From contig NZ_FQYI01000011.1 of NCBI RefSeq assembly GCF_900141665.1, positions 1-64,000 on the forward strand: a DNA stretch of 64,000 nucleotides, written 5' to 3'. Origin of the DNA: Cruoricaptor ignavus (GTDB taxonomy: Bacteria > Bacteroidota > Bacteroidia > Flavobacteriales > Weeksellaceae). Each line of letters begins with the position of its first letter. Within the stretch, counting starts at the first letter, position 1. The notes below the pieces were generated by a model. The model was not told where the DNA came from and made no database searches. It saw only the letters and a program-made list of their open reading frames with translations. This document shows, piece after piece, positions 1 through 64,000 of the stretch. The translations under genes and the position numbers were made by a program.

Positions 1-540
1 CTATCTCGTTCCTCCAGAAGCAGGATTTGCAAGGATGTAGATTATGCTTATCCCAACAAAGGATTTTGTGCTTCGCAGAACCTGCATTTCTATGGATATA
101 AACTACATGCTGTCTGTTCCATTTCTGGGGTTTTTCAGAGTTTTGATATTTCTCCTGCATCCGTTCACGACATCCACTACTTGCAAGATATAAAACTCCA
201 AATGTCTGACTGTGTGTTGCTTGGGGACAAAGGCTATTTGTCCCAAACCATCCAGTTAGACTTATTCAATGAGGTAAATATAGAATTAGAAACTCCTAAA
301 AGGAGAAATCAAAAAGACTACAAGCCACAGTTTTATCAATTCAAAAAATATCGGAAAAGAATCGAAACGTTATTTTCCCAACTTTGTGACCAATTTATGA
401 TTAGAAGGAACTATGCCAAAACTTTTCAAGGTTTTAAAACCAGAATTTTGGCTAAAATTGCAACACTAACAACTATTCAATATCTGAATAAATTTCTTTT
501 CGGCAGAAATATAAACAACCTGAAAATAAATCTCGCGTGA
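1..540 (+). CDS. IS982-family transposase, C-terminal part
   Basis: This is the 3' part of a DDE transposase that moves the insertion sequence by cut-and-paste. The first base of the window is already inside the frame, so the N-terminus and first catalytic Asp are missing. The visible 179 residues contain LLGDKGYLS, whose Asp (about visible residue 76) is a candidate second catalytic acid, and KRIETLFSQL, whose Glu (about 122) is a candidate third. A basic tail follows. IS982 members such as ISRa1 are common in Riemerella and Chryseobacterium, which fits the host. The family call rests on motif context; a comparison with ISfinder entries would settle it. Confidence 0.8.
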   Translation, partial: LSRSSRSRICKDVDYAYPNKGFCASQNLHFYGYKLHAVCSISGVFQSFDISPASVHDIHYLQDIKLQMSDCVLLGDKGYLSQTIQLDLFNEVNIELETPKRRNQKDYKPQFYQFKKYRKRIETLFSQLCDQFMIRRNYAKTFQGFKTRILAKIATLTTIQYLNKFLFGRNINNLKINLA

Positions 541-556
541 TAATGCACTACGGGTT
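1..556 (+). mobile_element. IS982-family insertion sequence, 3' part only
   Basis: Only the right-hand part of the element is in the window. The transposase frame is already open at base 1. After its stop codon, TAATGCACTACGGGTT (541-556) looks like the terminal inverted repeat; IS982-type ends usually read ACCC...TAGTGCATTA in the opposite sense. The following DNA is a headless DUF2007 gene, so the element ends at or very near 556. The left end and target duplication cannot be checked here. Confidence 0.75.
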
Positions 557-785
557 AAAACAACTAAAGTTTCAGTATTTGAAAGCGAAGTACCGCAGGA
601 AATACAGCTGGTAAAATCTAAACTGGCCGATGCCGGTATTGAAAACACGGTCGAAAATAAATAAATATATGACCTTCACCAGGACGCCGACGGCGAATAC
701 TTTGAAAATAATGGTAAGCCTCGAAGATGAAAAAAAGGCATTTGAAATCATTGATGCCTGGCTTCAAAAATCGGATAATGTTTAA
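557..785 (+). pseudogene. DUF2007 (putative signal-transducing) gene, headless and frameshifted
   Basis: The DNA right after the insertion sequence encodes KVSVFESEVPQEIQ through ADAGIENTVENK in one frame, then hits a TAA. The match resumes in another frame as MTFTRTPTANTLKIMV and ends in AFEIIDAWLQKSDNV. Together these read as a normal small DUF2007 protein of roughly 75 residues. The start codon is gone, apparently removed by the insertion. The frame break lies in a run of AAAT units at about 654-667; deleting one 4-base unit restores the frame, so slipped-strand duplication is the likely cause. The gene is therefore dead twice over. Confidence 0.7.
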
Positions 786-823
786 CCCAAAACAATCTCA
801 TAATTTTAAATTTTACTACTTTG

Positions 824-855
824 ACCGGAACATTTGGGGTTCCGGTTTTTTTTTT
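824..855 (+). terminator. Rho-independent terminator
   Basis: ACCGGAAC (824-831) pairs perfectly with GTTCCGGT (839-846) around a 7-base loop, followed by a run of ten T. It ends the DUF2007 transcription unit. It also shows that the efflux gene downstream cannot start as early as 821. Confidence 0.85.
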
Positions 856-925
856 GAAATTTGTCAAAGGAATTTATTTGCAGCGGTCGCAAATTTGCAC
901 GTTCAATTTTACAAACAAACAGAAA

Positions 926-2332
926 ATGAAAACTATACACAAATTCCTTATGGGCGCAGCTTTTTCGTTGCCGCTCACGCTTTATGCGCAGCAGGCACCT
1001 ACGCTGCAGGAACTCATCAGCAGTGCGCTGCAGAATAATGAAACGCTGAACCAGCAGGTTTTAGAAAATAAGTATACGAAACTCGACGACGAAAAACTGA
1101 ATGATGTGTTTCTCCCAAAAGTGGAGATTACCGGGAAAACAGGTTACATGTACACCTCGGCGCATATCAATTCACCGGAAATTAAAGTTCCGGCAGTTCC
1201 ACCGGTTTTTCCGGGAGCGGTGGTGCCTGAAGGACAACTGAGCAATACATTCAATATTTCCGGTCTTTCTGCCTCTGCAAAAGCCGAAGCCAGTATGGTG
1301 ATTTATTCCGGCGGAAAGGTGAAATATCTGAAGGAAGCCAACCGCGAGAAAAATCTTTCGGAAGAAGTGATGATGCAGAAAACCAAGGACGACGTCATCA
1401 CCGAAATTTCCAAAGCATACGACCAATTGTCGCTGGTTTACGAATCCAAAAAAGTTCTCGATCAGTCCAAAAAACGTTTGGAAATCAATAAAAAAACGGC
1501 CGACAAAGCCTTGGGTTACGGTCTGATTACGCCTTACGACCACAAAAAAATCGAACTTGCACAGGCCACTTTGGATTCTAAAATGGTGGAATATGAAGGT
1601 AAAAAGGATCTTCTGATCACTCAGATCCATCTGTTGACCGGCATTGAAAGGGAGCGTATTGCCCTGATTGAACACGATCTTCAGCCGATAAACTACGAAG
1701 TTCTGAACGAATCCGTAGAAAACAGGGCAGAGGTGAAAGCGCTTCAACACGGCATTAACGCGACAGATTATAAAATTAAAGCCGAAGAGAGATGGTGGGT
1801 TCCGAAAGTGCAGGCGCAAACTTCGCTGTCGTATTTCGGGCTTTACAACAACCGCATTTCAACCTCGGATGAAATTTTTCCCGGCACTGGAAAAAAACTC
1901 GATTTGCATCCCAGTGCCATAAACGTATTTCCCATGTTTACCGCAGGAATTGGCTTCAAATGGGAGGTTTTCGACGGTAATGAAGGCAAACACGCCATCG
2001 AAAAAGCCAAAATAGATAAAGAAATTCTGGAGAGCAAACAGAAAGACGCAATTAAAAAATTGAACTTAAATCTCGCCAACAACCAAACCAATTACAACAT
2101 CGCGAACGCACAAATCAAACTGAAAGAAAAGGCAAGACAAATCGCCGCCAAAGGTTTGGAACAGGTGGAAAAGGAATTCAGATACGGCACCAAAACCTCC
2201 GCCGCGCTTATCGAAGCAGAAACGGATTTACAGAATGCCGAACTGGAACTGCAGACCGCGATTTTCAATCAGAGAGTTTCCGCTATTGAACTGATGAAAT
2301 CTACCCAAAACCTTAATCCTGAAAATCTTTAA
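926..2332 (+). CDS. TolC-family outer membrane efflux protein
   Basis: Outer membrane channel of a tripartite exporter, 468 residues. The start at 926 (MKTIHKFLMG) is chosen because it begins a clean signal peptide ending near LTLYAQQ; longer frames run back into the terminator at 824-855. Typical TolC features follow: two long helical, Gln/Lys/Glu-rich repeats (roughly residues 30-240 and 250-460) and the periplasmic-helix motif GTKTSAALIEAETDLQNAELE near the end, cut here into family-typical pieces. The HlyD-like adaptor and ABC-2 permease genes follow in the same direction with short gaps, so this is the first gene of an export operon. The substrate is unknown. Confidence 0.9.
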   Translation: MKTIHKFLMGAAFSLPLTLYAQQAPTLQELISSALQNNETLNQQVLENKYTKLDDEKLNDVFLPKVEITGKTGYMYTSAHINSPEIKVPAVPPVFPGAVVPEGQLSNTFNISGLSASAKAEASMVIYSGGKVKYLKEANREKNLSEEVMMQKTKDDVITEISKAYDQLSLVYESKKVLDQSKKRLEINKKTADKALGYGLITPYDHKKIELAQATLDSKMVEYEGKKDLLITQIHLLTGIERERIALIEHDLQPINYEVLNESVENRAEVKALQHGINATDYKIKAEERWWVPKVQAQTSLSYFGLYNNRISTSDEIFPGTGKKLDLHPSAINVFPMFTAGIGFKWEVFDGNEGKHAIEKAKIDKEILESKQKDAIKKLNLNLANNQTNYNIANAQIKLKEKARQIAAKGLEQVEKEFRYGTKTSAALIEAETDLQNAELELQTAIFNQRVSAIELMKSTQNLNPENL

Positions 2333-2366
2333 TTATTAAAAAAAAATTAAAAAACAAGCAAACGAA

Positions 2367-3323
2367 ATGAAATCTACATCAAAAATACTTTCTGTTCTTA
2401 CCCTGTTAACTTTAGTTAATTGCAACCAAAAGCCCACAGAACGTGCCATTGAAGGTAAAACGAGAAAAGAACTCGTTACTTTTTCACCAAAAGTAACCGG
2501 GCGAATCCTGGAAATTTATGTGGAAGAAGGGCAAACTGTAAAAGCCGGTGATACGCTGGCAAAGCTAGATGTACCTGAAGTTTCCGCAAAAATTGCACAG
2601 GCAAAGGGGGCGACTTCCGCAGCCAGGGCACAGGCTCAAATGGCAAGAAACGGTGCTACCGCCGACCAGTTGCGACAGTTGAGAGCCAAACAAAAAGGGC
2701 TGCAGGAGCAGTACCAGTATGCGCAGAAAGCCTACAACAGGGCTAGAAATATGTACCGTGACAGCGTGCTTTCGCCACAAAATTATGATGAAGCCTTTGC
2801 GAAATACCAGGGCGCCAAAGCACAGTTGGACGCTGCAAATGCCGAACTTCGCGATGTGCAGATCGGTACGCGATACGAAAAAATAGAAATGGCGGAAGGA
2901 CAGGCTAATCAGGCGATGGGTGCGCTGCAGGAAGCGAATGTGGCTTATTCTGAAAGATATGTGATCGCTACAAACGATATGGAAATCGAAACCATTTCTT
3001 TGAACAAAGGCGAACTCGCGACTGCCGGTTTTGCGCTCTTTTCAGGCTATATTCCGGACACGACTTATTTCAGATTCACCGTTCCGGAAAGTAAAATTTC
3101 ATCTTATCAAAAAGGGAAAACCGTAAAAGTGGTGGTGAATTACAACCAAAAAGAAATTACCGGCCGCATCGTTTCCATCAAACAACTGGCAAGATACGCC
3201 GATATCACGGCGGCTTTTCCGGATTATAATCCTGAAGATGCGGTTTATGAGATTAAAGTGATTCCAGACAATCGGGCCCAGTTGGGCAATATTCTGGTGA
3301 ACTCCAATGTGGTTTTAAAATAA
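2367..3323 (+). CDS. HlyD/MFP-family periplasmic adaptor, probable lipoprotein
   Basis: Membrane fusion protein, 318 residues, that should link the inner-membrane permease to the TolC channel. A hydrophobic leader ends in LVNC, so Cys19 may be lipidated, although Asn at -1 is unusual. Residues 40-70 form the first half of the biotinyl-lipoyl domain (TGRILEIYVEEGQTVKAGD). Residues 75-200 are a long Ala/Gln-rich coiled-coil hairpin. The second half-lipoyl and beta-barrel regions follow (ETISLNKGELATAGF, VKVVVNYNQKEITGRI). It starts 34 bases after the TolC-like gene and 25 bases before the permease, consistent with one mRNA. Confidence 0.88.
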   Translation: MKSTSKILSVLTLLTLVNCNQKPTERAIEGKTRKELVTFSPKVTGRILEIYVEEGQTVKAGDTLAKLDVPEVSAKIAQAKGATSAARAQAQMARNGATADQLRQLRAKQKGLQEQYQYAQKAYNRARNMYRDSVLSPQNYDEAFAKYQGAKAQLDAANAELRDVQIGTRYEKIEMAEGQANQAMGALQEANVAYSERYVIATNDMEIETISLNKGELATAGFALFSGYIPDTTYFRFTVPESKISSYQKGKTVKVVVNYNQKEITGRIVSIKQLARYADITAAFPDYNPEDAVYEIKVIPDNRAQLGNILVNSNVVLK

Positions 3324-3348
3324 GTGACGGAATTTTTATTCTATTAAA

Positions 3349-4602
3349 ATGAAACAGTTAAGATACTTACTGAAAAGAGAATTTCGGCTCTTTTTTACCA
3401 ATAAAACCATGCTATCGGTGTTCTTTATGGCGCCGGCATTCTACGCATTGCTTATTGGGTTCACTTATAAAGAAGGTAAGGTTGAAAATATTCCGGTAAT
3501 CCTCATCAACCACGATAAAACACCTCTTTCCGACCAGGTAACCCAAATGTTTGAGGACAACCACACCATCAAAGTCCTGAATTATATCGATGAGTCGGCT
3601 CCCCTGAAAGACGAGGTCATCAAGACCGAAGCTGCGGCTGTTGTCATCATTCCGGAGCGGTTTGAAGCGCTGATGCTCCAGAAAAAATATCCGGAAATTA
3701 CGGTTTACATCAACACGTCCAATGTCCTCACCGCGAATTTTGCTTCGAAAGCGATTCAGCAGATCTTGGGAACATTTTCGGCAGGTGCAGAGATCCAGGC
3801 GCTGCAGAAAAAAGGCATGAATGCAGAAATTGCGAAAACCCAGTACGAACCGTTTAAAGCCAATTACATCACGCTATTCAACACCACGAGTAATTACCTG
3901 ATTTTTATGTGGCCTCCGATGATGGCGGTGGTACTGCAGCAGGTCATTTTGATGGCAATGGCCGTAACTTTTGCCGAGGAGTTCAAGCGCGACAGTTTTA
4001 AACGTGATTTTGTCGGTAAACACAAATATGCGGTGCTGGTGATGGCTATAAAATGCCTTCCGGTGTGGATTTTCGCCAATTTCAACATCCTGTTTTTCTA
4101 CCTGTGCAGCCTTTATTTTAAAATTCCGTCACCGGTAAATGTGCCCAACTTCTTCCTTCTGACCGCAATTTTCGTGCTGGCATCAACCAATTTGGGCGTG
4201 CTGTTCAGTATTTTGGTTCCTGATGCGCTGAAGGCGACACAATATCTGATGGTGATTGCTTCTCCGGCGTTCATTGTAAGTGGATTTACGTGGCCAACAT
4301 CGGCGATGCCTCAGTTTGTGCAGTATTTCAATTCCATTATTCCCTTGACTCCTTATCTGGAGGCATTGAAAATCATGGTTGTGGGGCGTGGTTCAGATTA
4401 TTTAACCCAAAAATACTTCATCCATCTTTTAATTTTGGCGTTAGTGTATTTTGTATTAGGCTGGATTGCGCTTAAAATTAAAATCAATTCACTTTACAAA
4501 AAGTACCATATTTCAGAAGATGATGAAAGCGATGATTTCGATGAAATTACAGAATCAGAAAATAACCTCAAAGAAAACGGCTCAACACCGCAAGAAATAT
4601 AA
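3349..4602 (+). CDS. ABC-2 type transporter permease
   Basis: Inner-membrane permease of 417 residues in the YhgE/ABC2_membrane_3 style. It has one N-terminal membrane helix (about 20-38), a large extracytoplasmic domain (about 45-180), and then five to six membrane helices (about 185-385). The tail is strongly acidic (DDESDDFDEITESE) and presumably cytoplasmic. It completes a TolC-HlyD-permease operon and is followed by a strong terminator. No ATP-binding subunit is encoded beside it: there is no Walker A motif between 900 and 4600. Either the ATPase is encoded elsewhere or the protein works without one. Confidence 0.85.
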   Translation: MKQLRYLLKREFRLFFTNKTMLSVFFMAPAFYALLIGFTYKEGKVENIPVILINHDKTPLSDQVTQMFEDNHTIKVLNYIDESAPLKDEVIKTEAAAVVIIPERFEALMLQKKYPEITVYINTSNVLTANFASKAIQQILGTFSAGAEIQALQKKGMNAEIAKTQYEPFKANYITLFNTTSNYLIFMWPPMMAVVLQQVILMAMAVTFAEEFKRDSFKRDFVGKHKYAVLVMAIKCLPVWIFANFNILFFYLCSLYFKIPSPVNVPNFFLLTAIFVLASTNLGVLFSILVPDALKATQYLMVIASPAFIVSGFTWPTSAMPQFVQYFNSIIPLTPYLEALKIMVVGRGSDYLTQKYFIHLLILALVYFVLGWIALKIKINSLYKKYHISEDDESDDFDEITESENNLKENGSTPQEI

Positions 4603-4632
4603 AGTTTTCATTTCTTTATAGTTTGTTTGTTC

Positions 4633-4663
4633 GTCCGGGAAGCAATTTCCCGGACTTTTTTTT
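4633..4663 (+). terminator. Rho-independent terminator of the efflux operon
   Basis: GTCCGGGAA (4633-4641) pairs perfectly with TTCCCGGAC (4647-4655), loop of 5, then eight T. It directly follows the permease stop codon. Confidence 0.92.
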
Positions 4664-4856
4664 AGTTTTTGAAAGGATGTAGGAAAGAAATGTAATCTAA
4701 ATTCTCTCCAAGTAATTTGAGATAGGTATTTAACCTCATAAGCGACCTATTATTTCGGTTGTTTCGCCTCTTAATAAGTGGATCTCCCTGTCTTGCTTCT
4801 TTGGTTTTATCGATTCTTTTTTTTAATTTTTTATTGAAACCTAATGTCGAGCTCAT
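4662..4856 (-). CDS. Small basic protein of unknown function
   Basis: A 64-residue basic protein rich in Lys, Arg and Asn (for example KLKKRIDKTKEARQGD and IKRRNNRNNRSLMRLN). The start at 4856 (MSSTLGF) is preferred because it falls 16 bases after the stop of the upstream HTH gene; a longer frame would overlap that gene. I recognise no family. The position downstream of a regulator, facing a toxin-antitoxin-like pair, suggests it belongs to the same accessory locus. The coding status is uncertain and conservation would decide it. Confidence 0.4.
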   Translation of the reverse strand: MSSTLGFNKKLKKRIDKTKEARQGDPLIKRRNNRNNRSLMRLNTYLKLLGENLDYISFLHPFKN

Positions 4857-4872
4857 AAGTAAAAGATTTATT

Positions 4873-5106
4873 TTAATTTTTTTTAGTTTCCTCCTCAAAC
4901 GCAAACAGCTTCATTATATCAATGTTTAGAGCTTGGGCAATTCGATAGATATTTTGCAGAGTTATATTTTTCTCTCCGCGTTCAATCATTCCGATATAAG
5001 TACGATGCAAATCTGCTTTATCCGCCAAATCTTCTTGCGACAGCCCTTCGGTTTTTCGCAATTCCCTAACTCTGCTGCCAAACTGAATTAATATTTCACT
5101 TCTCAT
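4873..5106 (-). CDS. XRE-family helix-turn-helix regulator
   Basis: A 77-residue DNA-binding protein of the HTH_3/Cro-CI type. It reads RVRELRKTEGLSQEDLADKA (helices 1-2), then HRTYIGMIERGEKNITLQ (recognition helix and turn), then IYRIAQALNIDIMKLF. The size and the HRTYIGMIERGEKN segment are typical of restriction-modification controller proteins and small toxin-antitoxin regulators. The start at 5106 (MRSEILIQFG) is chosen because a -7 element lies 18 bases upstream at 5125-5132; the longer alternative at 5151 would begin upstream of that promoter. It is divergent from the Panacea gene and probably regulates the shared intergenic region. Confidence 0.85.
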   Translation of the reverse strand: MRSEILIQFGSRVRELRKTEGLSQEDLADKADLHRTYIGMIERGEKNITLQNIYRIAQALNIDIMKLFAFEEETKKN

Positions 5107-5124
5107 TCTGCTAACTTGAGTATT

Positions 5125-5132
5125 CAAATCTA
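5125..5132 (-). promoter_or_regulatory. Bacteroidota -7 promoter element for the HTH gene
   Basis: Read on the minus strand this is TAGATTTG, a full match to TAnnTTTG, 18 bases before the preferred start codon of the regulator. Confidence 0.55.
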
Positions 5133-5159
5133 CAATCAAAAGCATTGGCAAATCAACAT

Positions 5160-5171
5160 ACTATAGTTAGC
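5160..5171. promoter_or_regulatory. Candidate operator between divergent genes
   Basis: ACTATAGT (5160-5167) is a perfect 8-base palindrome running into GTTAGC (5166-5171). The reverse complement of that hexamer, GCTAAC, occurs at 5110-5115. Controller proteins of this size often bind short ACT...AGT palindromes. Binding is inferred only from position between the two divergent genes. Confidence 0.35.
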
Positions 5172-5193
5172 AATTTAATATTTACAAAATTTT

Positions 5194-5201
5194 TATCTTT
5201 G
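5194..5201 (+). promoter_or_regulatory. Bacteroidota -7 promoter element for the Panacea locus
   Basis: TATCTTTG, a full match to TAnnTTTG, ends 10 bases before the ATG at 5212. The DNA upstream is AT-rich, and the -33 element is not clear. Confidence 0.6.
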
Positions 5202-5211
5202 CAAAATAATT

Positions 5212-5829
5212 ATGTCAATACAGGTCAATAACATTAAGGTTGGTAATACGTTAATTTATTTAAGAAATAGATTACCAGAACTGTATTTAACTAAGGCTCT
5301 TAAACTTCTGTATATTCTTGACGAAACTTCTATTAAAGAAACTGGAGTACCTTTCACTTGGATGGACTACAAGGCTTGGAAGATGGGACCAGTGCCTAGT
5401 GAATTATATGATGAATTACAGTATAAAATCCCGGCAGGCGAAAGTGATAGTGTTTTATCAAAATTTGTTGATGTAAAGAAAATTTCTGCGCCACCTCACT
5501 ATGAATCAGATCTCCTTTATCCAATTGAAAGTGTTAGCGAGTTTTGTGATGATGAATTTTCAGATTACGAGATAGAATTAATGGATAGGATTCTTAATGA
5601 ATATGGTGATAAATCCGCTTCTGATATTATACGGATGCTTCACGAAAAAGGTTCCTTATGGGATAAAGTTGTGCAGGATAATAATTTGGAATATCAATTT
5701 CGTTTAATGCAGAATAAGAGCAATTTTACAATTCCTTTCACTGACCTGCTTAAAGATGACGAATTAAAACAGATGGCTTACGCATCGGCTTTTGATTCAA
5801 ATGATATTTTTTCAGAATTTTCTATATAA
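5212..5829 (+). CDS. Panacea (DUF4065) domain protein, probable antitoxin
   Basis: A 205-residue protein whose N-terminal half carries the Panacea/SocA (DUF4065) signature. It reads KALKLLYILDETSIKETGVP (about residues 27-46), then MDYKAWKMGPVPSELYDEL, where MGPVP is the hallmark turn. Panacea domains are known as versatile antitoxins that neutralise unrelated toxins encoded next to them. The downstream gene starts only 2 bases after this stop codon, so the two are almost certainly translationally coupled. Residues 100-205 are a less conserved acidic extension. The antitoxin role is inferred from domain and gene order. Confidence 0.8.
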   Translation: MSIQVNNIKVGNTLIYLRNRLPELYLTKALKLLYILDETSIKETGVPFTWMDYKAWKMGPVPSELYDELQYKIPAGESDSVLSKFVDVKKISAPPHYESDLLYPIESVSEFCDDEFSDYEIELMDRILNEYGDKSASDIIRMLHEKGSLWDKVVQDNNLEYQFRLMQNKSNFTIPFTDLLKDDELKQMAYASAFDSNDIFSEFSI

Positions 5830-5831
5830 AA

Positions 5832-6284
5832 GTGTTTACACCTGGAAGTATCTATTTTATTAAAAAGTATGAATATGAAGATGGTGGTGCTCCTTCTGAT
5901 AAATTGTTAATCGTCGTCTGCATTGATTCTGAAAATTCTTTGATTTTAAGGGCTCTTACTACTTCACAACAGAAGGTTCCTGATTCAATGTTAAATCACG
6001 GTTGTACCACCAATGATATTTTTTCTTTTTATCTTTTCTTAGGAAACAGAATTGTTGGTGTTGATAAAGATGGTAATGATTTTTCCTTCGATCTTAATAC
6101 TTTTGTTTTTTTTAGAGACAATGTTAAAATTATTCCATATGCAAAAATTTTAAATTACTATCCCGATAGAATAAATTTACTTGCTACACTAAAGAATGAC
6201 GAATTGAAAAGATTTTTGAAATGTATCACTTCAAGTAAATTATTAGGTCGAAAAGAAAAAAAATTCCTCTTAGAACATAAATAG
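5832..6284 (+). CDS. Uncharacterised protein, candidate toxin partner of the Panacea protein
   Basis: A 150-residue protein starting with GTG at 5832, 2 bases after the Panacea stop. I do not recognise a named family with certainty. The N-terminus (FTPGSIYFIKKYEYEDGG, then DKLLIVVCIDSENSLILRAL) has the beta-strand rhythm of MazF/PemK-type SH3-like barrels: a Gly-x-Ile strand, an acidic loop, a hydrophobic strand, and a downstream strand with a Thr/Ser cluster. The classical MazF RPV motif is absent. The C-terminus is lysine-rich (LLGRKEKKFLLEHK). Toxicity is inferred only from pairing with a Panacea domain. It could also be a cargo-specific partner without toxin activity. Confidence 0.6.
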   Translation: MFTPGSIYFIKKYEYEDGGAPSDKLLIVVCIDSENSLILRALTTSQQKVPDSMLNHGCTTNDIFSFYLFLGNRIVGVDKDGNDFSFDLNTFVFFRDNVKIIPYAKILNYYPDRINLLATLKNDELKRFLKCITSSKLLGRKEKKFLLEHK

Positions 6285-6303
6285 CCTCACTGCCACAGTC
6301 AAG

Positions 6304-6402
6304 TAACATAATCGAAATTATAGAAATTGTCCACCGGCAAACGGCCGTTTCCGCTAGGCTACATCGTCAGCCAGCCTATTCCTATAATTTGGGATTATGT
6401 TA
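6304..6402. other. Structured element: long imperfect inverted repeat enclosing two inner hairpins
   Basis: The outer arms are TAACATAATC(G)AAATTATAG (6304-6323) and CTATAATTT(GG)GATTATGTTA (6382-6402). They pair over 19 positions, with a G facing GG as the only irregularity. Inside lie a perfect 12-base palindrome AAACGGCCGTTT (6339-6350) and a hairpin TAGGCT (6355-6360) / AGCCTA (6373-6378). The fold is a three-way junction. The right arm runs into GTTAAAT (6399-6405), which matches the GTTRRRY core of integron attC sites; the left core (AAGTAAC) fits only in its last three bases. No integrase or transposase gene is near. It could be a recombination site, a transposon end or a structured RNA. 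Confidence 0.6.
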
Positions 6403-6405
6403 AAT

Positions 6406-7633
6406 ACTTTCCCACCATTCGGGCGCAGCCCTCATTCCTCATCCGCCTTGCCATCGCTAATTTCCCACCCACCCATTTCAGCGGTTGCGGAAAAAATGCC
6501 GTGCTGAATACTGATTTTTTCGGTGGCTTACAGCTGCTATTCCGCAGGGGAGTGCGGTCTTGCATCCTCCGGTGCCGATAGCCTTCACAGCAGTTCCGGC
6601 TTCCGCCACTCAGCCACCTATTTTTCAGCGGACATCCCGGCATTTTTTCCGCGGATTTTTTGTCCCGCTTTATCGTAGCACCTCTTAATTTCCCACCCAC
6701 CCATTCCAGCGGAGCTCTTTCAGGCTGCTGTTCTTTTCTATTTCCCTTCGTGCTGCGCCAGGTTTCTTCGGTGCATCAGAATTTTAGTGGTCTGATGCGG
6801 TTTCTGCACCTCATCCACCAGCCTCGCACACGCGCATACCAGCCTTCCTTGCTTCCGTCGCTAAATATCGGTCAGGCAGTCAGGCATCCTTTTTTTTCAG
6901 CGGCTAAAGGTTTGTTTTGTTGGTCTGCCGGCCGCCTTACCGCTACCGCTCCATTCGCTGCATCAGGCAGCTATTTTTCCCTCCGCCGTTTTTGGTCAGC
7001 AGCCTTCTTTCGCGGATTTATTTACCCTCTCATTTTAGCACCACACTATATACTTTTTCCTTTCGCCTTTTTCCTTTTGACTTGGCTCTTGGCTCTTATA
7101 TCTAATATCTGAAATCTAATTTCGGTTTCCCACCCACCCGTTTATAGGTGCGCGGTTATGCTGCTCCCTGATAGTATCGCGGCGCTATCGGTGCAGCACT
7201 ACACGCCGGTGTAGGTCTGCACCTGGTGTGCCGTATGCCTTCACAGCAGTTTAGGCAGCCGCCACACCGCCAGCCGCTAAAGTCAGCGGTGCAGCATTCA
7301 CCGCGCGCCATTTTTGTCCCACTGTTTTTTCCCAACTTGTTCCCAACCTTCTTTTTCAGCGGAAGTCTAAAATTCAAAAAAAGGAAAGCAATTTAGACGG
7401 TTCCCTTTTTCCTTTCCTTCCGTGCTGTAAAGGTCAAGCCCTCCGGGTTTTTCAATAAAATCTGCATCCTGCGGATAGTATTTTTCAAAAAAACCTTGAC
7501 AGCACTTCCCACACCGTCTGAAAATTGGCTTTCTTTTTTCTTTTTTTTCCGTTTTTTTCTTTTTTCTTTTGAAAAATTTTCGCCTTCCGCACAAAAATTT
7601 CCCAAAAACCAACCGCCAGCTTTAATTTTGCCC
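6406..7633. repeat. Gene-free region of diverged direct repeats
   Basis: About 1.2 kb without a credible gene. TTTCCCACCCACCC recurs at 6461, 6689 and 7126. GCCTTCACAGCAGTT recurs at 6581 and 7238, with a weaker copy (CCTTGACAGCAC) near 7494. TCAGCGG recurs at several places (about 6626, 6897, 7272, 7350), and TTTTTGTCCC at about 6657 and 7311. The order of these words is kept in at least two units of roughly 230-250 bases, so these are old copies of one larger sequence. Composition is richer in C than neighbouring intergenic DNA. A heptamer microsatellite (about 7054-7098) and a pyrimidine-rich stretch (7530-7580) are embedded in it. Confidence 0.6.
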
Positions 7634-7663
7634 AAAAAAAAAGCCCTCCATATCGGAAGGCCT
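7634..7663 (-). terminator. Rho-independent terminator of the MARQ/DUF5675 operon
   Basis: On the minus strand, AGGCCTTCC (7663-7655) pairs with GGAGGGCTT (7649-7641) over 9 positions including two G-U pairs, loop of 5, followed by a run of T (plus-strand A at 7634-7642). It lies just past the last gene of the minus-strand cassette. Confidence 0.85.
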
Positions 7664-7681
7664 AAAAATGTTCCCTAAAAG

Positions 7682-7864
7682 TCACCACAACTTATACCTG
7701 GAACAAAGATTTTTAAAAAATTTTATCATTATCCGCCACAAAACCGTTGCGGTAAAACTGCATATTCCGCCCAGCGAAGCCAAAACCGCGGTTTTTATTA
7801 TATCCTCGCTGTTTATGTTTACAAAGATAGTTAAAAGTGCGCCAAACGCTGTGCTTATTTTCAT
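7682..7864 (-). CDS. Small single-span membrane protein of the phage-like cassette
   Basis: A 60-residue protein with one or two hydrophobic stretches (ISTAFGALLTIFV and TAVLASLGGICSFTATVLW) and a basic, aromatic C-terminus (KFFKNLCSRYKLW). The start at 7864 (MKISTAFG) is preferred. The longer frame from 7987 begins with Lys/Arg/Gln-rich residues that are only a translation of the heptamer repeat. It is the last gene before the terminator at 7634-7663 and follows the holin-like gene. A second holin or spanin-like role is possible but unproven. Confidence 0.55.
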   Translation of the reverse strand: MKISTAFGALLTIFVNINSEDIIKTAVLASLGGICSFTATVLWRIMIKFFKNLCSRYKLW

Positions 7865-7878
7865 TGAATTATCCACAA

Positions 7879-7990
7879 CCTCTCTTGTTTCTTGGCTCTT
7901 TTGCCTTTTCCTTTTTACTTGGCTCTTGGCATTTTTGCTTTTTGCCTTTTGCCTTTTGCCTTTTTCCTTTTTACTTGGCTCTTGCATTTT
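7879..7990. repeat. Heptamer microsatellite block
   Basis: Built of the words TTTGCCT/GCCTTTT, CTTGGCT and TTTACTT in tandem, between the holin-like gene and the last gene of the cassette. The same words recur at about 7054-7098, 8634-8704, 49827-49862, 50354-50378 and 51541-51580. Confidence 0.75.
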
Positions 7991-7993
7991 TGC

Positions 7994-8209
7994 CTACTCA
8001 TCTTCATATACTGCCGCCTGGCTTACAGCGGATGCAATGCCACCGGCAACAGCCAGATATCCAGCTATTTTAACTATTAACGCTGGAAGTCCAATTTCTG
8101 CAGATAAAACTACACTCCCAGCTGCAGTAAGCCCAAGTCCAATATTTCGCAAACGCTTGAAAAATTTTGGTGTCGGCTCTTTCAGCCGTTCAATTAAATT
8201 TGCTTTCAT
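7994..8209 (-). CDS. Holin-like small membrane protein
   Basis: A 71-residue protein. It starts KANLIERLKEPTPKFFKRLR, a basic amphipathic segment, then has two Ala/Gly/Leu-rich hydrophobic stretches (NIGLGLTAAGSVVLSAEIG and LIVKIAGYLAVAGGIASAVS) and a short acidic end. Small proteins of this build sit beside DUF5675 genes in Bacteroidota prophages and phage-derived islands, where they are presumed holins. The ATG overlaps the DUF5675 stop codon by 4 bases (8206-8209), so the pair is translationally coupled. Function is inferred from build and context. Confidence 0.7.
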   Translation of the reverse strand: MKANLIERLKEPTPKFFKRLRNIGLGLTAAGSVVLSAEIGLPALIVKIAGYLAVAGGIASAVSQAAVYEDE

Positions 8210-8619
8210 CGCGCTTTCCTTATCGTTAAAATCACATCTTTTTTGGCTTCCAGCAGCGGAAAAACCATCTTTTTCACCTTCTCGTTGGCAACGCGGGATC
8301 GTAGTCCCACGCCTTCACCAACAAGTTCAGAAACCGGCGCTATGCAGCCGTGCAGTTCCTTTAAGGCATTATTTGCAGGATGAAACAAAATAAGAGCCCT
8401 GCCTGGAACATCACTCACCAGCAAATGGTAACCTCTTTTTTCGGTATATCGCTTTTTTAAACGATAACTTCCTTCCGGAATGCAGGATTTGCCACGCATA
8501 TTGTCACGCCACGGCAACTCAATCGTTTTGCAGATTTCTTCCGCTGATAAATACAGCGTTCCGTTCGTTCCGCCTTTATAATACCGCCGCTCTAAAATAA
8601 GTTCCATATCCCGCACCAT
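8206..8619 (-). CDS. DUF5675 family protein, phage-associated
   Basis: A 137-residue protein (or 133 if it starts at MELILER, 8607). It follows the DUF5675 pattern: a TNGTLYL strand, ICKTIELPWRDN, the CIPEGSYRLKKR turn, LILFHPANN with a conserved His, and HGCIAPV. The H-x-x-N and GCI elements resemble the catalytic architecture of L,D-transpeptidase-like folds, but no function has been shown for the family. DUF5675 is common in Bacteroidota phages next to holins. Here it is second in a minus-strand operon between the MARQ-type protein and the holin-like protein, suggesting a lysis or release module. Confidence 0.8.
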   Translation of the reverse strand: MVRDMELILERRYYKGGTNGTLYLSAEEICKTIELPWRDNMRGKSCIPEGSYRLKKRYTEKRGYHLLVSDVPGRALILFHPANNALKELHGCIAPVSELVGEGVGLRSRVANEKVKKMVFPLLEAKKDVILTIRKAR

Positions 8620-8633
8620 TATTTCCAGCCCTT

Positions 8634-8704
8634 TTGCCTTTTGCCTTTTGCCTTTTGCCTTTTGCCTTTTTACTTTTTACTTTTTCCTTGGCTCTTGGCT
8701 CTTT
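8634..8704. repeat. Heptamer microsatellite block
   Basis: At least five tandem TTTGCCT units followed by TTTACTT and CTTGGCT units. The block fills the whole gap between the DUF5675 gene and the MARQ-type gene. Confidence 0.8.
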
Positions 8705-9454
8705 CTACACCACCTCAACAATCTGCAAACTGTTAAATGCACCGTTTTTTAGTGGGTACATCTCATTGTTCACCTCTTGCAGGAATTCCACGCCAAGCAC
8801 CAGGAAGGCAGTATTTGGCGTTCCTGCAGGTAAAGTCAAATCCAGGTTAAGCCCCTGCACAGTAGAAGCTTCCCACGGCATTATCGCAGTTTCCTGGGAG
8901 GATACCTCATAAGTTTCTTCATCAAAATCCACCGCTGCAGCTGCCGCCAGGATTCGGAAGTGCGTAGTTCCGCCCGGTGCGTTCACCATCGTAGTAGGAG
9001 AGAAGTCAGGGATGCTTACAGAAGCAGTTCCTGCCGCTTTATCCAGTGCTTTATTCCACGGCATATAAAGCGTAGTCCCCAATTTACCGTTAATATTGAA
9101 GTCAAAACCAATCAAAATTTTAGGATCGCCATCCTTCACCGTTCTTTCGCCTCTTGGGTTGGTCGTGTCCGCCTGGATTACCGTTACCATATCCTTTGTT
9201 AATCGGCTCACCATTCGGGAATCGCTTGCCTTCTGCAATTGCGGCCTGATGGAATTCCTCAGAGCCTTACCAGCTTTTCCTGCACGGCCAAATTCATTTC
9301 CGTTCTCTCTCGTTCTTTGAAACTTCGGGTCATTTTTAATCCTTTCCGCGGAAACGCCACCTTTTTCTCTTGCCAAATAACCATCCTGGGATTTGTAGAA
9401 GGTAATATCTCCAATCGTCCCATCCAGCTTGATAATACTTTTTTGTCTTGCCAT
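8705..9454 (-). CDS. MARQ-type 249-aa protein of unknown function
   Basis: A 249-residue soluble protein with no signal peptide or membrane helix. The N-terminal third is a strongly patterned block: KLDGTIGDITFYKSQDGYLA, then EKGGVSAERIKNDPKFQRTR, then EFGRAGKAGKALR. Proteins with this opening are, from memory, frequent in Flavobacteriia beside DUF5675 and holin-like genes, but I know of no assigned function. The opening recalls DUF6266 proteins without being one clearly. Residues 120-249 are beta-rich and look like one or two Ig/jelly-roll-like domains. It is first in the cassette operon, preceded by an A-rich leader (CATTAAAAAAACTTAAAAAA). A structural or exported particle component is one reading. 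Confidence 0.65.
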   Translation of the reverse strand: MARQKSIIKLDGTIGDITFYKSQDGYLAREKGGVSAERIKNDPKFQRTRENGNEFGRAGKAGKALRNSIRPQLQKASDSRMVSRLTKDMVTVIQADTTNPRGERTVKDGDPKILIGFDFNINGKLGTTLYMPWNKALDKAAGTASVSIPDFSPTTMVNAPGGTTHFRILAAAAAVDFDEETYEVSSQETAIMPWEASTVQGLNLDLTLPAGTPNTAFLVLGVEFLQEVNNEMYPLKNGAFNSLQIVEVV

Positions 9455-9577
9455 TTTTTTAAGTTTTTTTAATGTTAAAATTCATCGGGATTCTGCGCCC
9501 AATCCCAAACACACTGTGATACCACACCGCAAAATTTCAAATAATATCAACGCCAGCCACCACAGCACCGCCGCACA

Positions 9578-9598
9578 CGGCAGAAAATGCCGTTTTTT
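9578..9598 (+). terminator. Short terminator-like hairpin
   Basis: CGGCA (9578-9582) / TGCCG (9588-9592) with loop GAAAA and six T after it. It points on the plus strand in a region where the nearest upstream gene is on the minus strand, so it could end an antisense transcript. The stem is only 5 bp. Confidence 0.4.
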
Positions 9599-9634
9599 CC
9601 GCATTATATCCTATCGCCCTCTATTGCATAGGTT

Positions 9635-9642
9635 TACCTTTG
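9635..9642 (+). promoter_or_regulatory. Bacteroidota -7 promoter element
   Basis: TACCTTTG matches TAnnTTTG and lies 64 bases before the ATG of the small regulator at 9707. Between them lie repeated GTATAG/GTATGG words (9671-9700) that could be operators. Confidence 0.45.
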
Positions 9643-9706
9643 TAATGCCTTATAATCCACCCCTATATAAAGTATAGCCTAAGTATGGATAGTGTATAGT
9701 ATTAAT

Positions 9707-9898
9707 ATGAAAAGAATGTGCATTTACCCAAAGGACATTATGCAAATCACTGGCAGAAGTGAGCGATACAGCCGCGAATTATTGCAGAAAATCCGCACGG
9801 ATTTAGGCAAGAATGAGCATCAGTTTATAAGTGTCCGGGAGTTCTGCAGTTGGGCAGGCCTCAATTACGAAGAAGTTCGCCAAATTCTTAAAAATTAA
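9707..9898 (+). CDS. Small predicted DNA-binding protein
   Basis: A 63-residue protein: MKRMCIYPKDIMQITGRSER, then YSRELLQKIRTDLGK, then FISVREFCSWAGLNYEEVRQ. Small Bacteroidota proteins with this KDIMxITGxSERxSR opening look like a truncated helix-turn-helix of the excisionase/MerR kind, but I know no characterised member. The start at 9707 is preferred over 9692 because the extra residues (MYSIN) are encoded by the upstream repeat. It diverges from the MARQ cassette (start 9454), and repeated GTATAG-like words lie just upstream. It may control the cassette and itself. Confidence 0.65.
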   Translation: MKRMCIYPKDIMQITGRSERYSRELLQKIRTDLGKNEHQFISVREFCSWAGLNYEEVRQILKN

Positions 9899-9934
9899 CC
9901 TGTTCAAAATTCATACAGGTATCAGTTTATTTAT

Positions 9935-9942
9935 TACCTTTG
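9935..9942 (+). promoter_or_regulatory. Bacteroidota -7 promoter element
   Basis: TACCTTTG, a full match to TAnnTTTG, opens the stretch that ends in the terminator at 10092-10130. No reading frame lies between them. Confidence 0.5.
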
Positions 9943-9946
9943 TCGC

Positions 9947-10130
9947 ATCTGCTGACGAAAAAATTCAGAAAGTGGAAAAGGTTACCGATTCGGATACCTG
10001 TTTTGTTTAACTTAAAGCAACTGTTAATATTACTGATTTAATGGGGTGGTGGCATCTTCCTGGAGAAACCACAAGAAATTAAACGGGAAAGACGCTGGTA
10101 AATTACTATATTTATCAGCGTTTATTTTTT
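9947..10130 (+). ncRNA. Candidate non-coding RNA or der leader
   Basis: About 180 bases between a -7 promoter element (9935-9942) and a strong terminator (10092-10130), with no open reading frame of note. Two internal hairpins are visible. AGGT..CCG (about 9979-9986) faces CGG..ACCT (about 9991-9999). GTGGT (about 10047-10051) faces ACCAC (about 10067-10071). It ends 11 bases before the der start codon. It could be a free small RNA (6S-Flavo or Flavo-1 class should be tested) or an attenuating leader of der. No known class was recognised by eye. Confidence 0.45.
10092..10130 (+). terminator. Strong Rho-independent terminator before der
   Basis: ACGCTGGTAAAT (10092-10103) pairs over 12 positions (one G-U) with ATTTATCAGCGT (10110-10121), then TTATTTTTT. 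It is on the same strand as der and only 11 bases upstream of its ATG. Confidence 0.85.
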
Positions 10131-10140
10131 ACTGAAACTT

Positions 10141-11448
10141 ATGAGCAATATTGTGGCAATTGTCGGCCGGCCGAATGTCGGGAAATCTACCCTGTTCAAC
10201 AGACTGCTGGAAAGGCGGGAAGCCATTGTGGACAGCACTTCTGGTGTGACGAGAGACCGGCATTACGGAAAATCCGACTGGAACGGCGTGGAGTTTACCG
10301 TGATTGATACCGGTGGCTACGAAGTGAATACGGGTGATATTTTTCAGGAGGAAATCGATAAGCAGGTGGAGCTTGCTGTGGATGAGGCCACATCCATCAT
10401 CTTCCTCGTAAATGTGGAGGAAGGCCTTACCGAAACCGATAAGGAAATGTTCCGGATGCTGCGGCAGAGCGGAAAACCCTTCTATACCGTGGTGAACAAA
10501 GTAGATTCCGCCAAGGAAGAATTGCCTGCCACGGAATTTTATCAGCTGGGCATCGAAAAATATTATACCATTTCTTCCGCCACAGGTTCTGGAACCGGAG
10601 AACTGCTGGACGATATTGTGAAGGATTTCCCGACCACAGATTACACCGATCCGTTCGAAGGCCTGCCAAGAATCACGATAGCAGGCAGACCGAATGTCGG
10701 GAAATCTACCCTGACCAACGCTTTGCTGGATGCGGAAAGAAACATCGTAACGGATATTGCCGGCACAACGAGGGATTCCATCGAAACGCTTTACAACAAG
10801 TTCGGCCACGAATTTGTGCTGGTGGATACTGCGGGAATGCGCCGCAAAGCCAGGGTGAAGGAGGACCTGGAATTCTACTCCGTGATGCGCAGTGTGAGGG
10901 CGATCGAGCATTCTGATGTGGTGATAATAATGGTGGATGCCACGCAAGGCTGGGAAAGCCAGGATATGAATATTTTCGGCATTGCGCAACGCAACAGAAA
11001 GGGCATCGTAATCCTGGTGAACAAATGGGATCTGGTGGAAAAGGAAACCAATACGATGCGCGATTTTGAGAAAGGCATCCGCGAAAAACTCGGGCAGTTT
11101 CAGGACATCCCGATACTTTTCGTGTCGGCAAAAAACAAGCAGCGCATCCTGAAAGCCGTGGAAACGGCAATGGAAGTTTACGAAAACCGCAGCAAAAAAA
11201 TCAAAACATCCCAGCTGAACGAGGTGATGCTGCCAATATTTGAGGAAAATCCACCACCAGCTTTGAAGGGCAAATACATCAAAATAAAATATTGCGTGCA
11301 GCTGGGAACGCCATCGCCACAGTTTGTATTTTTCTGCAACCTGCCGCAGTATGTGAAGGAGCCTTATAAACGCTTCACGGAGAATCAGCTGCGGAAAAAT
11401 TTTGGCTTCACCGGAGTTCCGCTTGAGGTGTATTTCAGGCAGAAATAA
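10141..11448 (+). CDS. der: Ribosome assembly GTPase Der (EngA)
   Basis: Double-GTPase needed for maturation of the 50S ribosomal subunit, 435 residues, normal length. Two G domains are visible, each with the GRPNVGKSTL P-loop (about residues 8 and 181). Switch regions (DTGGY, DTAGM) and NKVD / NKWD specificity motifs follow, and the C-terminal KH-like domain ends in FTGVPLEVYFRQK. The upp gene follows after 11 bases, so they may share an mRNA. Transcription reaching der must read through the terminator at 10092-10130 or start after it. Confidence 0.97.
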   Translation: MSNIVAIVGRPNVGKSTLFNRLLERREAIVDSTSGVTRDRHYGKSDWNGVEFTVIDTGGYEVNTGDIFQEEIDKQVELAVDEATSIIFLVNVEEGLTETDKEMFRMLRQSGKPFYTVVNKVDSAKEELPATEFYQLGIEKYYTISSATGSGTGELLDDIVKDFPTTDYTDPFEGLPRITIAGRPNVGKSTLTNALLDAERNIVTDIAGTTRDSIETLYNKFGHEFVLVDTAGMRRKARVKEDLEFYSVMRSVRAIEHSDVVIIMVDATQGWESQDMNIFGIAQRNRKGIVILVNKWDLVEKETNTMRDFEKGIREKLGQFQDIPILFVSAKNKQRILKAVETAMEVYENRSKKIKTSQLNEVMLPIFEENPPPALKGKYIKIKYCVQLGTPSPQFVFFCNLPQYVKEPYKRFTENQLRKNFGFTGVPLEVYFRQK

Positions 11449-11459
11449 AATTGAAAAGT

Positions 11460-12107
11460 ATGACCATCCTTTCCCAAAATTTTTCGCTGGTAAATTCCTG
11501 GGTGAACGAACTACGTGATGTGGGCGTGCAGCAAGACAGACTTCGCTTCCGCAGAAATCTAGAACGCATCGGCGAAGTTGCGGCCTACGAAATTTCTAAA
11601 ACGCTGGATTTTTCGGAAAAGAAGATCCAGACGCCTTTGGACAAAATCACGGTGAAGGAAATCGCAGTGCAGCCTGTGATCGTCACTATTCTTCGTGCTG
11701 GTGTACCGCTGTTTCAGGGCGTACTGAATTATTTCGACAAAGCGGATTGCGGTTTTGTGGCGGCATACCGAAAGCACGATGCCAACGATTATTTCTCCAT
11801 CAAGCAGGATTATCTCACCTGCCCGAATATTGACGGCAGGCCTCTAATCGTTGCCGATCCAATGTTGGCAACAGGTGCAAGCTTAATCGAAGCGCTGAAG
11901 GATTTGCTCAATCACGGTACGCCGTCGCAAATTCACATCGTGGCGGCAATTGCAGCGCAGCAGGGTGTGGATGCATTGCAGGAAGCCTTTCCAAAGGCCA
12001 AGCTTTGGATAGGTGCATTAGACCAAAACCTGACGGCGAAAGGCTACATCACGCCTGGCCTTGGCGATGCCGGCGATTTATCTTTCGGAGAAAAACTACA
12101 GCGCTAA
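11460..12107 (+). CDS. upp: Uracil phosphoribosyltransferase
   Basis: Pyrimidine salvage enzyme converting uracil and PRPP to UMP, 215 residues. The PRPP-binding signature is VADPMLATGASLIEAL; the uracil-binding end reads YITPGLGDAGDLSFG. The start is set at ATG 11460 (MTILSQNFSLVNSWV) rather than the upstream TTG at 11451. It follows der closely and converges with comF, whose stop overlaps by 4 bases. Confidence 0.95.
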   Translation: MTILSQNFSLVNSWVNELRDVGVQQDRLRFRRNLERIGEVAAYEISKTLDFSEKKIQTPLDKITVKEIAVQPVIVTILRAGVPLFQGVLNYFDKADCGFVAAYRKHDANDYFSIKQDYLTCPNIDGRPLIVADPMLATGASLIEALKDLLNHGTPSQIHIVAAIAAQQGVDALQEAFPKAKLWIGALDQNLTAKGYITPGLGDAGDLSFGEKLQR

Positions 12108-12754
12108 TCCATTGCCATTACCAAAACGCTCACCCTGTTGCCCTCTGATTTCAGGAATTCCCACGCAATGCTTGCCATCGTATTGCCCGTGGTGAATACA
12201 TCATCTACAACCATAATGTGCTGATTTTCAATTGTTTTGGTGAGGCTAAAAAGGTTTTGTGTTTTAAATCTCTCGTCAAATTTACTTGTGGCTTGGGATT
12301 TTTTGTGGATGTTTCTTTTCAGCAAATTTTTATCGTGCGGAATTTTCCATTTTTCCGACAAAGCATCCGCAAAAAGATGCAGCTGATTGTAGCCACGCTG
12401 GCGGAGTTTTTTAGGATGAAGTGGCACCGATGCTATCAGCTGCGGTTTATCGTCATCAAAAACAATTCGCTCGGCAACGCGCTCGGCAAGCATTTTACCA
12501 AGAATTTCGCGCTGCCTGTATTTCAGGCTGTGGATGAGTTCGCGGCTCAATCCTTCCTTGCCGAAATGCATTAGCGCGAAGGCTTTTTCGGTAGGGAAGA
12601 GCATCCGGCATTTTTGTGCCAGCGGATTTTTACCGTCGAAATTCCAGTGGGTGTAATGGATTTGCGCTTCGCAGGCTTCGCAAACCGGCATTGCAGCAGG
12701 GATGATGCGGTTGCAATGCAGGCAGCGGTTCGGTAGCAGCAAATCGAGAAGCAT
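12104..12754 (-). CDS. comF: ComF-family phosphoribosyltransferase-like protein
   Basis: A 216-residue ComF/GntX-type protein implicated in DNA uptake or use of imported DNA. The N-terminal zinc finger is visible as CLHCNRIIP...CEACE (about residues 16-32). The C-terminal phosphoribosyltransferase domain has HPKKLRQRGYNQ and the PRPP-loop MVVDDVFTTGNTMASI. It is a single gene convergent with upp and divergent from queD. The exact role in this lineage is not shown. Confidence 0.9.
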   Translation of the reverse strand: MLLDLLLPNRCLHCNRIIPAAMPVCEACEAQIHYTHWNFDGKNPLAQKCRMLFPTEKAFALMHFGKEGLSRELIHSLKYRQREILGKMLAERVAERIVFDDDKPQLIASVPLHPKKLRQRGYNQLHLFADALSEKWKIPHDKNLLKRNIHKKSQATSKFDERFKTQNLFSLTKTIENQHIMVVDDVFTTGNTMASIAWEFLKSEGNRVSVLVMAMD

Positions 12755-12857
12755 ATTCTTGAGCTAGGTTTTGGCTTTAATTGATGAGCGAAATTTATCA
12801 AAAAATTTTATAGAAATTTTATTGATTTCCATTTCTCCGCGTTTCCCATTATCATCG

Positions 12858-12865
12858 TAAATTTG
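12858..12865 (+). promoter_or_regulatory. -7 promoter element 4 bases before queD
   Basis: TAAATTTG, a full match, followed by CGGG and then ATG at 12870. The spacing predicts transcription starting at or next to the start codon. Confidence 0.65.
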
Positions 12866-12869
12866 CGGG

Positions 12870-13313
12870 ATGATACGCGTTACCAAAATTTTTTCCTTCG
12901 AAACTGCACACATCCTTTTTAATTACGACGGCAAGTGCAAAAATATGCATGGCCATTCCTACAAGCTTTTCGTGACCGTGAAAGGTGAGCCGATACAGGA
13001 TTTAGACCACCCGAAAAACGGTATGGTGGTGGATTTTGCCGACATTAAATCCATCGTGGATGAGCACATCGTAAAGGTATGGGACCACGCCGTTCTGCTG
13101 AATGCACAATCGCCGCACAAAGATTTGGGCAAAAACCTGGAAGAGCAGGGGCACCGCGTGATCTACTGCAACTTTCAGCCAACCTGTGAAAATATGCTGT
13201 ATGCCATCGCTGCTATTTTGCGGCGGAATTTGCCGGAAACCGTGCAGCTTGCCTACCTGAAGCTTCACGAGACGGAAAATTCCTACGGAGAATGGTTTGC
13301 AGAAGAAAATTGA
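12870..13313 (+). CDS. queD: 6-carboxytetrahydropterin synthase (QueD/PTPS family)
   Basis: A 147-residue enzyme of the 6-pyruvoyl-tetrahydropterin synthase fold, most likely making 6-carboxytetrahydropterin for queuosine synthesis. Zinc ligands His14, His27 and His29 are in place, and the catalytic Cys23 sits in the Cx3HxH motif (CKNMHGH) typical of QueD. The region VDFADIKSIVDEHIVKVWDH also matches. The lpxH-like gene begins 1 base after the stop, so they are cotranscribed. The mRNA is predicted leaderless. Confidence 0.92.
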   Translation: MIRVTKIFSFETAHILFNYDGKCKNMHGHSYKLFVTVKGEPIQDLDHPKNGMVVDFADIKSIVDEHIVKVWDHAVLLNAQSPHKDLGKNLEEQGHRVIYCNFQPTCENMLYAIAAILRRNLPETVQLAYLKLHETENSYGEWFAEEN

Positions 13314-13314
13314 A

Positions 13315-14085
13315 ATGAAACGCATTGATTTACAGCCTGGTAAGAAAATTTACTTCTGTTCCGATCAGCATTTTGGAGCGCCGGATTTTCAGTCGAGCAA
13401 AAAGCGGGAAGCAAAGTTCGTACGCTGGCTGGAAATGATAAAGCCAGATGCCCAGGCGCTATTTCTGCTCGGCGATTTGTTTGATTTCTGGCACGAGTGG
13501 GAAACCGTGGTGCCCAGAGGTTTTGTGCGCGTTCTGGGAAAACTGGCAGAGCTGAAAGACAGCGGCGTAGAAATGTATTTCTTCGTGGGCAACCACGATT
13601 TGTGGATGACGGATTATTTCGAAAAAGAGCTGGGCATCACGGTTTTTTTCGAAAAGCAGGAATTTGAAATCGGCGGGAAAAAATTCCTGATTGCGCACGG
13701 TGATGGATTAGGGCCTGGCGACAAAGGCTACAAAAGGATGAAGAGGCTTTTCACGAATCCCTTGGCACAGCTGGCTTTCCGCTGGATTCACCCGGATATT
13801 TCGGTGAAGATTGCCACGCATCTTTCACAGAAAAACAAGCTGATTTCCGGCGCGGAAGATTTAAAATTTCTCGGCGAAGAGAATGAATTTTTAATACTTT
13901 ACGCCAAAGAAAAACTGAAAACGCAGCACTTCGATTATTTTATTTTCGGCCACCGCCATTTACCGATGGAGCTGGATTTGGACGGCGGAAAGTCCAAATA
14001 CATCAACCTTGGCGACTGGATTTCGTATTTCACTTACGGCGTTTTCACAGATAAATTTGAATTGCTGGAATTTGAGAATGATTAA
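13315..14085 (+). CDS. lpxH: UDP-2,3-diacylglucosamine diphosphatase (LpxH-like)
   Basis: A 256-residue calcineurin-like metallophosphatase, expected to cleave UDP-2,3-diacylglucosamine to lipid X in lipid A synthesis at the inner membrane face. The metal-binding motifs are all present in order: SDQHFGAPD, GDLFDFWHEW, GNHDLWM, HGDGLGPGD and GHRH. The start is set at 13315 (MKRIDLQPGK), 1 base after queD; the longer frame would overlap queD. The stop codon merges with the first of the repeats that surround the next gene. Confidence 0.9.
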   Translation: MKRIDLQPGKKIYFCSDQHFGAPDFQSSKKREAKFVRWLEMIKPDAQALFLLGDLFDFWHEWETVVPRGFVRVLGKLAELKDSGVEMYFFVGNHDLWMTDYFEKELGITVFFEKQEFEIGGKKFLIAHGDGLGPGDKGYKRMKRLFTNPLAQLAFRWIHPDISVKIATHLSQKNKLISGAEDLKFLGEENEFLILYAKEKLKTQHFDYFIFGHRHLPMELDLDGGKSKYINLGDWISYFTYGVFTDKFELLEFEND

Positions 14086-14137
14086 CACGGAGGCACGGAA
14101 TTTTTTTAATGTTGTGAAAAAGACACGGAAACACAGG
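14084..14137. repeat. Left flanking repeats of the GxxExxY gene
   Basis: AACACGGAGGCACGGAATT (14084-14102) and AAGACACGGAAACACAGG (14120-14137). Their reverse complements share the CCGTGxCTCxGTGTT pattern of the repeats on the other side of the gene, so the gene lies between inverted copies. Confidence 0.7.
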
Positions 14138-14165
14138 CCTTTTGATTTAAACAAATTATTGGAAA

Positions 14166-14558
14166 ATGGATTTGCACGAGAATGAAATTTCACAAATAGT
14201 TTTCGATTGCGGGCTTCGTATGCACCGCGAGCTTGGGCCAGGGCTGTTGGAAAGCATTTATGAAGAATGTCTTTTTTATGAGCTGAGCGAAAGCGGTCTG
14301 TTTGTTGAAAGACAAAAAGCGTTGCCCGTGGTTTACAAAGGTAGAACGATGGAACATTTCTATCGTGTGGATTTGCTGTTGAACGGAAAGGTGATTGTCG
14401 AGGTGAAGGCCTGCGATGCATTGCACAATTTGCACTTGGCGCAAGTTCTCACATACTTGAAGCTCAGCAAATGCCGTTTAGGCTTGCTCATCAACTTCAA
14501 TGTCTCGTATTTCAAAACTGGTTACAAAAGGGTAATTCACGGCGATGTAGCGTTATAG
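14166..14558 (+). CDS. GxxExxY protein (PDDEXK_3 family)
   Basis: A 130-residue member of the GxxExxY family, with the name-giving motif GLLESIY in ELGPGLLESIYEE (about residues 20-32). The nuclease-like core is VDLLLNGKVIVEVKA (Asp then Glu-x-Lys), followed by LAQVLTYLKLS and LGLLINF. The family is predicted to be PD-(D/E)XK nucleases, but function is unknown. It stands alone, surrounded on both sides by CCGTGTCTC-type repeats, a setting that suggests it moves as a unit. Confidence 0.9.
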   Translation: MDLHENEISQIVFDCGLRMHRELGPGLLESIYEECLFYELSESGLFVERQKALPVVYKGRTMEHFYRVDLLLNGKVIVEVKACDALHNLHLAQVLTYLKLSKCRLGLLINFNVSYFKTGYKRVIHGDVAL

Positions 14559-14586
14559 AAGCACCGTGATAGGAACTTCTTTACAG

Positions 14587-14754
14587 AATCCCGTGCCTCT
14601 TTGTCAAAGAGATTTTCACCAGAATCCGTGTCTCAGTGTTTTATCGATATAATTGAAAAAAATCCGTGTCTCAGTGTTAGAGAAAAACTCACCAGAATCC
14701 GTGTCTCGGTGTTTTTAACCAAAATAATTGACAAACAATCCGTGTCTCAGTGTT
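14587..14754. repeat. Right flanking repeats of the GxxExxY gene
   Basis: AATCCGTGTCTC(A/G)GTGTT occurs at 14623, 14661, 14696 and 14737, preceded by a related AATCCCGTGCCTC at 14587. Copies 1 and 3 share the prefix TCACCAG, and copies 2 and 4 share ATAATTGA, so a unit of about 73-76 bases has been duplicated. The block runs up to the LuxE-like gene. Confidence 0.85.
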
Positions 14755-14772
14755 AAAGAAAAAAATAAAAAC

Positions 14773-15774
14773 TTGAAAAATATTTTCTCAATCAAAAATC
14801 AGTCGGGATTTCTGGAAGCCTGCCTGGAAACTTTCAGGTTTCAGTATGAAAATGTGCCTATTTATAGGCGGTTTGTGGAGTTGCTAAATATTAATCCAAC
14901 TGAAGTTCGCAGCTTGGAACAAATTCCATTTCTGCCGATCGAAGCCTTCAAGAAGCATCAGATTATCGATAAAAATTTTTCGCCGAAACATTATTTCCAA
15001 AGTTCTGGGACTACGAATATTCAAACGAAATCCCGCCACTTTGTCGCAGATTTTCAGCTTTACGAAGAGAGCATTGAACGAAGTTTCCGCCATTTCATCG
15101 GCAATCCGGAAGATTTTATTTTTGTAGGATTGCTGCCAAATTATTCGGAAAATCCGCATTCTTCGCTGATTTATATGGTAGATTTTCTGATGAAAAAATC
15201 CGGCAGAAAAGAAAACGGCTATTTCCTATATAATCACCAAGAACTTTTTAATTTATTGCAAAGCATTGATAATCAAAAAGTTATACTGTTTGGCGTTTCT
15301 TTTGCATTGCTGGATTTTCTGGATTTTTTAAATTTATCGCAAAAGAAAATTAGCTTTTCGGAAAATTTAACCGTGATAGAAACCGGCGGAATGAAGGGCA
15401 GGAAGGAAGAAATGACGAAGGATGAGCTGCTGGATTCGCTAAAGAGCGGCTTCCAAACCGAGCGGATTTTTTCGGAATATTCAATGACGGAGCTGCTTTC
15501 CCAGGCGTATTCTTTGGGCGGAAACATTTACGAAACGCCGAACTGGATGAGGATTCTGGTGCGCAGCCTGGAAGACCCCATGGCATATATGCCGCCCGGA
15601 AAAAACGGCGCCATCAGCATTATCGATTTGGCGAACCGCCATTCCTGCGCGTTCATAGCCACGCAGGATTTGGGCATTCTGCACGAAAATTCCGCAGGCC
15701 TTCACCCGAAATTTTCTGTTGCCGGAAGGATAGACCACTCTGATATCCGTGGTTGCAGTTTGCTGGTGAGCTGA
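14773..15774 (+). CDS. LuxE-type acyl-protein synthetase-like protein
   Basis: A 333-residue member of the LuxE / acyl-protein thioester ligase family, related to adenylate-forming enzymes. Visible signatures are IPFLPIEAFKKHQI, the YFQSSGTTN phosphate-binding-like loop, VIETGGMKGRKEE, and FSEYSMTELLSQAY. No ATG precedes the conserved part, so TTG at 14773 (LKNIFSIKNQ) is the likely start; anything longer would be read from the repeat block. There is no luxC reductase beside it. The nuclease-like gene downstream overlaps its stop by ATGA. Confidence 0.82.
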   Translation: MKNIFSIKNQSGFLEACLETFRFQYENVPIYRRFVELLNINPTEVRSLEQIPFLPIEAFKKHQIIDKNFSPKHYFQSSGTTNIQTKSRHFVADFQLYEESIERSFRHFIGNPEDFIFVGLLPNYSENPHSSLIYMVDFLMKKSGRKENGYFLYNHQELFNLLQSIDNQKVILFGVSFALLDFLDFLNLSQKKISFSENLTVIETGGMKGRKEEMTKDELLDSLKSGFQTERIFSEYSMTELLSQAYSLGGNIYETPNWMRILVRSLEDPMAYMPPGKNGAISIIDLANRHSCAFIATQDLGILHENSAGLHPKFSVAGRIDHSDIRGCSLLVS

Positions 15775-16325
15775 TGAAAAAGCGTATAAACATTGACGAA
15801 ATCGTTTACAACTTCCTGCATTCTCAGTGCGATTTTGCGGAAGAAATTCTGCTGACGAATTTTTTCCACGGCGATTGGGAAGCCGATATTCTGAGAATTG
15901 GCAGGGATGGCTTCAGCCACGAAATCGAGATTAAACTTTCAAAATCGGATTTCCGCAATGATTTTAAAAAATTCTATACCCACCAAAAAACCGGCGAGAA
16001 ATTCCTGAAGCACGATAAAATCTGCTGTGGCGATTTTGTGTGCAACCGCTTCAGTTTCCTTTTGCCGATGGGCTTGGTGCCGCAGTCTGAAATCCCGGAA
16101 CATTGCGGCATCATCGAATTTTACCACAATCCTGATTCCTGGAAAACGGAATTTTTCAATGTGCGCGAAGCGAAACTCCTGCACGAAGATCCTTACTGGA
16201 AATTGGTGGATAAAGATTTGTTTATCAGGAAATTAGCGCAAAATCTTTTAGCCAAAAAGCTGGAGCTGAAAGGCAGGGCGGAAGAATTGATTTTGCCAAA
16301 TCCTTCGGAACTGAAGCGGAAATGA
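15774..16325 (+). CDS. MmcB-like / PD-(D/E)XK nuclease family protein
   Basis: A 183-residue protein. The ATG at 15774 overlaps the preceding TGA (ATGA). Its core reads WEADILRIGRDGFSHEIEIK and then LSKSDFRNDFKK, an Asp, then Glu-x-Lys, then Ser-DF-xDF arrangement seen in MmcB-like repair nucleases. FSFLLPMGLVP fits the hydrophobic strand that follows. The function is probably DNA processing, but the substrate is unknown. Coupling to the LuxE-like gene is tight; I know no functional link. Confidence 0.65.
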   Translation: MKKRINIDEIVYNFLHSQCDFAEEILLTNFFHGDWEADILRIGRDGFSHEIEIKLSKSDFRNDFKKFYTHQKTGEKFLKHDKICCGDFVCNRFSFLLPMGLVPQSEIPEHCGIIEFYHNPDSWKTEFFNVREAKLLHEDPYWKLVDKDLFIRKLAQNLLAKKLELKGRAEELILPNPSELKRK

Positions 16326-16346
16326 TGCCGAAAGTTTTCCGCTGAT

Positions 16347-16354
16347 TATCTTTG
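16347..16354 (+). promoter_or_regulatory. -7 promoter element for the DUF4230 gene
   Basis: TATCTTTG, a full match to TAnnTTTG, 14 bases before the GTG start codon at 16369. Confidence 0.6.
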
Positions 16355-16368
16355 CAAAAAAAATAGAA

Positions 16369-17100
16369 GTGAAAAACGCGAAATACTGGGTTTGGGGCTT
16401 GGGCATTGCAGCGGTGCTTGTGCTGGGCTACTTTATTTATCAGATGGGGCAGGGCAACCAGAACCTTACTATTTTAATAATGCTGCTCATCGGGCTTTTG
16501 CTGGGCGGCCTGATTGTTTTCCTGATTTCCGGGAAGAAATCCGAACCACCTGTAGTGCTGGAAAGTTCGCACACCGTGATTGAAAGTATGCGGAAGGTTT
16601 TCAAGATTGTTTCGGCGGAAGGGCAGTTCAACGAGATTTATAATTACGAAGAGCAGTCGAAACTTCTCCGCGTAATTCCGCAGACGAAAAAAGCGCTGGT
16701 GATCGTGAAGGCGAAAGTTCTCGTAGGTTACGATTTCGAGAAATTCAAATGGGCTGTGGATGAGGAGAGCCGGAAAATCCGCCTGCTGGAATTTCCTGCG
16801 CCGGAAATACTTTCCACGGAAACCGATTACAAATATTACAACATCGAGGAGCAGCCATTCAACCTTTTCAGCAAGGATGATCTGGCGAAAATTCAGGAAA
16901 ACGGCAAAAAGCAGGTGATAGAGGCCGCGAAAAATTCAGACCTGCCAAGAATTGCGGCAGAGCAGATGCAGACGATGCTCACGGAACTTGTGCGCAGCAA
17001 CCACTTCGTTTTGGAAAATCCCGAAAAAATTTCAGAATCCCGCAAGAAAATCGGCTTCGATGCGGTGGTTTCGGAAAATACGGAGAATATTGAGGCGTGA
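16369..17100 (+). CDS. DUF4230 domain membrane protein
   Basis: A 243-residue protein with a GTG start. Two membrane helices lie at the N-terminus (about residues 7-27 and 33-54). The DUF4230 domain runs from about residue 70 to 225: QFNEIYNYEEQSKL, ALVIVKAKVLVGYDFEKF, and LAKIQENGKKQVIEAAK. The family is widespread in bacteria with unknown function. It stands as a single gene between the nuclease-like gene and a toxin-antitoxin pair on the other strand. Confidence 0.85.
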   Translation: MKNAKYWVWGLGIAAVLVLGYFIYQMGQGNQNLTILIMLLIGLLLGGLIVFLISGKKSEPPVVLESSHTVIESMRKVFKIVSAEGQFNEIYNYEEQSKLLRVIPQTKKALVIVKAKVLVGYDFEKFKWAVDEESRKIRLLEFPAPEILSTETDYKYYNIEEQPFNLFSKDDLAKIQENGKKQVIEAAKNSDLPRIAAEQMQTMLTELVRSNHFVLENPEKISESRKKIGFDAVVSENTENIEA

Positions 17101-17104
17101 GGAT

Positions 17105-17386
17105 TTATTTGTCATCATAATGTCCAAGAAATTGGACGACAATAATAACTTTCTCGCTCTCTAAGATTTCATAAACCAGCCTATCTTTCTTGTTAATTGT
17201 TCGGCTATAAATTTCGCCGTTGTAATACTTTAAGCGCTCAGGCGAACCAATTCCTTTTCTCGGGTGGTTTTCAAGTTCTTCCAGAAGGTTTTCAATTTTT
17301 TTCTTAATTGCCGGTGAACTGGATGTGGAGAGGCTCTTTAAATCTTTTGCAGCGCGCTTTGAATATTCTATAAAGTATTGTCCCAT
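17105..17386 (-). CDS. Txe/YoeB-family toxin (RelE superfamily)
   Basis: A 93-residue ribosome-dependent mRNA endonuclease toxin. The YoeB signature is complete: NHPRKGIGSPERLKYY, YSRTINKKDRLVYEI and the C-terminal GHYDDK that carries the catalytic His. In characterised YoeB the conserved Glu, Arg and His of these segments form the active site. Its start overlaps the upstream antitoxin gene by 19 bases, ensuring coupled synthesis. Confidence 0.92.
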   Translation of the reverse strand: MGQYFIEYSKRAAKDLKSLSTSSSPAIKKKIENLLEELENHPRKGIGSPERLKYYNGEIYSRTINKKDRLVYEILESEKVIIVVQFLGHYDDK

Positions 17387-17577
17387 AGGTTCTTACGGTC
17401 AATTCTCACAGTTCGTCCGGCTTCATAATCAGCTCTTGCTTCTTCCACTTTATTTGAAAGTTCTTCAGAGATTTCACCACTTTTCACCGGCTTGAATGCA
17501 ATGTGGATTTCCTTCAAAAAAGCCTTTATTTTTTCAAGTTCGCTTTCATTTTTCGGCATTACCAAGATGTTTTCCAT
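17368..17577 (-). CDS. Antitoxin of the YoeB-type pair (DUF2683-like)
   Basis: A 69-residue protein preceding the toxin. MENILVMPKNESELEKIKAF is typical of DUF2683-like antitoxins in Bacteroidota, and the C-terminus (EEARADYEAGRTVRIDRKNL) would wrap the toxin. The start is set at ATG 17577; a TTG at 17583 is the alternative. A -7 element lies 14 bases upstream at 17592-17599. Confidence 0.8.
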   Translation of the reverse strand: MENILVMPKNESELEKIKAFLKEIHIAFKPVKSGEISEELSNKVEEARADYEAGRTVRIDRKNLWDNTL

Positions 17578-17591
17578 AGCCAATTTTTTTA

Positions 17592-17599
17592 CAAAAGTA
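17592..17599 (-). promoter_or_regulatory. -7 promoter element for the YoeB-type pair
   Basis: On the minus strand TACTTTTG, a full match to TAnnTTTG, 14 bases before the antitoxin ATG. Confidence 0.55.
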
Positions 17600-17625
17600 A
17601 GAAAATCTTTCCCTGCAAATTTCCC

Positions 17626-17633
17626 TATTTTTG
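17626..17633 (+). promoter_or_regulatory. -7 promoter element for the ABC-F gene
   Basis: TATTTTTG, a full match to TAnnTTTG, 21 bases before the ATG at 17655. Confidence 0.55.
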
Positions 17634-17654
17634 CGGATTAAATACGCTTGAAGT

Positions 17655-19565
17655 ATGCTTTCAGTTCAGGGCCTTGGGCTGCATCATTCCGGGAATTATC
17701 TTTTCCGGGATGTGAATTTTACGATTAAAAAAGATGATAAAATCGGGCTGGTCGGGAAGAACGGCGCAGGAAAATCTACGCTGCTGAAAATCCTTTCCAA
17801 CGAGATTAATTTCTACGAAGGCAATGTGGTGCCGGAAGGCAATATTTCCATCGGCGTTCTGAAGCAGGACCTGGATTTCGTGAAAGGCCGCACAGTGTGG
17901 GATGAAACGATGCAGGCCTTCGAGCAGATTAATCTCTGGAAAAACGAACTAGAAGATGTTGAAAACCAGCTGGCTACAAGAACGGACTACGAAAGCGACG
18001 ATTATGCAAAACTCATCGACAGGCTTACGGAGCTGAACGACCTGCTGTTCCACCACGATGCCTACAACCTGGAGGGCGATATGGAAAAAGTGCTTCTTGG
18101 GCTGGGTTTCAAGGCGGAGGATTTCGATAAAATCACCGATGAATTTTCCGGAGGTTGGCGGATGAGAATTGAACTGGCGAAACTTCTTCTGCAGAAAAAC
18201 GACCTGATGCTGCTGGACGAGCCCACGAACCACCTTGATATGGAATCTATAATGTGGCTGGAGAATTTCCTGAAAGATTATCCAGGTGCCATCGTTCTGG
18301 TAAGCCACGACAAGCAGTTTATGACGGCGGTTTGCAACAGAACTTTTGATGTCAACAATAAAAAAATTGACGATTATAAGGCGAATTATTCGAAATATTT
18401 GGAACTTCGCAAAGAAAGGCGTGAAAAACTGGAGCAGGCAAAAAAGAATCAGGATGCGGAAATCAAGCAGATGGAGGACAATATCAACAGGTTCCGCGCT
18501 TCTGCAACGAAGGCAAGTTTTGCGCAATCATTAATCAAAAAATTAGAAAAAATTGAAAGAATTGAGCTTGATAATGAAGATGTTTCAAAGTTCAACATCC
18601 GGTTCGTTCAGAGCATCGTTCCTGGAAAAGTAATCTTCAAGGCTGAAAATCTGGGCAAAAGCTATGGCGAAAAATTAGTTTTCGATGGTGTAGATTTCTT
18701 CGTGGAAAGAGGCGACAGAATTGCGCTTCTTGGGCAGAATGGCCAGGGCAAGACTACGCTTGCGAAAATTTTAGCCGGCGTCACCAAAGATTTCAGCGGA
18801 AATTTGGAGGATGGGCATAATGTTCGAATTGGCTATTTCGCCCAAAATCAGGAGGAAGTACTGGATCCGGAGAAAACCGTGCAGCAGGAAGCGGAAGATG
18901 CGGCAACCGAGGAAACGAGGCCAAGGGTGCGGGATTTGCTAGGCAGTTTTCTTTTTCAGGGTGAGGCCGTGAATAAGAAAACGAAGGTGCTTTCTGGCGG
19001 TGAACGGAACAGGCTTGCGCTGTGCAAACTGCTGCTGCAGCCGTTCAATGTGCTGATAATGGACGAGCCTACGAACCATTTGGATATCCAGTCGAAGGAA
19101 ATTATAAAGCTGGCGCTGCAGAAATTTGACGGCACGCTGATTGTGATTTCGCACGACAGGGAATTCCTGCAGGGCCTCAGCGATAAAATCTTTGAATTCC
19201 GCAACGGAAAGATGAAGGAATTCCTCGGAAACATCGATGAATACCTGGAATACCGGCAGAAAGAAAGTTTGCGCGAAGTGTCTTTAGAAAAAGCAAAACT
19301 CGAGCAGAAACATTCTCAGGAATCTAAACCTGAACCTCAACCTCAACCTCAACCTCAGAGTAAAGAACAAAAAAATCTTCAGAACAAAATCAAAAAAGCA
19401 GAAGAGCAGATTGAAGATTTTGAGCAAAAAATTGCCGACCTGGAAGCAGATTTTACCAAAGAAAATCCTTCGCCCGAAAAACTGGCCAACTACGAAAAAC
19501 TGAAAGCGGAACTCGAGAAAGTAATGGAAGATTGGGAGGCGCTGAATCTTCAGCTGGAAGCATAA
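17655..19565 (+). CDS. ABC-F family ATP-binding protein
   Basis: A 636-residue soluble protein with two ATPase domains and no membrane part, the ABC-F arrangement found in ribosome-associated translation factors. Walker A: GKNGAGKST (near residue 36) and GQNGQGKTT (near 360). Signatures: FSGGWRMRIELAKLLL and LSGGERNRLALCKLLL. Walker B: LLDEPTNHLD and IMDEPTNHLD. A charged linker joins the domains. The C-terminal coiled coil (about 560-636) is preceded by a PEPQPQPQPQ run encoded by four tandem AACCTC hexamers. The build resembles Uup/YdiF; which one it matches is not decided here. Confidence 0.93.
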   Translation: MLSVQGLGLHHSGNYLFRDVNFTIKKDDKIGLVGKNGAGKSTLLKILSNEINFYEGNVVPEGNISIGVLKQDLDFVKGRTVWDETMQAFEQINLWKNELEDVENQLATRTDYESDDYAKLIDRLTELNDLLFHHDAYNLEGDMEKVLLGLGFKAEDFDKITDEFSGGWRMRIELAKLLLQKNDLMLLDEPTNHLDMESIMWLENFLKDYPGAIVLVSHDKQFMTAVCNRTFDVNNKKIDDYKANYSKYLELRKERREKLEQAKKNQDAEIKQMEDNINRFRASATKASFAQSLIKKLEKIERIELDNEDVSKFNIRFVQSIVPGKVIFKAENLGKSYGEKLVFDGVDFFVERGDRIALLGQNGQGKTTLAKILAGVTKDFSGNLEDGHNVRIGYFAQNQEEVLDPEKTVQQEAEDAATEETRPRVRDLLGSFLFQGEAVNKKTKVLSGGERNRLALCKLLLQPFNVLIMDEPTNHLDIQSKEIIKLALQKFDGTLIVISHDREFLQGLSDKIFEFRNGKMKEFLGNIDEYLEYRQKESLREVSLEKAKLEQKHSQESKPEPQPQPQPQSKEQKNLQNKIKKAEEQIEDFEQKIADLEADFTKENPSPEKLANYEKLKAELEKVMEDWEALNLQLEA

Positions 19566-19570
19566 AAAAA

Positions 19571-19602
19571 CAAGCAGCAATTGGCTTTTGCTGCTTGCTT
19601 TT
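19571..19602 (+). terminator. Rho-independent terminator after the ABC-F gene
   Basis: CAAGCAGCAA (19571-19580) pairs perfectly with TTGCTGCTTG (19588-19597), followed by a short T run. It also lies past the 3' end of the convergent M3 peptidase gene. Confidence 0.8.
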
Positions 19603-19628
19603 GTGTCTGGTATCTTGAATCTCGGCTC

Positions 19629-21797
19629 TTATTTAATAAAGCCTCTGTTTCTCAGCAGCGGTTTAATATCCGGATTTCTTCCGGCAAAATCACGGTAGGC
19701 TTCGTTCAAATCCTTGGAATTGCCTACGGAAAGGATGTATTTCCGGAATCTGTCCCCGTTTTCACGAGTAATGCCACCGTTCGCCTTTATCCATTCCCAA
19801 GCATCGGCATCCAAAGTTTCCGACCAAATGTAGGCGTAGTAGCCAGCCGAATATCCGCCGCCAAAAATGTGCGAGAAGTACGGAGAATGGTATCTCGGCG
19901 GAACAGCGCTAAGCGTAAAGCCATTTTTCGCGAGCGATGCCTTCTCAAATTCCAGCACTGGTTTCAGCTGGCTTTCGGAAGTCACAGTGTGCCAGTCCAT
20001 ATCCACCATCGCTGCAGAAACCAGTTCCGTAGTGCGGTAGCCTTGGTTGAAGGTGCTTGCCCGCTTGATTTTATCCACCAAATCCTGAGGGATCGGCTTT
20101 TTCGTTTGGTAATGGATGGCGTAGTTTTTCAGAATTTCCGGCTCAAGCGCAAAATGCTCGTTGATTTGCGAAGGGAATTCCACGAAGTCTCGTGGCACCG
20201 CTGTTCCGGAAAGCGTCGCATATTTTTGGTCGGCAAAAATTCCGTGGATGCTATGCCCAAATTCGTGAAACATCGTCTCCACATTGTCATAGCTTATCAG
20301 CGAAGGCTTTCCTGGTGCAGGTTTTTGGTAATTGTAGCAGTTCACCACCACAGGTTTTTTGCCCAGTAGATGAGACTGTTCTACGAAATTATTCATCCAG
20401 GCACCGCCTTGTTTGCTATCTCTCGTGTAAAAATCCAGGAAGTAAAGCGCCAGCGATTTGCCATCCCAATCGAAAACTTCGTAAACCATCACATCAGGAT
20501 GATAAACCGGGATGTCCGTTCTTCGCTTGAAGGTGATGCCGTAAAATTTTTCCGCAGCGTAGAACACGCCCTTTTCCAATACGGTTGTCAGCTCGAAATA
20601 CGGCTTGATTTCATTTTCATCCAAATCAAATTTCGCCTTCCGTACCTGCTCTGCATAAAAATCCCAATCCCAAGGCTCCACCTTGAAATTGCCGCCCTGC
20701 TGATTGATAAGTGCCTGAATATCAGCTTGTTCTCTTTTCGCAGTTTCGATGGCAGGCTGCGCCAATTGCTTCATCAAATTCATCGCCGCTTCAGGATTTT
20801 TCGCCATCTGATCCTGAAGTTTCCATTCTGCAAAATTTTTCTTGCCTAAAATCTGTGCCTTTTTCAGCCGAAGTTTTGCCAGCTGTTCCACGGTTTTCCT
20901 CGTATCATTGGCATCGCCTTTTTCCGCGCGGTACCAGGATGCCTTGAAGAGTTTTTCCCTTGTAGCGCGGTTTTTCAGGCTTGCCAGCAAAGGCTGCTGC
21001 GTTGTATTTTGCAGAGAAATCAGGTACTTGCCATTCTGCCCGGCCTTTTCCGCTGCAGCTGCCGCCGCTGCAATCTGGTCTTCCGTGAGCCCGTCCAGCT
21101 CACGAACATCGGTGATGATGAGTGCCGCATTTTTCCGCGCTTCCAGCAATTGATTGCCGAATTTCGTGGAAAGCGCCGCCAGCTCTTTGTTAATCTTTTT
21201 CAGCTCGGCCTTTTTTGCTGGTGGAAGCGCAGCACCAGCCTTCTCGAAATTTTCACGGTAATGCTGCAGAAGCCTTTTCCCTTCGGCATCCAGGTTGTCC
21301 GCCTTTATCACCAGAATTCTTTTGTAGAGTAAATCGTTCAGATAGATTCTGTCTGAATGCTCGGCGAAAATTGGTGCGAAATCCTGACTGATTTTCTGCA
21401 TCGTAGGGTTGGTATCCGAACCGTTCAGGTTGTAAAAAACCGACTGTGCCCTGCCCAAAATCTCGCCGGATTTTTCCAGTGCAACTATCGTGTTGCTGAA
21501 GCTCGGCGTTTCAGGATTGTTGGCAATCTGCTCGATTTCCTGCTGGTGAATTTTTAGCCCGTATTCAAAAGCCGGCCTGTAATGCTCGTCCCGAATTTTG
21601 TCAAACTGCGGCGTTTCGTATTGCAGCGGGCTTTTATACATCAAAGGATTATCCGCCAAATGTGCCGGGATTTTCGCATCAGCGTTCTGCGCCGTATTCA
21701 TAGTGGTTTCAGTGTTTTTTACAGTTTTCTGAGATTCGCAGGAAAGCGCCGAAAAAGCAAGGCTTCCCGCGAAAAAGTAAGTTGCGATATTTTTCAT
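19629..21797 (-). CDS. M3-family metallopeptidase, lipoprotein (Dcp-like)
   Basis: A 722-residue zinc peptidase of the oligopeptidase/peptidyl-dipeptidase Dcp family. The zinc motif HEFGHSIHG is near residue 510, with the third ligand region about 28 residues later. The N-terminus is a lipoprotein signal (AGSLAFSALSCESQ, lipobox LSC), so it should sit in the membrane facing the periplasm and trim dipeptides from small peptides. It is convergent with the ABC-F gene. A near-consensus -7 element (TATCTTTA, 21816-21823) precedes it. Confidence 0.92.
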   Translation of the reverse strand: MKNIATYFFAGSLAFSALSCESQKTVKNTETTMNTAQNADAKIPAHLADNPLMYKSPLQYETPQFDKIRDEHYRPAFEYGLKIHQQEIEQIANNPETPSFSNTIVALEKSGEILGRAQSVFYNLNGSDTNPTMQKISQDFAPIFAEHSDRIYLNDLLYKRILVIKADNLDAEGKRLLQHYRENFEKAGAALPPAKKAELKKINKELAALSTKFGNQLLEARKNAALIITDVRELDGLTEDQIAAAAAAAEKAGQNGKYLISLQNTTQQPLLASLKNRATREKLFKASWYRAEKGDANDTRKTVEQLAKLRLKKAQILGKKNFAEWKLQDQMAKNPEAAMNLMKQLAQPAIETAKREQADIQALINQQGGNFKVEPWDWDFYAEQVRKAKFDLDENEIKPYFELTTVLEKGVFYAAEKFYGITFKRRTDIPVYHPDVMVYEVFDWDGKSLALYFLDFYTRDSKQGGAWMNNFVEQSHLLGKKPVVVNCYNYQKPAPGKPSLISYDNVETMFHEFGHSIHGIFADQKYATLSGTAVPRDFVEFPSQINEHFALEPEILKNYAIHYQTKKPIPQDLVDKIKRASTFNQGYRTTELVSAAMVDMDWHTVTSESQLKPVLEFEKASLAKNGFTLSAVPPRYHSPYFSHIFGGGYSAGYYAYIWSETLDADAWEWIKANGGITRENGDRFRKYILSVGNSKDLNEAYRDFAGRNPDIKPLLRNRGFIK

Positions 21798-21845
21798 TTT
21801 TGCCTGAATTTATTGTAAAGATAATAATTTGGCGCGAATTTTCAG

Positions 21846-22367
21846 CTAAGTTGTTTTGGAGTAAACCGTTCGGAAAATCTCATCCTTGATTTCGTCTAAA
21901 TTTTCTGTCGAAAAATTAGCCATTAAAAATAACAGAACTTGGTGATTATCATTTCGGTAGGATGGTTGCAGATAATGTTTATCAATGATCTTGAAGCCGT
22001 TTTTCTCGTAAAATTTGATGCGGTTTTCTGCAATTTTATTCAAGTGAGAAGGTTCAGATTCCAAAATTATTTTTGGGAAGATATCAGAAATTTTTGCAAG
22101 GATTTTACTGCCGAAGCCTTTGCTTCGAAATTTTTCATAAACCTCAAAATGTTCTATGAAATAAAAATCGGAAAGCTTCCAAATCACGATGTAGCCGATG
22201 TTTTCAAAATCTCCCTGAATGCTGAAAACCGCCGCTTTTTCATTTTGCAAAATCGCGGAAAACTGCGCTTCGTCTCTTCGCTCTTCTTCCGGAAATGTTT
22301 TGGAATAAGCCGAAAAAATTTCCAGTATCAGTGCTGGGTTTTCCGGCTTAACTTTCTGAAAATCCAT
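21846..22367 (-). CDS. GNAT-family N-acetyltransferase
   Basis: A 173-residue protein with the GNAT fold. FYFIEHFEVYEKFRSKGFGS includes strand 4 and the acetyl-CoA pyrophosphate loop (RSKGFGS), and AENRIKFYEKNGFKI is the typical C-terminal motif. The substrate is unknown. It is the last of three closely packed genes (DUF2851, PspC, GNAT) read on the minus strand, starting 3 bases after the PspC gene. Confidence 0.85.
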   Translation of the reverse strand: MDFQKVKPENPALILEIFSAYSKTFPEEERRDEAQFSAILQNEKAAVFSIQGDFENIGYIVIWKLSDFYFIEHFEVYEKFRSKGFGSKILAKISDIFPKIILESEPSHLNKIAENRIKFYEKNGFKIIDKHYLQPSYRNDNHQVLLFLMANFSTENLDEIKDEIFRTVYSKTT

Positions 22368-22370
22368 CAG

Positions 22371-22607
22371 TTACAAATCGAAAACGCTTGGCCTTCTTGT
22401 GATGAAAATATCCTTTACCCAAAGCATAAAAGCGAGCGCCAAATATACGAGAAAAAAGATGCCTGCCGTAGCGAAAGTGCTGTAAATGAAGAAGATACGC
22501 AGCTTGGAAACCGGAATGCCGAGCTTTGCGCCGTACCTTGTAAGCACGCCAAACCATTGTCTTTCGGCGCGGTGCCGAATTTCTGCGAAGATTTTGGGCT
22601 CTCTCAT
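22371..22607 (-). CDS. PspC-domain small membrane protein
   Basis: A 78-residue PspC-domain protein. GVLTRYGAKLGIPVSKLRIF is the PspC core, followed by one or two membrane spans (FIYSTFATAGIFFLVYLALA). The start at 22607 (MREPKIFAEIRH) is chosen because its ATG overlaps the TGA of the DUF2851 gene (ATGA at 22604-22607). PspC proteins act in envelope stress, but this short form is uncharacterised. Confidence 0.85.
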   Translation of the reverse strand: MREPKIFAEIRHRAERQWFGVLTRYGAKLGIPVSKLRIFFIYSTFATAGIFFLVYLALAFMLWVKDIFITRRPSVFDL

Positions 22608-23863
22608 TGTTTCAAAAGTTGAAATCCGATGCTGCAATTTAGGCAATTTTTCGAAAGGCACATCGTCTTGTAGTGGTAATTGTATGCTTGGCTTTCCAGC
22701 GCGGTTTTCACGCTGATTTTCAATGACTTCCAGTTGCCAATCACCGAATTTTTCTCGGGCTGAAGCTGCGCATAAAAATCCACAATGCTGTCTGCAATGT
22801 CCTCCCGAAAATTGAGATTGTAGAAAAATTTCACCGGGAGAACGGAATTTATCAGAACCAAATCGATGAAGCTTTTGCTGAGATTTTTCGGCGAAAAAGA
22901 AGAGGCCTTTCCGAAGTTAAACTTGTCGTCCCAATATTCTGATGCTGCGATGCCGTCAAAAATTCTATAAAGTTCGGTGATGCTTTCCGCTTCGGTTATT
23001 TTTGAAAATAAATTCGGTTCACGATGATAAAGCTGCGCCAATTGAGAAAGCCGGATTGTAGGGAAGTTTGGCGGTCGAAGCCGTAGAAATTTTGGTGGAA
23101 TTTTTTCGCCGGAGAGTTGGAATTTCGTCTGCAGAAAATTGTATTCTTTCTGCCAGATTTTCGTTTGTTCATCAGTCGGATTTTCCAGCCAACCGGCTTT
23201 CCCGAAGAGCAGCGCTTCCAGCTGCACCGCATTTTGCCTAACTTTCCGAATGACTGAAAATGGAATATTTTCCGCTAACTGACGGAAAATTTCCGAATTG
23301 ATCTTCAAGCCAAATGCTGCGGCAATTTCCTGCAACATCAGCGCTTCATAATTATTGCCGTTGTTCTGAAGCCTTTCGGAAAGCAGTTGAGATTTTTCTG
23401 AAAGCTTTTTCAGTAATGAATTTTCTGCAAAACCGAACGGGATTTTTTCCGGCTTGAAAATTTTTTCGCAGGGAATAAATTGCGTTGCCGCATCGAATTT
23501 CTGAAATTTCCGAAGCGTTTCCGCAGAGATGTAATTTTTCAGTTCAATCGTTGGAATCCCTTTGTTAATAAGGCTTTCAACTTCTGCATCGTGAAGGAAG
23601 ACGGCGTGCAGAATCACATTCTGATAAGCCGAATCGTCATCGTGATTGTGCAAAATCCAGTCGGAAGAGCGAAGGTGCAGTTCAATATTTCCAACGATTT
23701 CCACGCCATTTTGCCGAATTTTGCCCATAGAAAAATCTGGTCCGGAATCGTGGTTCCACTTCCCGAAATCCAGAATTTCCAGCGCATGGCCTTCCACATC
23801 GCGAAAATCAAAATTTTCGAAAATCTTGAAATTCCAGATGTATTGCAGGTGTTTTTCGGTCAC
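22604..23863 (-). CDS. DUF2851 family protein
   Basis: A 419-residue protein with a GTG start. It shows the DUF2851 pattern, MTEKHLQYIWNFKIF at the start and WNHDSGPDFSMGKIR, ELHLRSSDW and HNHDDDSAYQNVILHAV in the first 90 residues. That region looks like a His/Asp-rich hydrolase- or nuclease-like active site. The family is almost confined to Bacteroidota and has no known function. It heads a three-gene unit with PspC and GNAT genes. Three tandem TTTAAAG heptamers lie just upstream. Confidence 0.88.
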   Translation of the reverse strand: MTEKHLQYIWNFKIFENFDFRDVEGHALEILDFGKWNHDSGPDFSMGKIRQNGVEIVGNIELHLRSSDWILHNHDDDSAYQNVILHAVFLHDAEVESLINKGIPTIELKNYISAETLRKFQKFDAATQFIPCEKIFKPEKIPFGFAENSLLKKLSEKSQLLSERLQNNGNNYEALMLQEIAAAFGLKINSEIFRQLAENIPFSVIRKVRQNAVQLEALLFGKAGWLENPTDEQTKIWQKEYNFLQTKFQLSGEKIPPKFLRLRPPNFPTIRLSQLAQLYHREPNLFSKITEAESITELYRIFDGIAASEYWDDKFNFGKASSFSPKNLSKSFIDLVLINSVLPVKFFYNLNFREDIADSIVDFYAQLQPEKNSVIGNWKSLKISVKTALESQAYNYHYKTMCLSKNCLNCSIGFQLLKQ

Positions 23864-23871
23864 TTTATTAA

Positions 23872-23892
23872 TTTAAAGTTTAAAGTTTAAAG
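23872..23892. repeat. TTTAAAG heptamer, three tandem copies
   Basis: Three exact copies of TTTAAAG in the gap between the DUF2851 and bshA genes. It belongs to the heptamer microsatellite class seen across the window. Confidence 0.75.
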
Positions 23893-23904
23893 CTGCACGA
23901 AATA

Positions 23905-25041
23905 CTACTTTTTAAAATCTTCAATCGTCCTCTGATACATCGCTTCGTACTTTGGTATAATATTTTGAATATCAAAGCGTTGCGCTTGTTTTAGTGCATT
24001 CTGTTTCATTTGCGAAAGCAGGTTTTCATCCTGCAGAAGTTTGATGCAGTAGTTGCTCATCGCTTCCACATTTCCGGTTTCCGCGAGAAATCCGGTCTCA
24101 CCCTGAATATTCACCTCCGAAATTCCGCCAGCGTTGGAGCTTACCACCGCTGTTCCCGCTGCCATCGCTTCCAGCGCTGCAAGCCCGAAACTTTCCTGCT
24201 CTGATGGCAACAGAAAAACATCCGACAATTCCAGGATTCTGTAAAGATCGTTCACTTTTCCAAGTAGCCGGATTTTGTCAATCAGGTGTGGATTTTCCTC
24301 CAGAAAAAGATTGATGCGCTCCATTTCAGGACCTTCACCAATGATGATTAGTTTGGATTTTATCTTGGCTTCTACATTTTTGAAAATTCTCAAGACATCG
24401 GCAATTCTTTTAACAGGTCTTAAATTTGAGACATGGATTAAAATCTTCTCATCAGGATTGGCAAACTGCTTCCTTTGGCAAGGATTTTCCGCCTGAGCAA
24501 AATCACCATTGTCAATGAAATTATAAATAACCTGGATGTCTTTTTTAATGTTAAAAAACTTCAGGGTATCAGCCTTCAAACTCTCTGATACTGTGGTAAT
24601 TGTATCGCTTTTGTTGATGGAAAATTCCACAGCGTGCTTGTAGGACGGATGTTGGCCAACCAGCGTAATGTCCGTGCCGTGAAGCGTGGTAACCAGCGGA
24701 ACATCCAGCCCTTCATCCTTCAGCATTTGCTTCGCGGTGTACGCAGCGTAGGCGTAGGGCACGGCATAATGGGCGTGAAGCAAATCCAGCTTGTAAAGCT
24801 TCACCACACGGTATATCATCGATGAGAGCGCAATCTCGTACGGCTGATATTTGAACAGCGGATATGACTGTAAATCAACACGATGAAAGAAGATATTAGG
24901 GTTAGTAATGTCCAATCTTGCAGGAAGATTTCCCGAAATAAAATGAATTTCGTAGCCTTTTTTTGCGAGAGACATTCCCAGTTCTGTTGCCACAATTCCG
25001 CTGCCACCGTAAGTAGGATAGCAGATGATTCCTATTTTCAT
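23905..25041 (-). CDS. bshA: N-acetyl-alpha-D-glucosaminyl L-malate synthase BshA
   Basis: A 378-residue GT4 glycosyltransferase that joins UDP-GlcNAc to L-malate, the first step of bacillithiol synthesis. The N-terminus KIGIICYPTYGGSGIVATEL is the characteristic BshA opening. HAHYAVPYAYAAY, the donor-binding GEGPEMER and the E-x7-E motif in EQESFGLAALEAMAAG are also present. Flavobacteria are known to use bacillithiol. A near-consensus -7 box (25047-25054) ends 5 bases before the ATG, so the mRNA may be leaderless. Confidence 0.95.
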   Translation of the reverse strand: MKIGIICYPTYGGSGIVATELGMSLAKKGYEIHFISGNLPARLDITNPNIFFHRVDLQSYPLFKYQPYEIALSSMIYRVVKLYKLDLLHAHYAVPYAYAAYTAKQMLKDEGLDVPLVTTLHGTDITLVGQHPSYKHAVEFSINKSDTITTVSESLKADTLKFFNIKKDIQVIYNFIDNGDFAQAENPCQRKQFANPDEKILIHVSNLRPVKRIADVLRIFKNVEAKIKSKLIIIGEGPEMERINLFLEENPHLIDKIRLLGKVNDLYRILELSDVFLLPSEQESFGLAALEAMAAGTAVVSSNAGGISEVNIQGETGFLAETGNVEAMSNYCIKLLQDENLLSQMKQNALKQAQRFDIQNIIPKYEAMYQRTIEDFKK

Positions 25042-25046
25042 TTTCG

Positions 25047-25054
25047 TAAAAATA
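25047..25054 (-). promoter_or_regulatory. Near-consensus -7 element 5 bases before bshA
   Basis: On the minus strand TATTTTTA (7 of 8 positions of TAnnTTTG) followed by CGAAA and ATG. Confidence 0.4.
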
Positions 25055-25076
25055 TGTGCTTTATTTTAGAAATTAC

Positions 25077-25607
25077 TCAATATCCCTGTTGGCGAAACCA
25101 ATCATTCCAGGATTTCTGCCAGCCTTTGTGCAAACCGTGGTTGGTTTGGTTATCATACTTTTTATCCATAGCATTGTAGTAGCGCTGAAATTCAATGTAC
25201 ATCTTCTTTATTTCGTTGTGGTAATTTGCACGGGAAAATGTGGCGGCCTCGGCTTTTCGCCGGAAGTCATCCGCAAAAATCTGGCAGATGTTGAAGTGCC
25301 CCTGTTCATGCCGCAGAAGTTCCGCCGTTTTTTGGTTGGGCTTTACCCAGGATCTTTTCGAAACAAGCGGCGTGGTTTTCATCCGCACTTTTACGATATT
25401 GCGGTCGTAGTACGCCACATCGTATTGGTAGTACACGTTTGTGTAGATGTAGGCGGCGAAATTGGCCTTAGGGTCGGGCTTTCCGCTGAAATGCCCCCAG
25501 TGAATTTTACCACCATCAGCCGTCCAGTAATCCGACCAGTTTTGCGCGAAGGCCACCACAGAAAATAGCAGCAAAAAAGGCAGCAGGATTTTTTTCAATC
25601 GTTTCAT
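25077..25607 (-). CDS. DUF922-like secreted protein with HExxH-type motif
   Basis: A 176-residue protein with a signal peptide (MKRLKKILLPFLLLFSVVAFA). The motif LLRHEQGHFNICQIFADDFR has the HExxH pattern and spacing seen in DUF922 proteins, predicted metallopeptidases. The tail is rich in Lys, Asn and Trp. It probably acts in the periplasm. It lies between bshA and the restriction endonuclease gene on the same strand. Activity is not demonstrated for the family. Confidence 0.7.
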   Translation of the reverse strand: MKRLKKILLPFLLLFSVVAFAQNWSDYWTADGGKIHWGHFSGKPDPKANFAAYIYTNVYYQYDVAYYDRNIVKVRMKTTPLVSKRSWVKPNQKTAELLRHEQGHFNICQIFADDFRRKAEAATFSRANYHNEIKKMYIEFQRYYNAMDKKYDNQTNHGLHKGWQKSWNDWFRQQGY

Positions 25608-25625
25608 TATTTGGTGTTTTTTGGG

Positions 25626-26357
25626 TTACTTACCGGAATTTAAATGCAAAATTTTTTCCCAATTTATATTCCCCTTTTCATCACAAAATTCTTCTAGAAA
25701 TTCTTTCGTAAATTTATTGATGGCCTGCACATAAGAGTTTTGAAAATCTTCGTTTCTTTCTTTTGCGCTCGCACCCAAAGGTTTGATAATTTCCAAATAA
25801 AGGTTTTCATCATTTGAAATAAATTCCCAGAATCTTTGTCCGCAAAATTTGAAGTGGGTGCCTTTATCAGGTCTGCTGTCCCTGCCAGTGCAGCAGCCAT
25901 TTACTGCAGTTACATTAATATTCGAGCCGCTGGTTCTCAGCACCTTTTTTGCCGATGAAAAGTCCGAAAGCATCTTTTTGATTTGAGATGAATTTCCCCA
26001 GTTAGGTCCAGATTTTATCGTTACAATGTACCTGGTATTATCCTTATCAAATTCCAAATCAATGCCGTTTATTCCGGATTTTCGTCCGCCGAAAACTTGT
26101 TCATTGATGAAGATTGCCAAGCCTTCTAGCCAGTTTCCAAAAATAGTTTCTTCACTGGAAGAAATATGAGCATCAGTAATAGTTTTTACGATTTCGCCGG
26201 CTGTCAATACATTTTTTGCCTTGAAAAGATAGGGATTTTTTCGCTTGAGAACATCCTTAAGCTTGAGTCTTTTCAGGCTTGCAATTCGGTTTTCGTGGAA
26301 TTTCCCGATATTTAATTCCACATATTCTGTAACTTTTTGAATGTCAATCTTTTCCAT
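25626..26357 (-). CDS. PmeII-like type II restriction endonuclease
   Basis: A 243-residue protein paired with a methyltransferase. KRLKLKDVLKRKNPYLFKAK, SSSEETIFGNWLEGLAIFI, GINGIDLEFDKD, YIVTIKSGPNWGNSSQIKKM and VNGCCTGRD match, from memory, the pattern of the PmeII restriction endonuclease family. IDLEF followed by TIKSG gives an Asp ... Ile-Lys core of PD-(D/E)XK type. The start at 26357 (MEKIDIQK) overlaps the methyltransferase gene by 14 bases; 26375 is an alternative. The recognition site cannot be read from the sequence. Confidence 0.8.
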   Translation of the reverse strand: MEKIDIQKVTEYVELNIGKFHENRIASLKRLKLKDVLKRKNPYLFKAKNVLTAGEIVKTITDAHISSSEETIFGNWLEGLAIFINEQVFGGRKSGINGIDLEFDKDNTRYIVTIKSGPNWGNSSQIKKMLSDFSSAKKVLRTSGSNINVTAVNGCCTGRDSRPDKGTHFKFCGQRFWEFISNDENLYLEIIKPLGASAKERNEDFQNSYVQAINKFTKEFLEEFCDEKGNINWEKILHLNSGK

Positions 26358-27198
26358 ACTTTGCTCTGTCTTCAAAAAGTAATAATTCCACAGGAAAAAG
26401 CTGTTCCTTCACCATCTCATAATATTCTGGAAGAATCTCTATGCCGATTGATTTCCGCGCCATTCTTTTGGCTACAAACAGCGTGGTACCAGAGCCTGCA
26501 AAAGGATCCAGAACCATATCGCCTTCCTTTGTAAAAAGTTTTATAAACCATTCCGGTAATTCTTCGGGAAACGCCGCACTGTGATTTTTATTGTTGCATT
26601 CGGTGGCTAAATGTAGAACATTTGTAGGATAGACAGTGTCCTTTCCAAGCCAGTTGGAAACATTTTTTCCAAAGCCGCTGCCGTTCTTTGCATTGTCACG
26701 GATTTTATCGGTATCGCTCAGGTTTTTCAATCTGCTTTTCGCCCAATCACCAATCGGAATCTTCACCGCATCCTGATACATATTAAAGTTCTTACTCTTA
26801 TTGAATTGCAGCAATCTTTCCCAGCTATCACGAAATCTGTTGGGCCATTTCCCCGGAAAAGAATTCTTTTTATGCCAGATGAATTCTTCCGTCCAAAGCC
26901 ATCCCTGCTTTCTCATTTCCAAAATTAATTCAAGAACATATGTGCTTCTTTCGCCGTCAACCACTTTTTCTTTGATGTTTAGAATGAAGGTTCCCGAAGG
27001 TTTCAGCACGCGTAAAAGTTCTTTTGAAATCGGCAAAAACCATTGTACATATTTCGCCGGAGAAATTCCGCCATAAGTGTTTTTCCGCTGGTCAGCATAT
27101 GGCGGCGAAGTTACAATCAGGTCAATCGAGTTACTCGGAATTCCCCTTAGTTCTTCAGCACAGTCACCTAAAATTAAATCTGTCGTTATCTCTCTCAT
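26344..27198 (-). CDS. Type II DNA methyltransferase (beta class)
   Basis: A 284-residue adenine-N6 or cytosine-N4 methyltransferase. Catalytic motif IV, TSPPYADQ, is near residue 30. AdoMet motif I, DPFAGSGTT, is near residue 240, with motif X-like region IGIEILPEYYEMV after it. The order IV - variable region - I defines the beta class; SPPY is more typical of N4-cytosine enzymes. It protects host DNA against the overlapping downstream endonuclease. No controller gene sits beside it. Confidence 0.9.
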   Translation of the reverse strand: MREITTDLILGDCAEELRGIPSNSIDLIVTSPPYADQRKNTYGGISPAKYVQWFLPISKELLRVLKPSGTFILNIKEKVVDGERSTYVLELILEMRKQGWLWTEEFIWHKKNSFPGKWPNRFRDSWERLLQFNKSKNFNMYQDAVKIPIGDWAKSRLKNLSDTDKIRDNAKNGSGFGKNVSNWLGKDTVYPTNVLHLATECNNKNHSAAFPEELPEWFIKLFTKEGDMVLDPFAGSGTTLFVAKRMARKSIGIEILPEYYEMVKEQLFPVELLLFEDRAKYGKD

Positions 27199-27220
27199 TG
27201 TCCTACATTTAATTAATTTG

Positions 27221-28918
27221 TTATTCCTCTTCCAAATCTATTCCTGTTCCAGCTTTCAGGCTGTCGTCCACCAAGACTGGAAGCCTGCCGTGAATTTTTG
27301 TTTTGCCAAGGAAAGCCTTTGCTGCGGCAATCATCGAATCATCGTTGTTTTCGTAAGCCACGGCAACTGCCGGAATTCTGCCGATGTCAATATCGCGCAA
27401 AGCGTAAGGACTACCGAAAACATTGAGAATTACCTGATGATTTTTCGCCATTTCTTTCAGAATTGCTTGGCTTTCGTCTGAGATTTTGTAAGGTTTGTAC
27501 GCCGTGGAATTGTCCTTGTGGAAACACACCAGCACTTTTGAATTGTGAGGAATGCTGCCGATTTCGGACGGTTTTTTCAGAATAATTTTTGCGCCGCGCT
27601 TTTCAAGCTCGCTGTAAAATGTGTTGTAATCCGCTTCTTCCAAAGGCACGAAATAATAAGTTTCCGAGGTTTTCAGCGGTAAAAGCTTGCCTTCATTTTT
27701 GATTAAAGTTAAAGCATTGGCATAAATTTTCTGCGCCAGTTTCCGATGAGAATTATTGTTGATTTCCGCCAAAATATTTCCGGAATTTCTTGGCTGAAGG
27801 TCATTTAATCCCAAATAATACTTCGTCAGAAGAATTTTTTTCACGCTCTCTTTCAATCGCCATTTTGGGATTTCGTTTTTGTCTAACTCATTCTGAATCA
27901 GCTTCTTACCTTTCTTTACATCTTGGGAAAAAAGCATTATATCATTTCCCGCCTTAAAGGCTAAAGCATCCAGCTCGCCAGCTTTGTAGCGGTCAGCCAC
28001 CGCATTCATATTCAGCGCATCGGTGATGATCAGGCCATTATATTTCAGTTGGTTTTTCAGAATTCCCGTCACTATTTTTTCTGAAACTGATGCCGGAACA
28101 CCCTGCCGATTTTCCAGCGCAGGCACATAAAGGTGCGCCACCATCACACCGCCGATTTTCTCATTCATCAAATTTCGGAACGGCGCCATTTCCACATTTT
28201 CCAGCCGCTGAATATCGTGCGAAACCACCGGCAATTCCAGGTGAGAATCGGTATCCGTATCGCCGTGCCCAGGGAAATGCTTGATGGCCGCCAGCACGCC
28301 ATTATCCTGCAAACCTTTGGCGTAGGCCAGCGCAGAAGCCGTGACATTCCCAACTTCCGAGCCGAAGCTTCGGTTGCCAATTATCGGGTTTTGCGGATTG
28401 GTATTCACATCTACAACCGGTGCAAAATCCCAGTTCACGCCGATTTTCTTCGCATCTTCCGCAATTTTTGAGGACATTTCGTAAATCAAACTTTTATCCT
28501 GAACAGCGCCCAGCGTAATGGCCCACGGCAATTTGTGCGCCGCAGGAATCCTTTGGAAAAGCCCCCATTCTGCATCCATCCCGATCAGCATTTTTACTTT
28601 CGATTTTCGCTGAAATTCATTTACCAGATTAATGTGCCGCCCAGCATCATCCTGCATCAGGATCAGGCCGCCAATTTGCTCATTTTCAATGATTTGCCTT
28701 ACGCTTTGAATATGCTCCTCACCTTTGTTGGTGTAAAGTGCCACGATGAAAAGCTGGCCAAGTTTCTCATCCTGAGAAAGCGAGCGGTAAGTTTTGTTCA
28801 CCCATTTTTTTGCGGCGCGGTTTTCCTTTGAAGAAAGGTTTGTTGGCAAAAATTGAGCCGCTGAAAACTGGGGGATTTGTGAGAAAAATATTGCGAGAAT
28901 GATGGGCAGTCGTTTCAT
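27221..28918 (-). CDS. Glycoside hydrolase family 3 protein (beta-N-acetylhexosaminidase type)
   Basis: A 565-residue secreted protein with a signal peptide. The family 3 signature is KHFPGHGDTDTDSHLELP, which holds the general acid dyad of NagZ-type enzymes, and the nucleophile motif is LIITDALNMNAV. Residues 370-565 form the second, less conserved domain. It probably cleaves N-acetylglucosamine from peptidoglycan or glycoproteins in the periplasm. A -7 element lies 19 bases upstream. Confidence 0.9.
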   Translation of the reverse strand: MKRLPIILAIFFSQIPQFSAAQFLPTNLSSKENRAAKKWVNKTYRSLSQDEKLGQLFIVALYTNKGEEHIQSVRQIIENEQIGGLILMQDDAGRHINLVNEFQRKSKVKMLIGMDAEWGLFQRIPAAHKLPWAITLGAVQDKSLIYEMSSKIAEDAKKIGVNWDFAPVVDVNTNPQNPIIGNRSFGSEVGNVTASALAYAKGLQDNGVLAAIKHFPGHGDTDTDSHLELPVVSHDIQRLENVEMAPFRNLMNEKIGGVMVAHLYVPALENRQGVPASVSEKIVTGILKNQLKYNGLIITDALNMNAVADRYKAGELDALAFKAGNDIMLFSQDVKKGKKLIQNELDKNEIPKWRLKESVKKILLTKYYLGLNDLQPRNSGNILAEINNNSHRKLAQKIYANALTLIKNEGKLLPLKTSETYYFVPLEEADYNTFYSELEKRGAKIILKKPSEIGSIPHNSKVLVCFHKDNSTAYKPYKISDESQAILKEMAKNHQVILNVFGSPYALRDIDIGRIPAVAVAYENNDDSMIAAAKAFLGKTKIHGRLPVLVDDSLKAGTGIDLEEE

Positions 28919-28937
28919 CGGAAGAATGCTTGATAAG

Positions 28938-28945
28938 CAAATTTA
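28938..28945 (-). promoter_or_regulatory. -7 promoter element for the family 3 glycosidase
   Basis: On the minus strand TAAATTTG, a full match to TAnnTTTG, 19 bases before the ATG at 28918. Confidence 0.55.
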
Positions 28946-29015
28946 CAACTTTGCCCTTCACGGCAGTATGCTGGCGAAAAATAATTTTATTGAGAAATTA
29001 TGTATCGGACAATTT

Positions 29016-29606
29016 TCATAGATTGCCAAAAAAATGCCCGAAATAGTTTTTTTTCACCTCAAGATAATTGGCATCATCTTCATTTGGCTCAATAATCAGC
29101 GGAATTCTTGATTTTAATTCAATAGAGCTTTCTTCTATGAAACGGAGTTTTTCAGGGTTGTTCGTCAGAAGGTTGATGGAGGTAACGCCCAAGTCATCAA
29201 GTATTTCCACCGCAATTCCGAAATCTCGGGCATCAGGTAAAAGTCCAAGCTCAACATTTGCCTGTACGGTATCGAAACCTTTTTCCTGTAGTGCGTAGGC
29301 TTTTAGTTTGTTAATAATCCCTATATTCCGGCCTTCCTGCCGAAGATAAATAATAACGCCGCCATTTTCGTGAATGAATTTTATAGCGGCATCCAGCTGC
29401 GGTCCGCATTCGCACTTCCTTGAATGGAAAACTTCGCCTGTAATGCATTCGGAGTGGATGCGCACATTCACTGTTTTGCTCAGGTCAGTCCCTTCCGAGA
29501 TCAGGGCGAGGTGCGGCATCCAGTCATCTGGTTTTTCGGAATATGCCAGAATGCTGAATTTACCAAAATCGGTCGGAACATTTGCCTCTGCCTGCCGCCT
29601 AATCAT
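29016..29606 (-). CDS. ribA: GTP cyclohydrolase II
   Basis: A 196-residue stand-alone RibA that opens GTP for riboflavin synthesis. The zinc cluster HSECITGEVFHSRKCECGPQ carries the three Cys ligands, YLRQEGRNIGI is the active-site strand, and DLGVTSINLLTNNPEKL is the family C-terminal motif. It lacks the RibB domain found fused in many bacteria. It is the last gene of a minus-strand string starting at tatA or earlier; the preceding lipoprotein gene ends 3 bases before it. Confidence 0.93.
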   Translation of the reverse strand: MIRRQAEANVPTDFGKFSILAYSEKPDDWMPHLALISEGTDLSKTVNVRIHSECITGEVFHSRKCECGPQLDAAIKFIHENGGVIIYLRQEGRNIGIINKLKAYALQEKGFDTVQANVELGLLPDARDFGIAVEILDDLGVTSINLLTNNPEKLRFIEESSIELKSRIPLIIEPNEDDANYLEVKKNYFGHFFGNL

Positions 29607-29609
29607 CAG

Positions 29610-30065
29610 TTAGTTGTGAATCGTGTTTTCAGATGAGATATGTTCTATCTGGGAAATATTCCCCTTGATCCTTACCAGATACCGGCTTATCACGGCGCTG
29701 TCGTCTCCCTGCATATAATTCCTAAGCCCTTCTATATTGTAGTAAGATTTTTGAACCTTTTTTAGCGCAGATTTCCGTTCCCGTGCGTCATAAGATCTCA
29801 CAGCCACCACATAGTCTTTGAGATTGCTTTTCAGTACGCCAATTTCCTTATTGATGGCGTGATTTTCAAATTTTGGGAAAGAGGAAACCTGTCCGGTAAT
29901 TTCAGAAGCATAGAAAATCTCGTCCAGAACAATCCCAAAGCTCTCCGGGCGGGGGTCTCCAGTATCAGTATTCAGATCATAAATTGGCGAAAGCGAAACT
30001 TTTTCCGACGAGCACGAAATCCCGAACAATCCTGCAGCTGCCAGCATCAGAAGCCTTTTCATCAT
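29610..30065 (-). CDS. Lipoprotein of unknown function
   Basis: A 151-residue protein with a lipoprotein signal (MLAAAGLFGISCSSE, lipobox ISC). The mature part is mostly helical and charged, with no domain I recognise. Its ATG overlaps the stop of the DUF4254 gene (30062-30065), so the two are translated together. Its position between DUF4254 and ribA is the only functional hint. Confidence 0.75.
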   Translation of the reverse strand: MMKRLLMLAAAGLFGISCSSEKVSLSPIYDLNTDTGDPRPESFGIVLDEIFYASEITGQVSSFPKFENHAINKEIGVLKSNLKDYVVAVRSYDARERKSALKKVQKSYYNIEGLRNYMQGDDSAVISRYLVRIKGNISQIEHISSENTIHN

Positions 30066-30670
30066 GTTTTGTTTTGGTAAAGGACTGGGTTCAGCGCCTC
30101 ATCGTTGTACATCTTCATTTGGCGGTAGAGTTTCATTTCCACCTTTCCGGCCTCAATATCGGCAAGAAGCTCGTCAATTGCTAGGCTTAAATCTTGGTGC
30201 TGTATTTCCAGCGTTTCCAATTTTGCCCTGCATTTTTCACGGTGCTGCTCATCTGCACTTTCCCGCTCAACTTCTGCCTTCATATGGAAGATTTTCAAAG
30301 CCAGAATTGAAAGGCGATCTATTGCCCAAGCAGGTGTTTCCGTATTGATTCGTGCATCTTCGTTCAGCTGGCTTTTGCTGAATTTTGCAAAAAACCAGTC
30401 GTCCAACTGTTCTACCAAATCCGTTCGTTTTTGGTTGGATGCATCGATTCTTCGCTTCAATTCTATGGCAAATCCCGGAGCAATGTCCTTTGCCCGGATT
30501 TCATCTTCCAGATGCCACTGAACCGTATCAATCCAGTTTTTCGCATACAAAAGCCGTTCCAAACTGCCTTCTGCAAATGGATTTTTTTCTTCAGCGTTGA
30601 TGTCGTCCCATTGATGGTAATCTTCAACCGCCCGATTGAAGATTTCCCAAGCCTTCGCCGTGAAACTCAA
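30062..30670 (-). CDS. DUF4254 domain protein
   Basis: A 202-residue helical protein. The DUF4254 pattern is visible as NRAVEDYHQWDD, LERLLYAKNWIDTVQWHLED and NQKRTDLVEQLDDWF. Cytoplasmic, no signal. The family is found in Bacteroidota and has no assigned function. It starts 3 bases after the tatA stop and overlaps the lipoprotein gene by 4 bases. Confidence 0.85.
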   Translation of the reverse strand: MSFTAKAWEIFNRAVEDYHQWDDINAEEKNPFAEGSLERLLYAKNWIDTVQWHLEDEIRAKDIAPGFAIELKRRIDASNQKRTDLVEQLDDWFFAKFSKSQLNEDARINTETPAWAIDRLSILALKIFHMKAEVERESADEQHREKCRAKLETLEIQHQDLSLAIDELLADIEAGKVEMKLYRQMKMYNDEALNPVLYQNKT

Positions 30671-30673
30671 AAT

Positions 30674-30913
30674 TTAAGCATTTGGGTTCGATGAAGTAGT
30701 TTCCGTAGTTTTAGTAGGCTCGGAAACTGTAGTATTCATCGTGTTTTTCGGCATCTTTTCATCTTCCTTCATCGCATCTTTGAATTCCTTGATTCCGGAA
30801 CCCATACCACGCATCATTTCAGGAATTTTTTTACCGCCAAAAAGTAATAGCACAATCAGCGCAACTATTAGGATGTGCTGCCAGGAAAGCGCAAGTATTG
30901 TGAGTGTGAACAT
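30674..30913 (-). CDS. tatA: Twin-arginine translocase subunit TatA/E
   Basis: A 79-residue protein with one membrane helix ([20 protein letters not shown]), then the hallmark [20 protein letters not shown] amphipathic helix. The tail is Thr/Ser/Pro-rich and unstructured. It forms the pore component for export of folded proteins. No tatC lies nearby. Confidence 0.92.
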
Positions 30914-30949
30914 TTTTTGAAAATTTTTGGTAAAGTTAAGACTTAAATT

Positions 30950-32539
30950 TTAATATGAAATCCAGCCCAGCGGATCCACGGGCGTTGTGCCGTTCCAGAT
31001 TTGGAAATCCAGTGTGTAGCTGCCGTCAAAATCCGTACCGATGGTTCCTAGATTTGTTCCTGCGGAAACCTGCTGATTTGCTGCCACAGAAGTGCTTTCC
31101 AGGTTGGAATAAATCGTGAAGTAGCCACCGTGCCGTACGATTACGGTTTTCGTGCCGCCATCTACAAACACGCGGGAAACCACGCCAGGAAATACGCACC
31201 TTGCCTGAGTTCCCGGCGATACGGAAATTTTAATTCCGTTGTTTTCTTCCACGATGTTTTTGAAAACAGGGTGCGGCTGCCTACCAAAGCGGTGCGTGAT
31301 GTGGCCTTTGGCAACTGGGAAGCCTATCCTGCCACGGTTTTCCGCAAAATTGCTTCCGGAAACTGCGCCTACGCCATAGGCCGTCATCGTTTTGGCTTCG
31401 GCCGCTTTTTTGGCCTCCTCGTTTTTGCGCGCCAGTTCTGCTTCTGCGGCTTTTGCTGCCGCTGCTTTTTCCTCCGCAGCCTTCGCTTTTGCCGCTGCTT
31501 CTGCGGCCTGCCTTGCTGCCGCTATTCTCTTGGCTTCCGCTTTTTCGGCTTCGGCTGCTTTTCGCGCATCTTCCGCGCTTTTCCGTGCGGCTTCTTCCGC
31601 AAGCCTTGCCCGTTCTGCTTCTTCAGCGGCTCTTTTATCGGCTATTTCTTTCAGCTTTCTCGCTTCCTCGTCGGCCTTTCGTTTGGCTTCTGCAGCCGCT
31701 GCAATTCTCGCACGGTTTTCCGCCTCTATCCTTGCTTTTTCGCGCTCTGCCGCTATTTTTGCCTGCCGTTCTTTTTCCAGTCTTTCGGCTCTTTCTCTCG
31801 CTTCTTTTTCCTTGGCGATGCGAATTTCTTCCGCAATTATCGCGCGGATTTTCGCTTCCAAGGCCTTGGATTCCTGCTGTTTCTGCTTAAGTTCAACGGT
31901 AAGCTTCGCTTCATTTTGGCGGAATTCTTTCAGCAGAATTTCCTTCTGCGCTTTTTCCGCCTCTATCACCTTCAAATCGCGCTGCTGAGATGCCAGCAGG
32001 TTTTCCTTTTCCTTTACGGATTTCTGCCTTTGGTCTATGCTTCGCTGAATGTTTGCTGCAGCCTGCATTATCTCGTCCGATTTTTTTTTCTGATAATCGG
32101 AATAGGTCCTCAGATACTGTACCCTTCGGATGGCCTGCCCTAAATTCTGAGCGGAAAGGATGAAGGTCACCTTATTCTGTATGCCCTTGTTTTTATAGGC
32201 ATTTACCAGGACTTCGGCGTAGTTTTTCCTGAGCGCTTCCAGCTCTTTTTTCTGCCTGTTGATTTCCTTTTGCTTCAGGTAAATATCGTCCTCAATGAAA
32301 ACCTTTTCTTTCTGAGTGTTGCGGTAAACCTTTTCCCGAAGTTCAATTTTTTTACCAACTTCTGCCAAGTAAGCCACCGAAAGCTTCGCTTCGTTTTTCG
32401 TTTTCGCAAGGTTGGCATTTATTTCGGCAATCTGCTTCTTCAGTTCATTATTCTGCCGCTGTAGTTTTTCCTTTTCCTGCCCGAAGGAAAGCGTAAACGC
32501 AGCGGTGAAGACAAGCAAGCAGATTTTTTTCCACATCAT
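30950..32539 (-). CDS. EnvC-like murein hydrolase activator (degenerate M23)
   Basis: A 529-residue periplasmic protein with a signal peptide. Coiled coils run from about 25 to 250, then comes a very Ala/Glu/Lys-rich segment (about 250-390). The C-terminus is a LytM/M23 domain (about 405-529). Its metal ligands look lost: NNGIKI stands where HxGxD is expected, and YSNLE where YxHL is expected. This is the EnvC condition, in which the domain activates amidases instead of cutting peptidoglycan. Its start overlaps the DUF4292 gene by 4 bases. Confidence 0.88.
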   Translation of the reverse strand: MMWKKICLLVFTAAFTLSFGQEKEKLQRQNNELKKQIAEINANLAKTKNEAKLSVAYLAEVGKKIELREKVYRNTQKEKVFIEDDIYLKQKEINRQKKELEALRKNYAEVLVNAYKNKGIQNKVTFILSAQNLGQAIRRVQYLRTYSDYQKKKSDEIMQAAANIQRSIDQRQKSVKEKENLLASQQRDLKVIEAEKAQKEILLKEFRQNEAKLTVELKQKQQESKALEAKIRAIIAEEIRIAKEKEARERAERLEKERQAKIAAEREKARIEAENRARIAAAAEAKRKADEEARKLKEIADKRAAEEAERARLAEEAARKSAEDARKAAEAEKAEAKRIAAARQAAEAAAKAKAAEEKAAAAKAAEAELARKNEEAKKAAEAKTMTAYGVGAVSGSNFAENRGRIGFPVAKGHITHRFGRQPHPVFKNIVEENNGIKISVSPGTQARCVFPGVVSRVFVDGGTKTVIVRHGGYFTIYSNLESTSVAANQQVSAGTNLGTIGTDFDGSYTLDFQIWNGTTPVDPLGWISY

Positions 32540-33330
32540 CTGATTTCTTTTTTCTTGTAATTTTGCGGCACGGAAAACGGCGCGTTCATTTTAGCGAAGT
32601 CAAATTTCGTATTTTCCAAAGAAATCTCTACCGGTTTCTTTCCTTTTGTGATTATTTTAACATTTTTTGGGAGGCTTCCGGCAGAAGTTTCCATCCGGTT
32701 TCCATATTGGATGAATACGCTTTCGCCGTAGTTTTTCTCGTTGATTTCCACCGAGTTAAGCTCGAAATTTTTATTGTAAACAAGTTTGGCGGTGTACTCG
32801 AAAGTTTTGCCGTCCGCACTTATTTTGTTGGGTTTGGTGGATGAAAAAATGTAGCCTTGCGATGTTTCCGCCACGCTGAATTCACGGGCGTTCACATCGA
32901 TGAAAGTTCTTCCCAGAAGCAAATCCTGGAAGGATTGATAGTTGATGAAATTCGTGCTCAGCAGCTTGTTCAGGTAGCTGAAATCTTCATCCACAAATTC
33001 CTTGTTGATTGATTCATAGGCCTTTACACCCTGGTTTGTGATGAGTGCCCTTGCCACATTGATGAACGCCGCCGAAACATTTACCCATATTTTCTGCCCT
33101 TCTTCAATGTAAATCGTGCCGTTCAGCCTTGGCACGGTTCTATCGGTCTCCACATTTATTTTGCTACTGATTTTCACCTGGCCGAAATTTTTCTTTCGGT
33201 TCGCAGCGCTGAACAGTTCAGCTTTGGAATTTACAGAAACAGTAGGCGTTTCTTGCGGATGAGATTTCGGTACGGAATTGCAGGCGGCTAAAAGCGAAGC
33301 GGTTGCAATGATGAGCGCTAATTTTTTCAT
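32536..33330 (-). CDS. DUF4292 lipoprotein
   Basis: A 264-residue lipoprotein (IIATASLLAACNS, lipobox AAC). The pattern of beta strands (TIYIEEGQKIWVNVSA, INYQSFQDLLLGRTF, VEISLENTKFDFAKM) resembles LolA/LolB-like folds, and the DUF4292 family is typical of Flavobacteriia. An envelope role fits the coupling (4-base overlap) to the EnvC-like gene that follows. Confidence 0.85.
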   Translation of the reverse strand: MKKLALIIATASLLAACNSVPKSHPQETPTVSVNSKAELFSAANRKKNFGQVKISSKINVETDRTVPRLNGTIYIEEGQKIWVNVSAAFINVARALITNQGVKAYESINKEFVDEDFSYLNKLLSTNFINYQSFQDLLLGRTFIDVNAREFSVAETSQGYIFSSTKPNKISADGKTFEYTAKLVYNKNFELNSVEINEKNYGESVFIQYGNRMETSAGSLPKNVKIITKGKKPVEISLENTKFDFAKMNAPFSVPQNYKKKEIR

Positions 33331-33356
33331 TGGTAAAAATCTTGTGAAAATAACGG

Positions 33357-33391
33357 AAAGCCACGCTGTAAATTGCGCGGCTTTTCCTGAA
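33357..33391 (-). terminator. Weak terminator after the nucleotidyltransferase gene
   Basis: On the minus strand AAAGCCGCGC pairs with GCGTGGCTTT (one G-U) around an 8-base loop. The T run that follows is poor. Confidence 0.45.
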
Positions 33392-33405
33392 TTTTTCGTT
33401 TTAAA

Positions 33406-34422
33406 TTATTTGGAAAGGAAATCCAGCACGGAATAGTCGCCCAGCGAAATTTCCCTTGCAACGCCGTAGTATTGGGCATTGTTGCCAATCATCGAGTTCG
33501 ATAGGTTGCCGTGGTCTATCACCGTTTTATCCTGAATCAGGGAGTTATCGATGTTTGAATTGATGACCTTCGTGCCTTTGCCCAGCGAAACATACGGCCC
33601 GATTTTAGAATTCGTGATTTCCACGCCTTCCCCAATGAAGCACGGTGGAATAATCAGCGAATTTTCAATCTTTGCGTTTTCCGGCAGGTTGGAAAATTCA
33701 TCCTTCTCGTATTCCAAAATTTTCCCGTTGGTTTCTACGGTAGCATTTTTGTTGCCACAGTCCATCCAGTCATCCACCTTTCCGAGCGAGAATTTCGCGC
33801 CCTTCTGCCGAAGGTTTTCCAGCGCTGTAGTCAGCTGATATTCACCGCCTTCCTTAATATCATTGTCGATGAGGTAGTTGATTTCCGACATCAGCTTTTC
33901 CGCCGATTGAAAATAGTAAATCCCGATGATTGCCAGGTCTGAAACGAACTGCTTTGGCTTTTCCACAAAATCTGTGATGAAGCCATAATCATCCAGCTTC
34001 ACTACGCCGAAAGCCGAAGGATTTTCCACCTTCTTTACCCAGATTACGCCGTCAGAATTTTTGTCCAGCGAAAAATCTGCGCGGAAAAGCGTATCGGCAA
34101 AAGCCACTACCACATCGCCCTGCATAGAATCTTCTGCGCATTTTATGGCGTGCGCCGTTCCCAGCGGCTCGTTCTGCATATACACCGAACCTTTTGCCCC
34201 AAGGCTTTCCGCGATTTTCACCAGCGATTCTTCCACTTCCGTTCCGAAATCACCGATGATGAAGGCTATTTCGTCAATTTTTTCACCCGCAACTTTTGCG
34301 ATGTCTTCCACAAGTCTTTGCACGATGGGTTTTCCGGCGATAGGTATAAGCGGTTTTGGCACGGTAAGCGTGTGTGGGCGCAGCCTGGAACCTCGGCCAG
34401 CCATAGGAACGATGATTTTCAT
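33406..34422 (-). CDS. Sugar-phosphate nucleotidyltransferase
   Basis: A 338-residue nucleotidyltransferase. The N-terminal activation motif is GRGSRLRPHTLTVPKPLIPI. Also visible are VVAFADTLFRADF (metal-binding Asp) and GEYQLTTALENLRQKG. The C-terminal part (about 245-338) has hexapeptide-like left-handed helix repeats (ENSLIIPPCFIGEGVEI). The sugar is not certain; glucose-1-phosphate thymidylyl- or uridylyltransferase activity is most likely. A polysaccharide flippase gene lies upstream on the same strand. Confidence 0.85.
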   Translation of the reverse strand: MKIIVPMAGRGSRLRPHTLTVPKPLIPIAGKPIVQRLVEDIAKVAGEKIDEIAFIIGDFGTEVEESLVKIAESLGAKGSVYMQNEPLGTAHAIKCAEDSMQGDVVVAFADTLFRADFSLDKNSDGVIWVKKVENPSAFGVVKLDDYGFITDFVEKPKQFVSDLAIIGIYYFQSAEKLMSEINYLIDNDIKEGGEYQLTTALENLRQKGAKFSLGKVDDWMDCGNKNATVETNGKILEYEKDEFSNLPENAKIENSLIIPPCFIGEGVEITNSKIGPYVSLGKGTKVINSNIDNSLIQDKTVIDHGNLSNSMIGNNAQYYGVAREISLGDYSVLDFLSK

Positions 34423-34450
34423 AATCTCAACTCAGTTTCATAAACACTGG

Positions 34451-34458
34451 CAAATTTA
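34451..34458 (-). promoter_or_regulatory. -7 promoter element for the nucleotidyltransferase gene
   Basis: On the minus strand TAAATTTG, a full match to TAnnTTTG, 28 bases before the ATG at 34422. Confidence 0.55.
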
Positions 34459-34485
34459 GAGAAAAAGTTTTCAATTAATTTTTTT

Positions 34486-35910
34486 TTAATTCTTAATTTT
34501 CAACCGGCTCAAAATGAAATCTTTCTCGCTGAAAATTAGGATGGCGGTGTATAGCAGGAAGAGCAGGTTGCCAATCCAGAAGTTGTAATTGAAGATTTTG
34601 ACGCTGATGAAGGCGAAAATTGTAAGCAAAATTAAAAATGCTGAAATTTTGCGGCTGCGGTAAGGTATCGGGTAGTGCTTCTGCCCAAGGAAGTAGGAGG
34701 TGAGCATCATTACAAAATAGGCGAAAAGCGTAATCCAGGCTGATGCCATAAAGCCGTATTTTTCCAGGAACAAAAAGTGTAACGCAATGGTTATCAGGGC
34801 GCCAAGCCAGGAAATCACGGTGCCGTACTTCGTTTGGTCGGTCACCTTGTACCAGGTGGAAAGGTTGTAATAAATCCCGAAAAACAGGTTGGCAATCACG
34901 ATAATCGGCACGATGTCAATCGCCGTCCAGTAAGAGCTGTCCGGGATGAAAAGCCTTTTCAGCCAGGAAATATTGGCAATAATTCCCATAGCCACTATGC
35001 TTGCGAAAAATGCAAAATATTCCGTGATTTTTGCATAAGTGATTTTTGCATTGTCGTTCTTCATCTGCTTGAAGAAAAATGGCTCGATGCCCATTCTGTA
35101 GGCAGTTACAAATAGCGTCATCAGCACGGCAAGCTTGTAGCAGCCCGAATAAGCGCCGGCATCAGCTTTAGGGATTTTGTAATATTGGATGAGTTTATCG
35201 AAATTTTCGTTAAACATAAAAGCCAGCCCTGCAATCATCACAGGCCAGGAATACCGGAACATCCTGCCGAAAAGTTCCCGGGAAAATTCCAATTTTACTT
35301 TTAGTGCAATGGGCAGCAGCATCAGAAATGTGGCGATGCTTGCCACCATATTGCTGAAAAATGGGTAGGCCACCTGGGTTTTCATCCCGAGTAGCTCGCT
35401 GGTTTCTTTGGGGATGAAACGGAACAGCGCAATTACGATAACTGTCTGAATTACAATGGATAACAGCCTAATTGCAGAGTAGCGCACCGGCATATTGTGG
35501 AAGCGCAGCCAGGCAAATGGGATGGTGCAAATGGCATCGAAAAATGCAATGATGGCGCACCACCGAATGAATTCCGGATTATCGGCGTAGTCCATCATCA
35601 CGGAAAGCGGATTGCTGAAAAGCAGCACCATCACAAGGAATGAAGCGGCAAGACCGAAGATGAACCAGTACGAAGTGTTGAAGGCTTTTTTACGGTTTTC
35701 ATCTTCTGCGGAAAAACGGAAAAATGAAGTCTCAAAACCGAAAGTCAGCAGGATATTCACATAAGCAATCCAGGCGTAAAGATTTCCAAATTGCGCAAAG
35801 GATTCCTTATCTATATAATTGATATACAGCGGATTAAGCAAGAAGGTAATAACCCGCGGCAAAATTGCACCGATGCCGTAAATTATCGTTTCGCCGAGAA
35901 GCTTCTTCAA
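34486..35910 (-). CDS. Polysaccharide flippase (Wzx/MATE type)
   Basis: A 474-residue membrane protein with about 14 helices. LLGETIIYGIGAILPRVITF at the start and the FETSFFRFSAEDENR segment are typical of lipopolysaccharide or polysaccharide flippases (Polysacc_synt family). It should move lipid-linked sugars across the inner membrane. I place the start at TTG 35910, because a perfect -7 element lies 14 bases upstream (35925-35932). The longer ATG at 35973 would begin before that promoter and be read from a GGTTGA repeat. Confidence 0.85.
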   Translation of the reverse strand: MKKLLGETIIYGIGAILPRVITFLLNPLYINYIDKESFAQFGNLYAWIAYVNILLTFGFETSFFRFSAEDENRKKAFNTSYWFIFGLAASFLVMVLLFSNPLSVMMDYADNPEFIRWCAIIAFFDAICTIPFAWLRFHNMPVRYSAIRLLSIVIQTVIVIALFRFIPKETSELLGMKTQVAYPFFSNMVASIATFLMLLPIALKVKLEFSRELFGRMFRYSWPVMIAGLAFMFNENFDKLIQYYKIPKADAGAYSGCYKLAVLMTLFVTAYRMGIEPFFFKQMKNDNAKITYAKITEYFAFFASIVAMGIIANISWLKRLFIPDSSYWTAIDIVPIIVIANLFFGIYYNLSTWYKVTDQTKYGTVISWLGALITIALHFLFLEKYGFMASAWITLFAYFVMMLTSYFLGQKHYPIPYRSRKISAFLILLTIFAFISVKIFNYNFWIGNLLFLLYTAILIFSEKDFILSRLKIKN

Positions 35911-35924
35911 AATTGAAATTTTGG

Positions 35925-35932
35925 CAAAGGTA
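35925..35932 (-). promoter_or_regulatory. -7 promoter element for the flippase gene
   Basis: On the minus strand TACCTTTG, a full match to TAnnTTTG, 14 bases before the proposed TTG start. Confidence 0.5.
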
Positions 35933-35940
35933 ATTATAAA

Positions 35941-36046
35941 GGTTGAGGTTAAGGTTGAGATTGAGTTTGACATTGAGGTGAATTTTTAGCAGACTAAGTA
36001 ATCATCTTGGAAATTCTACTCAACATTAACCTCAACCTCAATCTAA
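35941..36046. repeat. Hexamer GGTTGA/AACCTC repeats flanking the divergent gap
   Basis: GGTTGA-type hexamers run in tandem at 35941-35966. Their complement (TTAACCTCAACCTCAA) appears at 36026-36041. The blocks lie between the divergent flippase and pyrC genes and are in inverted orientation to each other. Confidence 0.7.
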
Positions 36047-36054
36047 TTTTTTCC

Positions 36055-36062
36055 TAAATTTG
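36055..36062 (+). promoter_or_regulatory. -7 promoter element 5 bases before pyrC
   Basis: TAAATTTG, a full match, followed by CTTCA and ATG at 36068. Confidence 0.65.
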
Positions 36063-36067
36063 CTTCA

Positions 36068-37408
36068 ATGAGAACGCTGATAAAGAATGCGAGAATTGTA
36101 AACGAAGGCAGGATTTTCGAAAGCGATTTGCTGATTGAAAATGGCCTGATTGCAAAGATTGCCAAAAATATCGCCGAAGTTGATTCGGATAAAATCATCG
36201 ATGCTTCGGGAAAGATGCTAATCCCAGGAATCATTGATGACCAGGTGCATTTCCGTGAACCAGGATTAACGCACAAGGGCGATATCGAAAGCGAATCCAG
36301 GGCTGCTGTTGCAGGCGGCGTCACGAGTTTTTTCGATCAGCCGAACACCGTTCCCAATACGGTTTCGCAGGAATTATTGGAAGAAAAAAATCAGCTGGCG
36401 GAAGGAAATTCCTACGCCAATTTCGGATTTTCAATGGGCGGTACCAATGATAATCTTGACGAAATCCTGAAAACCAATCCGCTGAAAACGCCTGCTGTAA
36501 AGCTGTTTCTCGGCTCTTCCACTGGAAATATGCTGGTGGATAATCCCGAAGTTTTGGAGGAAATTTTCTCAAAAGTGGCGATGCCAATTTGCGTGCATTG
36601 CGAAGACGAAGCCACAATCCGGGAAAATACCGATAGGTTTAAGGCAGAATTTGGGGATGATATTCCGGTGAAGTTTCATCCAGAAATCCGAAGCGCCGAA
36701 GCCTGCTACATTTCTTCCTCAAAAGCCGTGGAACTCGCCGAAAAAACCGGCGCTAAACTTCACATCTACCATATTTCAACAGCGAAGGAAACCGAGCTTT
36801 TCCGCAATGATATTCCGCTGAAAGACAAGAGAATAACGACGGAAGTCTGCGTGCATCACCTTCATTTCTGTGATGAAGATTATTCGGAAAAAGGCACGCT
36901 CATCAAGTGGAACCCTGCCGTGAAAACGAAGGCTGACCGTGAAGCGCTGTGGCAGGCACTTTTGGACGACCGCATCGACATCATCGCTACAGACCACGCA
37001 CCGCACACCTTTGAAGAAAAGCAGCAGCCCTACACCAAATGCCCTTCCGGCGCACCTTTGGTGCAGCATTCGCTGAATGTGATGCTGGAATATCATCGCC
37101 AGGGAAAAATTTCGCTGGAAAAGATTGTGGAGAAAATGTGCCACAATCCTGCAATCTTATTTCAGGTGGAAAGGCGCGGCTTCATCAGGGAAGGCTACTT
37201 TGCCGATTTAGTTCTGGTAGATTTAGGTGCGGAATTTACCGTGGGCAAGGACAATATTCTTTACAAATGCGGCTGGAGTCCGCTGGAAGGCGAGACTTTC
37301 CATTCACAAATCACGCACACTTTCGTGAACGGAAATTTAGCCTGCGAAAACGGGAAATTCAGCGATAAAAAGTTCGGCGAAAGGCTTAGATTTGAAAGAA
37401 ATTTTTGA
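36068..37408 (+). CDS. pyrC: Dihydroorotase
   Basis: A 446-residue class I dihydroorotase that closes carbamoyl-aspartate to dihydroorotate in pyrimidine synthesis. The zinc site DDQVHFREPGLTHKGDIES, CVHCEDE, IYHISTA and the catalytic ATDHAPHTFEEK are all present. The normal HxH has become QVH, Gln-Val-His, which is common in this Bacteroidota branch annotated as dihydroorotase. The mRNA is predicted leaderless. The SDR gene follows after 43 bases. Confidence 0.93.
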   Translation: MRTLIKNARIVNEGRIFESDLLIENGLIAKIAKNIAEVDSDKIIDASGKMLIPGIIDDQVHFREPGLTHKGDIESESRAAVAGGVTSFFDQPNTVPNTVSQELLEEKNQLAEGNSYANFGFSMGGTNDNLDEILKTNPLKTPAVKLFLGSSTGNMLVDNPEVLEEIFSKVAMPICVHCEDEATIRENTDRFKAEFGDDIPVKFHPEIRSAEACYISSSKAVELAEKTGAKLHIYHISTAKETELFRNDIPLKDKRITTEVCVHHLHFCDEDYSEKGTLIKWNPAVKTKADREALWQALLDDRIDIIATDHAPHTFEEKQQPYTKCPSGAPLVQHSLNVMLEYHRQGKISLEKIVEKMCHNPAILFQVERRGFIREGYFADLVLVDLGAEFTVGKDNILYKCGWSPLEGETFHSQITHTFVNGNLACENGKFSDKKFGERLRFERNF

Positions 37409-37451
37409 TGTTTACACAAAATTGATATCTTTAAGCCAAAAATAATTTAAA

Positions 37452-38324
37452 ATGAAATACACAGAAGGAATGCTGCGCGAGGATGCGCTGGCTGGTAAAG
37501 TGGCAATAGTGACAGGGGGCGGCAGCGGCCTCGGTAAGGCAATGACGAGGTATTTTCTTCAGCTGGGGGCAAAGGTGGCTATCACTTCCCGGAATTTGGA
37601 AAAACTACAGAATACAGCCAGGGAACTCGAAGCGGAAACCGGCGGAAAAGTACTCGCCGTACAGTGCGATGTGCGCAACTGGGATGAGGTAGTGGCAATG
37701 AAAGACGCTGTGTTGGAGGAATTTGGCAAAGTGGATATCCTCCTGAACAATGCTGCGGGAAACTTTATCTCGCCGACCGAAAGACTTTCTCATTCAGCTT
37801 TTGACACGATTTTGGACATCGTGCTGAAGGGAACCAAAAACTGCACGCTAGCGCTCGGCAAGCATTGGATTGAGCAGAAAAGTCCTGCGACCGTGCTGAA
37901 CATTGTGACTACTTATTCCTGGACTGGCTCAGCATATGTGGTTCCGTCAGCGTGTGCTAAGGCGGGCGTCCTTGCGATGACACGCAGCCTCGCGGTGGAG
38001 TGGGCGAAATACGGCATCCGTTTCAATGCGATAGCCCCGGGACCTTTCCCGACTAAGGGTGCCTGGGACAGACTTTTACCGGGCAACCTTCAGGAGAAAT
38101 TTGATATGAGCAAAAAAGTACCTCTGCGCCGCGTGGGAGATCATCAGGAGCTTGCCAACCTTGCGGCTTTCCTCGTTTCTGATTTTTCAGCCTATATAAA
38201 TGGAGAAGTGGTGACAATCGATGGTGGTGAGTGGCTTCAGGGCGCGGGCGAATTCAATATGCTGGAGCACATTCCTGCGGAGATGTGGGACGCTCTGGAA
38301 GCTCAAATCAAGGGCAGCAAGTAA
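37452..38324 (+). CDS. DECR-type 2,4-dienoyl-CoA reductase-like SDR
   Basis: A 290-residue short-chain dehydrogenase. The NAD(P)-binding TGGGSGLGKAM (about 22-32) and NNAAGNFI are present. The usual YxxxK is replaced by SxxxK (VPSACAKAG). That is exactly the DECR arrangement, in which the catalytic Tyr lies earlier; here Y is in TTYSWTGSAYV. EWAKYGIRFNAIAPGPFPTKGA also matches DECR proteins. It should remove double bonds during unsaturated fatty-acid oxidation. It ends at a bidirectional terminator shared with clpB. Confidence 0.9.
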   Translation: MKYTEGMLREDALAGKVAIVTGGGSGLGKAMTRYFLQLGAKVAITSRNLEKLQNTARELEAETGGKVLAVQCDVRNWDEVVAMKDAVLEEFGKVDILLNNAAGNFISPTERLSHSAFDTILDIVLKGTKNCTLALGKHWIEQKSPATVLNIVTTYSWTGSAYVVPSACAKAGVLAMTRSLAVEWAKYGIRFNAIAPGPFPTKGAWDRLLPGNLQEKFDMSKKVPLRRVGDHQELANLAAFLVSDFSAYINGEVVTIDGGEWLQGAGEFNMLEHIPAEMWDALEAQIKGSK

Positions 38325-38334
38325 TTTTAAAAAG

Positions 38335-38363
38335 AAAAAGACCGCGGATTTTGCGGTCTTTTT
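38335..38363. terminator. Bidirectional Rho-independent terminator
   Basis: AAAAAGACCGC (38335-38345) pairs with GCGGTCTTTTT (38353-38363). A and T runs on both sides let it serve the SDR gene and the convergent clpB gene. Confidence 0.9.
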
Positions 38364-38392
38364 TCAAATATATCAATCACATCATCAATCCT

Positions 38393-40996
38393 TTACTCCG
38401 TAGGCCGAAAAACCAGGCCGCTTTCCTCGAAATAATCCAGCGTGATGCGTTGGTTCTCCTCGATGTTTCCGGCGAGCAATTCTTTCGAAAGTCTGTTCAG
38501 CACTTCCTGCTGTAGCACCCGCTTCAAAGGCCTTGCGCCGAAAGCCGGATCGTAGCCCTTCTCCATAATGTAGTTCACGGCGTCTTCCGTGGCAGTCAGG
38601 ATGATGCCTCTGCGTTGCAGCATTTCGTTGAAGCCGCGAAGTTGAAACTGCACGATTTTCCCGATTTCCTTCTTGTTCAGCGGCTGGAAAAGCACCACCT
38701 CATCTATCCTGTTCAGGAATTCTGGGCGAAGCGTTTGCTTCAGCAGTTCGAAAACCTCATCCTTCGTCTGCTCCACCACTTCCTGCGGAATTTCATCCGC
38801 ATACTTTTGGTTTGCCTCGTCAAATCTTTCCTGAATAATGGGCGAGCCCAGGTTGGAAGTCATAATGATGATGCTGTTCTTGAAGTTCACCAAGCGGCCT
38901 TTATTGTCGGTGAGCCTGCCGTCATCCAGCACCTGCAGCAGCGTATTGAAAACATCTGGGTGCGCTTTCTCGATTTCGTCCAGAAGCACCACGGAATAAG
39001 GCCTTCTGCGCACAGCCTCCGTCAGCTGGCCGCCCTCATCGTAGCCCACATATCCAGGCGGCGCACCTACAAGCCGCGAAACCGAGTGCCTTTCCTGATA
39101 TTCGCTCATATCAATCCGCGTCATATTATTTTCATCATCGAAGAGGAATTCTGCCAAAGCCTTTGCCAGCTCGGTTTTTCCGACTCCGGTAGTTCCAAGG
39201 AATAGAAAAGAGCCAATCGGCTTTTTCTCATCGCTCAATCCTGCGCGGTTTCTTCGGATGGCGTTCGCCACGGCTTCTATCGCCTTATCCTGCCCAACTA
39301 CTCTTTTGTGAAGCTCGTCCTCCAGGTTCAGCAGTTTTTCGCGTTCGGTCTGCATCAGCTTCGTTACGGGGATTCCCGTCCATTTGGAAATCACTTCGGA
39401 AATATTTTCAGAAGTTACCTCCTCCTGTATCAGCTCGTTCTGCTCATTCTGCATTGCCAGCTCCAGCTGCTGTAGTTCGTCCTCTTTTTCGCGAAGTTTA
39501 CCGTATTGTATTTCAGCAACTTTCGCATAATCTCCCACTCTTGAAGCGCGCTCTGCCTCAAGTTTCAGTGCCTCGATTTCTTTTTTAACATTGGTTAAAT
39601 CCTCAGACTTCTGCTTTTCGCTTAACCATTTGGCATTCAGTTCATTGCGCTCTTCCTGAACCTTGGCGATGTCTTCTTTCAGATGGTCGATTTTCGTTTG
39701 ATTGCCTTCCCGCGAAATTGCTGCAAGCTCGATTTCCATCTGCATTAATCTTCTGTCAAGAACATCCAGCTCCTCAGGTTTTGAGTTGATTTCCATCCGA
39801 AGTTTTGCGGAAGCCTCATCAATCAAATCGATGGCTTTGTCCGGAAGAAAACGGTCAGAAATATAGCGCTGAGACATTTCCACAGCGGCAATTATCGCCT
39901 CATCCTTGATGCGCACCTTGTGATGCGCCTCGTATTTATCCTTGATGCCGCGCAGTATGGAAATCGCCGATTCTGTATCCGGTTCTTCCACCATCACCTT
40001 TTGGAAGCGGCGTTCCAGAGCCTTATCCTTTTCAAAGTATTTCTGATATTCGTTCAGCGTTGTTGCCCCAATTGCACGAAGTTCACCTCTTGCCAAAGCA
40101 GGTTTCAGGATGTTCGCCGCATCCATCGCCCCTTCACCTCCACCAGCACCAACCAGGGTGTGGATTTCATCAATGAAAAGTATAATTTGCCCGTCGGATT
40201 TTATCACCTCGTTCACCACGGATTTCAGGCGTTCTTCAAATTCACCCTTGTATTTTGCGCCGGCAATTAGTGCACCCATATCCAGCGAGTAAAGCGTTTT
40301 ATCCATCAGGTTTTCAGGCACATCGCCAGAAATTATCCGGTGTGCGATACCCTCTGCAATCGCCGTTTTTCCGACGCCTGGTTCACCGATAAGAATCGGG
40401 TTGTTCTTCGTTCTTCTCGACAAAATCTGAAGAACGCGGCGGATTTCCTCATCCCTTCCGATCACAGGGTCCAGCTTTCCATCGGCAGCCAGCTCGTTGA
40501 AATTCTTCGCATATTTGTTCAGCGATTGGTAAGTTTCCTCCGAGCTTGCAGAAGTAGCCTTCGCACCTTTGCGCAGTTCTTTGATGCCGCCTTCCAAAAG
40601 CGATTTCGTAACGCCCATATCTTTCAGCATCTTGGAAACTGGCGAATCCACATCGATGAGCGAAAGCCAGAGATGCTCGATGGTTACGAATTCATCGCCC
40701 ATTTTTTTGGCAATGTTTGGCGCATCCAGCAGCACTTTGTTGGCACTTTGGCTAAGGTAAAAATTCCCGCCCTGTACTTTCGGCAAGGCCTCGATGCTTT
40801 CGCGGTTTCTGCTTCGCACAAGCTGGGCATCGGCTTCAGATTTTTTCAGAAGAAAATTGGAAATCGTTTCATCCACCTGGAAAATGCCTTCCAGGATGTG
40901 CTGTGGCTCGATGCTCTGGTTGCTGAATTCCATCGCAGTTTGCTGCGCCGCCTGGATTGCTTCCTGAGATTTTACTGTAAATTGGTTAAGATTCAT
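38393..40996 (-). CDS. clpB: ATP-dependent disaggregase ClpB
   Basis: An 867-residue Hsp100 chaperone that pulls apart protein aggregates with DnaK. The N domain ([20 protein letters not shown]), first AAA Walker [14 protein letters not shown], the long middle coiled coil (about 410-530), and second AAA Walker [12 protein letters not shown] are all in place. [13 protein letters not shown] is the pore region of the second ring. The start is set at 40996; the 17 extra residues of the longer frame are not part of the family. Confidence 0.97.
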
Positions 40997-41163
40997 ATTT
41001 AAAATTCGGTGTTTAAAAATTATCAACCAGCTATCAGCAAAAAACATTCAGAAACTTAATCTCTTGAAAATTAGGACAAAATGACAGGTTTTTAAAGTGA
41101 ATTGATGTGGATTAAGGAGAAAAATTACCAGTTTTATGACATATTTTTCTAGATTAGTTATCA

Positions 41164-41463
41164 CTAAGAATTTTTCCTTCCCAAATTCAGCCACAGCAGA
41201 TAGATTCCAACCAAGACATCCACGATGTTCCAGAGACTTCTGCCCAAAGCAATTTTAAAAAATGGCTGAAAGAGAAGGGTGAGAAAAATGAATATCCAAA
41301 AATGGATGTCCTTTTCCTGAGAACGGTAAAATGCAAGCATAATGAAAACCACCATCGCGAAAACCCGCAAAAGCTGGTAGTAGCCGTAAGGCAACGGTGC
41401 CAGGCAGAGAAACAGCATCGCAGCAAGTATAACCGATAAAGTTTTGAGTAAGTTGTTTGGCAT
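41164..41463 (-). CDS. DUF6804-like small membrane protein
   Basis: A 99-residue protein made almost entirely of three to four membrane helices (LLKTLSVILAAMLFLCLAPL, LLRVFAMVVFIMLAFY, WIFIFLTLLFQPFFK, NIVDVLVGIYLLWLNL). The YxxxR-type and QPFFK elements fit DUF6804. It ends the seven-gene minus-strand cluster and starts 2 bases after the lipoprotein gene. Function unknown. Confidence 0.65.
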   Translation of the reverse strand: MPNNLLKTLSVILAAMLFLCLAPLPYGYYQLLRVFAMVVFIMLAFYRSQEKDIHFWIFIFLTLLFQPFFKIALGRSLWNIVDVLVGIYLLWLNLGRKNS

Positions 41464-41465
41464 AT

Positions 41466-42059
41466 TTAATATCTTGTTGTTGTAATGTAGTAAACTACAG
41501 AGTAGTCTCCGGCAAGGTTTTCGGCGCCGGCGTAGTTATAGCCGCAGGCTTGCGCCGCCACACGGTAATTTCCGCTGCGCATGCTGAACTTCTGCTTGCT
41601 GTTCGGCGCTATTGATATCCTCAACGCGTCTGTTCCGCTGTAGAGCAGGGTGAGTTCGCAGGAGGTGTTGTTCTCCACAATCATTGTGGATACTTCCTGA
41701 TCGCCGCCACGCAACGCTTCTGACTGTGGAATTTCCCCTGTATCCCCGGAACGGATGATTTCATCCACTTCCGCGCGGATGATTCTCTCCTCAATTTCCT
41801 TTTTATTCTCATAGTTCGGATTGTCGGCAAGGAATTTTTTCCACCCATCCGAAGTGTTCAGGCGCTGTGCAGTTTCGTAATCCATTAAATTTGGCGGCAA
41901 ATTAACTGTTATAGGATCCGTAACTTCCAACGGAACCTGAGCAGAATCTACTTCCACAAATGCCGTATCAGCAATTACGCTGTCGGTTTCCGCGATTTCT
42001 TTTTTGAAACAGGAGGATAAGGTGCAGAATGCGGCTGAATAAATGATAAATTTTTTCAT
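41466..42059 (-). CDS. Lipoprotein, DUF6759-like
   Basis: A 197-residue lipoprotein (AAFCTLSSCFKKE, lipobox SSC). An acidic linker follows, then a C-terminal beta domain (about 120-197: IVENNTSCELTLLYSG, ISIAPNSKQKFSMRSGNYRV, AGDYSVVYYITT) like the DUF6759 domain of Chryseobacterium. That domain would face the periplasm or cell surface. The gene starts 1 base after the preceding membrane-protein gene. Part of the DUF4407 cluster; function unknown. Confidence 0.65.
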   Translation of the reverse strand: MKKFIIYSAAFCTLSSCFKKEIAETDSVIADTAFVEVDSAQVPLEVTDPITVNLPPNLMDYETAQRLNTSDGWKKFLADNPNYENKKEIEERIIRAEVDEIIRSGDTGEIPQSEALRGGDQEVSTMIVENNTSCELTLLYSGTDALRISIAPNSKQKFSMRSGNYRVAAQACGYNYAGAENLAGDYSVVYYITTTRY

Positions 42060-42060
42060 A

Positions 42061-42564
42061 TTAATTGATTTCCGGTTGTGCTAATACGGTGTAGAAATTA
42101 TCCAGGATAAAATCCAGAACAGGGTAGAAGGCTACGGAGAGTGCAATAAAAATTATGGCCGAGAGTATGGTTTTCGAAAACGGACTGTTCTCCGAATACC
42201 TGCTGCCCATCACATTGGCAAACCGCCCGGAAAACCATATCCATAAAAAACCTATCGCCATATAGATGCACGATGCCCTCAGCATTTCTGGGCTGTAGCC
42301 ATATTCCGCTTTTCCGCTCGTGAAAATTTTTTGAAAATCAAAACCATACTGATCGATAACATCGTACAGATAAGATATTTTTTGAAAAAGCAGGTTCATC
42401 GTGATGCTAATGGCAATAAAAATTCCGCTCATTCTCACCAGATTTTCATAAGGCTGCCGGTTTTCATCTTTATTTTTGAACAATGTGCGCTTCGCGATAC
42501 CAAAACTCACAGCAAACGCGCAGAATGCGAAGAGCATGATGGAGAGGATTTTTAAAGTATTCAT
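42061..42564 (-). CDS. Four-helix membrane protein of unknown function
   Basis: A 167-residue protein with four predicted membrane helices (about 5-24, 45-62, 92-115 and 135-160). I recognise no family. It lies 6 bases after the transglutaminase-like gene and 1 base before the lipoprotein gene, so it belongs to the same operon. Confidence 0.7.
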   Translation of the reverse strand: MNTLKILSIMLFAFCAFAVSFGIAKRTLFKNKDENRQPYENLVRMSGIFIAISITMNLLFQKISYLYDVIDQYGFDFQKIFTSGKAEYGYSPEMLRASCIYMAIGFLWIWFSGRFANVMGSRYSENSPFSKTILSAIIFIALSVAFYPVLDFILDNFYTVLAQPEIN

Positions 42565-42570
42565 AAATCG

Positions 42571-44148
42571 TTATTTTAATGTTAATGTCCAGTAATTCAG
42601 GTTCGTAATTTCGGGAGGTAGAACGCCGGGCGGCCATTTTGAAGTGGTTTCCCAGAGCGCATAATGCCTGCCGCCGCTGCTGTAGTTTATTCCCTGATAT
42701 GGCAGTGCTACACCAAGGATGGAATGCGCATAATATTCGCTTGTAAAAATAGCAACATCATAGCCATAATGTTTCAGAATCGTGTACAGCAGCACAGTGC
42801 GGGAATCGCAGTCTCCCTGCCCCGTCGCCATAAATTCTGCGGGTGAAGTGATTCCAAATTTCTGATAAGGCACGCAGTTTTGAGGATGCTCTCGCATTAC
42901 TTCCTGAATCTGTGGGGAGTACAGTTGCGGGTTGCAGCTCTGGTTTACTATGAGATGATAAGGAAAATGCTGAGCAAAACTTACAATCATCTCCGCAAAC
43001 TTCCTGTCGCTGAGCTTCCGCCCGGCGCGGATTTCGTCAAACATTCGGTAAACACCCTCCAGCTTTTCATCATCATTTCTGCTGAGATTGTAATAAATAT
43101 TCGGGAATGAAAGTTCTGAGCTGAGGTTGTTTTTAAAATTCCGCGAGGCATCCAGGTCACTTTTTTTAATGGAATACTCACCGGCATATTCCTCTCCGTG
43201 GTAGCCTTTCCACCTAATGTTATGAGAAATCAGCAAGTCTTCATTCTGGTTTTTATCGATGTAGGTTATCACTTTTACCAGCCGGGGTTTGCCCTGTTCT
43301 TTTGGCGGGACATAGGTCTTCGCCCTTCTGTTGAAATCTATAGTGAAAAGCGCAAACAAAAGCCCTGCGAAAAACAGCAGAAGGAAGGCGTAGAACAAAT
43401 ACAATACCCAGCGGAAATAGCATTTGAAAACCGTGTAAACCAGCCAGAGAAACCCGGCGAAAACGCCTGGCACGAAGCCGAAAATCAGCGATAACGAGAG
43501 GAGTGCCAAGGAATAAAGCAGATTCTTTTGGCAGGCTGAAAGCGCATTTTTTTCGGTTGGATGAACATTATCAAATTCAACTTTTCCGCCCACTTTTTTT
43601 CTTTCATCAGCCGTCTTCTCTGCTTCTTTTTTTGGTTTTGGCGGAGGTACAATATCCGGATTTTCAGTCTGTTTATTTAGATAATTTTTTCTGAAATCAA
43701 TTTCTTCCCGAAAAGTATACAAGATGCCATACACATCACCTTCCACCGTCCCAAAAGCCTCGGTGTCCTCATTCTGCTGAAGCATCCGCACAAAATGAAA
43801 ATTCCGGAATTCCTGCTGCTGCAGGCTGATGTCGTAATAAATTTTCTCGTTCCCGGTTTTTTCAAAATAATAAGTTTTCTCGGGAAGCTGTTCCTTCGCA
43901 ATGACTATGGCTGCCGTACTTTCTGGTGGAATCTCCAGCGGTGCCCTGCTTTTTGCAAGGATTTCTACTTCCGCTTCGTAGATTTTAAATTCATAGAAGT
44001 CGTTTTTTTCGTTTGCCGTCTCTACCTTGTCTGAATGAAATTTCCCGCTGAATTTTCCGTGTACATAGTGCGGCACCGGAATTTTTTTGGTGAAAAATTC
44101 CTTGCGGTACGCTCTTCCGCTAAGCTCGTAATAAATCTCTTCCGCCAT
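42571..44148 (-). CDS. Membrane-anchored transglutaminase-like protein
   Basis: A 525-residue protein in three parts. Residues 1-165 are beta-rich and charged. Residues 200-268 hold two or three membrane helices (LLYSLALLSLSLIFGFVPGV, WVLYLFYAFLLLFFAGLLFA). Residues 380-525 resemble a transglutaminase/cysteine-peptidase core: GQGDCDSRTVLLYTILKHYG with the candidate Cys, YYAHSILGVALPY with the candidate His, and YALWETTSKWPPG with the acidic partner. Possible roles are protein cross-linking or cleavage at the envelope. The neighbouring DUF4407-topology genes are back to back with it (stop at 44149). Confidence 0.7.
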   Translation of the reverse strand: MAEEIYYELSGRAYRKEFFTKKIPVPHYVHGKFSGKFHSDKVETANEKNDFYEFKIYEAEVEILAKSRAPLEIPPESTAAIVIAKEQLPEKTYYFEKTGNEKIYYDISLQQQEFRNFHFVRMLQQNEDTEAFGTVEGDVYGILYTFREEIDFRKNYLNKQTENPDIVPPPKPKKEAEKTADERKKVGGKVEFDNVHPTEKNALSACQKNLLYSLALLSLSLIFGFVPGVFAGFLWLVYTVFKCYFRWVLYLFYAFLLLFFAGLLFALFTIDFNRRAKTYVPPKEQGKPRLVKVITYIDKNQNEDLLISHNIRWKGYHGEEYAGEYSIKKSDLDASRNFKNNLSSELSFPNIYYNLSRNDDEKLEGVYRMFDEIRAGRKLSDRKFAEMIVSFAQHFPYHLIVNQSCNPQLYSPQIQEVMREHPQNCVPYQKFGITSPAEFMATGQGDCDSRTVLLYTILKHYGYDVAIFTSEYYAHSILGVALPYQGINYSSGGRHYALWETTSKWPPGVLPPEITNLNYWTLTLK

Positions 44149-45564
44149 CTATTCCTCCCTGTATAATTCTGCCAGAAAATCTTTCTGAGACCTTTCCCTT
44201 ATTGTCTTTTTCCGCTCTATAAGATTGAACGGCGGATCGGCATATTTCTCATAAAATTCCGGCACTGCACTGTATCTTCCGCCGATTTCTTCACGGATTG
44301 CCCTCGCTTTTTCAGGTTTTATTTTTTCCAGAATCGTCAGGTCTTTATGCAAAACAGCCAAGGCTCTGCCGTGATAAACCTGCTGATTTTCAGTAAAGAT
44401 TTCGCCAAAGCGCCGTTTGAACTTCCGGTAGTTTTTCAGCACGATATCGTGCTCCGCCTGTTGCTTTACAGTATAGAAACTTTCATTTTTTCCAAAGCGA
44501 ATCTGCCGAATTTGAAATTTCAGAATAATCGGCACCAGAAAAACGATCAGTGAAATAAAGGTCAGCAGTTTTGCCTGAGGCAAAGTTTCGTACACCAGCA
44601 TTATCTTCCGGATATAAAAATTATTATTGTCTATCACCGTGGCTGTGCGCTGATTGCTGATGTGTTTTTGGGTAATGATTCCCCGAAGCTTTTCTGCATA
44701 GCCGTCAAACCTTTTCTGCAATAATGGATCGGAAAGATTTACGCTGATCTGGTTCTCCAGAAATTCGGCATCGCTCGCAATTTGCTGTTCGGTGATTTCG
44801 CTGAAGCTCCGCAGAATGCCTTCCTTTCTCACCTGAGAGGCCATATCCGTTTTTCCGGAAAGCAGCGCTAAATTCCTTTTCAATCGTGAAGCCTGCTGAA
44901 GATACGCCCAGTCTTTTTCTGCCTTTTCATCCACGGTGGTGGCATGGCGTGCAAGTTCTGTACTGTCTGCTTTGGAAATAAAAACGGCTGAGTTGTGAAA
45001 TTCGTCGAACAATTTCTTCTCATCCAAAATTCTAAGGCTGTCCGCCGAAAGAATCATTTCCGATTTTAAATGCATTTTATAGGCATCGATCTCGGTCTGG
45101 ATTTCCTTTTCAAAGAATAAAACATTCAGCGGCTGCGCCAAAATCACTGCAAACAGGATGATAAAGCCCACCCTCAGCAGTAGTGATGGTGTGAGCCATT
45201 CTCTGAAGCGTCTCGTGTTTTCCTGAAAAACGAAATTTTTCTCATTTTTTTGCTTTCTGCTCAGCATCGATTTGTCGAACAACAAGGGCGGCGAGATGGT
45301 GTATAGCAGAAGGATGTAAATGTTGGTAACCGCAAGCCCGAAAAACAAGGCTGCAGGTACGGACATCAGCTTCGATGATCCCTCGAGAATATTAATGGTA
45401 AACGCCAGTACGCTGAGGATGCAGCCTATCAAAATGAGCATTACCAGGAAACCAATGACGTTGAAATTCCGGTTGATTTTCGGCGCGTTTATCTGGGTGA
45501 TGAGATTCACATCTTCCCCGGAGAGTGCGTGCAGGCCGCGGTGTGGCTTATGCAAAATGCCCAT
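44149..45564 (-). CDS. DUF4407-topology membrane protein, divergent paralogue
   Basis: A 471-residue membrane protein. It has three helices (about 38-62, 70-98 and 133-157), a coiled-coil region of about 160 residues, a fourth helix (about 328-348) and a charged tail. The same plan is seen in the DUF4407 protein upstream. The segment ILAQPLNVLFFEKEIQTEID aligns with ITISKPIEIRMFKGEIDAQL of that neighbour at the same place in the topology. I therefore read it as a divergent DUF4407 relative and possible partner. Function unknown. Confidence 0.65.
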   Translation of the reverse strand: MGILHKPHRGLHALSGEDVNLITQINAPKINRNFNVIGFLVMLILIGCILSVLAFTINILEGSSKLMSVPAALFFGLAVTNIYILLLYTISPPLLFDKSMLSRKQKNEKNFVFQENTRRFREWLTPSLLLRVGFIILFAVILAQPLNVLFFEKEIQTEIDAYKMHLKSEMILSADSLRILDEKKLFDEFHNSAVFISKADSTELARHATTVDEKAEKDWAYLQQASRLKRNLALLSGKTDMASQVRKEGILRSFSEITEQQIASDAEFLENQISVNLSDPLLQKRFDGYAEKLRGIITQKHISNQRTATVIDNNNFYIRKIMLVYETLPQAKLLTFISLIVFLVPIILKFQIRQIRFGKNESFYTVKQQAEHDIVLKNYRKFKRRFGEIFTENQQVYHGRALAVLHKDLTILEKIKPEKARAIREEIGGRYSAVPEFYEKYADPPFNLIERKKTIRERSQKDFLAELYREE

Positions 45565-45569
45565 CTTTT

Positions 45570-46829
45570 TTATACATTTTTACTGATGTAGTCGTCCAGG
45601 TTTTCATCTATGTTCTGCATTTCGCGCTCTTTGTATTTCTGCACAGCGTATTCTGTAAGTTCCCTTTGGATCTCGCTGAGTTTTACTTTTTCGTACATCA
45701 TATTTTCAGCATCGTGGTTTATTACCAAGTGCCTTTCCAAGCCCTTTTTATCCTTATAATAATCGTACTTCACTTCTATGCCGTCTCTCGCCCGGATCTC
45801 ATCTTCCAGGTTATCCTTCATATAATCGTACGGCGATTTCACCAGCATCAGCTTAAAAAACACCGGGGTAAGCTCTATGGCGAGGAAGAGCAGGGTGATG
45901 AAAGTAGTGATCCAGGGAAAATGTTTCACGCCATCGATATCTGTAGACGCTACCTCATCTGCCAACTGGATTCTCCTCAGCAATCCATCCTCTGCGGCTG
46001 CTTTATTTTCCTCTCTTGCGATTTCTTCTGCCTCATTTTTTTCAAGATTTTTTAATTTTTCCTGTATTTCCATATACTCCGGGCTCTCCAGTAGCTTCTG
46101 CCTTCGTGCTTTTGTTTCATTCTGCCGCCTCTCCAGATCCCTGGCATTATTTCCATATCCTCTTCCTGCTGTATTCCTGCCCATTATTTCATTATCGATA
46201 TCGATGGCCTGTTTTGTAATTAACGAGTCAAGATTTTTAATTTGGTTTTGAAGATCTTGGTTTTGCGCCATCACATCTTTCCTTTTAGTATCATAATTCT
46301 TTTTTACTTTTTCGATGGATTTTTCTTTGCTGTCCAGCTGGTATTTCGCAAGCTGCGCATCAATTTCACCTTTGAACATTCTAATTTCAATGGGCTTAGA
46401 AATTGTAATGGCGATGATGGTTCCCATAATTATCCGTGGTATGGCTCCCAAAAACTCCTGCTTCGTGATATTCTCCGTACCGTCTCCTTTTCCTGTTGCT
46501 GCCACAATAAATCTGTCTATGTTAAGGATTATTGCACCCCAGATTATTCCGAACAGAACAGATAAAATTGTGATGAGTGTAGTGGACTGTTCAGAAGGCT
46601 GCAGAACATCGGCATCTTTCGGGCTGAAGATGGTATAGAACGCGTATCCGCCTGCCAAGCCAGCCATCATACCTGTAGCCAGCACGATTCCTCCGAGGCA
46701 CATATACTTTACCTGGTCGGAGTAGGTAGCCCTCTGCAGTAGGAAGCGGTCTCCTCCGGCGCAAGCCCAAAGCATTTTCTGAAACCAGGATGCCTTCGGG
46801 ATCTGATAATCGAGTTCTGCTGTTTTCAT
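45570..46829 (-). CDS. DUF4407 domain membrane protein
   Basis: A 419-residue protein matching DUF4407: YMCLGGIVLATGMMAGLAGG and IIWGAIILNIDRFIVAATGK (helices 1 and 2), IIMGTIIAITISKPIEI (helix 3), a coiled coil from about 150 to 290, WITTFITLLFLAIELTPVFF (helix 4), then a charged cytoplasmic tail. The family occurs in Bacteroidota and Actinobacteria and has no known function. Its start overlaps the upstream 148-residue gene by 4 bases. Confidence 0.88.
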   Translation of the reverse strand: MKTAELDYQIPKASWFQKMLWACAGGDRFLLQRATYSDQVKYMCLGGIVLATGMMAGLAGGYAFYTIFSPKDADVLQPSEQSTTLITILSVLFGIIWGAIILNIDRFIVAATGKGDGTENITKQEFLGAIPRIIMGTIIAITISKPIEIRMFKGEIDAQLAKYQLDSKEKSIEKVKKNYDTKRKDVMAQNQDLQNQIKNLDSLITKQAIDIDNEIMGRNTAGRGYGNNARDLERRQNETKARRQKLLESPEYMEIQEKLKNLEKNEAEEIAREENKAAAEDGLLRRIQLADEVASTDIDGVKHFPWITTFITLLFLAIELTPVFFKLMLVKSPYDYMKDNLEDEIRARDGIEVKYDYYKDKKGLERHLVINHDAENMMYEKVKLSEIQRELTEYAVQKYKEREMQNIDENLDDYISKNV

Positions 46830-47272
46830 AGGAAATCTGATGTTTTAAATTTTTTGAATTTAAGTTTTTCTATTTTTAATGAATTCGTTTCCAGCTGATT
46901 AGGTTGTACGAATTTAATTTTATTGAAATTAAAATCCGGAAATATCAGCGAAACTTTAGCTTCCGGCGAAAAAAGATTTAGTACCGGCATCCTGAAATGT
47001 CGCTTCAGATTTAGTTCTCTTTTGAACGAATTCAGGCTCACTTCTGAAAACTCGTCAGAGTTCAGTAAGTTTTCAAATTTTGGCTGAGGAATCTCCCGCA
47101 CCGTTTTTCCAGATGCGGTATGTATCGTGATTTTATAAGGATATTTTAGTTTAGCGGCATTCAGCAGGATTACTCCATTGTAAATCTTCTTCCCAACTTG
47201 CGGAAATTCAGCATAAATTAGGTCAGGGAAATTAAAACCGAATTTTAACGACTGAATTTGCAAAGCCATCAT
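46826..47272 (-). CDS. Hypothetical protein opening the DUF4407 cluster
   Basis: A 148-residue protein rich in Lys, Phe and Leu, with no membrane helix or signal peptide. KIYNGVILLNAAKLKYPYKI and VSLIFPDFNFNKIKFVQ suggest a beta structure. No family recognised. It is the first gene of the cluster and overlaps the DUF4407 gene (ATGA), implying related function. Start could be MMALQIQ or the second Met. Confidence 0.6.
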   Translation of the reverse strand: MMALQIQSLKFGFNFPDLIYAEFPQVGKKIYNGVILLNAAKLKYPYKITIHTASGKTVREIPQPKFENLLNSDEFSEVSLNSFKRELNLKRHFRMPVLNLFSPEAKVSLIFPDFNFNKIKFVQPNQLETNSLKIEKLKFKKFKTSDFL

Positions 47273-47477
47273 CGAATTCTATTTCAAAAAATCCCTCAGA
47301 ATTTCCATTTCGGAAGAATAAATAATAAATTCTTCGCCACAAAATAGCGCTGCGATACCCGAAGAAATCAAGAAATTGAGTAATTAAACTCCTTTTCAAT
47401 TTGAAAATTTAATGCGCTAAATTTAAAAGATTTTGGACAATCAAAATCAAATTTGCAACATTGCAAAAACAAAAAAA

Positions 47478-47500
47478 TCCCTCGACTTTTTGCCGAGGGA
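47478..47500 (-). terminator. Rho-independent terminator after the DUF892 gene
   Basis: TCCCTCG (47478-47484) pairs with CGAGGGA (47494-47500). Flanking A and T runs allow termination on both strands; the minus-strand gene ends just before it. Confidence 0.85.
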
Positions 47501-47524
47501 TTTTTTATTTTAAATGAAAAAAAT

Positions 47525-48037
47525 TTACTCTTCCGCTGCTTCTTCGTTGATGAAGTCTTCGGCAAGTTTCGTAAGCGCTACATCGGTAGCCTTCTCGTTT
47601 TCCAGGATTTCCGTTAGCAGTTTTTCCGCTTCCTTGTGGTCCATATGTTTCGCGAAAACGCGCAGCGTTCCGTAGTTTGCGATCTCGTAGTGCTCGGCTT
47701 TTTGCGCCGCCAAAATCAGGCCTGCATCCCGCGTCATCGTATCTTTCTCCGTATCTTCTATGATGCCCTTGCCCTCTTCCAAAATGCCTGCCATCGCTTC
47801 GCATTTTTTCGCAGCAGCCTTTTCACCGATGGATTCGAACACCTTCTCCAAAGTTTCGATGTGGCCCTCCGTTTCCTTCGTATGTTTCTCAAAAGCCTTC
47901 GCTAGCTCTTTGCTTGTCGCCGCCTTCTGCATTTTCGGCAGTTCTTTTACCAGTGCTTTTTCCGCCCAGTACACATCCTTCAGCTCATCCACGAAGAACT
48001 CGTGAAACTCTGAATTATCCATTTTCTTAGTTGCCAT
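47525..48037 (-). CDS. Ferritin-like DUF892 (YciF-type) protein
   Basis: A 170-residue helical protein of the DUF892 family. EFFVDELKDVYWAEKALVKE is the characteristic first helix, and HTKETEGHIETLEKVFESIG and AAQKAEHYEIANYGTLRVFA supply the Glu/His residues of a di-iron-like four-helix bundle. Such proteins are linked to stress response. It is a single gene with an A/T-rich leader (CAACATTAAAATAAAAATT) on the minus strand and its own terminator. Confidence 0.9.
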   Translation of the reverse strand: MATKKMDNSEFHEFFVDELKDVYWAEKALVKELPKMQKAATSKELAKAFEKHTKETEGHIETLEKVFESIGEKAAAKKCEAMAGILEEGKGIIEDTEKDTMTRDAGLILAAQKAEHYEIANYGTLRVFAKHMDHKEAEKLLTEILENEKATDVALTKLAEDFINEEAAEE

Positions 48038-48144
48038 AATTTTTATTTTAATGTTGACGGAGTGATATTATCAAAATCCTCACCAATCTGCAGAAGAATT
48101 TGTTAAGTTTTTGTTAAAACAACTGGTGTTTATAAAAGAAAATT

Positions 48145-48152
48145 TATATTTG
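48145..48152 (+). promoter_or_regulatory. -7 promoter element for the enoyl-CoA hydratase genes
   Basis: TATATTTG, a full match to TAnnTTTG, 21 bases before the ATG at 48174. Confidence 0.6.
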
Positions 48153-48173
48153 GAAAACTAAATCTTCGACAAA

Positions 48174-48974
48174 ATGGAATACGAATTTATTCAAGTAGAA
48201 AATCAGGCGGAGGGTAAGATTAGAATCGCCTTCCTGAACAACCCTGAAACCTTCAACAGCCTCAATCCTAAAATGCTTATGGAGCTTGCCGATTTCGTTC
48301 AGGCAGCAAATGCAGCTGAGGAGGTGCGCTGCATCGCGATTTCCGGCAGGGGCAAGGCGTTCTGCTCGGGGCAGAATCTGCAGCTGTTTATGAGTCCCGA
48401 GCTCGCAACCAAGGAAAAGCCTGTCGTTTATGTCCTAGAGAAATATTACAATCCTCTTATTTCTGGTATTTACCATAGCAAAAAGCCGGTAGTAGCGCTG
48501 GTAAACGGCCCCGCTGTGGGCGCAGGGGCGATGCTCTCTCTGCTTTGCGACATTACACTAGCCACGGAGTCCGCATATTTTTCTCAGGCATTTGTAAATA
48601 TTGGCCTCATCCCAGATACCGCGGGTACCTACTGGCTGCCGAAACTTGTGGGCAGGCAGCAGGCAAATTATCTAGCATTCACGGGGAAGAAAATTTCCTC
48701 TGCTGAAGCCAAAAACCTTGGTCTCATCTCGGATAGTTTTCCTGATAATGAATTTCAGCAAAAATCTGCAGAAGTTTTGGAAGTCATTGCTAATCAGCCA
48801 ACTGCAGCTATTTCCCTGATAAAGAAAGCCTTTAACGAATCCTATACCAACGATCTGGATGCCCAGCTTGCGCTTGAGGCAGAGTATCAGCAGAAAGCCG
48901 CTGAAACGGCAGACTTCCGCGAGGGCGTACAGGCGTTTATGGAAAAAAGAAAAGCCAACTTTACCGGGAAATAA
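48174..48974 (+). CDS. PaaG-like enoyl-CoA hydratase/isomerase
   Basis: A 266-residue crotonase-fold protein. The oxyanion-hole strand is GRGKAFCSGQNL and the second is NGPAVGAGAMLSLLCD. The catalytic region FVNIGLIPDTAGTYWLPKLV carries Asp in place of the usual second Glu, the pattern of PaaG-type isomerases. It may act in phenylacetate or related ring-CoA breakdown, but no paaABCDE genes are in the window. A second crotonase-fold gene follows after 93 bases. Confidence 0.85.
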   Translation: MEYEFIQVENQAEGKIRIAFLNNPETFNSLNPKMLMELADFVQAANAAEEVRCIAISGRGKAFCSGQNLQLFMSPELATKEKPVVYVLEKYYNPLISGIYHSKKPVVALVNGPAVGAGAMLSLLCDITLATESAYFSQAFVNIGLIPDTAGTYWLPKLVGRQQANYLAFTGKKISSAEAKNLGLISDSFPDNEFQQKSAEVLEVIANQPTAAISLIKKAFNESYTNDLDAQLALEAEYQQKAAETADFREGVQAFMEKRKANFTGK

Positions 48975-49067
48975 TCCTTATTAAAGATGGAAAACTCAGT
49001 AAAATAAACTTAAATTTAGTCAGGGCAAAAGCCTTCTTCATTAGCTTTCTGCTAAAACTTTTTTAGT

Positions 49068-49823
49068 ATGGAGGATTTCGTAATATCAGAAGTTGCCGGA
49101 GGCGTTTCGGTCATCACATTCGGAACGCCGAAAAGCAACTCGCTCCCCGGGCACATCCTCGAAAAACTTGCGCAAACCATCCTGGAAGAAGCGGCAAAGC
49201 CCGAAGTGAAAGCCATCCTGCTGAAATCTGCCGGCGAAAGGGCGTTCTGTGCCGGTGCAAGTTTCGATGAGCTTTTGGCGGTGCAGGATATTACCGAATC
49301 CAGGAACTTTTTTGGCGGCTTTGCGAAGGTTCTCACAGCGATGCGAACCTGCGGGAAAATCGTAGTGGTAAGGGTTCAGGGCAAGGTAACTGGTGGTGGT
49401 GTGGGCATAGCTTGTGCCGCGGATTATTGCTTTGCCACGAATGATGCATCTTTAGCTCTCACCGAAATCAATCTTGGCATCGGGCCTTTCGTCATCGGTC
49501 CTTTCGTGCAAAGGAAAATCGGCGTTTCGCAATTTACGGCTATGGCCTTGGATGCGGAATTCCGCAGCGCAGAATGGGCGATGCAGCACGGCATTTACCA
49601 TTCCGTTTCGGAAAATATTCCTGAGATGGATGGGAAGATTGCGGCGTTTCTGCAGACCTTGGCCGGACGAAGCGGCGAGGCTTTATCGCTGATAAAAAAG
49701 GTGAGCTGGGAGGGCACGGCGCAATTTGACGAAATAATGCCGGAACGCACTTTTATGAGTGCATCGCTGGTATTGGAAGACGAGGCGAGGCGCAGAATTG
49801 AGAATTTGAGAGTGAAAAAATAG
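49068..49823 (+). CDS. Enoyl-CoA hydratase/isomerase family protein
   Basis: A 251-residue crotonase-fold protein. Its oxyanion-hole strands are SAGERAFCAGASFDEL and VQGKVTGGGVGIACAADYCF. The catalytic segment ALTEINLGIGPFVIGPFVQR keeps a Glu at the expected place but has an unusual IGPFVIGP stretch where most family members have PxxGG. The substrate cannot be given. Same strand as the PaaG-like gene upstream, probably one transcript. Confidence 0.85.
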   Translation: MEDFVISEVAGGVSVITFGTPKSNSLPGHILEKLAQTILEEAAKPEVKAILLKSAGERAFCAGASFDELLAVQDITESRNFFGGFAKVLTAMRTCGKIVVVRVQGKVTGGGVGIACAADYCFATNDASLALTEINLGIGPFVIGPFVQRKIGVSQFTAMALDAEFRSAEWAMQHGIYHSVSENIPEMDGKIAAFLQTLAGRSGEALSLIKKVSWEGTAQFDEIMPERTFMSASLVLEDEARRRIENLRVKK

Positions 49824-49826
49824 AAG

Positions 49827-49906
49827 TTCAAGAGCCAAGGCAAAAGGAAAAAGAGCCAAGTAGTTTCACATTAATTAAGCCTTAGCCTTAATCTCAACCT
49901 TTTTCC
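49827..49906. repeat. Heptamer and hexamer repeat words
   Basis: AGAGCCAAGGCAAAAGG and AGAGCCAAG are the reverse complement of the words at 7.9 and 8.7 kb. They are followed by AGCCTTAGCCTTAATCTCAACC. The block fills the gap between the second hydratase-like gene and dtd. Confidence 0.7.
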
Positions 49907-50343
49907 TTAGATTCCATCACAATCGTCACAGGGCCATCGTTGGTTAGGGAGACCTTCATATCGGCACCGAAAATTCCGCTCTGGATTTTCAGTCCAGATT
50001 TTGCAAGTTCACTTTTGAAATATTCAAAAAGTGGGACGGCTTTTTCCGGTCTTGCTGCCGAAATAAAACTCGGGCGGTGGCCTTTCTTGTAATCGGCAAG
50101 CAGCGTAAACTGGCTTACGCAGAGGATGTCGCCGCAAATATCTTTTACCGATAAATTCATCTTGCCGGCATCATCACTGAAAATCCGCAGGCTCAGGATT
50201 TTCTGCACGAGCCAATCGGCATCGCTTTCATCATCATCCTGATGAACGCCGATGAGCAGCAATAAGCCTTGCGAAATTTCGCCAACAATTTTGCCATCAA
50301 CATTCACTGAGGCTTCCGAAACACGCTGGATGACGATTTTCAT
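49894..50343 (-). CDS. dtd: D-aminoacyl-tRNA deacylase
   Basis: A 149-residue DTD that frees tRNAs mischarged with D-amino acids. MKIVIQRVSEASVNVDGKIV is the classic opening. SQFTLLADYKKGHRPSF carries the SQFTL motif and NDGPVTI the Gly-cisPro motif that gives chiral discrimination. It is a single gene on the minus strand with repeat-filled gaps on both sides. Confidence 0.95.
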   Translation of the reverse strand: MKIVIQRVSEASVNVDGKIVGEISQGLLLLIGVHQDDDESDADWLVQKILSLRIFSDDAGKMNLSVKDICGDILCVSQFTLLADYKKGHRPSFISAARPEKAVPLFEYFKSELAKSGLKIQSGIFGADMKVSLTNDGPVTIVMESKEKG

Positions 50344-50353
50344 AATTCGTTGT

Positions 50354-50422
50354 TAAAGAGCCAAGGCAAAAGTAAAAAGAACCAAGTAATTTTAGGTTGA
50401 GGTGAAGGTTAAGGTTGAGCAA
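50354..50422. repeat. Heptamer and hexamer repeat words
   Basis: AGAGCCAAGGCAAAAG and GTAAAAAGA-type words (50354-50378) are followed by GGTTGAGGTGAAGGTTAAGG (50394-50413) and more GGTTGA. The block sits between the lipoprotein gene and dtd. Confidence 0.7.
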
Positions 50423-50467
50423 ATCAATCATCAATTATCAAATCAATCGTCAATTATCACCCATCAT

Positions 50468-50917
50468 TCAATAAACGCTTAGCGTTTTTGTGGCGGCATC
50501 GTAGGCTGTGCGGTAGGTTTTCAGCGGTTTTTTGGCGGCCTGGTTGTTGGGCTGGCCAGTCAGCAAAATCCATTCTGCGCCGTCTTTCGGGCAGCGGATT
50601 TTAATATTTTCCACAACTTGCAGGGTGGTATCATCCGCTGGGCAGATGTGCGGTGCATTGCGGTCGTAAGCGTGGAAGGCATTACCAGAATTAATGACGA
50701 TGAGCCCGCGGGTTCCTGCCAGCGCAGCATCCACATAAATCCAGCCGCCTGCATTCTGCAGCTGGTAGTATGCGGGAAGGTTGAGGTTCAGCGAGATATT
50801 GACAGGAACATTCGGGAAGCAGCTAACGGTGTGCTCCCTCTCATCACAGCTGTTTAGGGTTAATAAACTGAAAATCAGCAATTTCAAGATTAAGATTTGG
50901 CGGAAGTAGTTTTTCAT
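50468..50917 (-). CDS. Lipoprotein with a degenerate Rieske-like domain
   Basis: A 149-residue lipoprotein (FSLLTLNSCDE, lipobox NSC). The mature part has the layout of a Rieske domain: GLIVINSGNAFHAYDRNAPH for the first ligand loop, IKIRCPKDGAEW for the second, and then LTGQPNNQAAKKPLKTYR. The expected Cys-x-His and Cys-x2-His cluster ligands are incomplete (APH, CPKD), so a normal 2Fe-2S cluster is unlikely. It is divergent from greA. Confidence 0.65.
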   Translation of the reverse strand: MKNYFRQILILKLLIFSLLTLNSCDEREHTVSCFPNVPVNISLNLNLPAYYQLQNAGGWIYVDAALAGTRGLIVINSGNAFHAYDRNAPHICPADDTTLQVVENIKIRCPKDGAEWILLTGQPNNQAAKKPLKTYRTAYDAATKTLSVY

Positions 50918-50931
50918 TTAAAATAAATTTA

Positions 50932-50939
50932 TATCTTTG
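50932..50939 (+). promoter_or_regulatory. -7 promoter element of greA
   Basis: TATCTTTG, a full match to TAnnTTTG, 80 bases before the greA ATG. It is the longest leader among the promoters noted here. Confidence 0.65.
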
Positions 50940-50964
50940 CAGAACGAATTTACACAAGCGAAAA

Positions 50965-50997
50965 TTGTCCGGCAAGCCTCGTCGGATAATTTTTTTA
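50965..50997 (+). terminator. Terminator inside the greA leader (candidate attenuator)
   Basis: TTGTCCGGC (50965-50973) pairs over all 9 positions, two of them G-U, with GTCGGATAA (50981-50989), followed by eight T. It lies between the greA promoter and the greA start codon. Confidence 0.75.
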
Positions 50998-51019
50998 TTT
51001 TAAAAACAAAAAGAAGATT

Positions 51020-51490
51020 ATGGCAAGCTATGTAACACAGGAGGGACTGGACAAGATGAAGGCCGAGCTGGAGCAGCTGGAGAGCGTAGAAAGACCGCGG
51101 ATAACGCAGCAGATAGCGGAGGCAAGGGATAAGGGCGACCTATCGGAAAATGCGGAGTACGATGCGGCGAAGGAAGCGCAGGGAATGCTGGAGATGCGGA
51201 TTTCTAAGCTGAAGGATGCCATTGCCACGAGTAAAGTGATCAACGAAGCGACGCTGGATACATCGAAGGTTTCAATCCTGACGACGGTAAGGCTGAAAAA
51301 CTTGGCTACGAAACAGGAGCAGAAATTTACGCTGGTGCCTGATAATGAGAGCGATTTGAAGAGCGGGAAGATTTCCGTGAACACGCCGATTGCCAAAGGG
51401 CTACTGGGCAAGGCGGTAGGAGAGCAGGCGGAGATTGTGCTGCCGAACGGAAATAAGCTGGCTTTTGAAGTGCTGGAAATTTCTTTGTAG
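51020..51490 (+). CDS. greA: Transcription elongation factor GreA
   Basis: A 156-residue factor that rescues backtracked RNA polymerase by stimulating RNA cleavage. The coiled coil (GLDKMKAELEQLESVERPRI, KGDLSENAEYDAAKEAQ) includes the acidic tip residues (Asp, Glu) of GreA. The C-terminal FKBP-like domain ends in NKLAFEVLEISL. Transcription starts about 80 bases upstream and passes a terminator hairpin at 50965-50997, so expression may be attenuated. Confidence 0.96.
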   Translation: MASYVTQEGLDKMKAELEQLESVERPRITQQIAEARDKGDLSENAEYDAAKEAQGMLEMRISKLKDAIATSKVINEATLDTSKVSILTTVRLKNLATKQEQKFTLVPDNESDLKSGKISVNTPIAKGLLGKAVGEQAEIVLPNGNKLAFEVLEISL

Positions 51491-51595
51491 GTAAAAAGTA
51501 AAAAGTAAAAAGTAAAAAGTAAAAAGGTTGAGGCTTAGGCTGAGTTACTTGGCTCATTTTACTTTTGCCTTGGCTCTTGCATCTTGTGTCTAAAA
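51491..51595. repeat. GTAAAAA heptamer array and related words
   Basis: About five tandem GTAAAAA copies (51491-51527), then GGTTGAGGCTTAGGCTGAG hexamer words, then CTTGGCT and TTTTGCCTTGGCTCTTG words. It joins the heptamer and hexamer classes in one block between greA and the HIT gene. Confidence 0.8.
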
Positions 51596-51610
51596 TCTTA
51601 AGTCAAAAAA

Positions 51611-52003
51611 ATGAGTTCCGTATTTACTAAAATAGTTCAGGGTGAAATTCCGGCGTATAAAATCGCTGAGGATGATAAGCACCTGGCTTTCCTGGATGTG
51701 CAGCCCTTGGTGAAAGGGCATACCCTGGTAATACCGAAAAGGGAGGTGGATTTAATTTTCGACCTTGAAAGCGAGGAGTTCAAAAACCTGTGGGCATTTG
51801 CGCAAAAAGTGGCGAAGCAAATTCAGGCAGCAATTTCTTGCGAAAGGGTGGGGATTGCAGTGATAGGGCTGGAGGTTCCGCACGCACACATTCACCTGGT
51901 ACCGCTGAATTCTATGCAGGATTTGAACTTCGGCAACGAAAGGCTGAAACTGAGCGAGGCAGAGTTCAAGGAGGTGCAGGAGAGGATTATCAGTGATAAT
52001 TAA
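51611..52003 (+). CDS. HIT-family nucleotide-binding protein
   Basis: A 130-residue histidine-triad protein. KGHTLVIPKREVD and VPHAHIHLVPL, containing HxHxH, are the family marks, and SSVFTKIVQGEIPAYKIAED is the usual opening. It should hydrolyse adenosine phosphoramidate-type nucleotides. It lies between greA and clpX on the same strand; clpX has its own promoter. Confidence 0.94.
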   Translation: MSSVFTKIVQGEIPAYKIAEDDKHLAFLDVQPLVKGHTLVIPKREVDLIFDLESEEFKNLWAFAQKVAKQIQAAISCERVGIAVIGLEVPHAHIHLVPLNSMQDLNFGNERLKLSEAEFKEVQERIISDN

Positions 52004-52068
52004 TATTTATCCTAATGTTAGCCTCGACCTTAATTAATATTAATCTCAAATAAAATCTTCGATTTTCG

Positions 52069-52076
52069 TATTTTTG
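52069..52076 (+). promoter_or_regulatory. -7 promoter element 4 bases before clpX
   Basis: TATTTTTG, a full match, followed by CGCG and ATG at 52081. Confidence 0.65.
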
Positions 52077-52080
52077 CGCG

Positions 52081-53241
52081 ATGAATAAAAACCAATGTTC
52101 GTTCTGCGGAAGGAGTAGGAACGAAGTGCAGATGCTGATTTCCGGGCAGAATGGCTTTATTTGCGAAAACTGTGCAGAGCAGGCACACCACATCGTTCTG
52201 GAAAGTAGCACCGCTGCCAAGCCGGTAGAAACCACGGTGGATGAACTGAAAAAGCCGAAGGAAATAAAGGCCTTCCTGGATCAGTATGTCATCGGGCAGG
52301 ATCAGGCGAAAAAGCAGTTGAGCATCGCCGTTTACAATCATTACAAAAGGCTGCTTCACGCCGGAAGGGAAGACCGCGAGGTAGAAATTGAGAAATCGAA
52401 CATCATAATGATTGGCGAAACCGGCACGGGAAAAACGCTGCTGGCAAAAACCATCGCACGGGAACTGAATGTGCCGTTCTGCATAGTGGACGCCACGATT
52501 CTCACAGAGGCAGGCTATGTGGGTGAGGATGTGGAGAGCATACTTTCCCGGTTGCTGATGGTGGCGGATTATGATGTGGAAAAGGCGGAGAAAGGCATCG
52601 TGTTCATCGATGAGATTGACAAGATTGCGCGCAAAGCCGATAACCCGAGCATTACGCGTGATGTTTCCGGCGAGGGCGTGCAGCAAGGGCTGCTGAAACT
52701 TCTGGAGGGCAGCATCGTGAATGTGCCGCCACAAGGCGGAAGGAAGCACCCGGATCAGAAATATATCCAGGTGAATACGCAGAATATCCTGTTCATTGCT
52801 GGTGGAGCTTTCGACGGGATTTCCGAAATCATCGAGCGCAGGCTGAACAAGCAGGCGATAGGCTTCAGCGCGGAAAAACTTGCAAAAGCGGAGGATGAGG
52901 ATAATTTGCTGAGCCAGATAACCGCTATAGATTTGCGGAAATTCGGGCTAATACCGGAGCTTCTGGGAAGGTTCCCAATCATCACGCATCTTGACAAGCT
53001 GACGAAGGAAACGATGATCCGGATAATGAAGGAGCCGAAAAATTCAATCGTGAATCAGTTTGTTGAACTTTTCGCGATGGATGGCATAACTCTTGAATTC
53101 ACTGATGCCGCTATTGAAAAAATAGTGGAGGAAACGATGGAGAAAGGCCTTGGTGCAAGAGGACTACGCGGCACCACGGAAAAAATGCTGGAGGACTATA
53201 TGTATAATATAGGAGAGCAGGATGAGATAATTTTAAGTTAA
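52081..53241 (+). CDS. clpX: ClpX ATPase subunit of the ClpXP protease
   Basis: A 386-residue AAA+ unfoldase that feeds proteins to ClpP. The N-terminal zinc domain has Cys6, Cys9, Cys28 and Cys31. Walker A is [12 protein letters not shown], Walker [12 protein letters not shown], the pore loop GYVGEDVE, and the [13 protein letters not shown] segment is a ClpX mark. No clpP is adjacent. Predicted leaderless mRNA. Confidence 0.97.
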
Positions 53242-53288
53242 TTTTTCTTAACATTGCTTCTTCATATAAAAATATCAAAAAAAAAATA

Positions 53289-53296
53289 TAAATTTG
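53289..53296 (+). promoter_or_regulatory. -7 promoter element for the T9SS cargo gene
   Basis: TAAATTTG, a full match to TAnnTTTG, 25 bases before the ATG at 53322, in very A-rich DNA. Confidence 0.6.
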
Positions 53297-53321
53297 CAGC
53301 AAGGAAATACACCTTTAAAAT

Positions 53322-55199
53322 ATGAGAAAAAAAATACTTTCGGTAGCTTTGGTTGCCGCAGCATTTTCTGCTAAGGCCCAATTTATATCATATGTTGGAA
53401 ATAATGCATCTTTTTCCATTGGTAAAGGTGCGCTAGTCTATAACGGTGGCGGTATGAAAACCGTAGGAAGCGGAAAAGTGGTGAACCGGGGTAATATAAT
53501 GCTTGTAGGTGATGCCAATTCCAAATTGCAAACTGTTGCGACAGATGGCGGTGAAAAGACAGATGGTGGAAACATCATTATGAAACTTAATGATGCTGCC
53601 AATTTTGCTTCGTCAACATATGGGCAACTTTATATCTCTGGAATTCCACAGGCTAATATTACTGCTATCGTGGATAAGGAATATGCCGCTACGAAGAATG
53701 GCACAATGCAGCAGATGTCGATCCCTTTTAAGGGAAAAACCATCTCTTCTCTTGCGACGGAACTTGGTAATACTGGGGGGTTTTCTAATGTAAGAAATAC
53801 TAATGCAATAGGTTATTGGGAAAATGAGCGCGTTGTAATGCATAATCTTCCTGGTACAGCTAAGTCGAATGATAATGCGTCGAAAGATAATAGAGCGAGT
53901 CTTTATGATAATGCGCTGCGCTATTACGCAATTGGTACAGCGAATTGGAACCCAGAAAAAGTTAATACTGTAAAGGGTGTTCCATTTTCAGATGTTACTG
54001 AGATGAAGGTGGGATTAACTGGTGCTGGTGCTGGTATTGATTTTGGAGCGAACGGTGCGGCTCGTAATATGTACAACGAAAGGTACAATACTTACCTTCA
54101 GGATAATTTTGAAACAGGAACGGTTTTTACTGGTAATTTTGGAAAAAATATATATCAATTTGGTAATCCTTTCCTTACGAATCTGAACCTTAGCAAGCTT
54201 AACCCCACAACTGTTTCTAACATTCACGGTATTAGATATGAAGCTACTGGTGTGACGACTACAGGGAGAGGCAGTACCAAATCGAGTGACTTCAAGTATT
54301 TGATGTATGAGGCCAGTGGCACTGCTGTTGGTGATACGCAGGATGCTTACATAAAGCCTATGGGCACTGTAGTTATCAAACTTAAAAATGCAAATGCTAC
54401 CCCTGAAATAAATTTTAATAATTTAAGAAGGTTTGCTTATTCGTTTACGGCTGGAGATGCTGGCGTTACTTCAAGAAACGGTAACTCTGTAAAGCAATTA
54501 AGGGTTATTGGTCTTAATAGCAATGGTGAAGAAGTTGCAAGAACTTATTTCGTGGTTTCATCAAATCTCGTAACTGGTATCAATACGGACCTTAATAATG
54601 TTCAAGTAGCAGCATTCAGTGAAAACCTTTATACTATAGAGGAAACTGCGGAAGGCAATATTCGTGACGATGCTGAATGGCTATATATTAACCAAGCTAA
54701 CGAAATTGATTATCAGGGTAAGCCAATCCTGATGATGGCTAAAATTGATAAAATCGCGAGTTACAAATTTGAGCTTGAAGAAAATGCACAGAAGGCGGAT
54801 AATTTCACTAGCGGTAAAAAGTTTTATATTAACCAAAATGGAAGAACTTTGGCCATTAGCAATGGCCTGGTGGTTCCTGCAGAAAGTGAGAAAGCAACAT
54901 TATCCTATGGGGAAGTTTCTGCTATGTTGGCAACAGCAAATGAGGCAGGAAATAATGGAACGATTATTGTAAGAGATCAGTTCGCTGGAATTTATAAAGT
55001 ACTTTTCGGTGCAGATTACAAGAATGCAATTATCGAGATATTTGATGCTAGTGGAAGAATAGTGAGAACATTTAATAATGTTAAAGCTTCAGGTTCTTAC
55101 GATTTGAATACTGCTAATTTAGCTGAAGGAGTGTATACTGTGAAGATTACTTCAAAAGATGGCTTGTCTCACATTCAAAAAATTATCATAGAAAATTAA
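53322..55199 (+). CDS. Secreted protein with type IX (type A) sorting domain
   Basis: A 625-residue secreted protein. The signal peptide is MRKKILSVALVAAAFSAKAQ. The long middle part is beta-rich with many Asn/Gly/Thr and no domain I recognise. The C-terminal 75 residues carry the T9SS type A signal: AIIEIFDASGRIVRTFNN, then LAEGVYTVKITSKDG and a basic end. It should cross the outer membrane through the type IX system and stay on the surface or be released. A small membrane-protein gene starts 4 bases after it. Codon choice is AT-richer than in the neighbours. Confidence 0.88.
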   Translation: MRKKILSVALVAAAFSAKAQFISYVGNNASFSIGKGALVYNGGGMKTVGSGKVVNRGNIMLVGDANSKLQTVATDGGEKTDGGNIIMKLNDAANFASSTYGQLYISGIPQANITAIVDKEYAATKNGTMQQMSIPFKGKTISSLATELGNTGGFSNVRNTNAIGYWENERVVMHNLPGTAKSNDNASKDNRASLYDNALRYYAIGTANWNPEKVNTVKGVPFSDVTEMKVGLTGAGAGIDFGANGAARNMYNERYNTYLQDNFETGTVFTGNFGKNIYQFGNPFLTNLNLSKLNPTTVSNIHGIRYEATGVTTTGRGSTKSSDFKYLMYEASGTAVGDTQDAYIKPMGTVVIKLKNANATPEINFNNLRRFAYSFTAGDAGVTSRNGNSVKQLRVIGLNSNGEEVARTYFVVSSNLVTGINTDLNNVQVAAFSENLYTIEETAEGNIRDDAEWLYINQANEIDYQGKPILMMAKIDKIASYKFELEENAQKADNFTSGKKFYINQNGRTLAISNGLVVPAESEKATLSYGEVSAMLATANEAGNNGTIIVRDQFAGIYKVLFGADYKNAIIEIFDASGRIVRTFNNVKASGSYDLNTANLAEGVYTVKITSKDGLSHIQKIIIEN

Positions 55200-55203
55200 G
55201 AAG

Positions 55204-55434
55204 ATGAAAAAGTATATTTTAACTTGCTTGATGGTTTTACTTTCTGTAGTAGCCTTCGCTGAAGAACCCCCTATGCCAAGCGAAACTGGCCGGCCTGGTG
55301 GTGTTGGTGGTGTAGGTTTTGGTGAGGTAGAGCCAGATGTTCCAATTGAGATGTATATTCCTGTATTATTAGTCGTAGCGATTTGTCTGGTCTTCTTCTA
55401 TTCGAGAAAGATGACCATCTCGGCTAAGAAATAA
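55204..55434 (+). CDS. Small signal-peptide plus single-span membrane protein
   Basis: A 76-residue protein: signal peptide (MKKYILTCLMVLLSVVAFAE), a Pro/Gly linker (PPMPSETGRPGGVGGVGFGE), then PIEMYIPVLLVVAICLVFFY and a basic end. The layout, with Pro-Ile-acidic before a C-terminal helix and then basic residues, resembles small flavobacterial sorting-tail proteins (PID-CTERM-like); that is only an impression. Its coupling to the T9SS cargo gene suggests a joint role. Confidence 0.65.
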   Translation: MKKYILTCLMVLLSVVAFAEEPPMPSETGRPGGVGGVGFGEVEPDVPIEMYIPVLLVVAICLVFFYSRKMTISAKK

Positions 55435-55440
55435 TTTTTT

Positions 55441-55465
55441 CCCGCGCTTTCAGCGGGATTTTTTA
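55441..55465 (+). terminator. Rho-independent terminator after the T9SS cargo pair
   Basis: CCCGC (55441-55445) pairs with GCGGG (55453-55457), then an A and six T. The second T run (55464-55470) doubles as the near-consensus -7 element of the next gene. Confidence 0.8.
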
Positions 55466-55475
55466 TTTTTACGCT

Positions 55476-56759
55476 ATGAAAAAGTTGGTTATTATTCCGC
55501 TGAGTGTAGCGTCTTTCGTTAGTGCACAGTTCAGCGTGCAGATTTCGGCAGATGAAAGGTTTCCTGCAAAGGAAATGCTCGTCTATACAATAAACGGCTC
55601 GAAGGAAATCCTCATTGCCAAGCAACAGAAAAGCGGCAATACCTGGCAAATCAAGCATCCGCAGAAATATGTGGGTATGATGAAGGCGTATTTTCCGGAA
55701 AGCAATAGCACGCTGAATTTCGTTTCGGAAAATAAGGATGTTAAAATTTCCTTCGTTTCAGAAAACGGAAAAATCAAGGACATCAATTATCACGATGAAG
55801 CCAATCGCCTAATGAACGATGCCCAATCTCTGAACAGCCAGCAAAGCACGATACTACCGGTACTGGAGCAAATCAAGGGATATTACAACCCAAGCTCAGA
55901 ATTTTATCAGGCACTGCAGAAGGAAACGCTGCGGCTGAATTCCGCAAAGGTAAGCGTGGATAAAGCGCAGCATCCTTTCGTGCATTTTTATCTCGACAAT
56001 TACAACCGCTACCTCAACGAGAATTTGGTAAACACGCCAAGCCAGCAAGATTTATTGAATTTCCTTGTAAAAAGCGATGATTTGCTGGAAACTTCATTGC
56101 AGGTTCGGCCGGTTTTAGTGGCTTATCTTCAGTCCGCAGGAAATGCCAATTCGGAAAGCGCCGCGCAGAAATTGCTGGATGCTGCCGATGTTGAAAGTCC
56201 GCGCGGACAAATGCTTCTTTCCGAGCTTATCGATATTTTCGATGCCTATGGAATGTCCAACCTAAAACAGAAATTTCTGGCGCAGGCTAACGGACTGAAA
56301 TGCACGATTACGGATAGGCTGGCTGCTACAATAAAGCTAAACAAGAATACGGAAATTGGCGCCATCTTCCCAGATTACAAATTCGTGCAGGCTACCAACA
56401 CCAAGGCGAAAAACCTATCGGATGTGAAGGCGGATAGAAAGCTGATCATCTTCTGGTCCTCCACCTGCTCGCATTGTGAGAAAGAAGTTCCGCAGCTGAT
56501 TCCGCACTATCAGGATTTTAAAAAGAAAAATTATGAAGTGGTGGCATTTTCTCTGGACACGAGCAAAACGGCGTGGGAAAACAGCATCCGTAATTTCCCT
56601 TGGATTAATGATACCGAACTTCGTGGCTGGAACAGCACTTATGGCGAAATCTACAACATCCGTGCGACGCCTACTTACTTCATCCTGGATTCCAGGAATA
56701 AAATCCTATCCAAGCCAGAACATCTGAAGGATGCCCTCGAAGATTTAGGAATCCGGTAA
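55476..56759 (+). CDS. TlpA-like thioredoxin-fold secreted protein
   Basis: A 427-residue periplasmic protein with a short signal peptide. Residues 20-285 are helical and partly repetitive (DUF4369-like context is possible). The C-terminal thioredoxin-like domain (about 290-427) has the redox motif TCSHCEKEVPQ (CxxC) and the cis-Pro loop IRATPTYFIL. It should act as a thiol-disulfide oxidoreductase. A near-consensus -7 box (TATTTTTA, 55464-55471) ends 4 bases before the ATG. It is convergent with yidC. Confidence 0.88.
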   Translation: MKKLVIIPLSVASFVSAQFSVQISADERFPAKEMLVYTINGSKEILIAKQQKSGNTWQIKHPQKYVGMMKAYFPESNSTLNFVSENKDVKISFVSENGKIKDINYHDEANRLMNDAQSLNSQQSTILPVLEQIKGYYNPSSEFYQALQKETLRLNSAKVSVDKAQHPFVHFYLDNYNRYLNENLVNTPSQQDLLNFLVKSDDLLETSLQVRPVLVAYLQSAGNANSESAAQKLLDAADVESPRGQMLLSELIDIFDAYGMSNLKQKFLAQANGLKCTITDRLAATIKLNKNTEIGAIFPDYKFVQATNTKAKNLSDVKADRKLIIFWSSTCSHCEKEVPQLIPHYQDFKKKNYEVVAFSLDTSKTAWENSIRNFPWINDTELRGWNSTYGEIYNIRATPTYFILDSRNKILSKPEHLKDALEDLGIR

Positions 56760-56770
56760 TGCCAAAAAAG

Positions 56771-56799
56771 AAAGCAACTGAAAACCAGTTGCTTTTTTC
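56771..56799. terminator. Bidirectional Rho-independent terminator
   Basis: AAAGCAACTG (56771-56780) pairs perfectly with CAGTTGCTTT (56786-56795), with A and T runs on both sides. It serves the TlpA-like gene and the convergent yidC gene. Confidence 0.9.
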
Positions 56800-58611
56800 T
56801 TACTTGCGTTTTTGCTGCTTCTTCAGCTGTTCTTGCTGCAGCCTTTGCTGTTCCTGCGCCTGCTCCATCATTTCACGCATCCGTTTTTGGAATTTCCCTT
56901 CCTTCTTCGGTTGCGCTTTGTTCGCTTGAATTTGCGCGTGGATTTTCTTCTCGTCCAAAATGAAATGCTTAATCACCAGAATGATGACGATGTTGATGGC
57001 GTTGGAAACGAAGTAATACCACGAAAGCCCAGACGCTGCAGAGTTTAGGAAGAACAGGAATGTAATAGGGAAGATGTACATCAGCACCTTCATATTCGGC
57101 ATTCCTTCCTGCTGGGGTTGCTGCATTTGCCCGGAAGTCATCATCGTATATAGCAAAACTACCGCAGTACAGGCCACCGCAAAAATGCTTAGGTGGTCGC
57201 CAAGCAGCGGAATATTGAAGCCGAATTTTATCAAATCGTCATAAGCCGTCAGGTCTTTGGCAAACCAGAAACTTTTTCCGCGAAGGTCTATCATATTTGG
57301 GAAAAACCGGAAAAGAGCGTAAAACAGCGGGATTTGCAGCAAGGCCGGAAGGCAGCCAGCCATTTGGTTCACGCCGGCTTTCCTGTACACATCCATCATT
57401 GCCTGCTGCTTTTTCAGCGGGTCGGCATCTTTGTATTTCTCGTTCACCTCGTCCAGCTCAGGCTTTATTACCCGCATCATCGCACCCAGTTTGTGTTGCT
57501 TAAACATAATCGGCGAAAGCACAAGTTTCACGATGATGGTCATCACGAAAATCACCCAGCCTGCTGTCAGGCCCCAGCTCGAAATAAAGTTGTACATCGG
57601 GATGAAAACCCCGCGGTTCAGCGTGCCGATGAAGGACCAGCCTAAAGGAAGGATTTCCTCGAAATTTTTGTCGTAAGATTTCAAAAGCGGCAAATCCAGC
57701 GGTAGGAAGTACCATTTAAAATCCTGATTCAGTTCTCCGCCGTTCATCTGAACCTGCGCTCCAAAATCAAATTTTTTCAAAAATTCCGCAGAATCCAGCG
57801 ACACCTGTTCACCTTTCGACTGCGTGAAACCGCCGTTCGCTTCGATCACCGGAGCAAAAAACTGCTGCTTTATACCAAGCCAGTTCAGCGTTTCGCCGCT
57901 TTCATCCATCGTCGTTCTGCCGTCGTAGTCGTAAGATTTGTAATTGTTGAAGGCATATACAAATTCAGAATGCGTCTGTTCCTGATTCCTGCCTTTTTCC
58001 AGATTTCTGTTGCTAAAATTCCACAGGAAGTTCGCCTTTGAATCTGTGGTAATTTGCGACAAACCCTGGCTCTTCACCTTGAAATCCACGGTGTAATTTG
58101 GCAAAAGCGTGTAAACGAACTGCAGAATTCCCCCGTTCACATTGGCGGTCATCGTTACGGAATTTCCGCTAACCTGCGGGCTGAATATCAGGTTTTTCGT
58201 GCTGATGCTTTTCCCCGTTTTATCCTTGAATTCAAAACCGTAGCTCGAATTGTTTTTCGCAAAAAGATACAACGGCAGATCGGCCTTGTCCGTTTTATGG
58301 TTGTACGCCTTGTACTGCTTCAGTTCCACCTGAGAAATCTGCCCGCCTAAAGTAGAAAGCTCCAAGTTTAGCTCATTGTTTTCAAGTTTAAGTGTCTGGA
58401 TTTGAGCGGGTTGCGCATCGGGATTATGGTTTAGGCTTTCCGCCGGTTTTACGGCGCTTTGTACCTGCTCCGTTTTTGCGGCTTGCTGCTGCCTTTCCAT
58501 TTCCCTATCGGCCTGCCGTTTTGTGAAGTAAAACATACAGCCCATCAGCAGCAGCGAAAAAATCATAAAATTGATAAGTTGGCTGCGGTCTAATCCGTTT
58601 TTCTCTTGCAT
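56800..58611 (-). CDS. yidC: Membrane protein insertase YidC
   Basis: A 603-residue Oxa1/Alb3-type insertase for inner-membrane proteins. One N-terminal helix (INFMIFSLLLMGCMFYFTK), the large periplasmic P1 domain (about 60-340), then the conserved helices (GWVIFVMTIIVKLVLSPI with the pore Lys region, GCLPALLQIPLFYALFRFF). The tail is long, basic and Gln-rich as in other Bacteroidota. A -7 element lies 46 bases upstream. Confidence 0.96.
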   Translation of the reverse strand: MQEKNGLDRSQLINFMIFSLLLMGCMFYFTKRQADREMERQQQAAKTEQVQSAVKPAESLNHNPDAQPAQIQTLKLENNELNLELSTLGGQISQVELKQYKAYNHKTDKADLPLYLFAKNNSSYGFEFKDKTGKSISTKNLIFSPQVSGNSVTMTANVNGGILQFVYTLLPNYTVDFKVKSQGLSQITTDSKANFLWNFSNRNLEKGRNQEQTHSEFVYAFNNYKSYDYDGRTTMDESGETLNWLGIKQQFFAPVIEANGGFTQSKGEQVSLDSAEFLKKFDFGAQVQMNGGELNQDFKWYFLPLDLPLLKSYDKNFEEILPLGWSFIGTLNRGVFIPMYNFISSWGLTAGWVIFVMTIIVKLVLSPIMFKQHKLGAMMRVIKPELDEVNEKYKDADPLKKQQAMMDVYRKAGVNQMAGCLPALLQIPLFYALFRFFPNMIDLRGKSFWFAKDLTAYDDLIKFGFNIPLLGDHLSIFAVACTAVVLLYTMMTSGQMQQPQQEGMPNMKVLMYIFPITFLFFLNSAASGLSWYYFVSNAINIVIILVIKHFILDEKKIHAQIQANKAQPKKEGKFQKRMREMMEQAQEQQRLQQEQLKKQQKRK

Positions 58612-58657
58612 TTCTGTTTTTAATTTTTCGGTGGAAGATGTACCGAATTTCAGCCGA

Positions 58658-58665
58658 CAAAATTA
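58658..58665 (-). promoter_or_regulatory. -7 promoter element of yidC
   Basis: On the minus strand TAATTTTG, a full match to TAnnTTTG, 46 bases before the ATG at 58611. Confidence 0.5.
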
Positions 58666-58697
58666 CGGCTTTTGGTTTAAATTTTTTCGGATGAAAA

Positions 58698-60326
<1,629 letters not shown>

Positions 60327-60469
60327 GGGAAAATTCCTCTGCACTTAATGAGTCTGGATTCTTCGCTCTTTTTGTCTTGTATCGTAATTTTATGTAAAGC
60401 GCGGAGAGTTTAATTTTAAAAAACTCAAAGCTTCTTACGCTGTGCCAACCCCGGCTCTGAAATTTCCCG

Positions 60470-60477
60470 TAAATTCG
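60470..60477 (+). promoter_or_regulatory. Near-consensus -7 element 4 bases before radA
   Basis: TAAATTCG (7 of 8 positions) followed by CAGT and ATG at 60482. Confidence 0.5.
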
Positions 60478-60481
60478 CAGT

Positions 60482-61828
60482 ATGGCAAAAGTGAAAACCG
60501 TTTATTTCTGCCAAAATTGCGGCACGCAGTATTCCCAATGGCACGGGCAATGCAAAAACTGTGGCACCTGGAATTCCCTTGCCGAAGAGGTGGTGGAAAA
60601 ATCTTCCATGAAATCTGCATCATCCCAAAAGAAAAACCACATCATCAACATCATTGAAGTGGAAACCAGCGATGAACAGCGGCTCCGGACGAATTCCGAA
60701 GAGCTGAACAGGGTTTTAGGCGGCGGAATTGTGATGGGCTCCGTAATTTTGATAGGCGGCGAACCAGGCATCGGGAAATCTACGCTGCTGCTTCAGCTGG
60801 CGCTGAAAATGAAAAAGAAAATCCTGTATGTTTCGGGCGAAGAAAGCGCATCGCAGATAAAAATGCGCGCCGACAGACTTACCGATTTGCAGAACCCGAA
60901 CTGCTTCCTTTTCACAGAAGTTTCGGTGGAGAAAATCATCCACGAAGCCAAAAAACTTCAGCCGGACCTAATGATTGTGGATTCCATACAGACGCTGCAG
61001 TCTGGGCTGTTGGAGAGTTCGCCAGGCACAGTTTCGCAAATCAGGGAATGTTCGAACGAGCTGATAAAATTCGCCAAAGAAACGAGCACACCGGTGATTC
61101 TGGTAGGGCACATCACGAAGGACGGCCAGATTGCCGGCCCGAAAGTTCTGGAGCATATGGTGGATGTGGTGCTGAATTTCGATGGCGACAGAAACCACCT
61201 TTTCCGGCTTTTGCGCGCGAACAAAAACCGCTTCGGTTCCACGGCGGAAATCGGGATTTACGAAATGGTTTCGCAGGGCCTGAAGGAAATCAAAAATCCG
61301 TCGGAAATTCTCATCACCAAAAAATTCGAGGAGCTTTCCGGCAATGCCGTGGCGGTAACTTTGGAAGGCGCAAGGCCGATGCTTCTGGAAATCCAGGCAC
61401 TGGTTTCCACGGCGGTTTACGGTACGCCGCAGCGCAGCAGCAACGGTTTTGACAGCAAACGGCTCAATATGCTGCTTGCGGTTTTGGAGAAAAGGGCGGG
61501 CTTTCAGCTTGGCGCGAAAGATGTGTTCCTGAACATTACGGGTGGCATCAAAACCGACGATCCTGCGCTGGATTTGGCGGTGGTAGCATCCATTTTGTCA
61601 TCGAATGAAGATGTGGCAATTTCGGAGAAATTCTGCTTTGCCGGAGAAATCGGGCTGAGTGGAGAGATACGACCTGTGCCGCAGATTGAGCAGCGCATTT
61701 CCGAAGCGGAAAAGCTGGGCTACGAAAGTATTTTCATTTCAAACCTGAATAAAATTCCGAAGCGGAAATTTGCCATAAAAATCGAGGAAGTCAGCAAGAT
61801 TGAGGAATTCCACGAGAGGCTTTTTTGA
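60482..61828 (+). CDS. radA: DNA repair protein RadA (Sms)
   Basis: A 448-residue helicase-like protein that extends recombination intermediates. The N-terminal zinc ribbon CQNCGTQYSQWHGQCKNCGT, Walker A GGEPGIGKSTLLLQ, the RadA-specific KNRFGSTAEIGIYEM motif and the C-terminal Lon-like domain (LDLAVVASILSSNEDVAI, GEIGLSGEIRPV) are complete. Its stop codon lies inside the operator-like palindrome of the following mazEF genes. Predicted leaderless mRNA. Confidence 0.97.
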   Translation: MAKVKTVYFCQNCGTQYSQWHGQCKNCGTWNSLAEEVVEKSSMKSASSQKKNHIINIIEVETSDEQRLRTNSEELNRVLGGGIVMGSVILIGGEPGIGKSTLLLQLALKMKKKILYVSGEESASQIKMRADRLTDLQNPNCFLFTEVSVEKIIHEAKKLQPDLMIVDSIQTLQSGLLESSPGTVSQIRECSNELIKFAKETSTPVILVGHITKDGQIAGPKVLEHMVDVVLNFDGDRNHLFRLLRANKNRFGSTAEIGIYEMVSQGLKEIKNPSEILITKKFEELSGNAVAVTLEGARPMLLEIQALVSTAVYGTPQRSSNGFDSKRLNMLLAVLEKRAGFQLGAKDVFLNITGGIKTDDPALDLAVVASILSSNEDVAISEKFCFAGEIGLSGEIRPVPQIEQRISEAEKLGYESIFISNLNKIPKRKFAIKIEEVSKIEEFHERLF

Positions 61829-61842
61829 AAGAGTATACTTTC
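61827..61842. promoter_or_regulatory. Candidate operator of the MazEF module
   Basis: GAAAG-AGTATA-CTTTC: perfect 5-base arms around a 6-base centre, 13 bases upstream of the mazE -7 element and overlapping the radA stop codon. Toxin-antitoxin modules of this kind are usually self-repressed at such palindromes. Confidence 0.5.
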
Positions 61843-61854
61843 AGTAAATATTTT

Positions 61855-61862
61855 TATATTTG
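61855..61862 (+). promoter_or_regulatory. -7 promoter element 4 bases before mazE
   Basis: TATATTTG, a full match, followed by CTGT and ATG at 61867. Confidence 0.65.
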
Positions 61863-61866
61863 CTGT

Positions 61867-62094
61867 ATGAAGACACTTTCGCTAAAATTAGACGATGATC
61901 TTTTCACGGAAGTGGAAAAGTATCGGCAAAAGCCGAGAAACCGTTTCTTTAATGAAGCTATCGCCTTTTATCTTCAGGAAAAGAAACGGGAAGCGCTCCG
62001 TGAGCAGTTCAGGTTAAGTTCGTTGCTTGTGCGCGAAGATAATATGGAAGTTCTGCGGGAATTCGAAGCCTTGGAAGATGAAATACAGGAATGA
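61867..62094 (+). CDS. Ribbon-helix-helix antitoxin (MazE role)
   Basis: A 75-residue protein. MKTLSLKLDDDLFTEVEKYR is a ribbon-helix-helix strand and helix, and RNRFFNEAIAFYLQEKKRE completes the CopG-type fold. The acidic C-terminus (MEVLREFEALEDEIQE) should bind the toxin. The start at 61867 is fixed by the -7 element; earlier residues in the frame overlap radA and the operator. The toxin gene overlaps its 3' end by 17 bases. Confidence 0.85.
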   Translation: MKTLSLKLDDDLFTEVEKYRQKPRNRFFNEAIAFYLQEKKREALREQFRLSSLLVREDNMEVLREFEALEDEIQE

Positions 62095-62416
62095 GATTTG
62101 GCTTGCAGATTTAAATCCGAGAATCGGCGCGGAAGCCGGAAAAGTACGCCCGGTTGTCATCATTCAAACAGATTTGCTCAATGAGCACGGCCACACTTCC
62201 ACGCTAGTTTGCCCGATAACCACAAATGTGCGCAAAGCACCGCTGGTAAGGGTTTTCCTGAAAGAAGATACGGACGGTGTGCTGACTGATAGTGAAATTA
62301 TGGTGGATCAAATCAGAGCCATCGACAATTCCCGCTTCGTAAAGCGGCTTGGAAGGATTACCAAAAAGCAGCAGGAAATTCTGGACGAATCGCTGAAAGC
62401 AATGCTCGATTTATGA
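62078..62416 (+). CDS. MazF/PemK-family endoribonuclease toxin
   Basis: A 112-residue toxin that cuts mRNA. YRNEIWLADLNPRIGAEAGK and VRPVVIIQTDLLN are the classic first strands, TSTLVCPITTNVRKAP and SEIMVDQIRAIDNSRFVKR complete the active-site surface (Arg and Thr residues). The start is set at 62078 (MKYRNEIW) inside the antitoxin gene. Its stop overlaps the acpH-like start by 4 bases (ATGA), an unusual link to lipid metabolism. Confidence 0.93.
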   Translation: MKYRNEIWLADLNPRIGAEAGKVRPVVIIQTDLLNEHGHTSTLVCPITTNVRKAPLVRVFLKEDTDGVLTDSEIMVDQIRAIDNSRFVKRLGRITKKQQEILDESLKAMLDL

Positions 62417-63009
62417 ACCACCTTGCCCACGCTTTTTTGTCGTTTTCCGATGAGCAGTTGGTAGGCAATATGATGGCGGATTTCATCCGAAACCGTGAGC
62501 GTTTCCTGTATCCCGCGGAAATCCAGAAGGGCATTGCGCTGCACCGCGAAATCGATTCTTATACCGATGCGCACGCTGAAATCCGTGAGGCGAAAAAGGT
62601 TTTCAAGCCAATCGTCGGGCTGTATGCCGGTGCTTTTGTGGATGTGAGTTTCGATTATTTTCTCGCGGAAAAACTGGCGGAAAATCAGCGGGATTTTAAA
62701 CGATTCACACAAAAAACTTACCGCACGCTTTTCCGTTTCAGCGATGTTTTGCCAAAAAATTTCCTTGCCGTTTTGGAAAATATGGCAAAAAACGACTGGC
62801 TTTTTAATTATCAAACGGAAAAAGGCATCTTCTATTCCTTCCAAAATGTTCTGAACAAGGCTAGATATCTGGATCCGCAACTTCCTGTTTTTGAAGTGTT
62901 TACAGAAAATAAAGCGCAGCTTAGGCAGCATTTCGTAAATTTCTTCCCGGATTTGCAGCTTCACGCTGAGAATTTTGCGAAAAACTGGAATGGTTGGCAA
63001 AAAAAATAG
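62413..63009 (+). CDS. acpH: Acyl carrier protein phosphodiesterase
   Basis: A 198-residue AcpH (DUF479) protein that removes the 4'-phosphopantetheine arm from acyl carrier protein. MNHLAHAFLSF, VGNMMADFIRNR, HREIDSYTDAHAEIREAK and FVDVSFDYFLA contain the expected His/Asp metal site of this HD-like family. It overlaps the toxin gene by 4 bases, so it is cotranslated with mazF. Confidence 0.92.
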   Translation: MNHLAHAFLSFSDEQLVGNMMADFIRNRERFLYPAEIQKGIALHREIDSYTDAHAEIREAKKVFKPIVGLYAGAFVDVSFDYFLAEKLAENQRDFKRFTQKTYRTLFRFSDVLPKNFLAVLENMAKNDWLFNYQTEKGIFYSFQNVLNKARYLDPQLPVFEVFTENKAQLRQHFVNFFPDLQLHAENFAKNWNGWQKK

Positions 63010-63036
63010 CGTAACTTTCCCGAATATTTTCTGAAT

Positions 63037-64000
63037 ATGGCAAAAAAAGAACGCTTTCTCTCGCTCGATGTTTTCCGCGGAATGACCGTGGCACTGATGA
63101 TTCTGGTGAACAATCCCGGTTCCTGGGACCACATTTATCCTGCGCTGGAACACGCCAAGTGGAACGGTTTTCTGGGCGCAGATTTCGTGTTCCCGTTCTT
63201 CCTTTTTGCGATGGGCAACGCTTTCGCTTTCGTAATGCCCGGTTTGCGCGAAAAGGGAACCGCATTTTTCCTGAAAAAAGTTCTGAAACGCTCGGTGATC
63301 ATCTTTCTCATCGGGCTGGGCCTGAACTGGCTGCCGTTTTTCAAATGGCAGGATGATCAGCTGGTTTTCAGAGCCTGGGAGGAAGTTCGCATAATGGGCG
63401 TTCTGCAGCGCATCGCCATTGCCTACCTGTTTTCCGCGCTCATCATTTACTTTTTCAAAAACCGCGGCGCAATGATAATCAGCACCCTGATTCTCATCGT
63501 ATATACCTGGTTTTGTGTGAGATACGATGCCGCAAATCCGGAAAGCGCTTTCGGTGCAAGTATTGATAAAATGATTCTCGGCGAAAATCATATGTACAAA
63601 GGCGAAGGCTATCCCTTTGATCCTGAAGGACTTGTGACCACGATTCCTACGATTGTCCAGGTGATTTTCGGATATTTTGCCGGGTGGTTCATCATAAATA
63701 AAGGGAAAAATCTGCGGATGATTCGTCAGCTTTTGCTGATGGGAATCGGCATCACGATTCTCGGTTTGCTTTGGGCAGAAGTTTCTCCGCTGAACAAAAA
63801 AATCTGGAGCAGCAGCTATGTAGTTTTCAGCACTGGCTTGGCCTGCGTGCTCATCAGCATCCTGATTTATCTCATTGAGATTAAGGACTTTAAGGGTTTT
63901 CTTACCCGCTTCTTCGATGCTTTCGGAAAAAATCCGCTGTTTATTTTCGTGCTCAGCGGCGTTATTCCAAGGCTGCAATCGCTGATTAGAATTGAGGATA
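63037..64000 (+). CDS. NagX/DUF5009-type membrane acyltransferase, 3' end missing
   Basis: The frame is open from ATG 63037 to the window edge (321 codons visible). The opening KERFLSLDVFRGMTVALMIL and the region GFLGADFVFPFFLFAMG are typical of the heparan-alpha-glucosaminide N-acetyltransferase / NagX family, with eight or more membrane helices. RIMGVLQRIAIAYLFSAL and the FDPEGLVTTIPTIVQVIFGY loop, which carries the active-site region, are present. It may acetylate amino sugars or act in N-acetylglucosamine use. The C-terminus lies beyond the window. Confidence 0.9.
   Translation, partial: MAKKERFLSLDVFRGMTVALMILVNNPGSWDHIYPALEHAKWNGFLGADFVFPFFLFAMGNAFAFVMPGLREKGTAFFLKKVLKRSVIIFLIGLGLNWLPFFKWQDDQLVFRAWEEVRIMGVLQRIAIAYLFSALIIYFFKNRGAMIISTLILIVYTWFCVRYDAANPESAFGASIDKMILGENHMYKGEGYPFDPEGLVTTIPTIVQVIFGYFAGWFIINKGKNLRMIRQLLLMGIGITILGLLWAEVSPLNKKIWSSSYVVFSTGLACVLISILIYLIEIKDFKGFLTRFFDAFGKNPLFIFVLSGVIPRLQSLIRIED

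Follow-up and report, generated by a model that had tools for sequence, protein, structure and literature searches.

What kind of genetic unit do four small minus-strand genes of Cruoricaptor ignavus represent, two of which encode a MARQ-type and a DUF5675 protein and the others membrane-type proteins? They lie in what we call the window, the whole stretch of 64,000 nucleotides analysed here (contig NZ_FQYI01000011.1). A preliminary description had taken them for a possible domesticated phage module, reminiscent of a lysis-linked release system or a toxin-delivery device. As laid out below, the cassette is very probably the end module of a tRNA-integrating island, and we consider it likely that the overall explanation holds, namely that the window contains the integrase-distal end of an island inserted at tRNA-Phe; the function proposed in the last section is more tentative.

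The module and its boundaries in the window

All four ORFs are in place, and the terminator that had been attributed to the operon corresponds to a terminator-like minus-strand stem with a T run (Table 1), for which the terminator scan alone is weak since it found 9 sites in the stretch against 5.9 expected. Inspection by eye of the surrounding listed ORFs agrees with the earlier statement that no capsid, tail, terminase or integrase gene is found nearby. The unit exceeds the four genes to which it had first been confined, adding a divergent HTH gene, short direct repeats and a remnant of a tRNA-Phe 3' end. Around the cassette, scans against Pfam, PHROGs and NCBIfam took in five ORFs, namely its four genes and that for the HTH protein.

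Table 1. Positions of the features of the module and its surroundings within the window
Feature	Position	Strand	Remarks
SocA/Panacea gene (5212-5829) and neighbour gene	5212..6284	+	PF13274 8.5e-22 for 5212-5829
Hairpin element	7388..7537	+	kind found upstream of DUF6943/DUF6876 in related islands
Terminator-like hairpin with T run	7641..7663	-	after the four-gene operon
101-aa ORF	7682..7987	-	23-sequence alignment; conserved membrane-type protein only from ~7876 down
71-aa small membrane-type protein	7994..8209	-	21-sequence alignment; conserved together with MARQ; membrane type assigned by sequence
DUF5675 protein, 137 aa	8206..8619	-	PF18925 8.8e-28; phrog_1501 1e-17; invariant His80, Cys92
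MARQ gene	8705..9454	-	ORF listing; 249 aa; constant gene of the module
68-aa HTH protein gene (HTH68)	9692..9898	+	divergent from MARQ; HTH assignment by sequence
Short direct repeats GGTTACC / CGGATACC	9980..9998	+	relatives carry 11-12 bp direct repeats there
att remnant, tRNA-Phe 3' end	10057..10076	+	beside der

HTH68 has no Pfam match above cut-off; it is encoded at 55 loci, and at 53 of them its gene diverges from MARQ within 1.4 kb. The direct repeats beyond it are probably arm-type integrase sites, as predicted from their position in relatives and from a circular form of the element. In the att remnant, 18 of 19 bases match the 3' terminal region of the tRNA-Phe that the same genome encodes on contig C24, with 15 of them inside the tRNA; the related genome G031 carries this stretch at the same place. 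A scan of 75 sequences showed an intact tRNA near the HTH end in nine. In relatives, der was not seen beside tRNA-Phe (within ~1.5 kb, in 30 loci, the window's own included), and in G031 der lies ~114 kb away from the island. In most relatives der is preceded by a conserved leader which, judged by eye, is missing in the window.

Next to tRNA-Phe, contig C24 encodes RteC (4.9e-71), HTH_17 and relatives of the DnaD-like (9.2e-93) and DnaC-like (1.2e-80) proteins of G031. From this we infer that the window holds the distal island end (7388-10076) and C24 the tRNA-proximal part. Against joining the two contigs, C21, on which the window lies, begins inside a transposase-like ORF, and a comparison of its ends with those of C24 found no shared sequence. 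As no integrase was seen on C24 beside tRNA-Phe, the island copy of the window is probably stranded.

MARQ, the predicted wall enzyme DUF5675 and small membrane-type proteins

Many Bacteroidota genomes encode MARQ-type proteins, and a single genome often has more than one or two. By sequence, MARQ has no convincing match in Pfam, PHROGs, NCBIfam or the PDB, and none above a cut-off. Predicting its structure, as had been suggested, gave a model (AlphaFold, pLDDT 88.7) but no specific fold match, the structural resemblances being no closer than common arrangements. The model and a 48-sequence alignment outline a flexible N-terminus, a beta-hairpin (17-30), helices (36-94) and a C-terminal beta-sandwich (~120-249). 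On this combination of a helical part with a beta-sandwich, which is matched best by C2, Ig-like and similar domains, we rejected a jelly-roll capsid protein; the best viral structure match reaches E 1.9e-3 and TM 0.25. Nothing was found for an identity with DUF6266 either (hhalign probability 0.1%, a weak test against a two-sequence profile only).

The DUF5675 protein has a PF18925 score of 96.9 bits against a curated Pfam cut-off of 26.7; a second DUF5675 type, of which one member was scanned, scores 90.9 bits. On its model, it has an L,D-transpeptidase (YkuD-like) fold: the best 36 structure rows span Z 9.3-6.0 and the next drops to 2.4, although unmatched models commonly reach best Z values of 7-8 and Foldseek alone gives E 0.18 at best. 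By title or from general knowledge, 35 of these 36 rows are L,D-transpeptidase-fold enzymes, row 31 (4xxt) being titled otherwise. His80 and Cys92, candidates for the catalytic pair, are invariant across 10 aligned sequences, with a conserved His and a GC motif reminiscent of YkuD-fold enzymes, from which DUF5675 differs as a short single domain. Its motif GCIAPV also departs from SHGC(R), which we take to be the classical form. DUF5675 is probably a cell-wall enzyme of the island.

Two small membrane-type proteins complete the operon. An array of 7-bp repeats (tandem repeats 7898-7976) encodes roughly the N-terminal 36 residues of the 101-aa ORF, and this part is missing in all 22 aligned relatives, so that the true start is probably near 7876. 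The small membrane-type proteins have no Pfam match above cut-off, and for three of them, including the 71-aa protein and a relative of the 101-aa one, a phage match was sought and none found.

Does this set recur? The proposed count of co-occurrence between MARQ and DUF5675 yielded both together at 27 of 83 other MARQ loci, where the 71-aa protein is present at 36 and the second membrane protein at 28; DUF5675 was not found at the other 56, many of them with short flanks. All 18 loci with the window-type DUF5675 have its gene immediately after MARQ and in the same orientation, which argues that the cassette is more than a chance assembly.

Relatives of DUF5675 occur in 116 phage records, and in the record of the crAss-like phage cr106_1 a second-type gene, annotated as L,D-carboxypeptidase/transpeptidase, adjoins that of a lysis regulatory protein/holin. 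There the gene lies within a 102-kb virus near a terminase small subunit, while the membrane proteins of the MARQ module are without phage match. On the strength of these phage records, the cassette could be read as the lysis end of a decayed prophage. However, the search for an embedding in complete prophages left MARQ unmatched in 50,697 phage records as well as in the viral contigs searched, and no virion gene was encountered among those island proteins of two relatives that were scanned or read (see below), making a decayed prophage highly improbable. What stands of the domesticated phage module is therefore a real, recurrent set with a phage-type wall enzyme and outside any complete prophage.

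Its self-standing character did not hold up. In favor of a domesticated release or toxin-delivery device one could point to the common operon of a soluble-looking MARQ, a wall enzyme and membrane-type proteins, and to phage structural genes not being noticed nearby. Yet MARQ matches no family above a cut-off, the family scans gave no sign of toxin delivery, and the att remnant, the mobile-element context and the variable sites in relatives, the clearest of which have the module in the terminal part of an integrative element, leave such a device a very remote prospect.

Related islands and their ends

Three relatives carry the module within an element of 17 to 32 kb that is bracketed by exact repeats of the 3' end of tRNA-Phe, tmRNA or tRNA-Ser. 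The module occupies one end of the element or lies close to it, and a tyrosine integrase is found at the opposite end. The tRNA-Phe case is G031, where exact 3'-end copies at 1371703 and 1394691 enclose an integrase (9e-16), RteC (1.8e-81), HTH_17, a DnaC-like ATPase, AbiEii, DUF6943 and the full MARQ module. In G020, whose tmRNA tag matches Weeksella, the 3' end of the tmRNA recurs as an exact 17-base repeat at a distance of 16.7 kb, and between the copies follow Int, RteC, Xis, DnaD-like and DnaC-like proteins, cargo, DUF6943 and the MARQ module. At the locus G020:1126945, 2.7 kb separate the HTH gene from the att repeat further out, so that the module does not always reach right up to the island end. 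In G086, a single contig carries tRNA-Ser and, 32 kb away, its 3' end again as an exact 18-base copy; the integrase adjoins tRNA-Ser (1.4e-141 to that of G031), relatives of Xis and the DnaD-like and DnaC-like proteins are present, and MARQ is 0.6 kb from the second copy. A 25.3-kb circular Marivirga record shows the ends joined, in the order MARQ, HTH68, repeats, tRNA-like 3' end (judged by eye), repeats, integrase.

Within 10-kb loci, no convincing exact-repeat att duplicates were found; the partners turned out to be 17-32 kb off. For two other G020 copies, what had looked like an adjoining tRNA end was discarded, there being no tRNA in G020 within two mismatches; the remaining putative tRNA remnants of other loci were judged by eye.

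An integrase as a constant near neighbour of MARQ was also rejected, since a home-made profile found a tyrosine integrase within 20 kb of only 7 of 40 copies; integrase and MARQ are ~20 kb apart in G031 and ~29 kb in G086. Many MARQ copies may be decayed or helped in trans. The low count would suit a small mobile element, in which a MARQ unit of 2.4-2.8 kb is moved in trans and the larger islands are chance neighbours, and so would the sharp-ended homology of 2.36 kb at 84-86%, with unrelated flanks, between three Paraflavisolibacter copies in one genome. A further stretch of this kind, 3.74 kb at 94.6%, is shared by two MAGs, and we count both stretches in favor of the island reading as well. 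However, in G031 and G086 the outer border of the unit is the att end of the large island, and the inner border, in those copies that were inspected, is the point where genes start differing, so that we regard a small independent element as improbable and keep to the end module of a larger island.

Phage satellite or mobilizable element?

What would such an island do? In relatives, one end of the element has a tyrosine integrase, an HTH_17 excisionase-like protein, DnaD-like and DnaC-like replication proteins and often RteC, and cargo comes next. The opposite end, or the region close to it, has DUF6943 or DUF6876, then the genes of the small membrane proteins, DUF5675, MARQ and HTH68, and finally the att repeat. 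In our proposal, DUF5675 would cut or edit peptidoglycan, the small membrane proteins would let it act or would open the inner membrane, MARQ would have an intracellular role, acting on the DNA of the element itself or on the particles of a helper, and the excised island would leave with or through this helper phage. We put forward such a phage-satellite function tentatively, as possible but short of an even chance. It is doubtful whether the islands form a hitherto unrecognised, phylum-wide family of Bacteroidota phage satellites, tRNA/tmRNA-integrating and defence-carrying, with their own wall-lysis module, a particle-redirecting MARQ and, next to DUF6943/DUF6876, a structured RNA in which one stem changes fast.

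Known satellites (PICI, P4-like, PLE, PICMI), partly as generally known and partly as portrayed in a review, resemble the MARQ islands in their integrase, excisionase-like and replication genes, defence-type cargo and tRNA/tmRNA sites (PMC11389934). No virion gene turned up in those proteins of the G031 and G020 islands that were scanned or read; one G031 ORF gave a PHROG small-terminase hint (E 0.0088) beside equally weak unrelated hints. Some islands carry anti-phage or defence cargo, for which ten proteins picked by eye were submitted to PADLOC, three giving weak or partial matches only. Unlike satellites, the MARQ islands have no known helper or packaging gene, and neither these nor transfer were seen here. 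The review holds that phage satellites have no lysis mechanism of their own (PMC11389934), so that a wall-lysis gene in an island, if the island reading is true, would bear on the way in which helper-dependent elements exit the cell.

Alternatively, the islands could be integrative mobilizable elements of the NBU kind, which conjugate via helper machinery, the MARQ module acting at the donor surface, for example in exclusion or by opening the wall locally. NBU-type mobilizable elements of Bacteroides have an integrase, an excisionase-like HTH protein and RteC-type regulation, as do MARQ islands, in which we found the RteC, HTH_17 and Arm5/SAM5 integrase families typical of Bacteroidota conjugative and mobilizable elements. 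A further precedent is Riemerella anatipestifer, presumably of the same bacterial family. Its 10K genomic island has an intN1-type tyrosine integrase, inserts at a tRNA gene, is flanked by 53-bp direct repeats at both ends and has been reported as an excised circle, all features in which it resembles the MARQ islands (PMC6764341). According to the same paper, an intN1_C_like-domain integrase excises a tRNA-Arg island in Riemerella (PMC6764341). In contrast to NBU-type elements, however, the scanned G031 and G020 island proteins include no relaxase or coupling protein, and the circular Marivirga record is typed as non-mobilizable. A phage-type wall enzyme is, to our knowledge, not expected in such elements either, and on balance we consider a mobilizable element rather unlikely.

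If the island reading is true, a large class of Bacteroidota integrative islands can be recognized by the MARQ sequence; as many copies have no integrase close by, searches starting from the integrase would miss them. Nearer the start of the window, the SocA/Panacea gene and its neighbour are possible island cargo. The hairpin element (fold z -4.14, with covariation in relatives) stands in the window without its DUF6943/DUF6876 gene; Rfam returned nothing at gathering in five loci except tRNA genes, and just two weak, unrelated hits in the window stretch. Conserved beside DUF6943/DUF6876 in related islands, this hairpin provides a further testable part of the proposal.

A recurrent module and its spread

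Is the four-gene set at 7682-9454, proposed in the preliminary description as a possible domesticated phage module, a genuine unit? The ORFs are in place, and the companions of MARQ recur, in varying number, among 83 other loci with a MARQ gene; the module is both real and recurrent. In these loci, where counts are rough because many flanks are short and some loci are near copies, the window-type DUF5675 gene occurs in 18, directly downstream of MARQ in all 18, and a second DUF5675 type in nine (one member scanned: PF18925, 6.4e-26), which bears out the association of the two families elsewhere. The 71-aa protein is found in 36 of the 83, the 101-aa protein in 28, all three window-type companions together in 17, and the HTH gene in 55, in 53 of these divergently within 1.4 kb. 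Cluster genes for DUF6876 (one member scanned) and an SNase-type nuclease (two members scanned) occur in 15 loci each.

Features of the MARQ module and its surroundings in the window
Feature	Position	Strand	Remarks
MARQ gene	8705-9454	minus	ORF
DUF5675 gene	8206-8619	minus	ORF; PF18925 8.8e-28, phrog_1501
71-aa small membrane-type protein		minus	ORF
101-aa small membrane-type protein		minus	ORF
Terminator-like hairpin	7641-7663		
68-aa HTH-type ORF	9692-9898		divergent
Conserved hairpin element	7388-7537		

DUF5675 alone gave a family match above cut-off; the MARQ, 71-aa and 101-aa proteins gave none. The start of the 101-aa ORF falls within a 7-bp repeat array, and its conserved portion begins at about 7876 in the alignment. 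This minisatellite (CCTTTTG, with ACTTGGCTCTT ends) is dispersed over 7017-7090, 7854-7983 and 8616-8703, one copy lengthening the 101-aa reading frame. A separate tandem pair at 14616-14763, of 76 nt each and with 88% matches, contains a repeated 18-mer (AATCCGTGTCTCAGTGTT) and overlaps the start of the ORF listed from 14728.

Relatives of MARQ turned up in 16 genomes out of 59, counting the window's own, and at 54 loci in one genome collection; when 33 selected genomes were searched with a profile, fragments counted, up to 15 matches came from a single genome and five or six from each of four others. There was one match among 72,556 plasmid records, none among 50,697 phage records and no confirmed match in viral contigs. 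Searches of the literature on DUF5675, DUF6266, DUF6943/DUF6876 and Bacteroidota satellites or islands, judged by the papers listed, yielded no description of the module.

Position in tRNA-bracketed islands

Sharply bounded homology between unrelated flanks is shared by loci of two MAGs (3.74 kb at 94.6%) and by three copies in one genome (2.36 kb at 84-86%). Past the HTH gene, many loci show 11-12 bp direct repeats followed by a tRNA or tRNA-like end; of 75 sequences scanned with ARAGORN, 9 have an intact tRNA-Asn or tRNA-Val near the HTH end, and these 9 include two near-identical contigs of one MAG. A tRNA gene lies within 2 kb on the HTH side of 5 of 40 MARQ copies, and in L102, L104, L052 and L047 other tRNA genes lie up to about 2 kb upstream of MARQ.

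Three relatives have the module in an island bracketed by tRNA or tmRNA ends, at or close to the end that is distal to the integrase. In G031, the tRNA-Phe end beside the module is repeated 23 kb off, at the intact tRNA-Phe, and the island runs from integrase, RteC, HTH_17, DnaD-like protein and DnaC-like ATPase through DUF6088 with AbiEii, PIN_12 and a PLD-like protein to DUF6943 and the module. In G020, the 3' end of the tmRNA recurs exactly, over 17 bases, 16.7 kb away and 2.7 kb past the HTH gene; the island carries an integrase, RteC, relatives of the G031 Xis-, DnaD- and DnaC-like proteins, cargo (ThiF/DUF6791, multiubiquitin), and further DUF6943, membrane proteins, DUF5675, MARQ and HTH. 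In G086, 32 kb of one contig separate tRNA-Ser from an exact copy of 18 bases, and MARQ lies 0.6 kb from that copy. The tRNA is adjoined by an integrase similar to that of G031 (1.4e-141) and by Xis, DnaD-like and DnaC-like relatives; RteC was not found in the island, whose middle was read in part.

A home-made profile detected a tyrosine integrase within 20 kb on each side of 7 of 40 MARQ copies, a reach that falls short of the integrases of G031 (about 20 kb off) and G086 (about 29 kb). Among the matches listed, copies that score as type C share their contig with an integrase, 16 to 42 kb off, in seven genomes; those in G000:C19, G092:C31 and G096:C3, C8 and C22 have none there.

Defence genes occur near MARQ modules. 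Among ten neighbouring proteins picked by eye, a set that speaks to presence, not enrichment, PADLOC identified GajA and GajB in G020, GajA near L057 (on the HTH side, beyond the module), AbiEii in G031 and near L059, and a CBASS cyclase with E1-E2 near L085; three further proteins gave weak or partial matches (MzaB, Avs2, ZorD). In G031, positions 1-9065 of L085 are identical to 357-9421 of L086, a duplication of 9 kb or more whose copies stand about 87 kb from each other; it carries CBASS-type genes and a type C module, and the ~200-bp repeats that follow differ between the copies.

A circular record of Marivirga sp. BKB1-2 (25,320 bp, typed non-mobilizable) holds an integrase piece (PF00589, 3e-16), HTH_17, a DnaD-like relative, DUF5675, a 71-aa protein relative, MARQ pieces and the HTH gene, several genes being interrupted. 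Between HTH gene and integrase lies a tRNA-like 3' end, assigned by eye, flanked on both sides by GTGTCCA repeats, the arrangement expected of joined island ends.

A probable insertion in Cruoricaptor ignavus

Positions 10057-10076 of the window match, at all but one of 19 bases, the end of the tRNA-Phe of its own genome, which lies on contig C24. There, tRNA-Phe is followed by RteC (4.9e-71), HTH_17, a DnaD-like and a DnaC-like protein (9.2e-93 and 1.2e-80 to those of G031) and the contig end; no integrase was noticed over this interval. We infer that the window, on contig C21, retains the integrase-distal end of such an island with its attachment-site remnant, and that C24 and C21 carry opposite ends of one insertion. 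C21 starts inside a transposase-like ORF (1-540), which probably accounts for the assembly break there.

Before der (window 10080-10140), the leader found in most relatives is missing, as read by eye; immediately upstream of the der start lie the attachment-site remnant and a hairpin. The G031 island lies about 114 kb away from der in that genome, and the site beside der is therefore not common to both.

Hairpin element, protein folds and possible function

Non-coding DNA at 6285-7640 matches the DNA 5' of DUF6943 in other islands, and the conserved hairpin element also lies upstream of DUF6943/DUF6876 in L031-L059, L085, L088 and others. Its long stem is variable in sequence, and a T/C-rich (pyrimidine) tract closes it before the DUF gene. 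Searched by pattern, the window and 74 loci gave 23 sites, of which 21 are distinct, and Rfam gave no match. Across 11 relatives, 17 of 34 predicted pairs show at least one two-sided change with pairing kept. The window copy has a fold z-score of -4.14, and two relatives score -5.11 and -5.04; as the same would be expected of an inverted DNA repeat, a structured RNA is a candidate only.

In the MARQ model (pLDDT 88.7), a beta-hairpin and a helical part precede a C-terminal beta-sandwich; its structure matches (Z up to 6.5) reflect common arrangements only, and no viral structure matched below E 0.001. For the DUF5675 model (pLDDT 87.5), the 36 best structure rows span Z 9.3 to 6.0, the next falling to 2.4, and 35 of them are enzymes with the L,D-transpeptidase fold; Foldseek alone gave no significant E-value. 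Ten aligned sequences all keep His65, His80 and Cys92.

Exit of the island linked to a helper phage would be the likeliest single mechanism for the module, if still a tentative one. Phage records with DUF5675 relatives number 116 for the window type and 156 for the second type; the small membrane-type proteins of the modules had no phage matches. In the crAss-like phage cr106_1, the second-type relative is annotated as L,D-carboxypeptidase/transpeptidase and adjoins a gene recorded as lysis regulatory protein/holin. The microvirus genomes MW202581.1 and MH992181.1 (~5 kb) also carry DUF5675 relatives, possible candidates for wall-lysis genes of single-stranded DNA phages.
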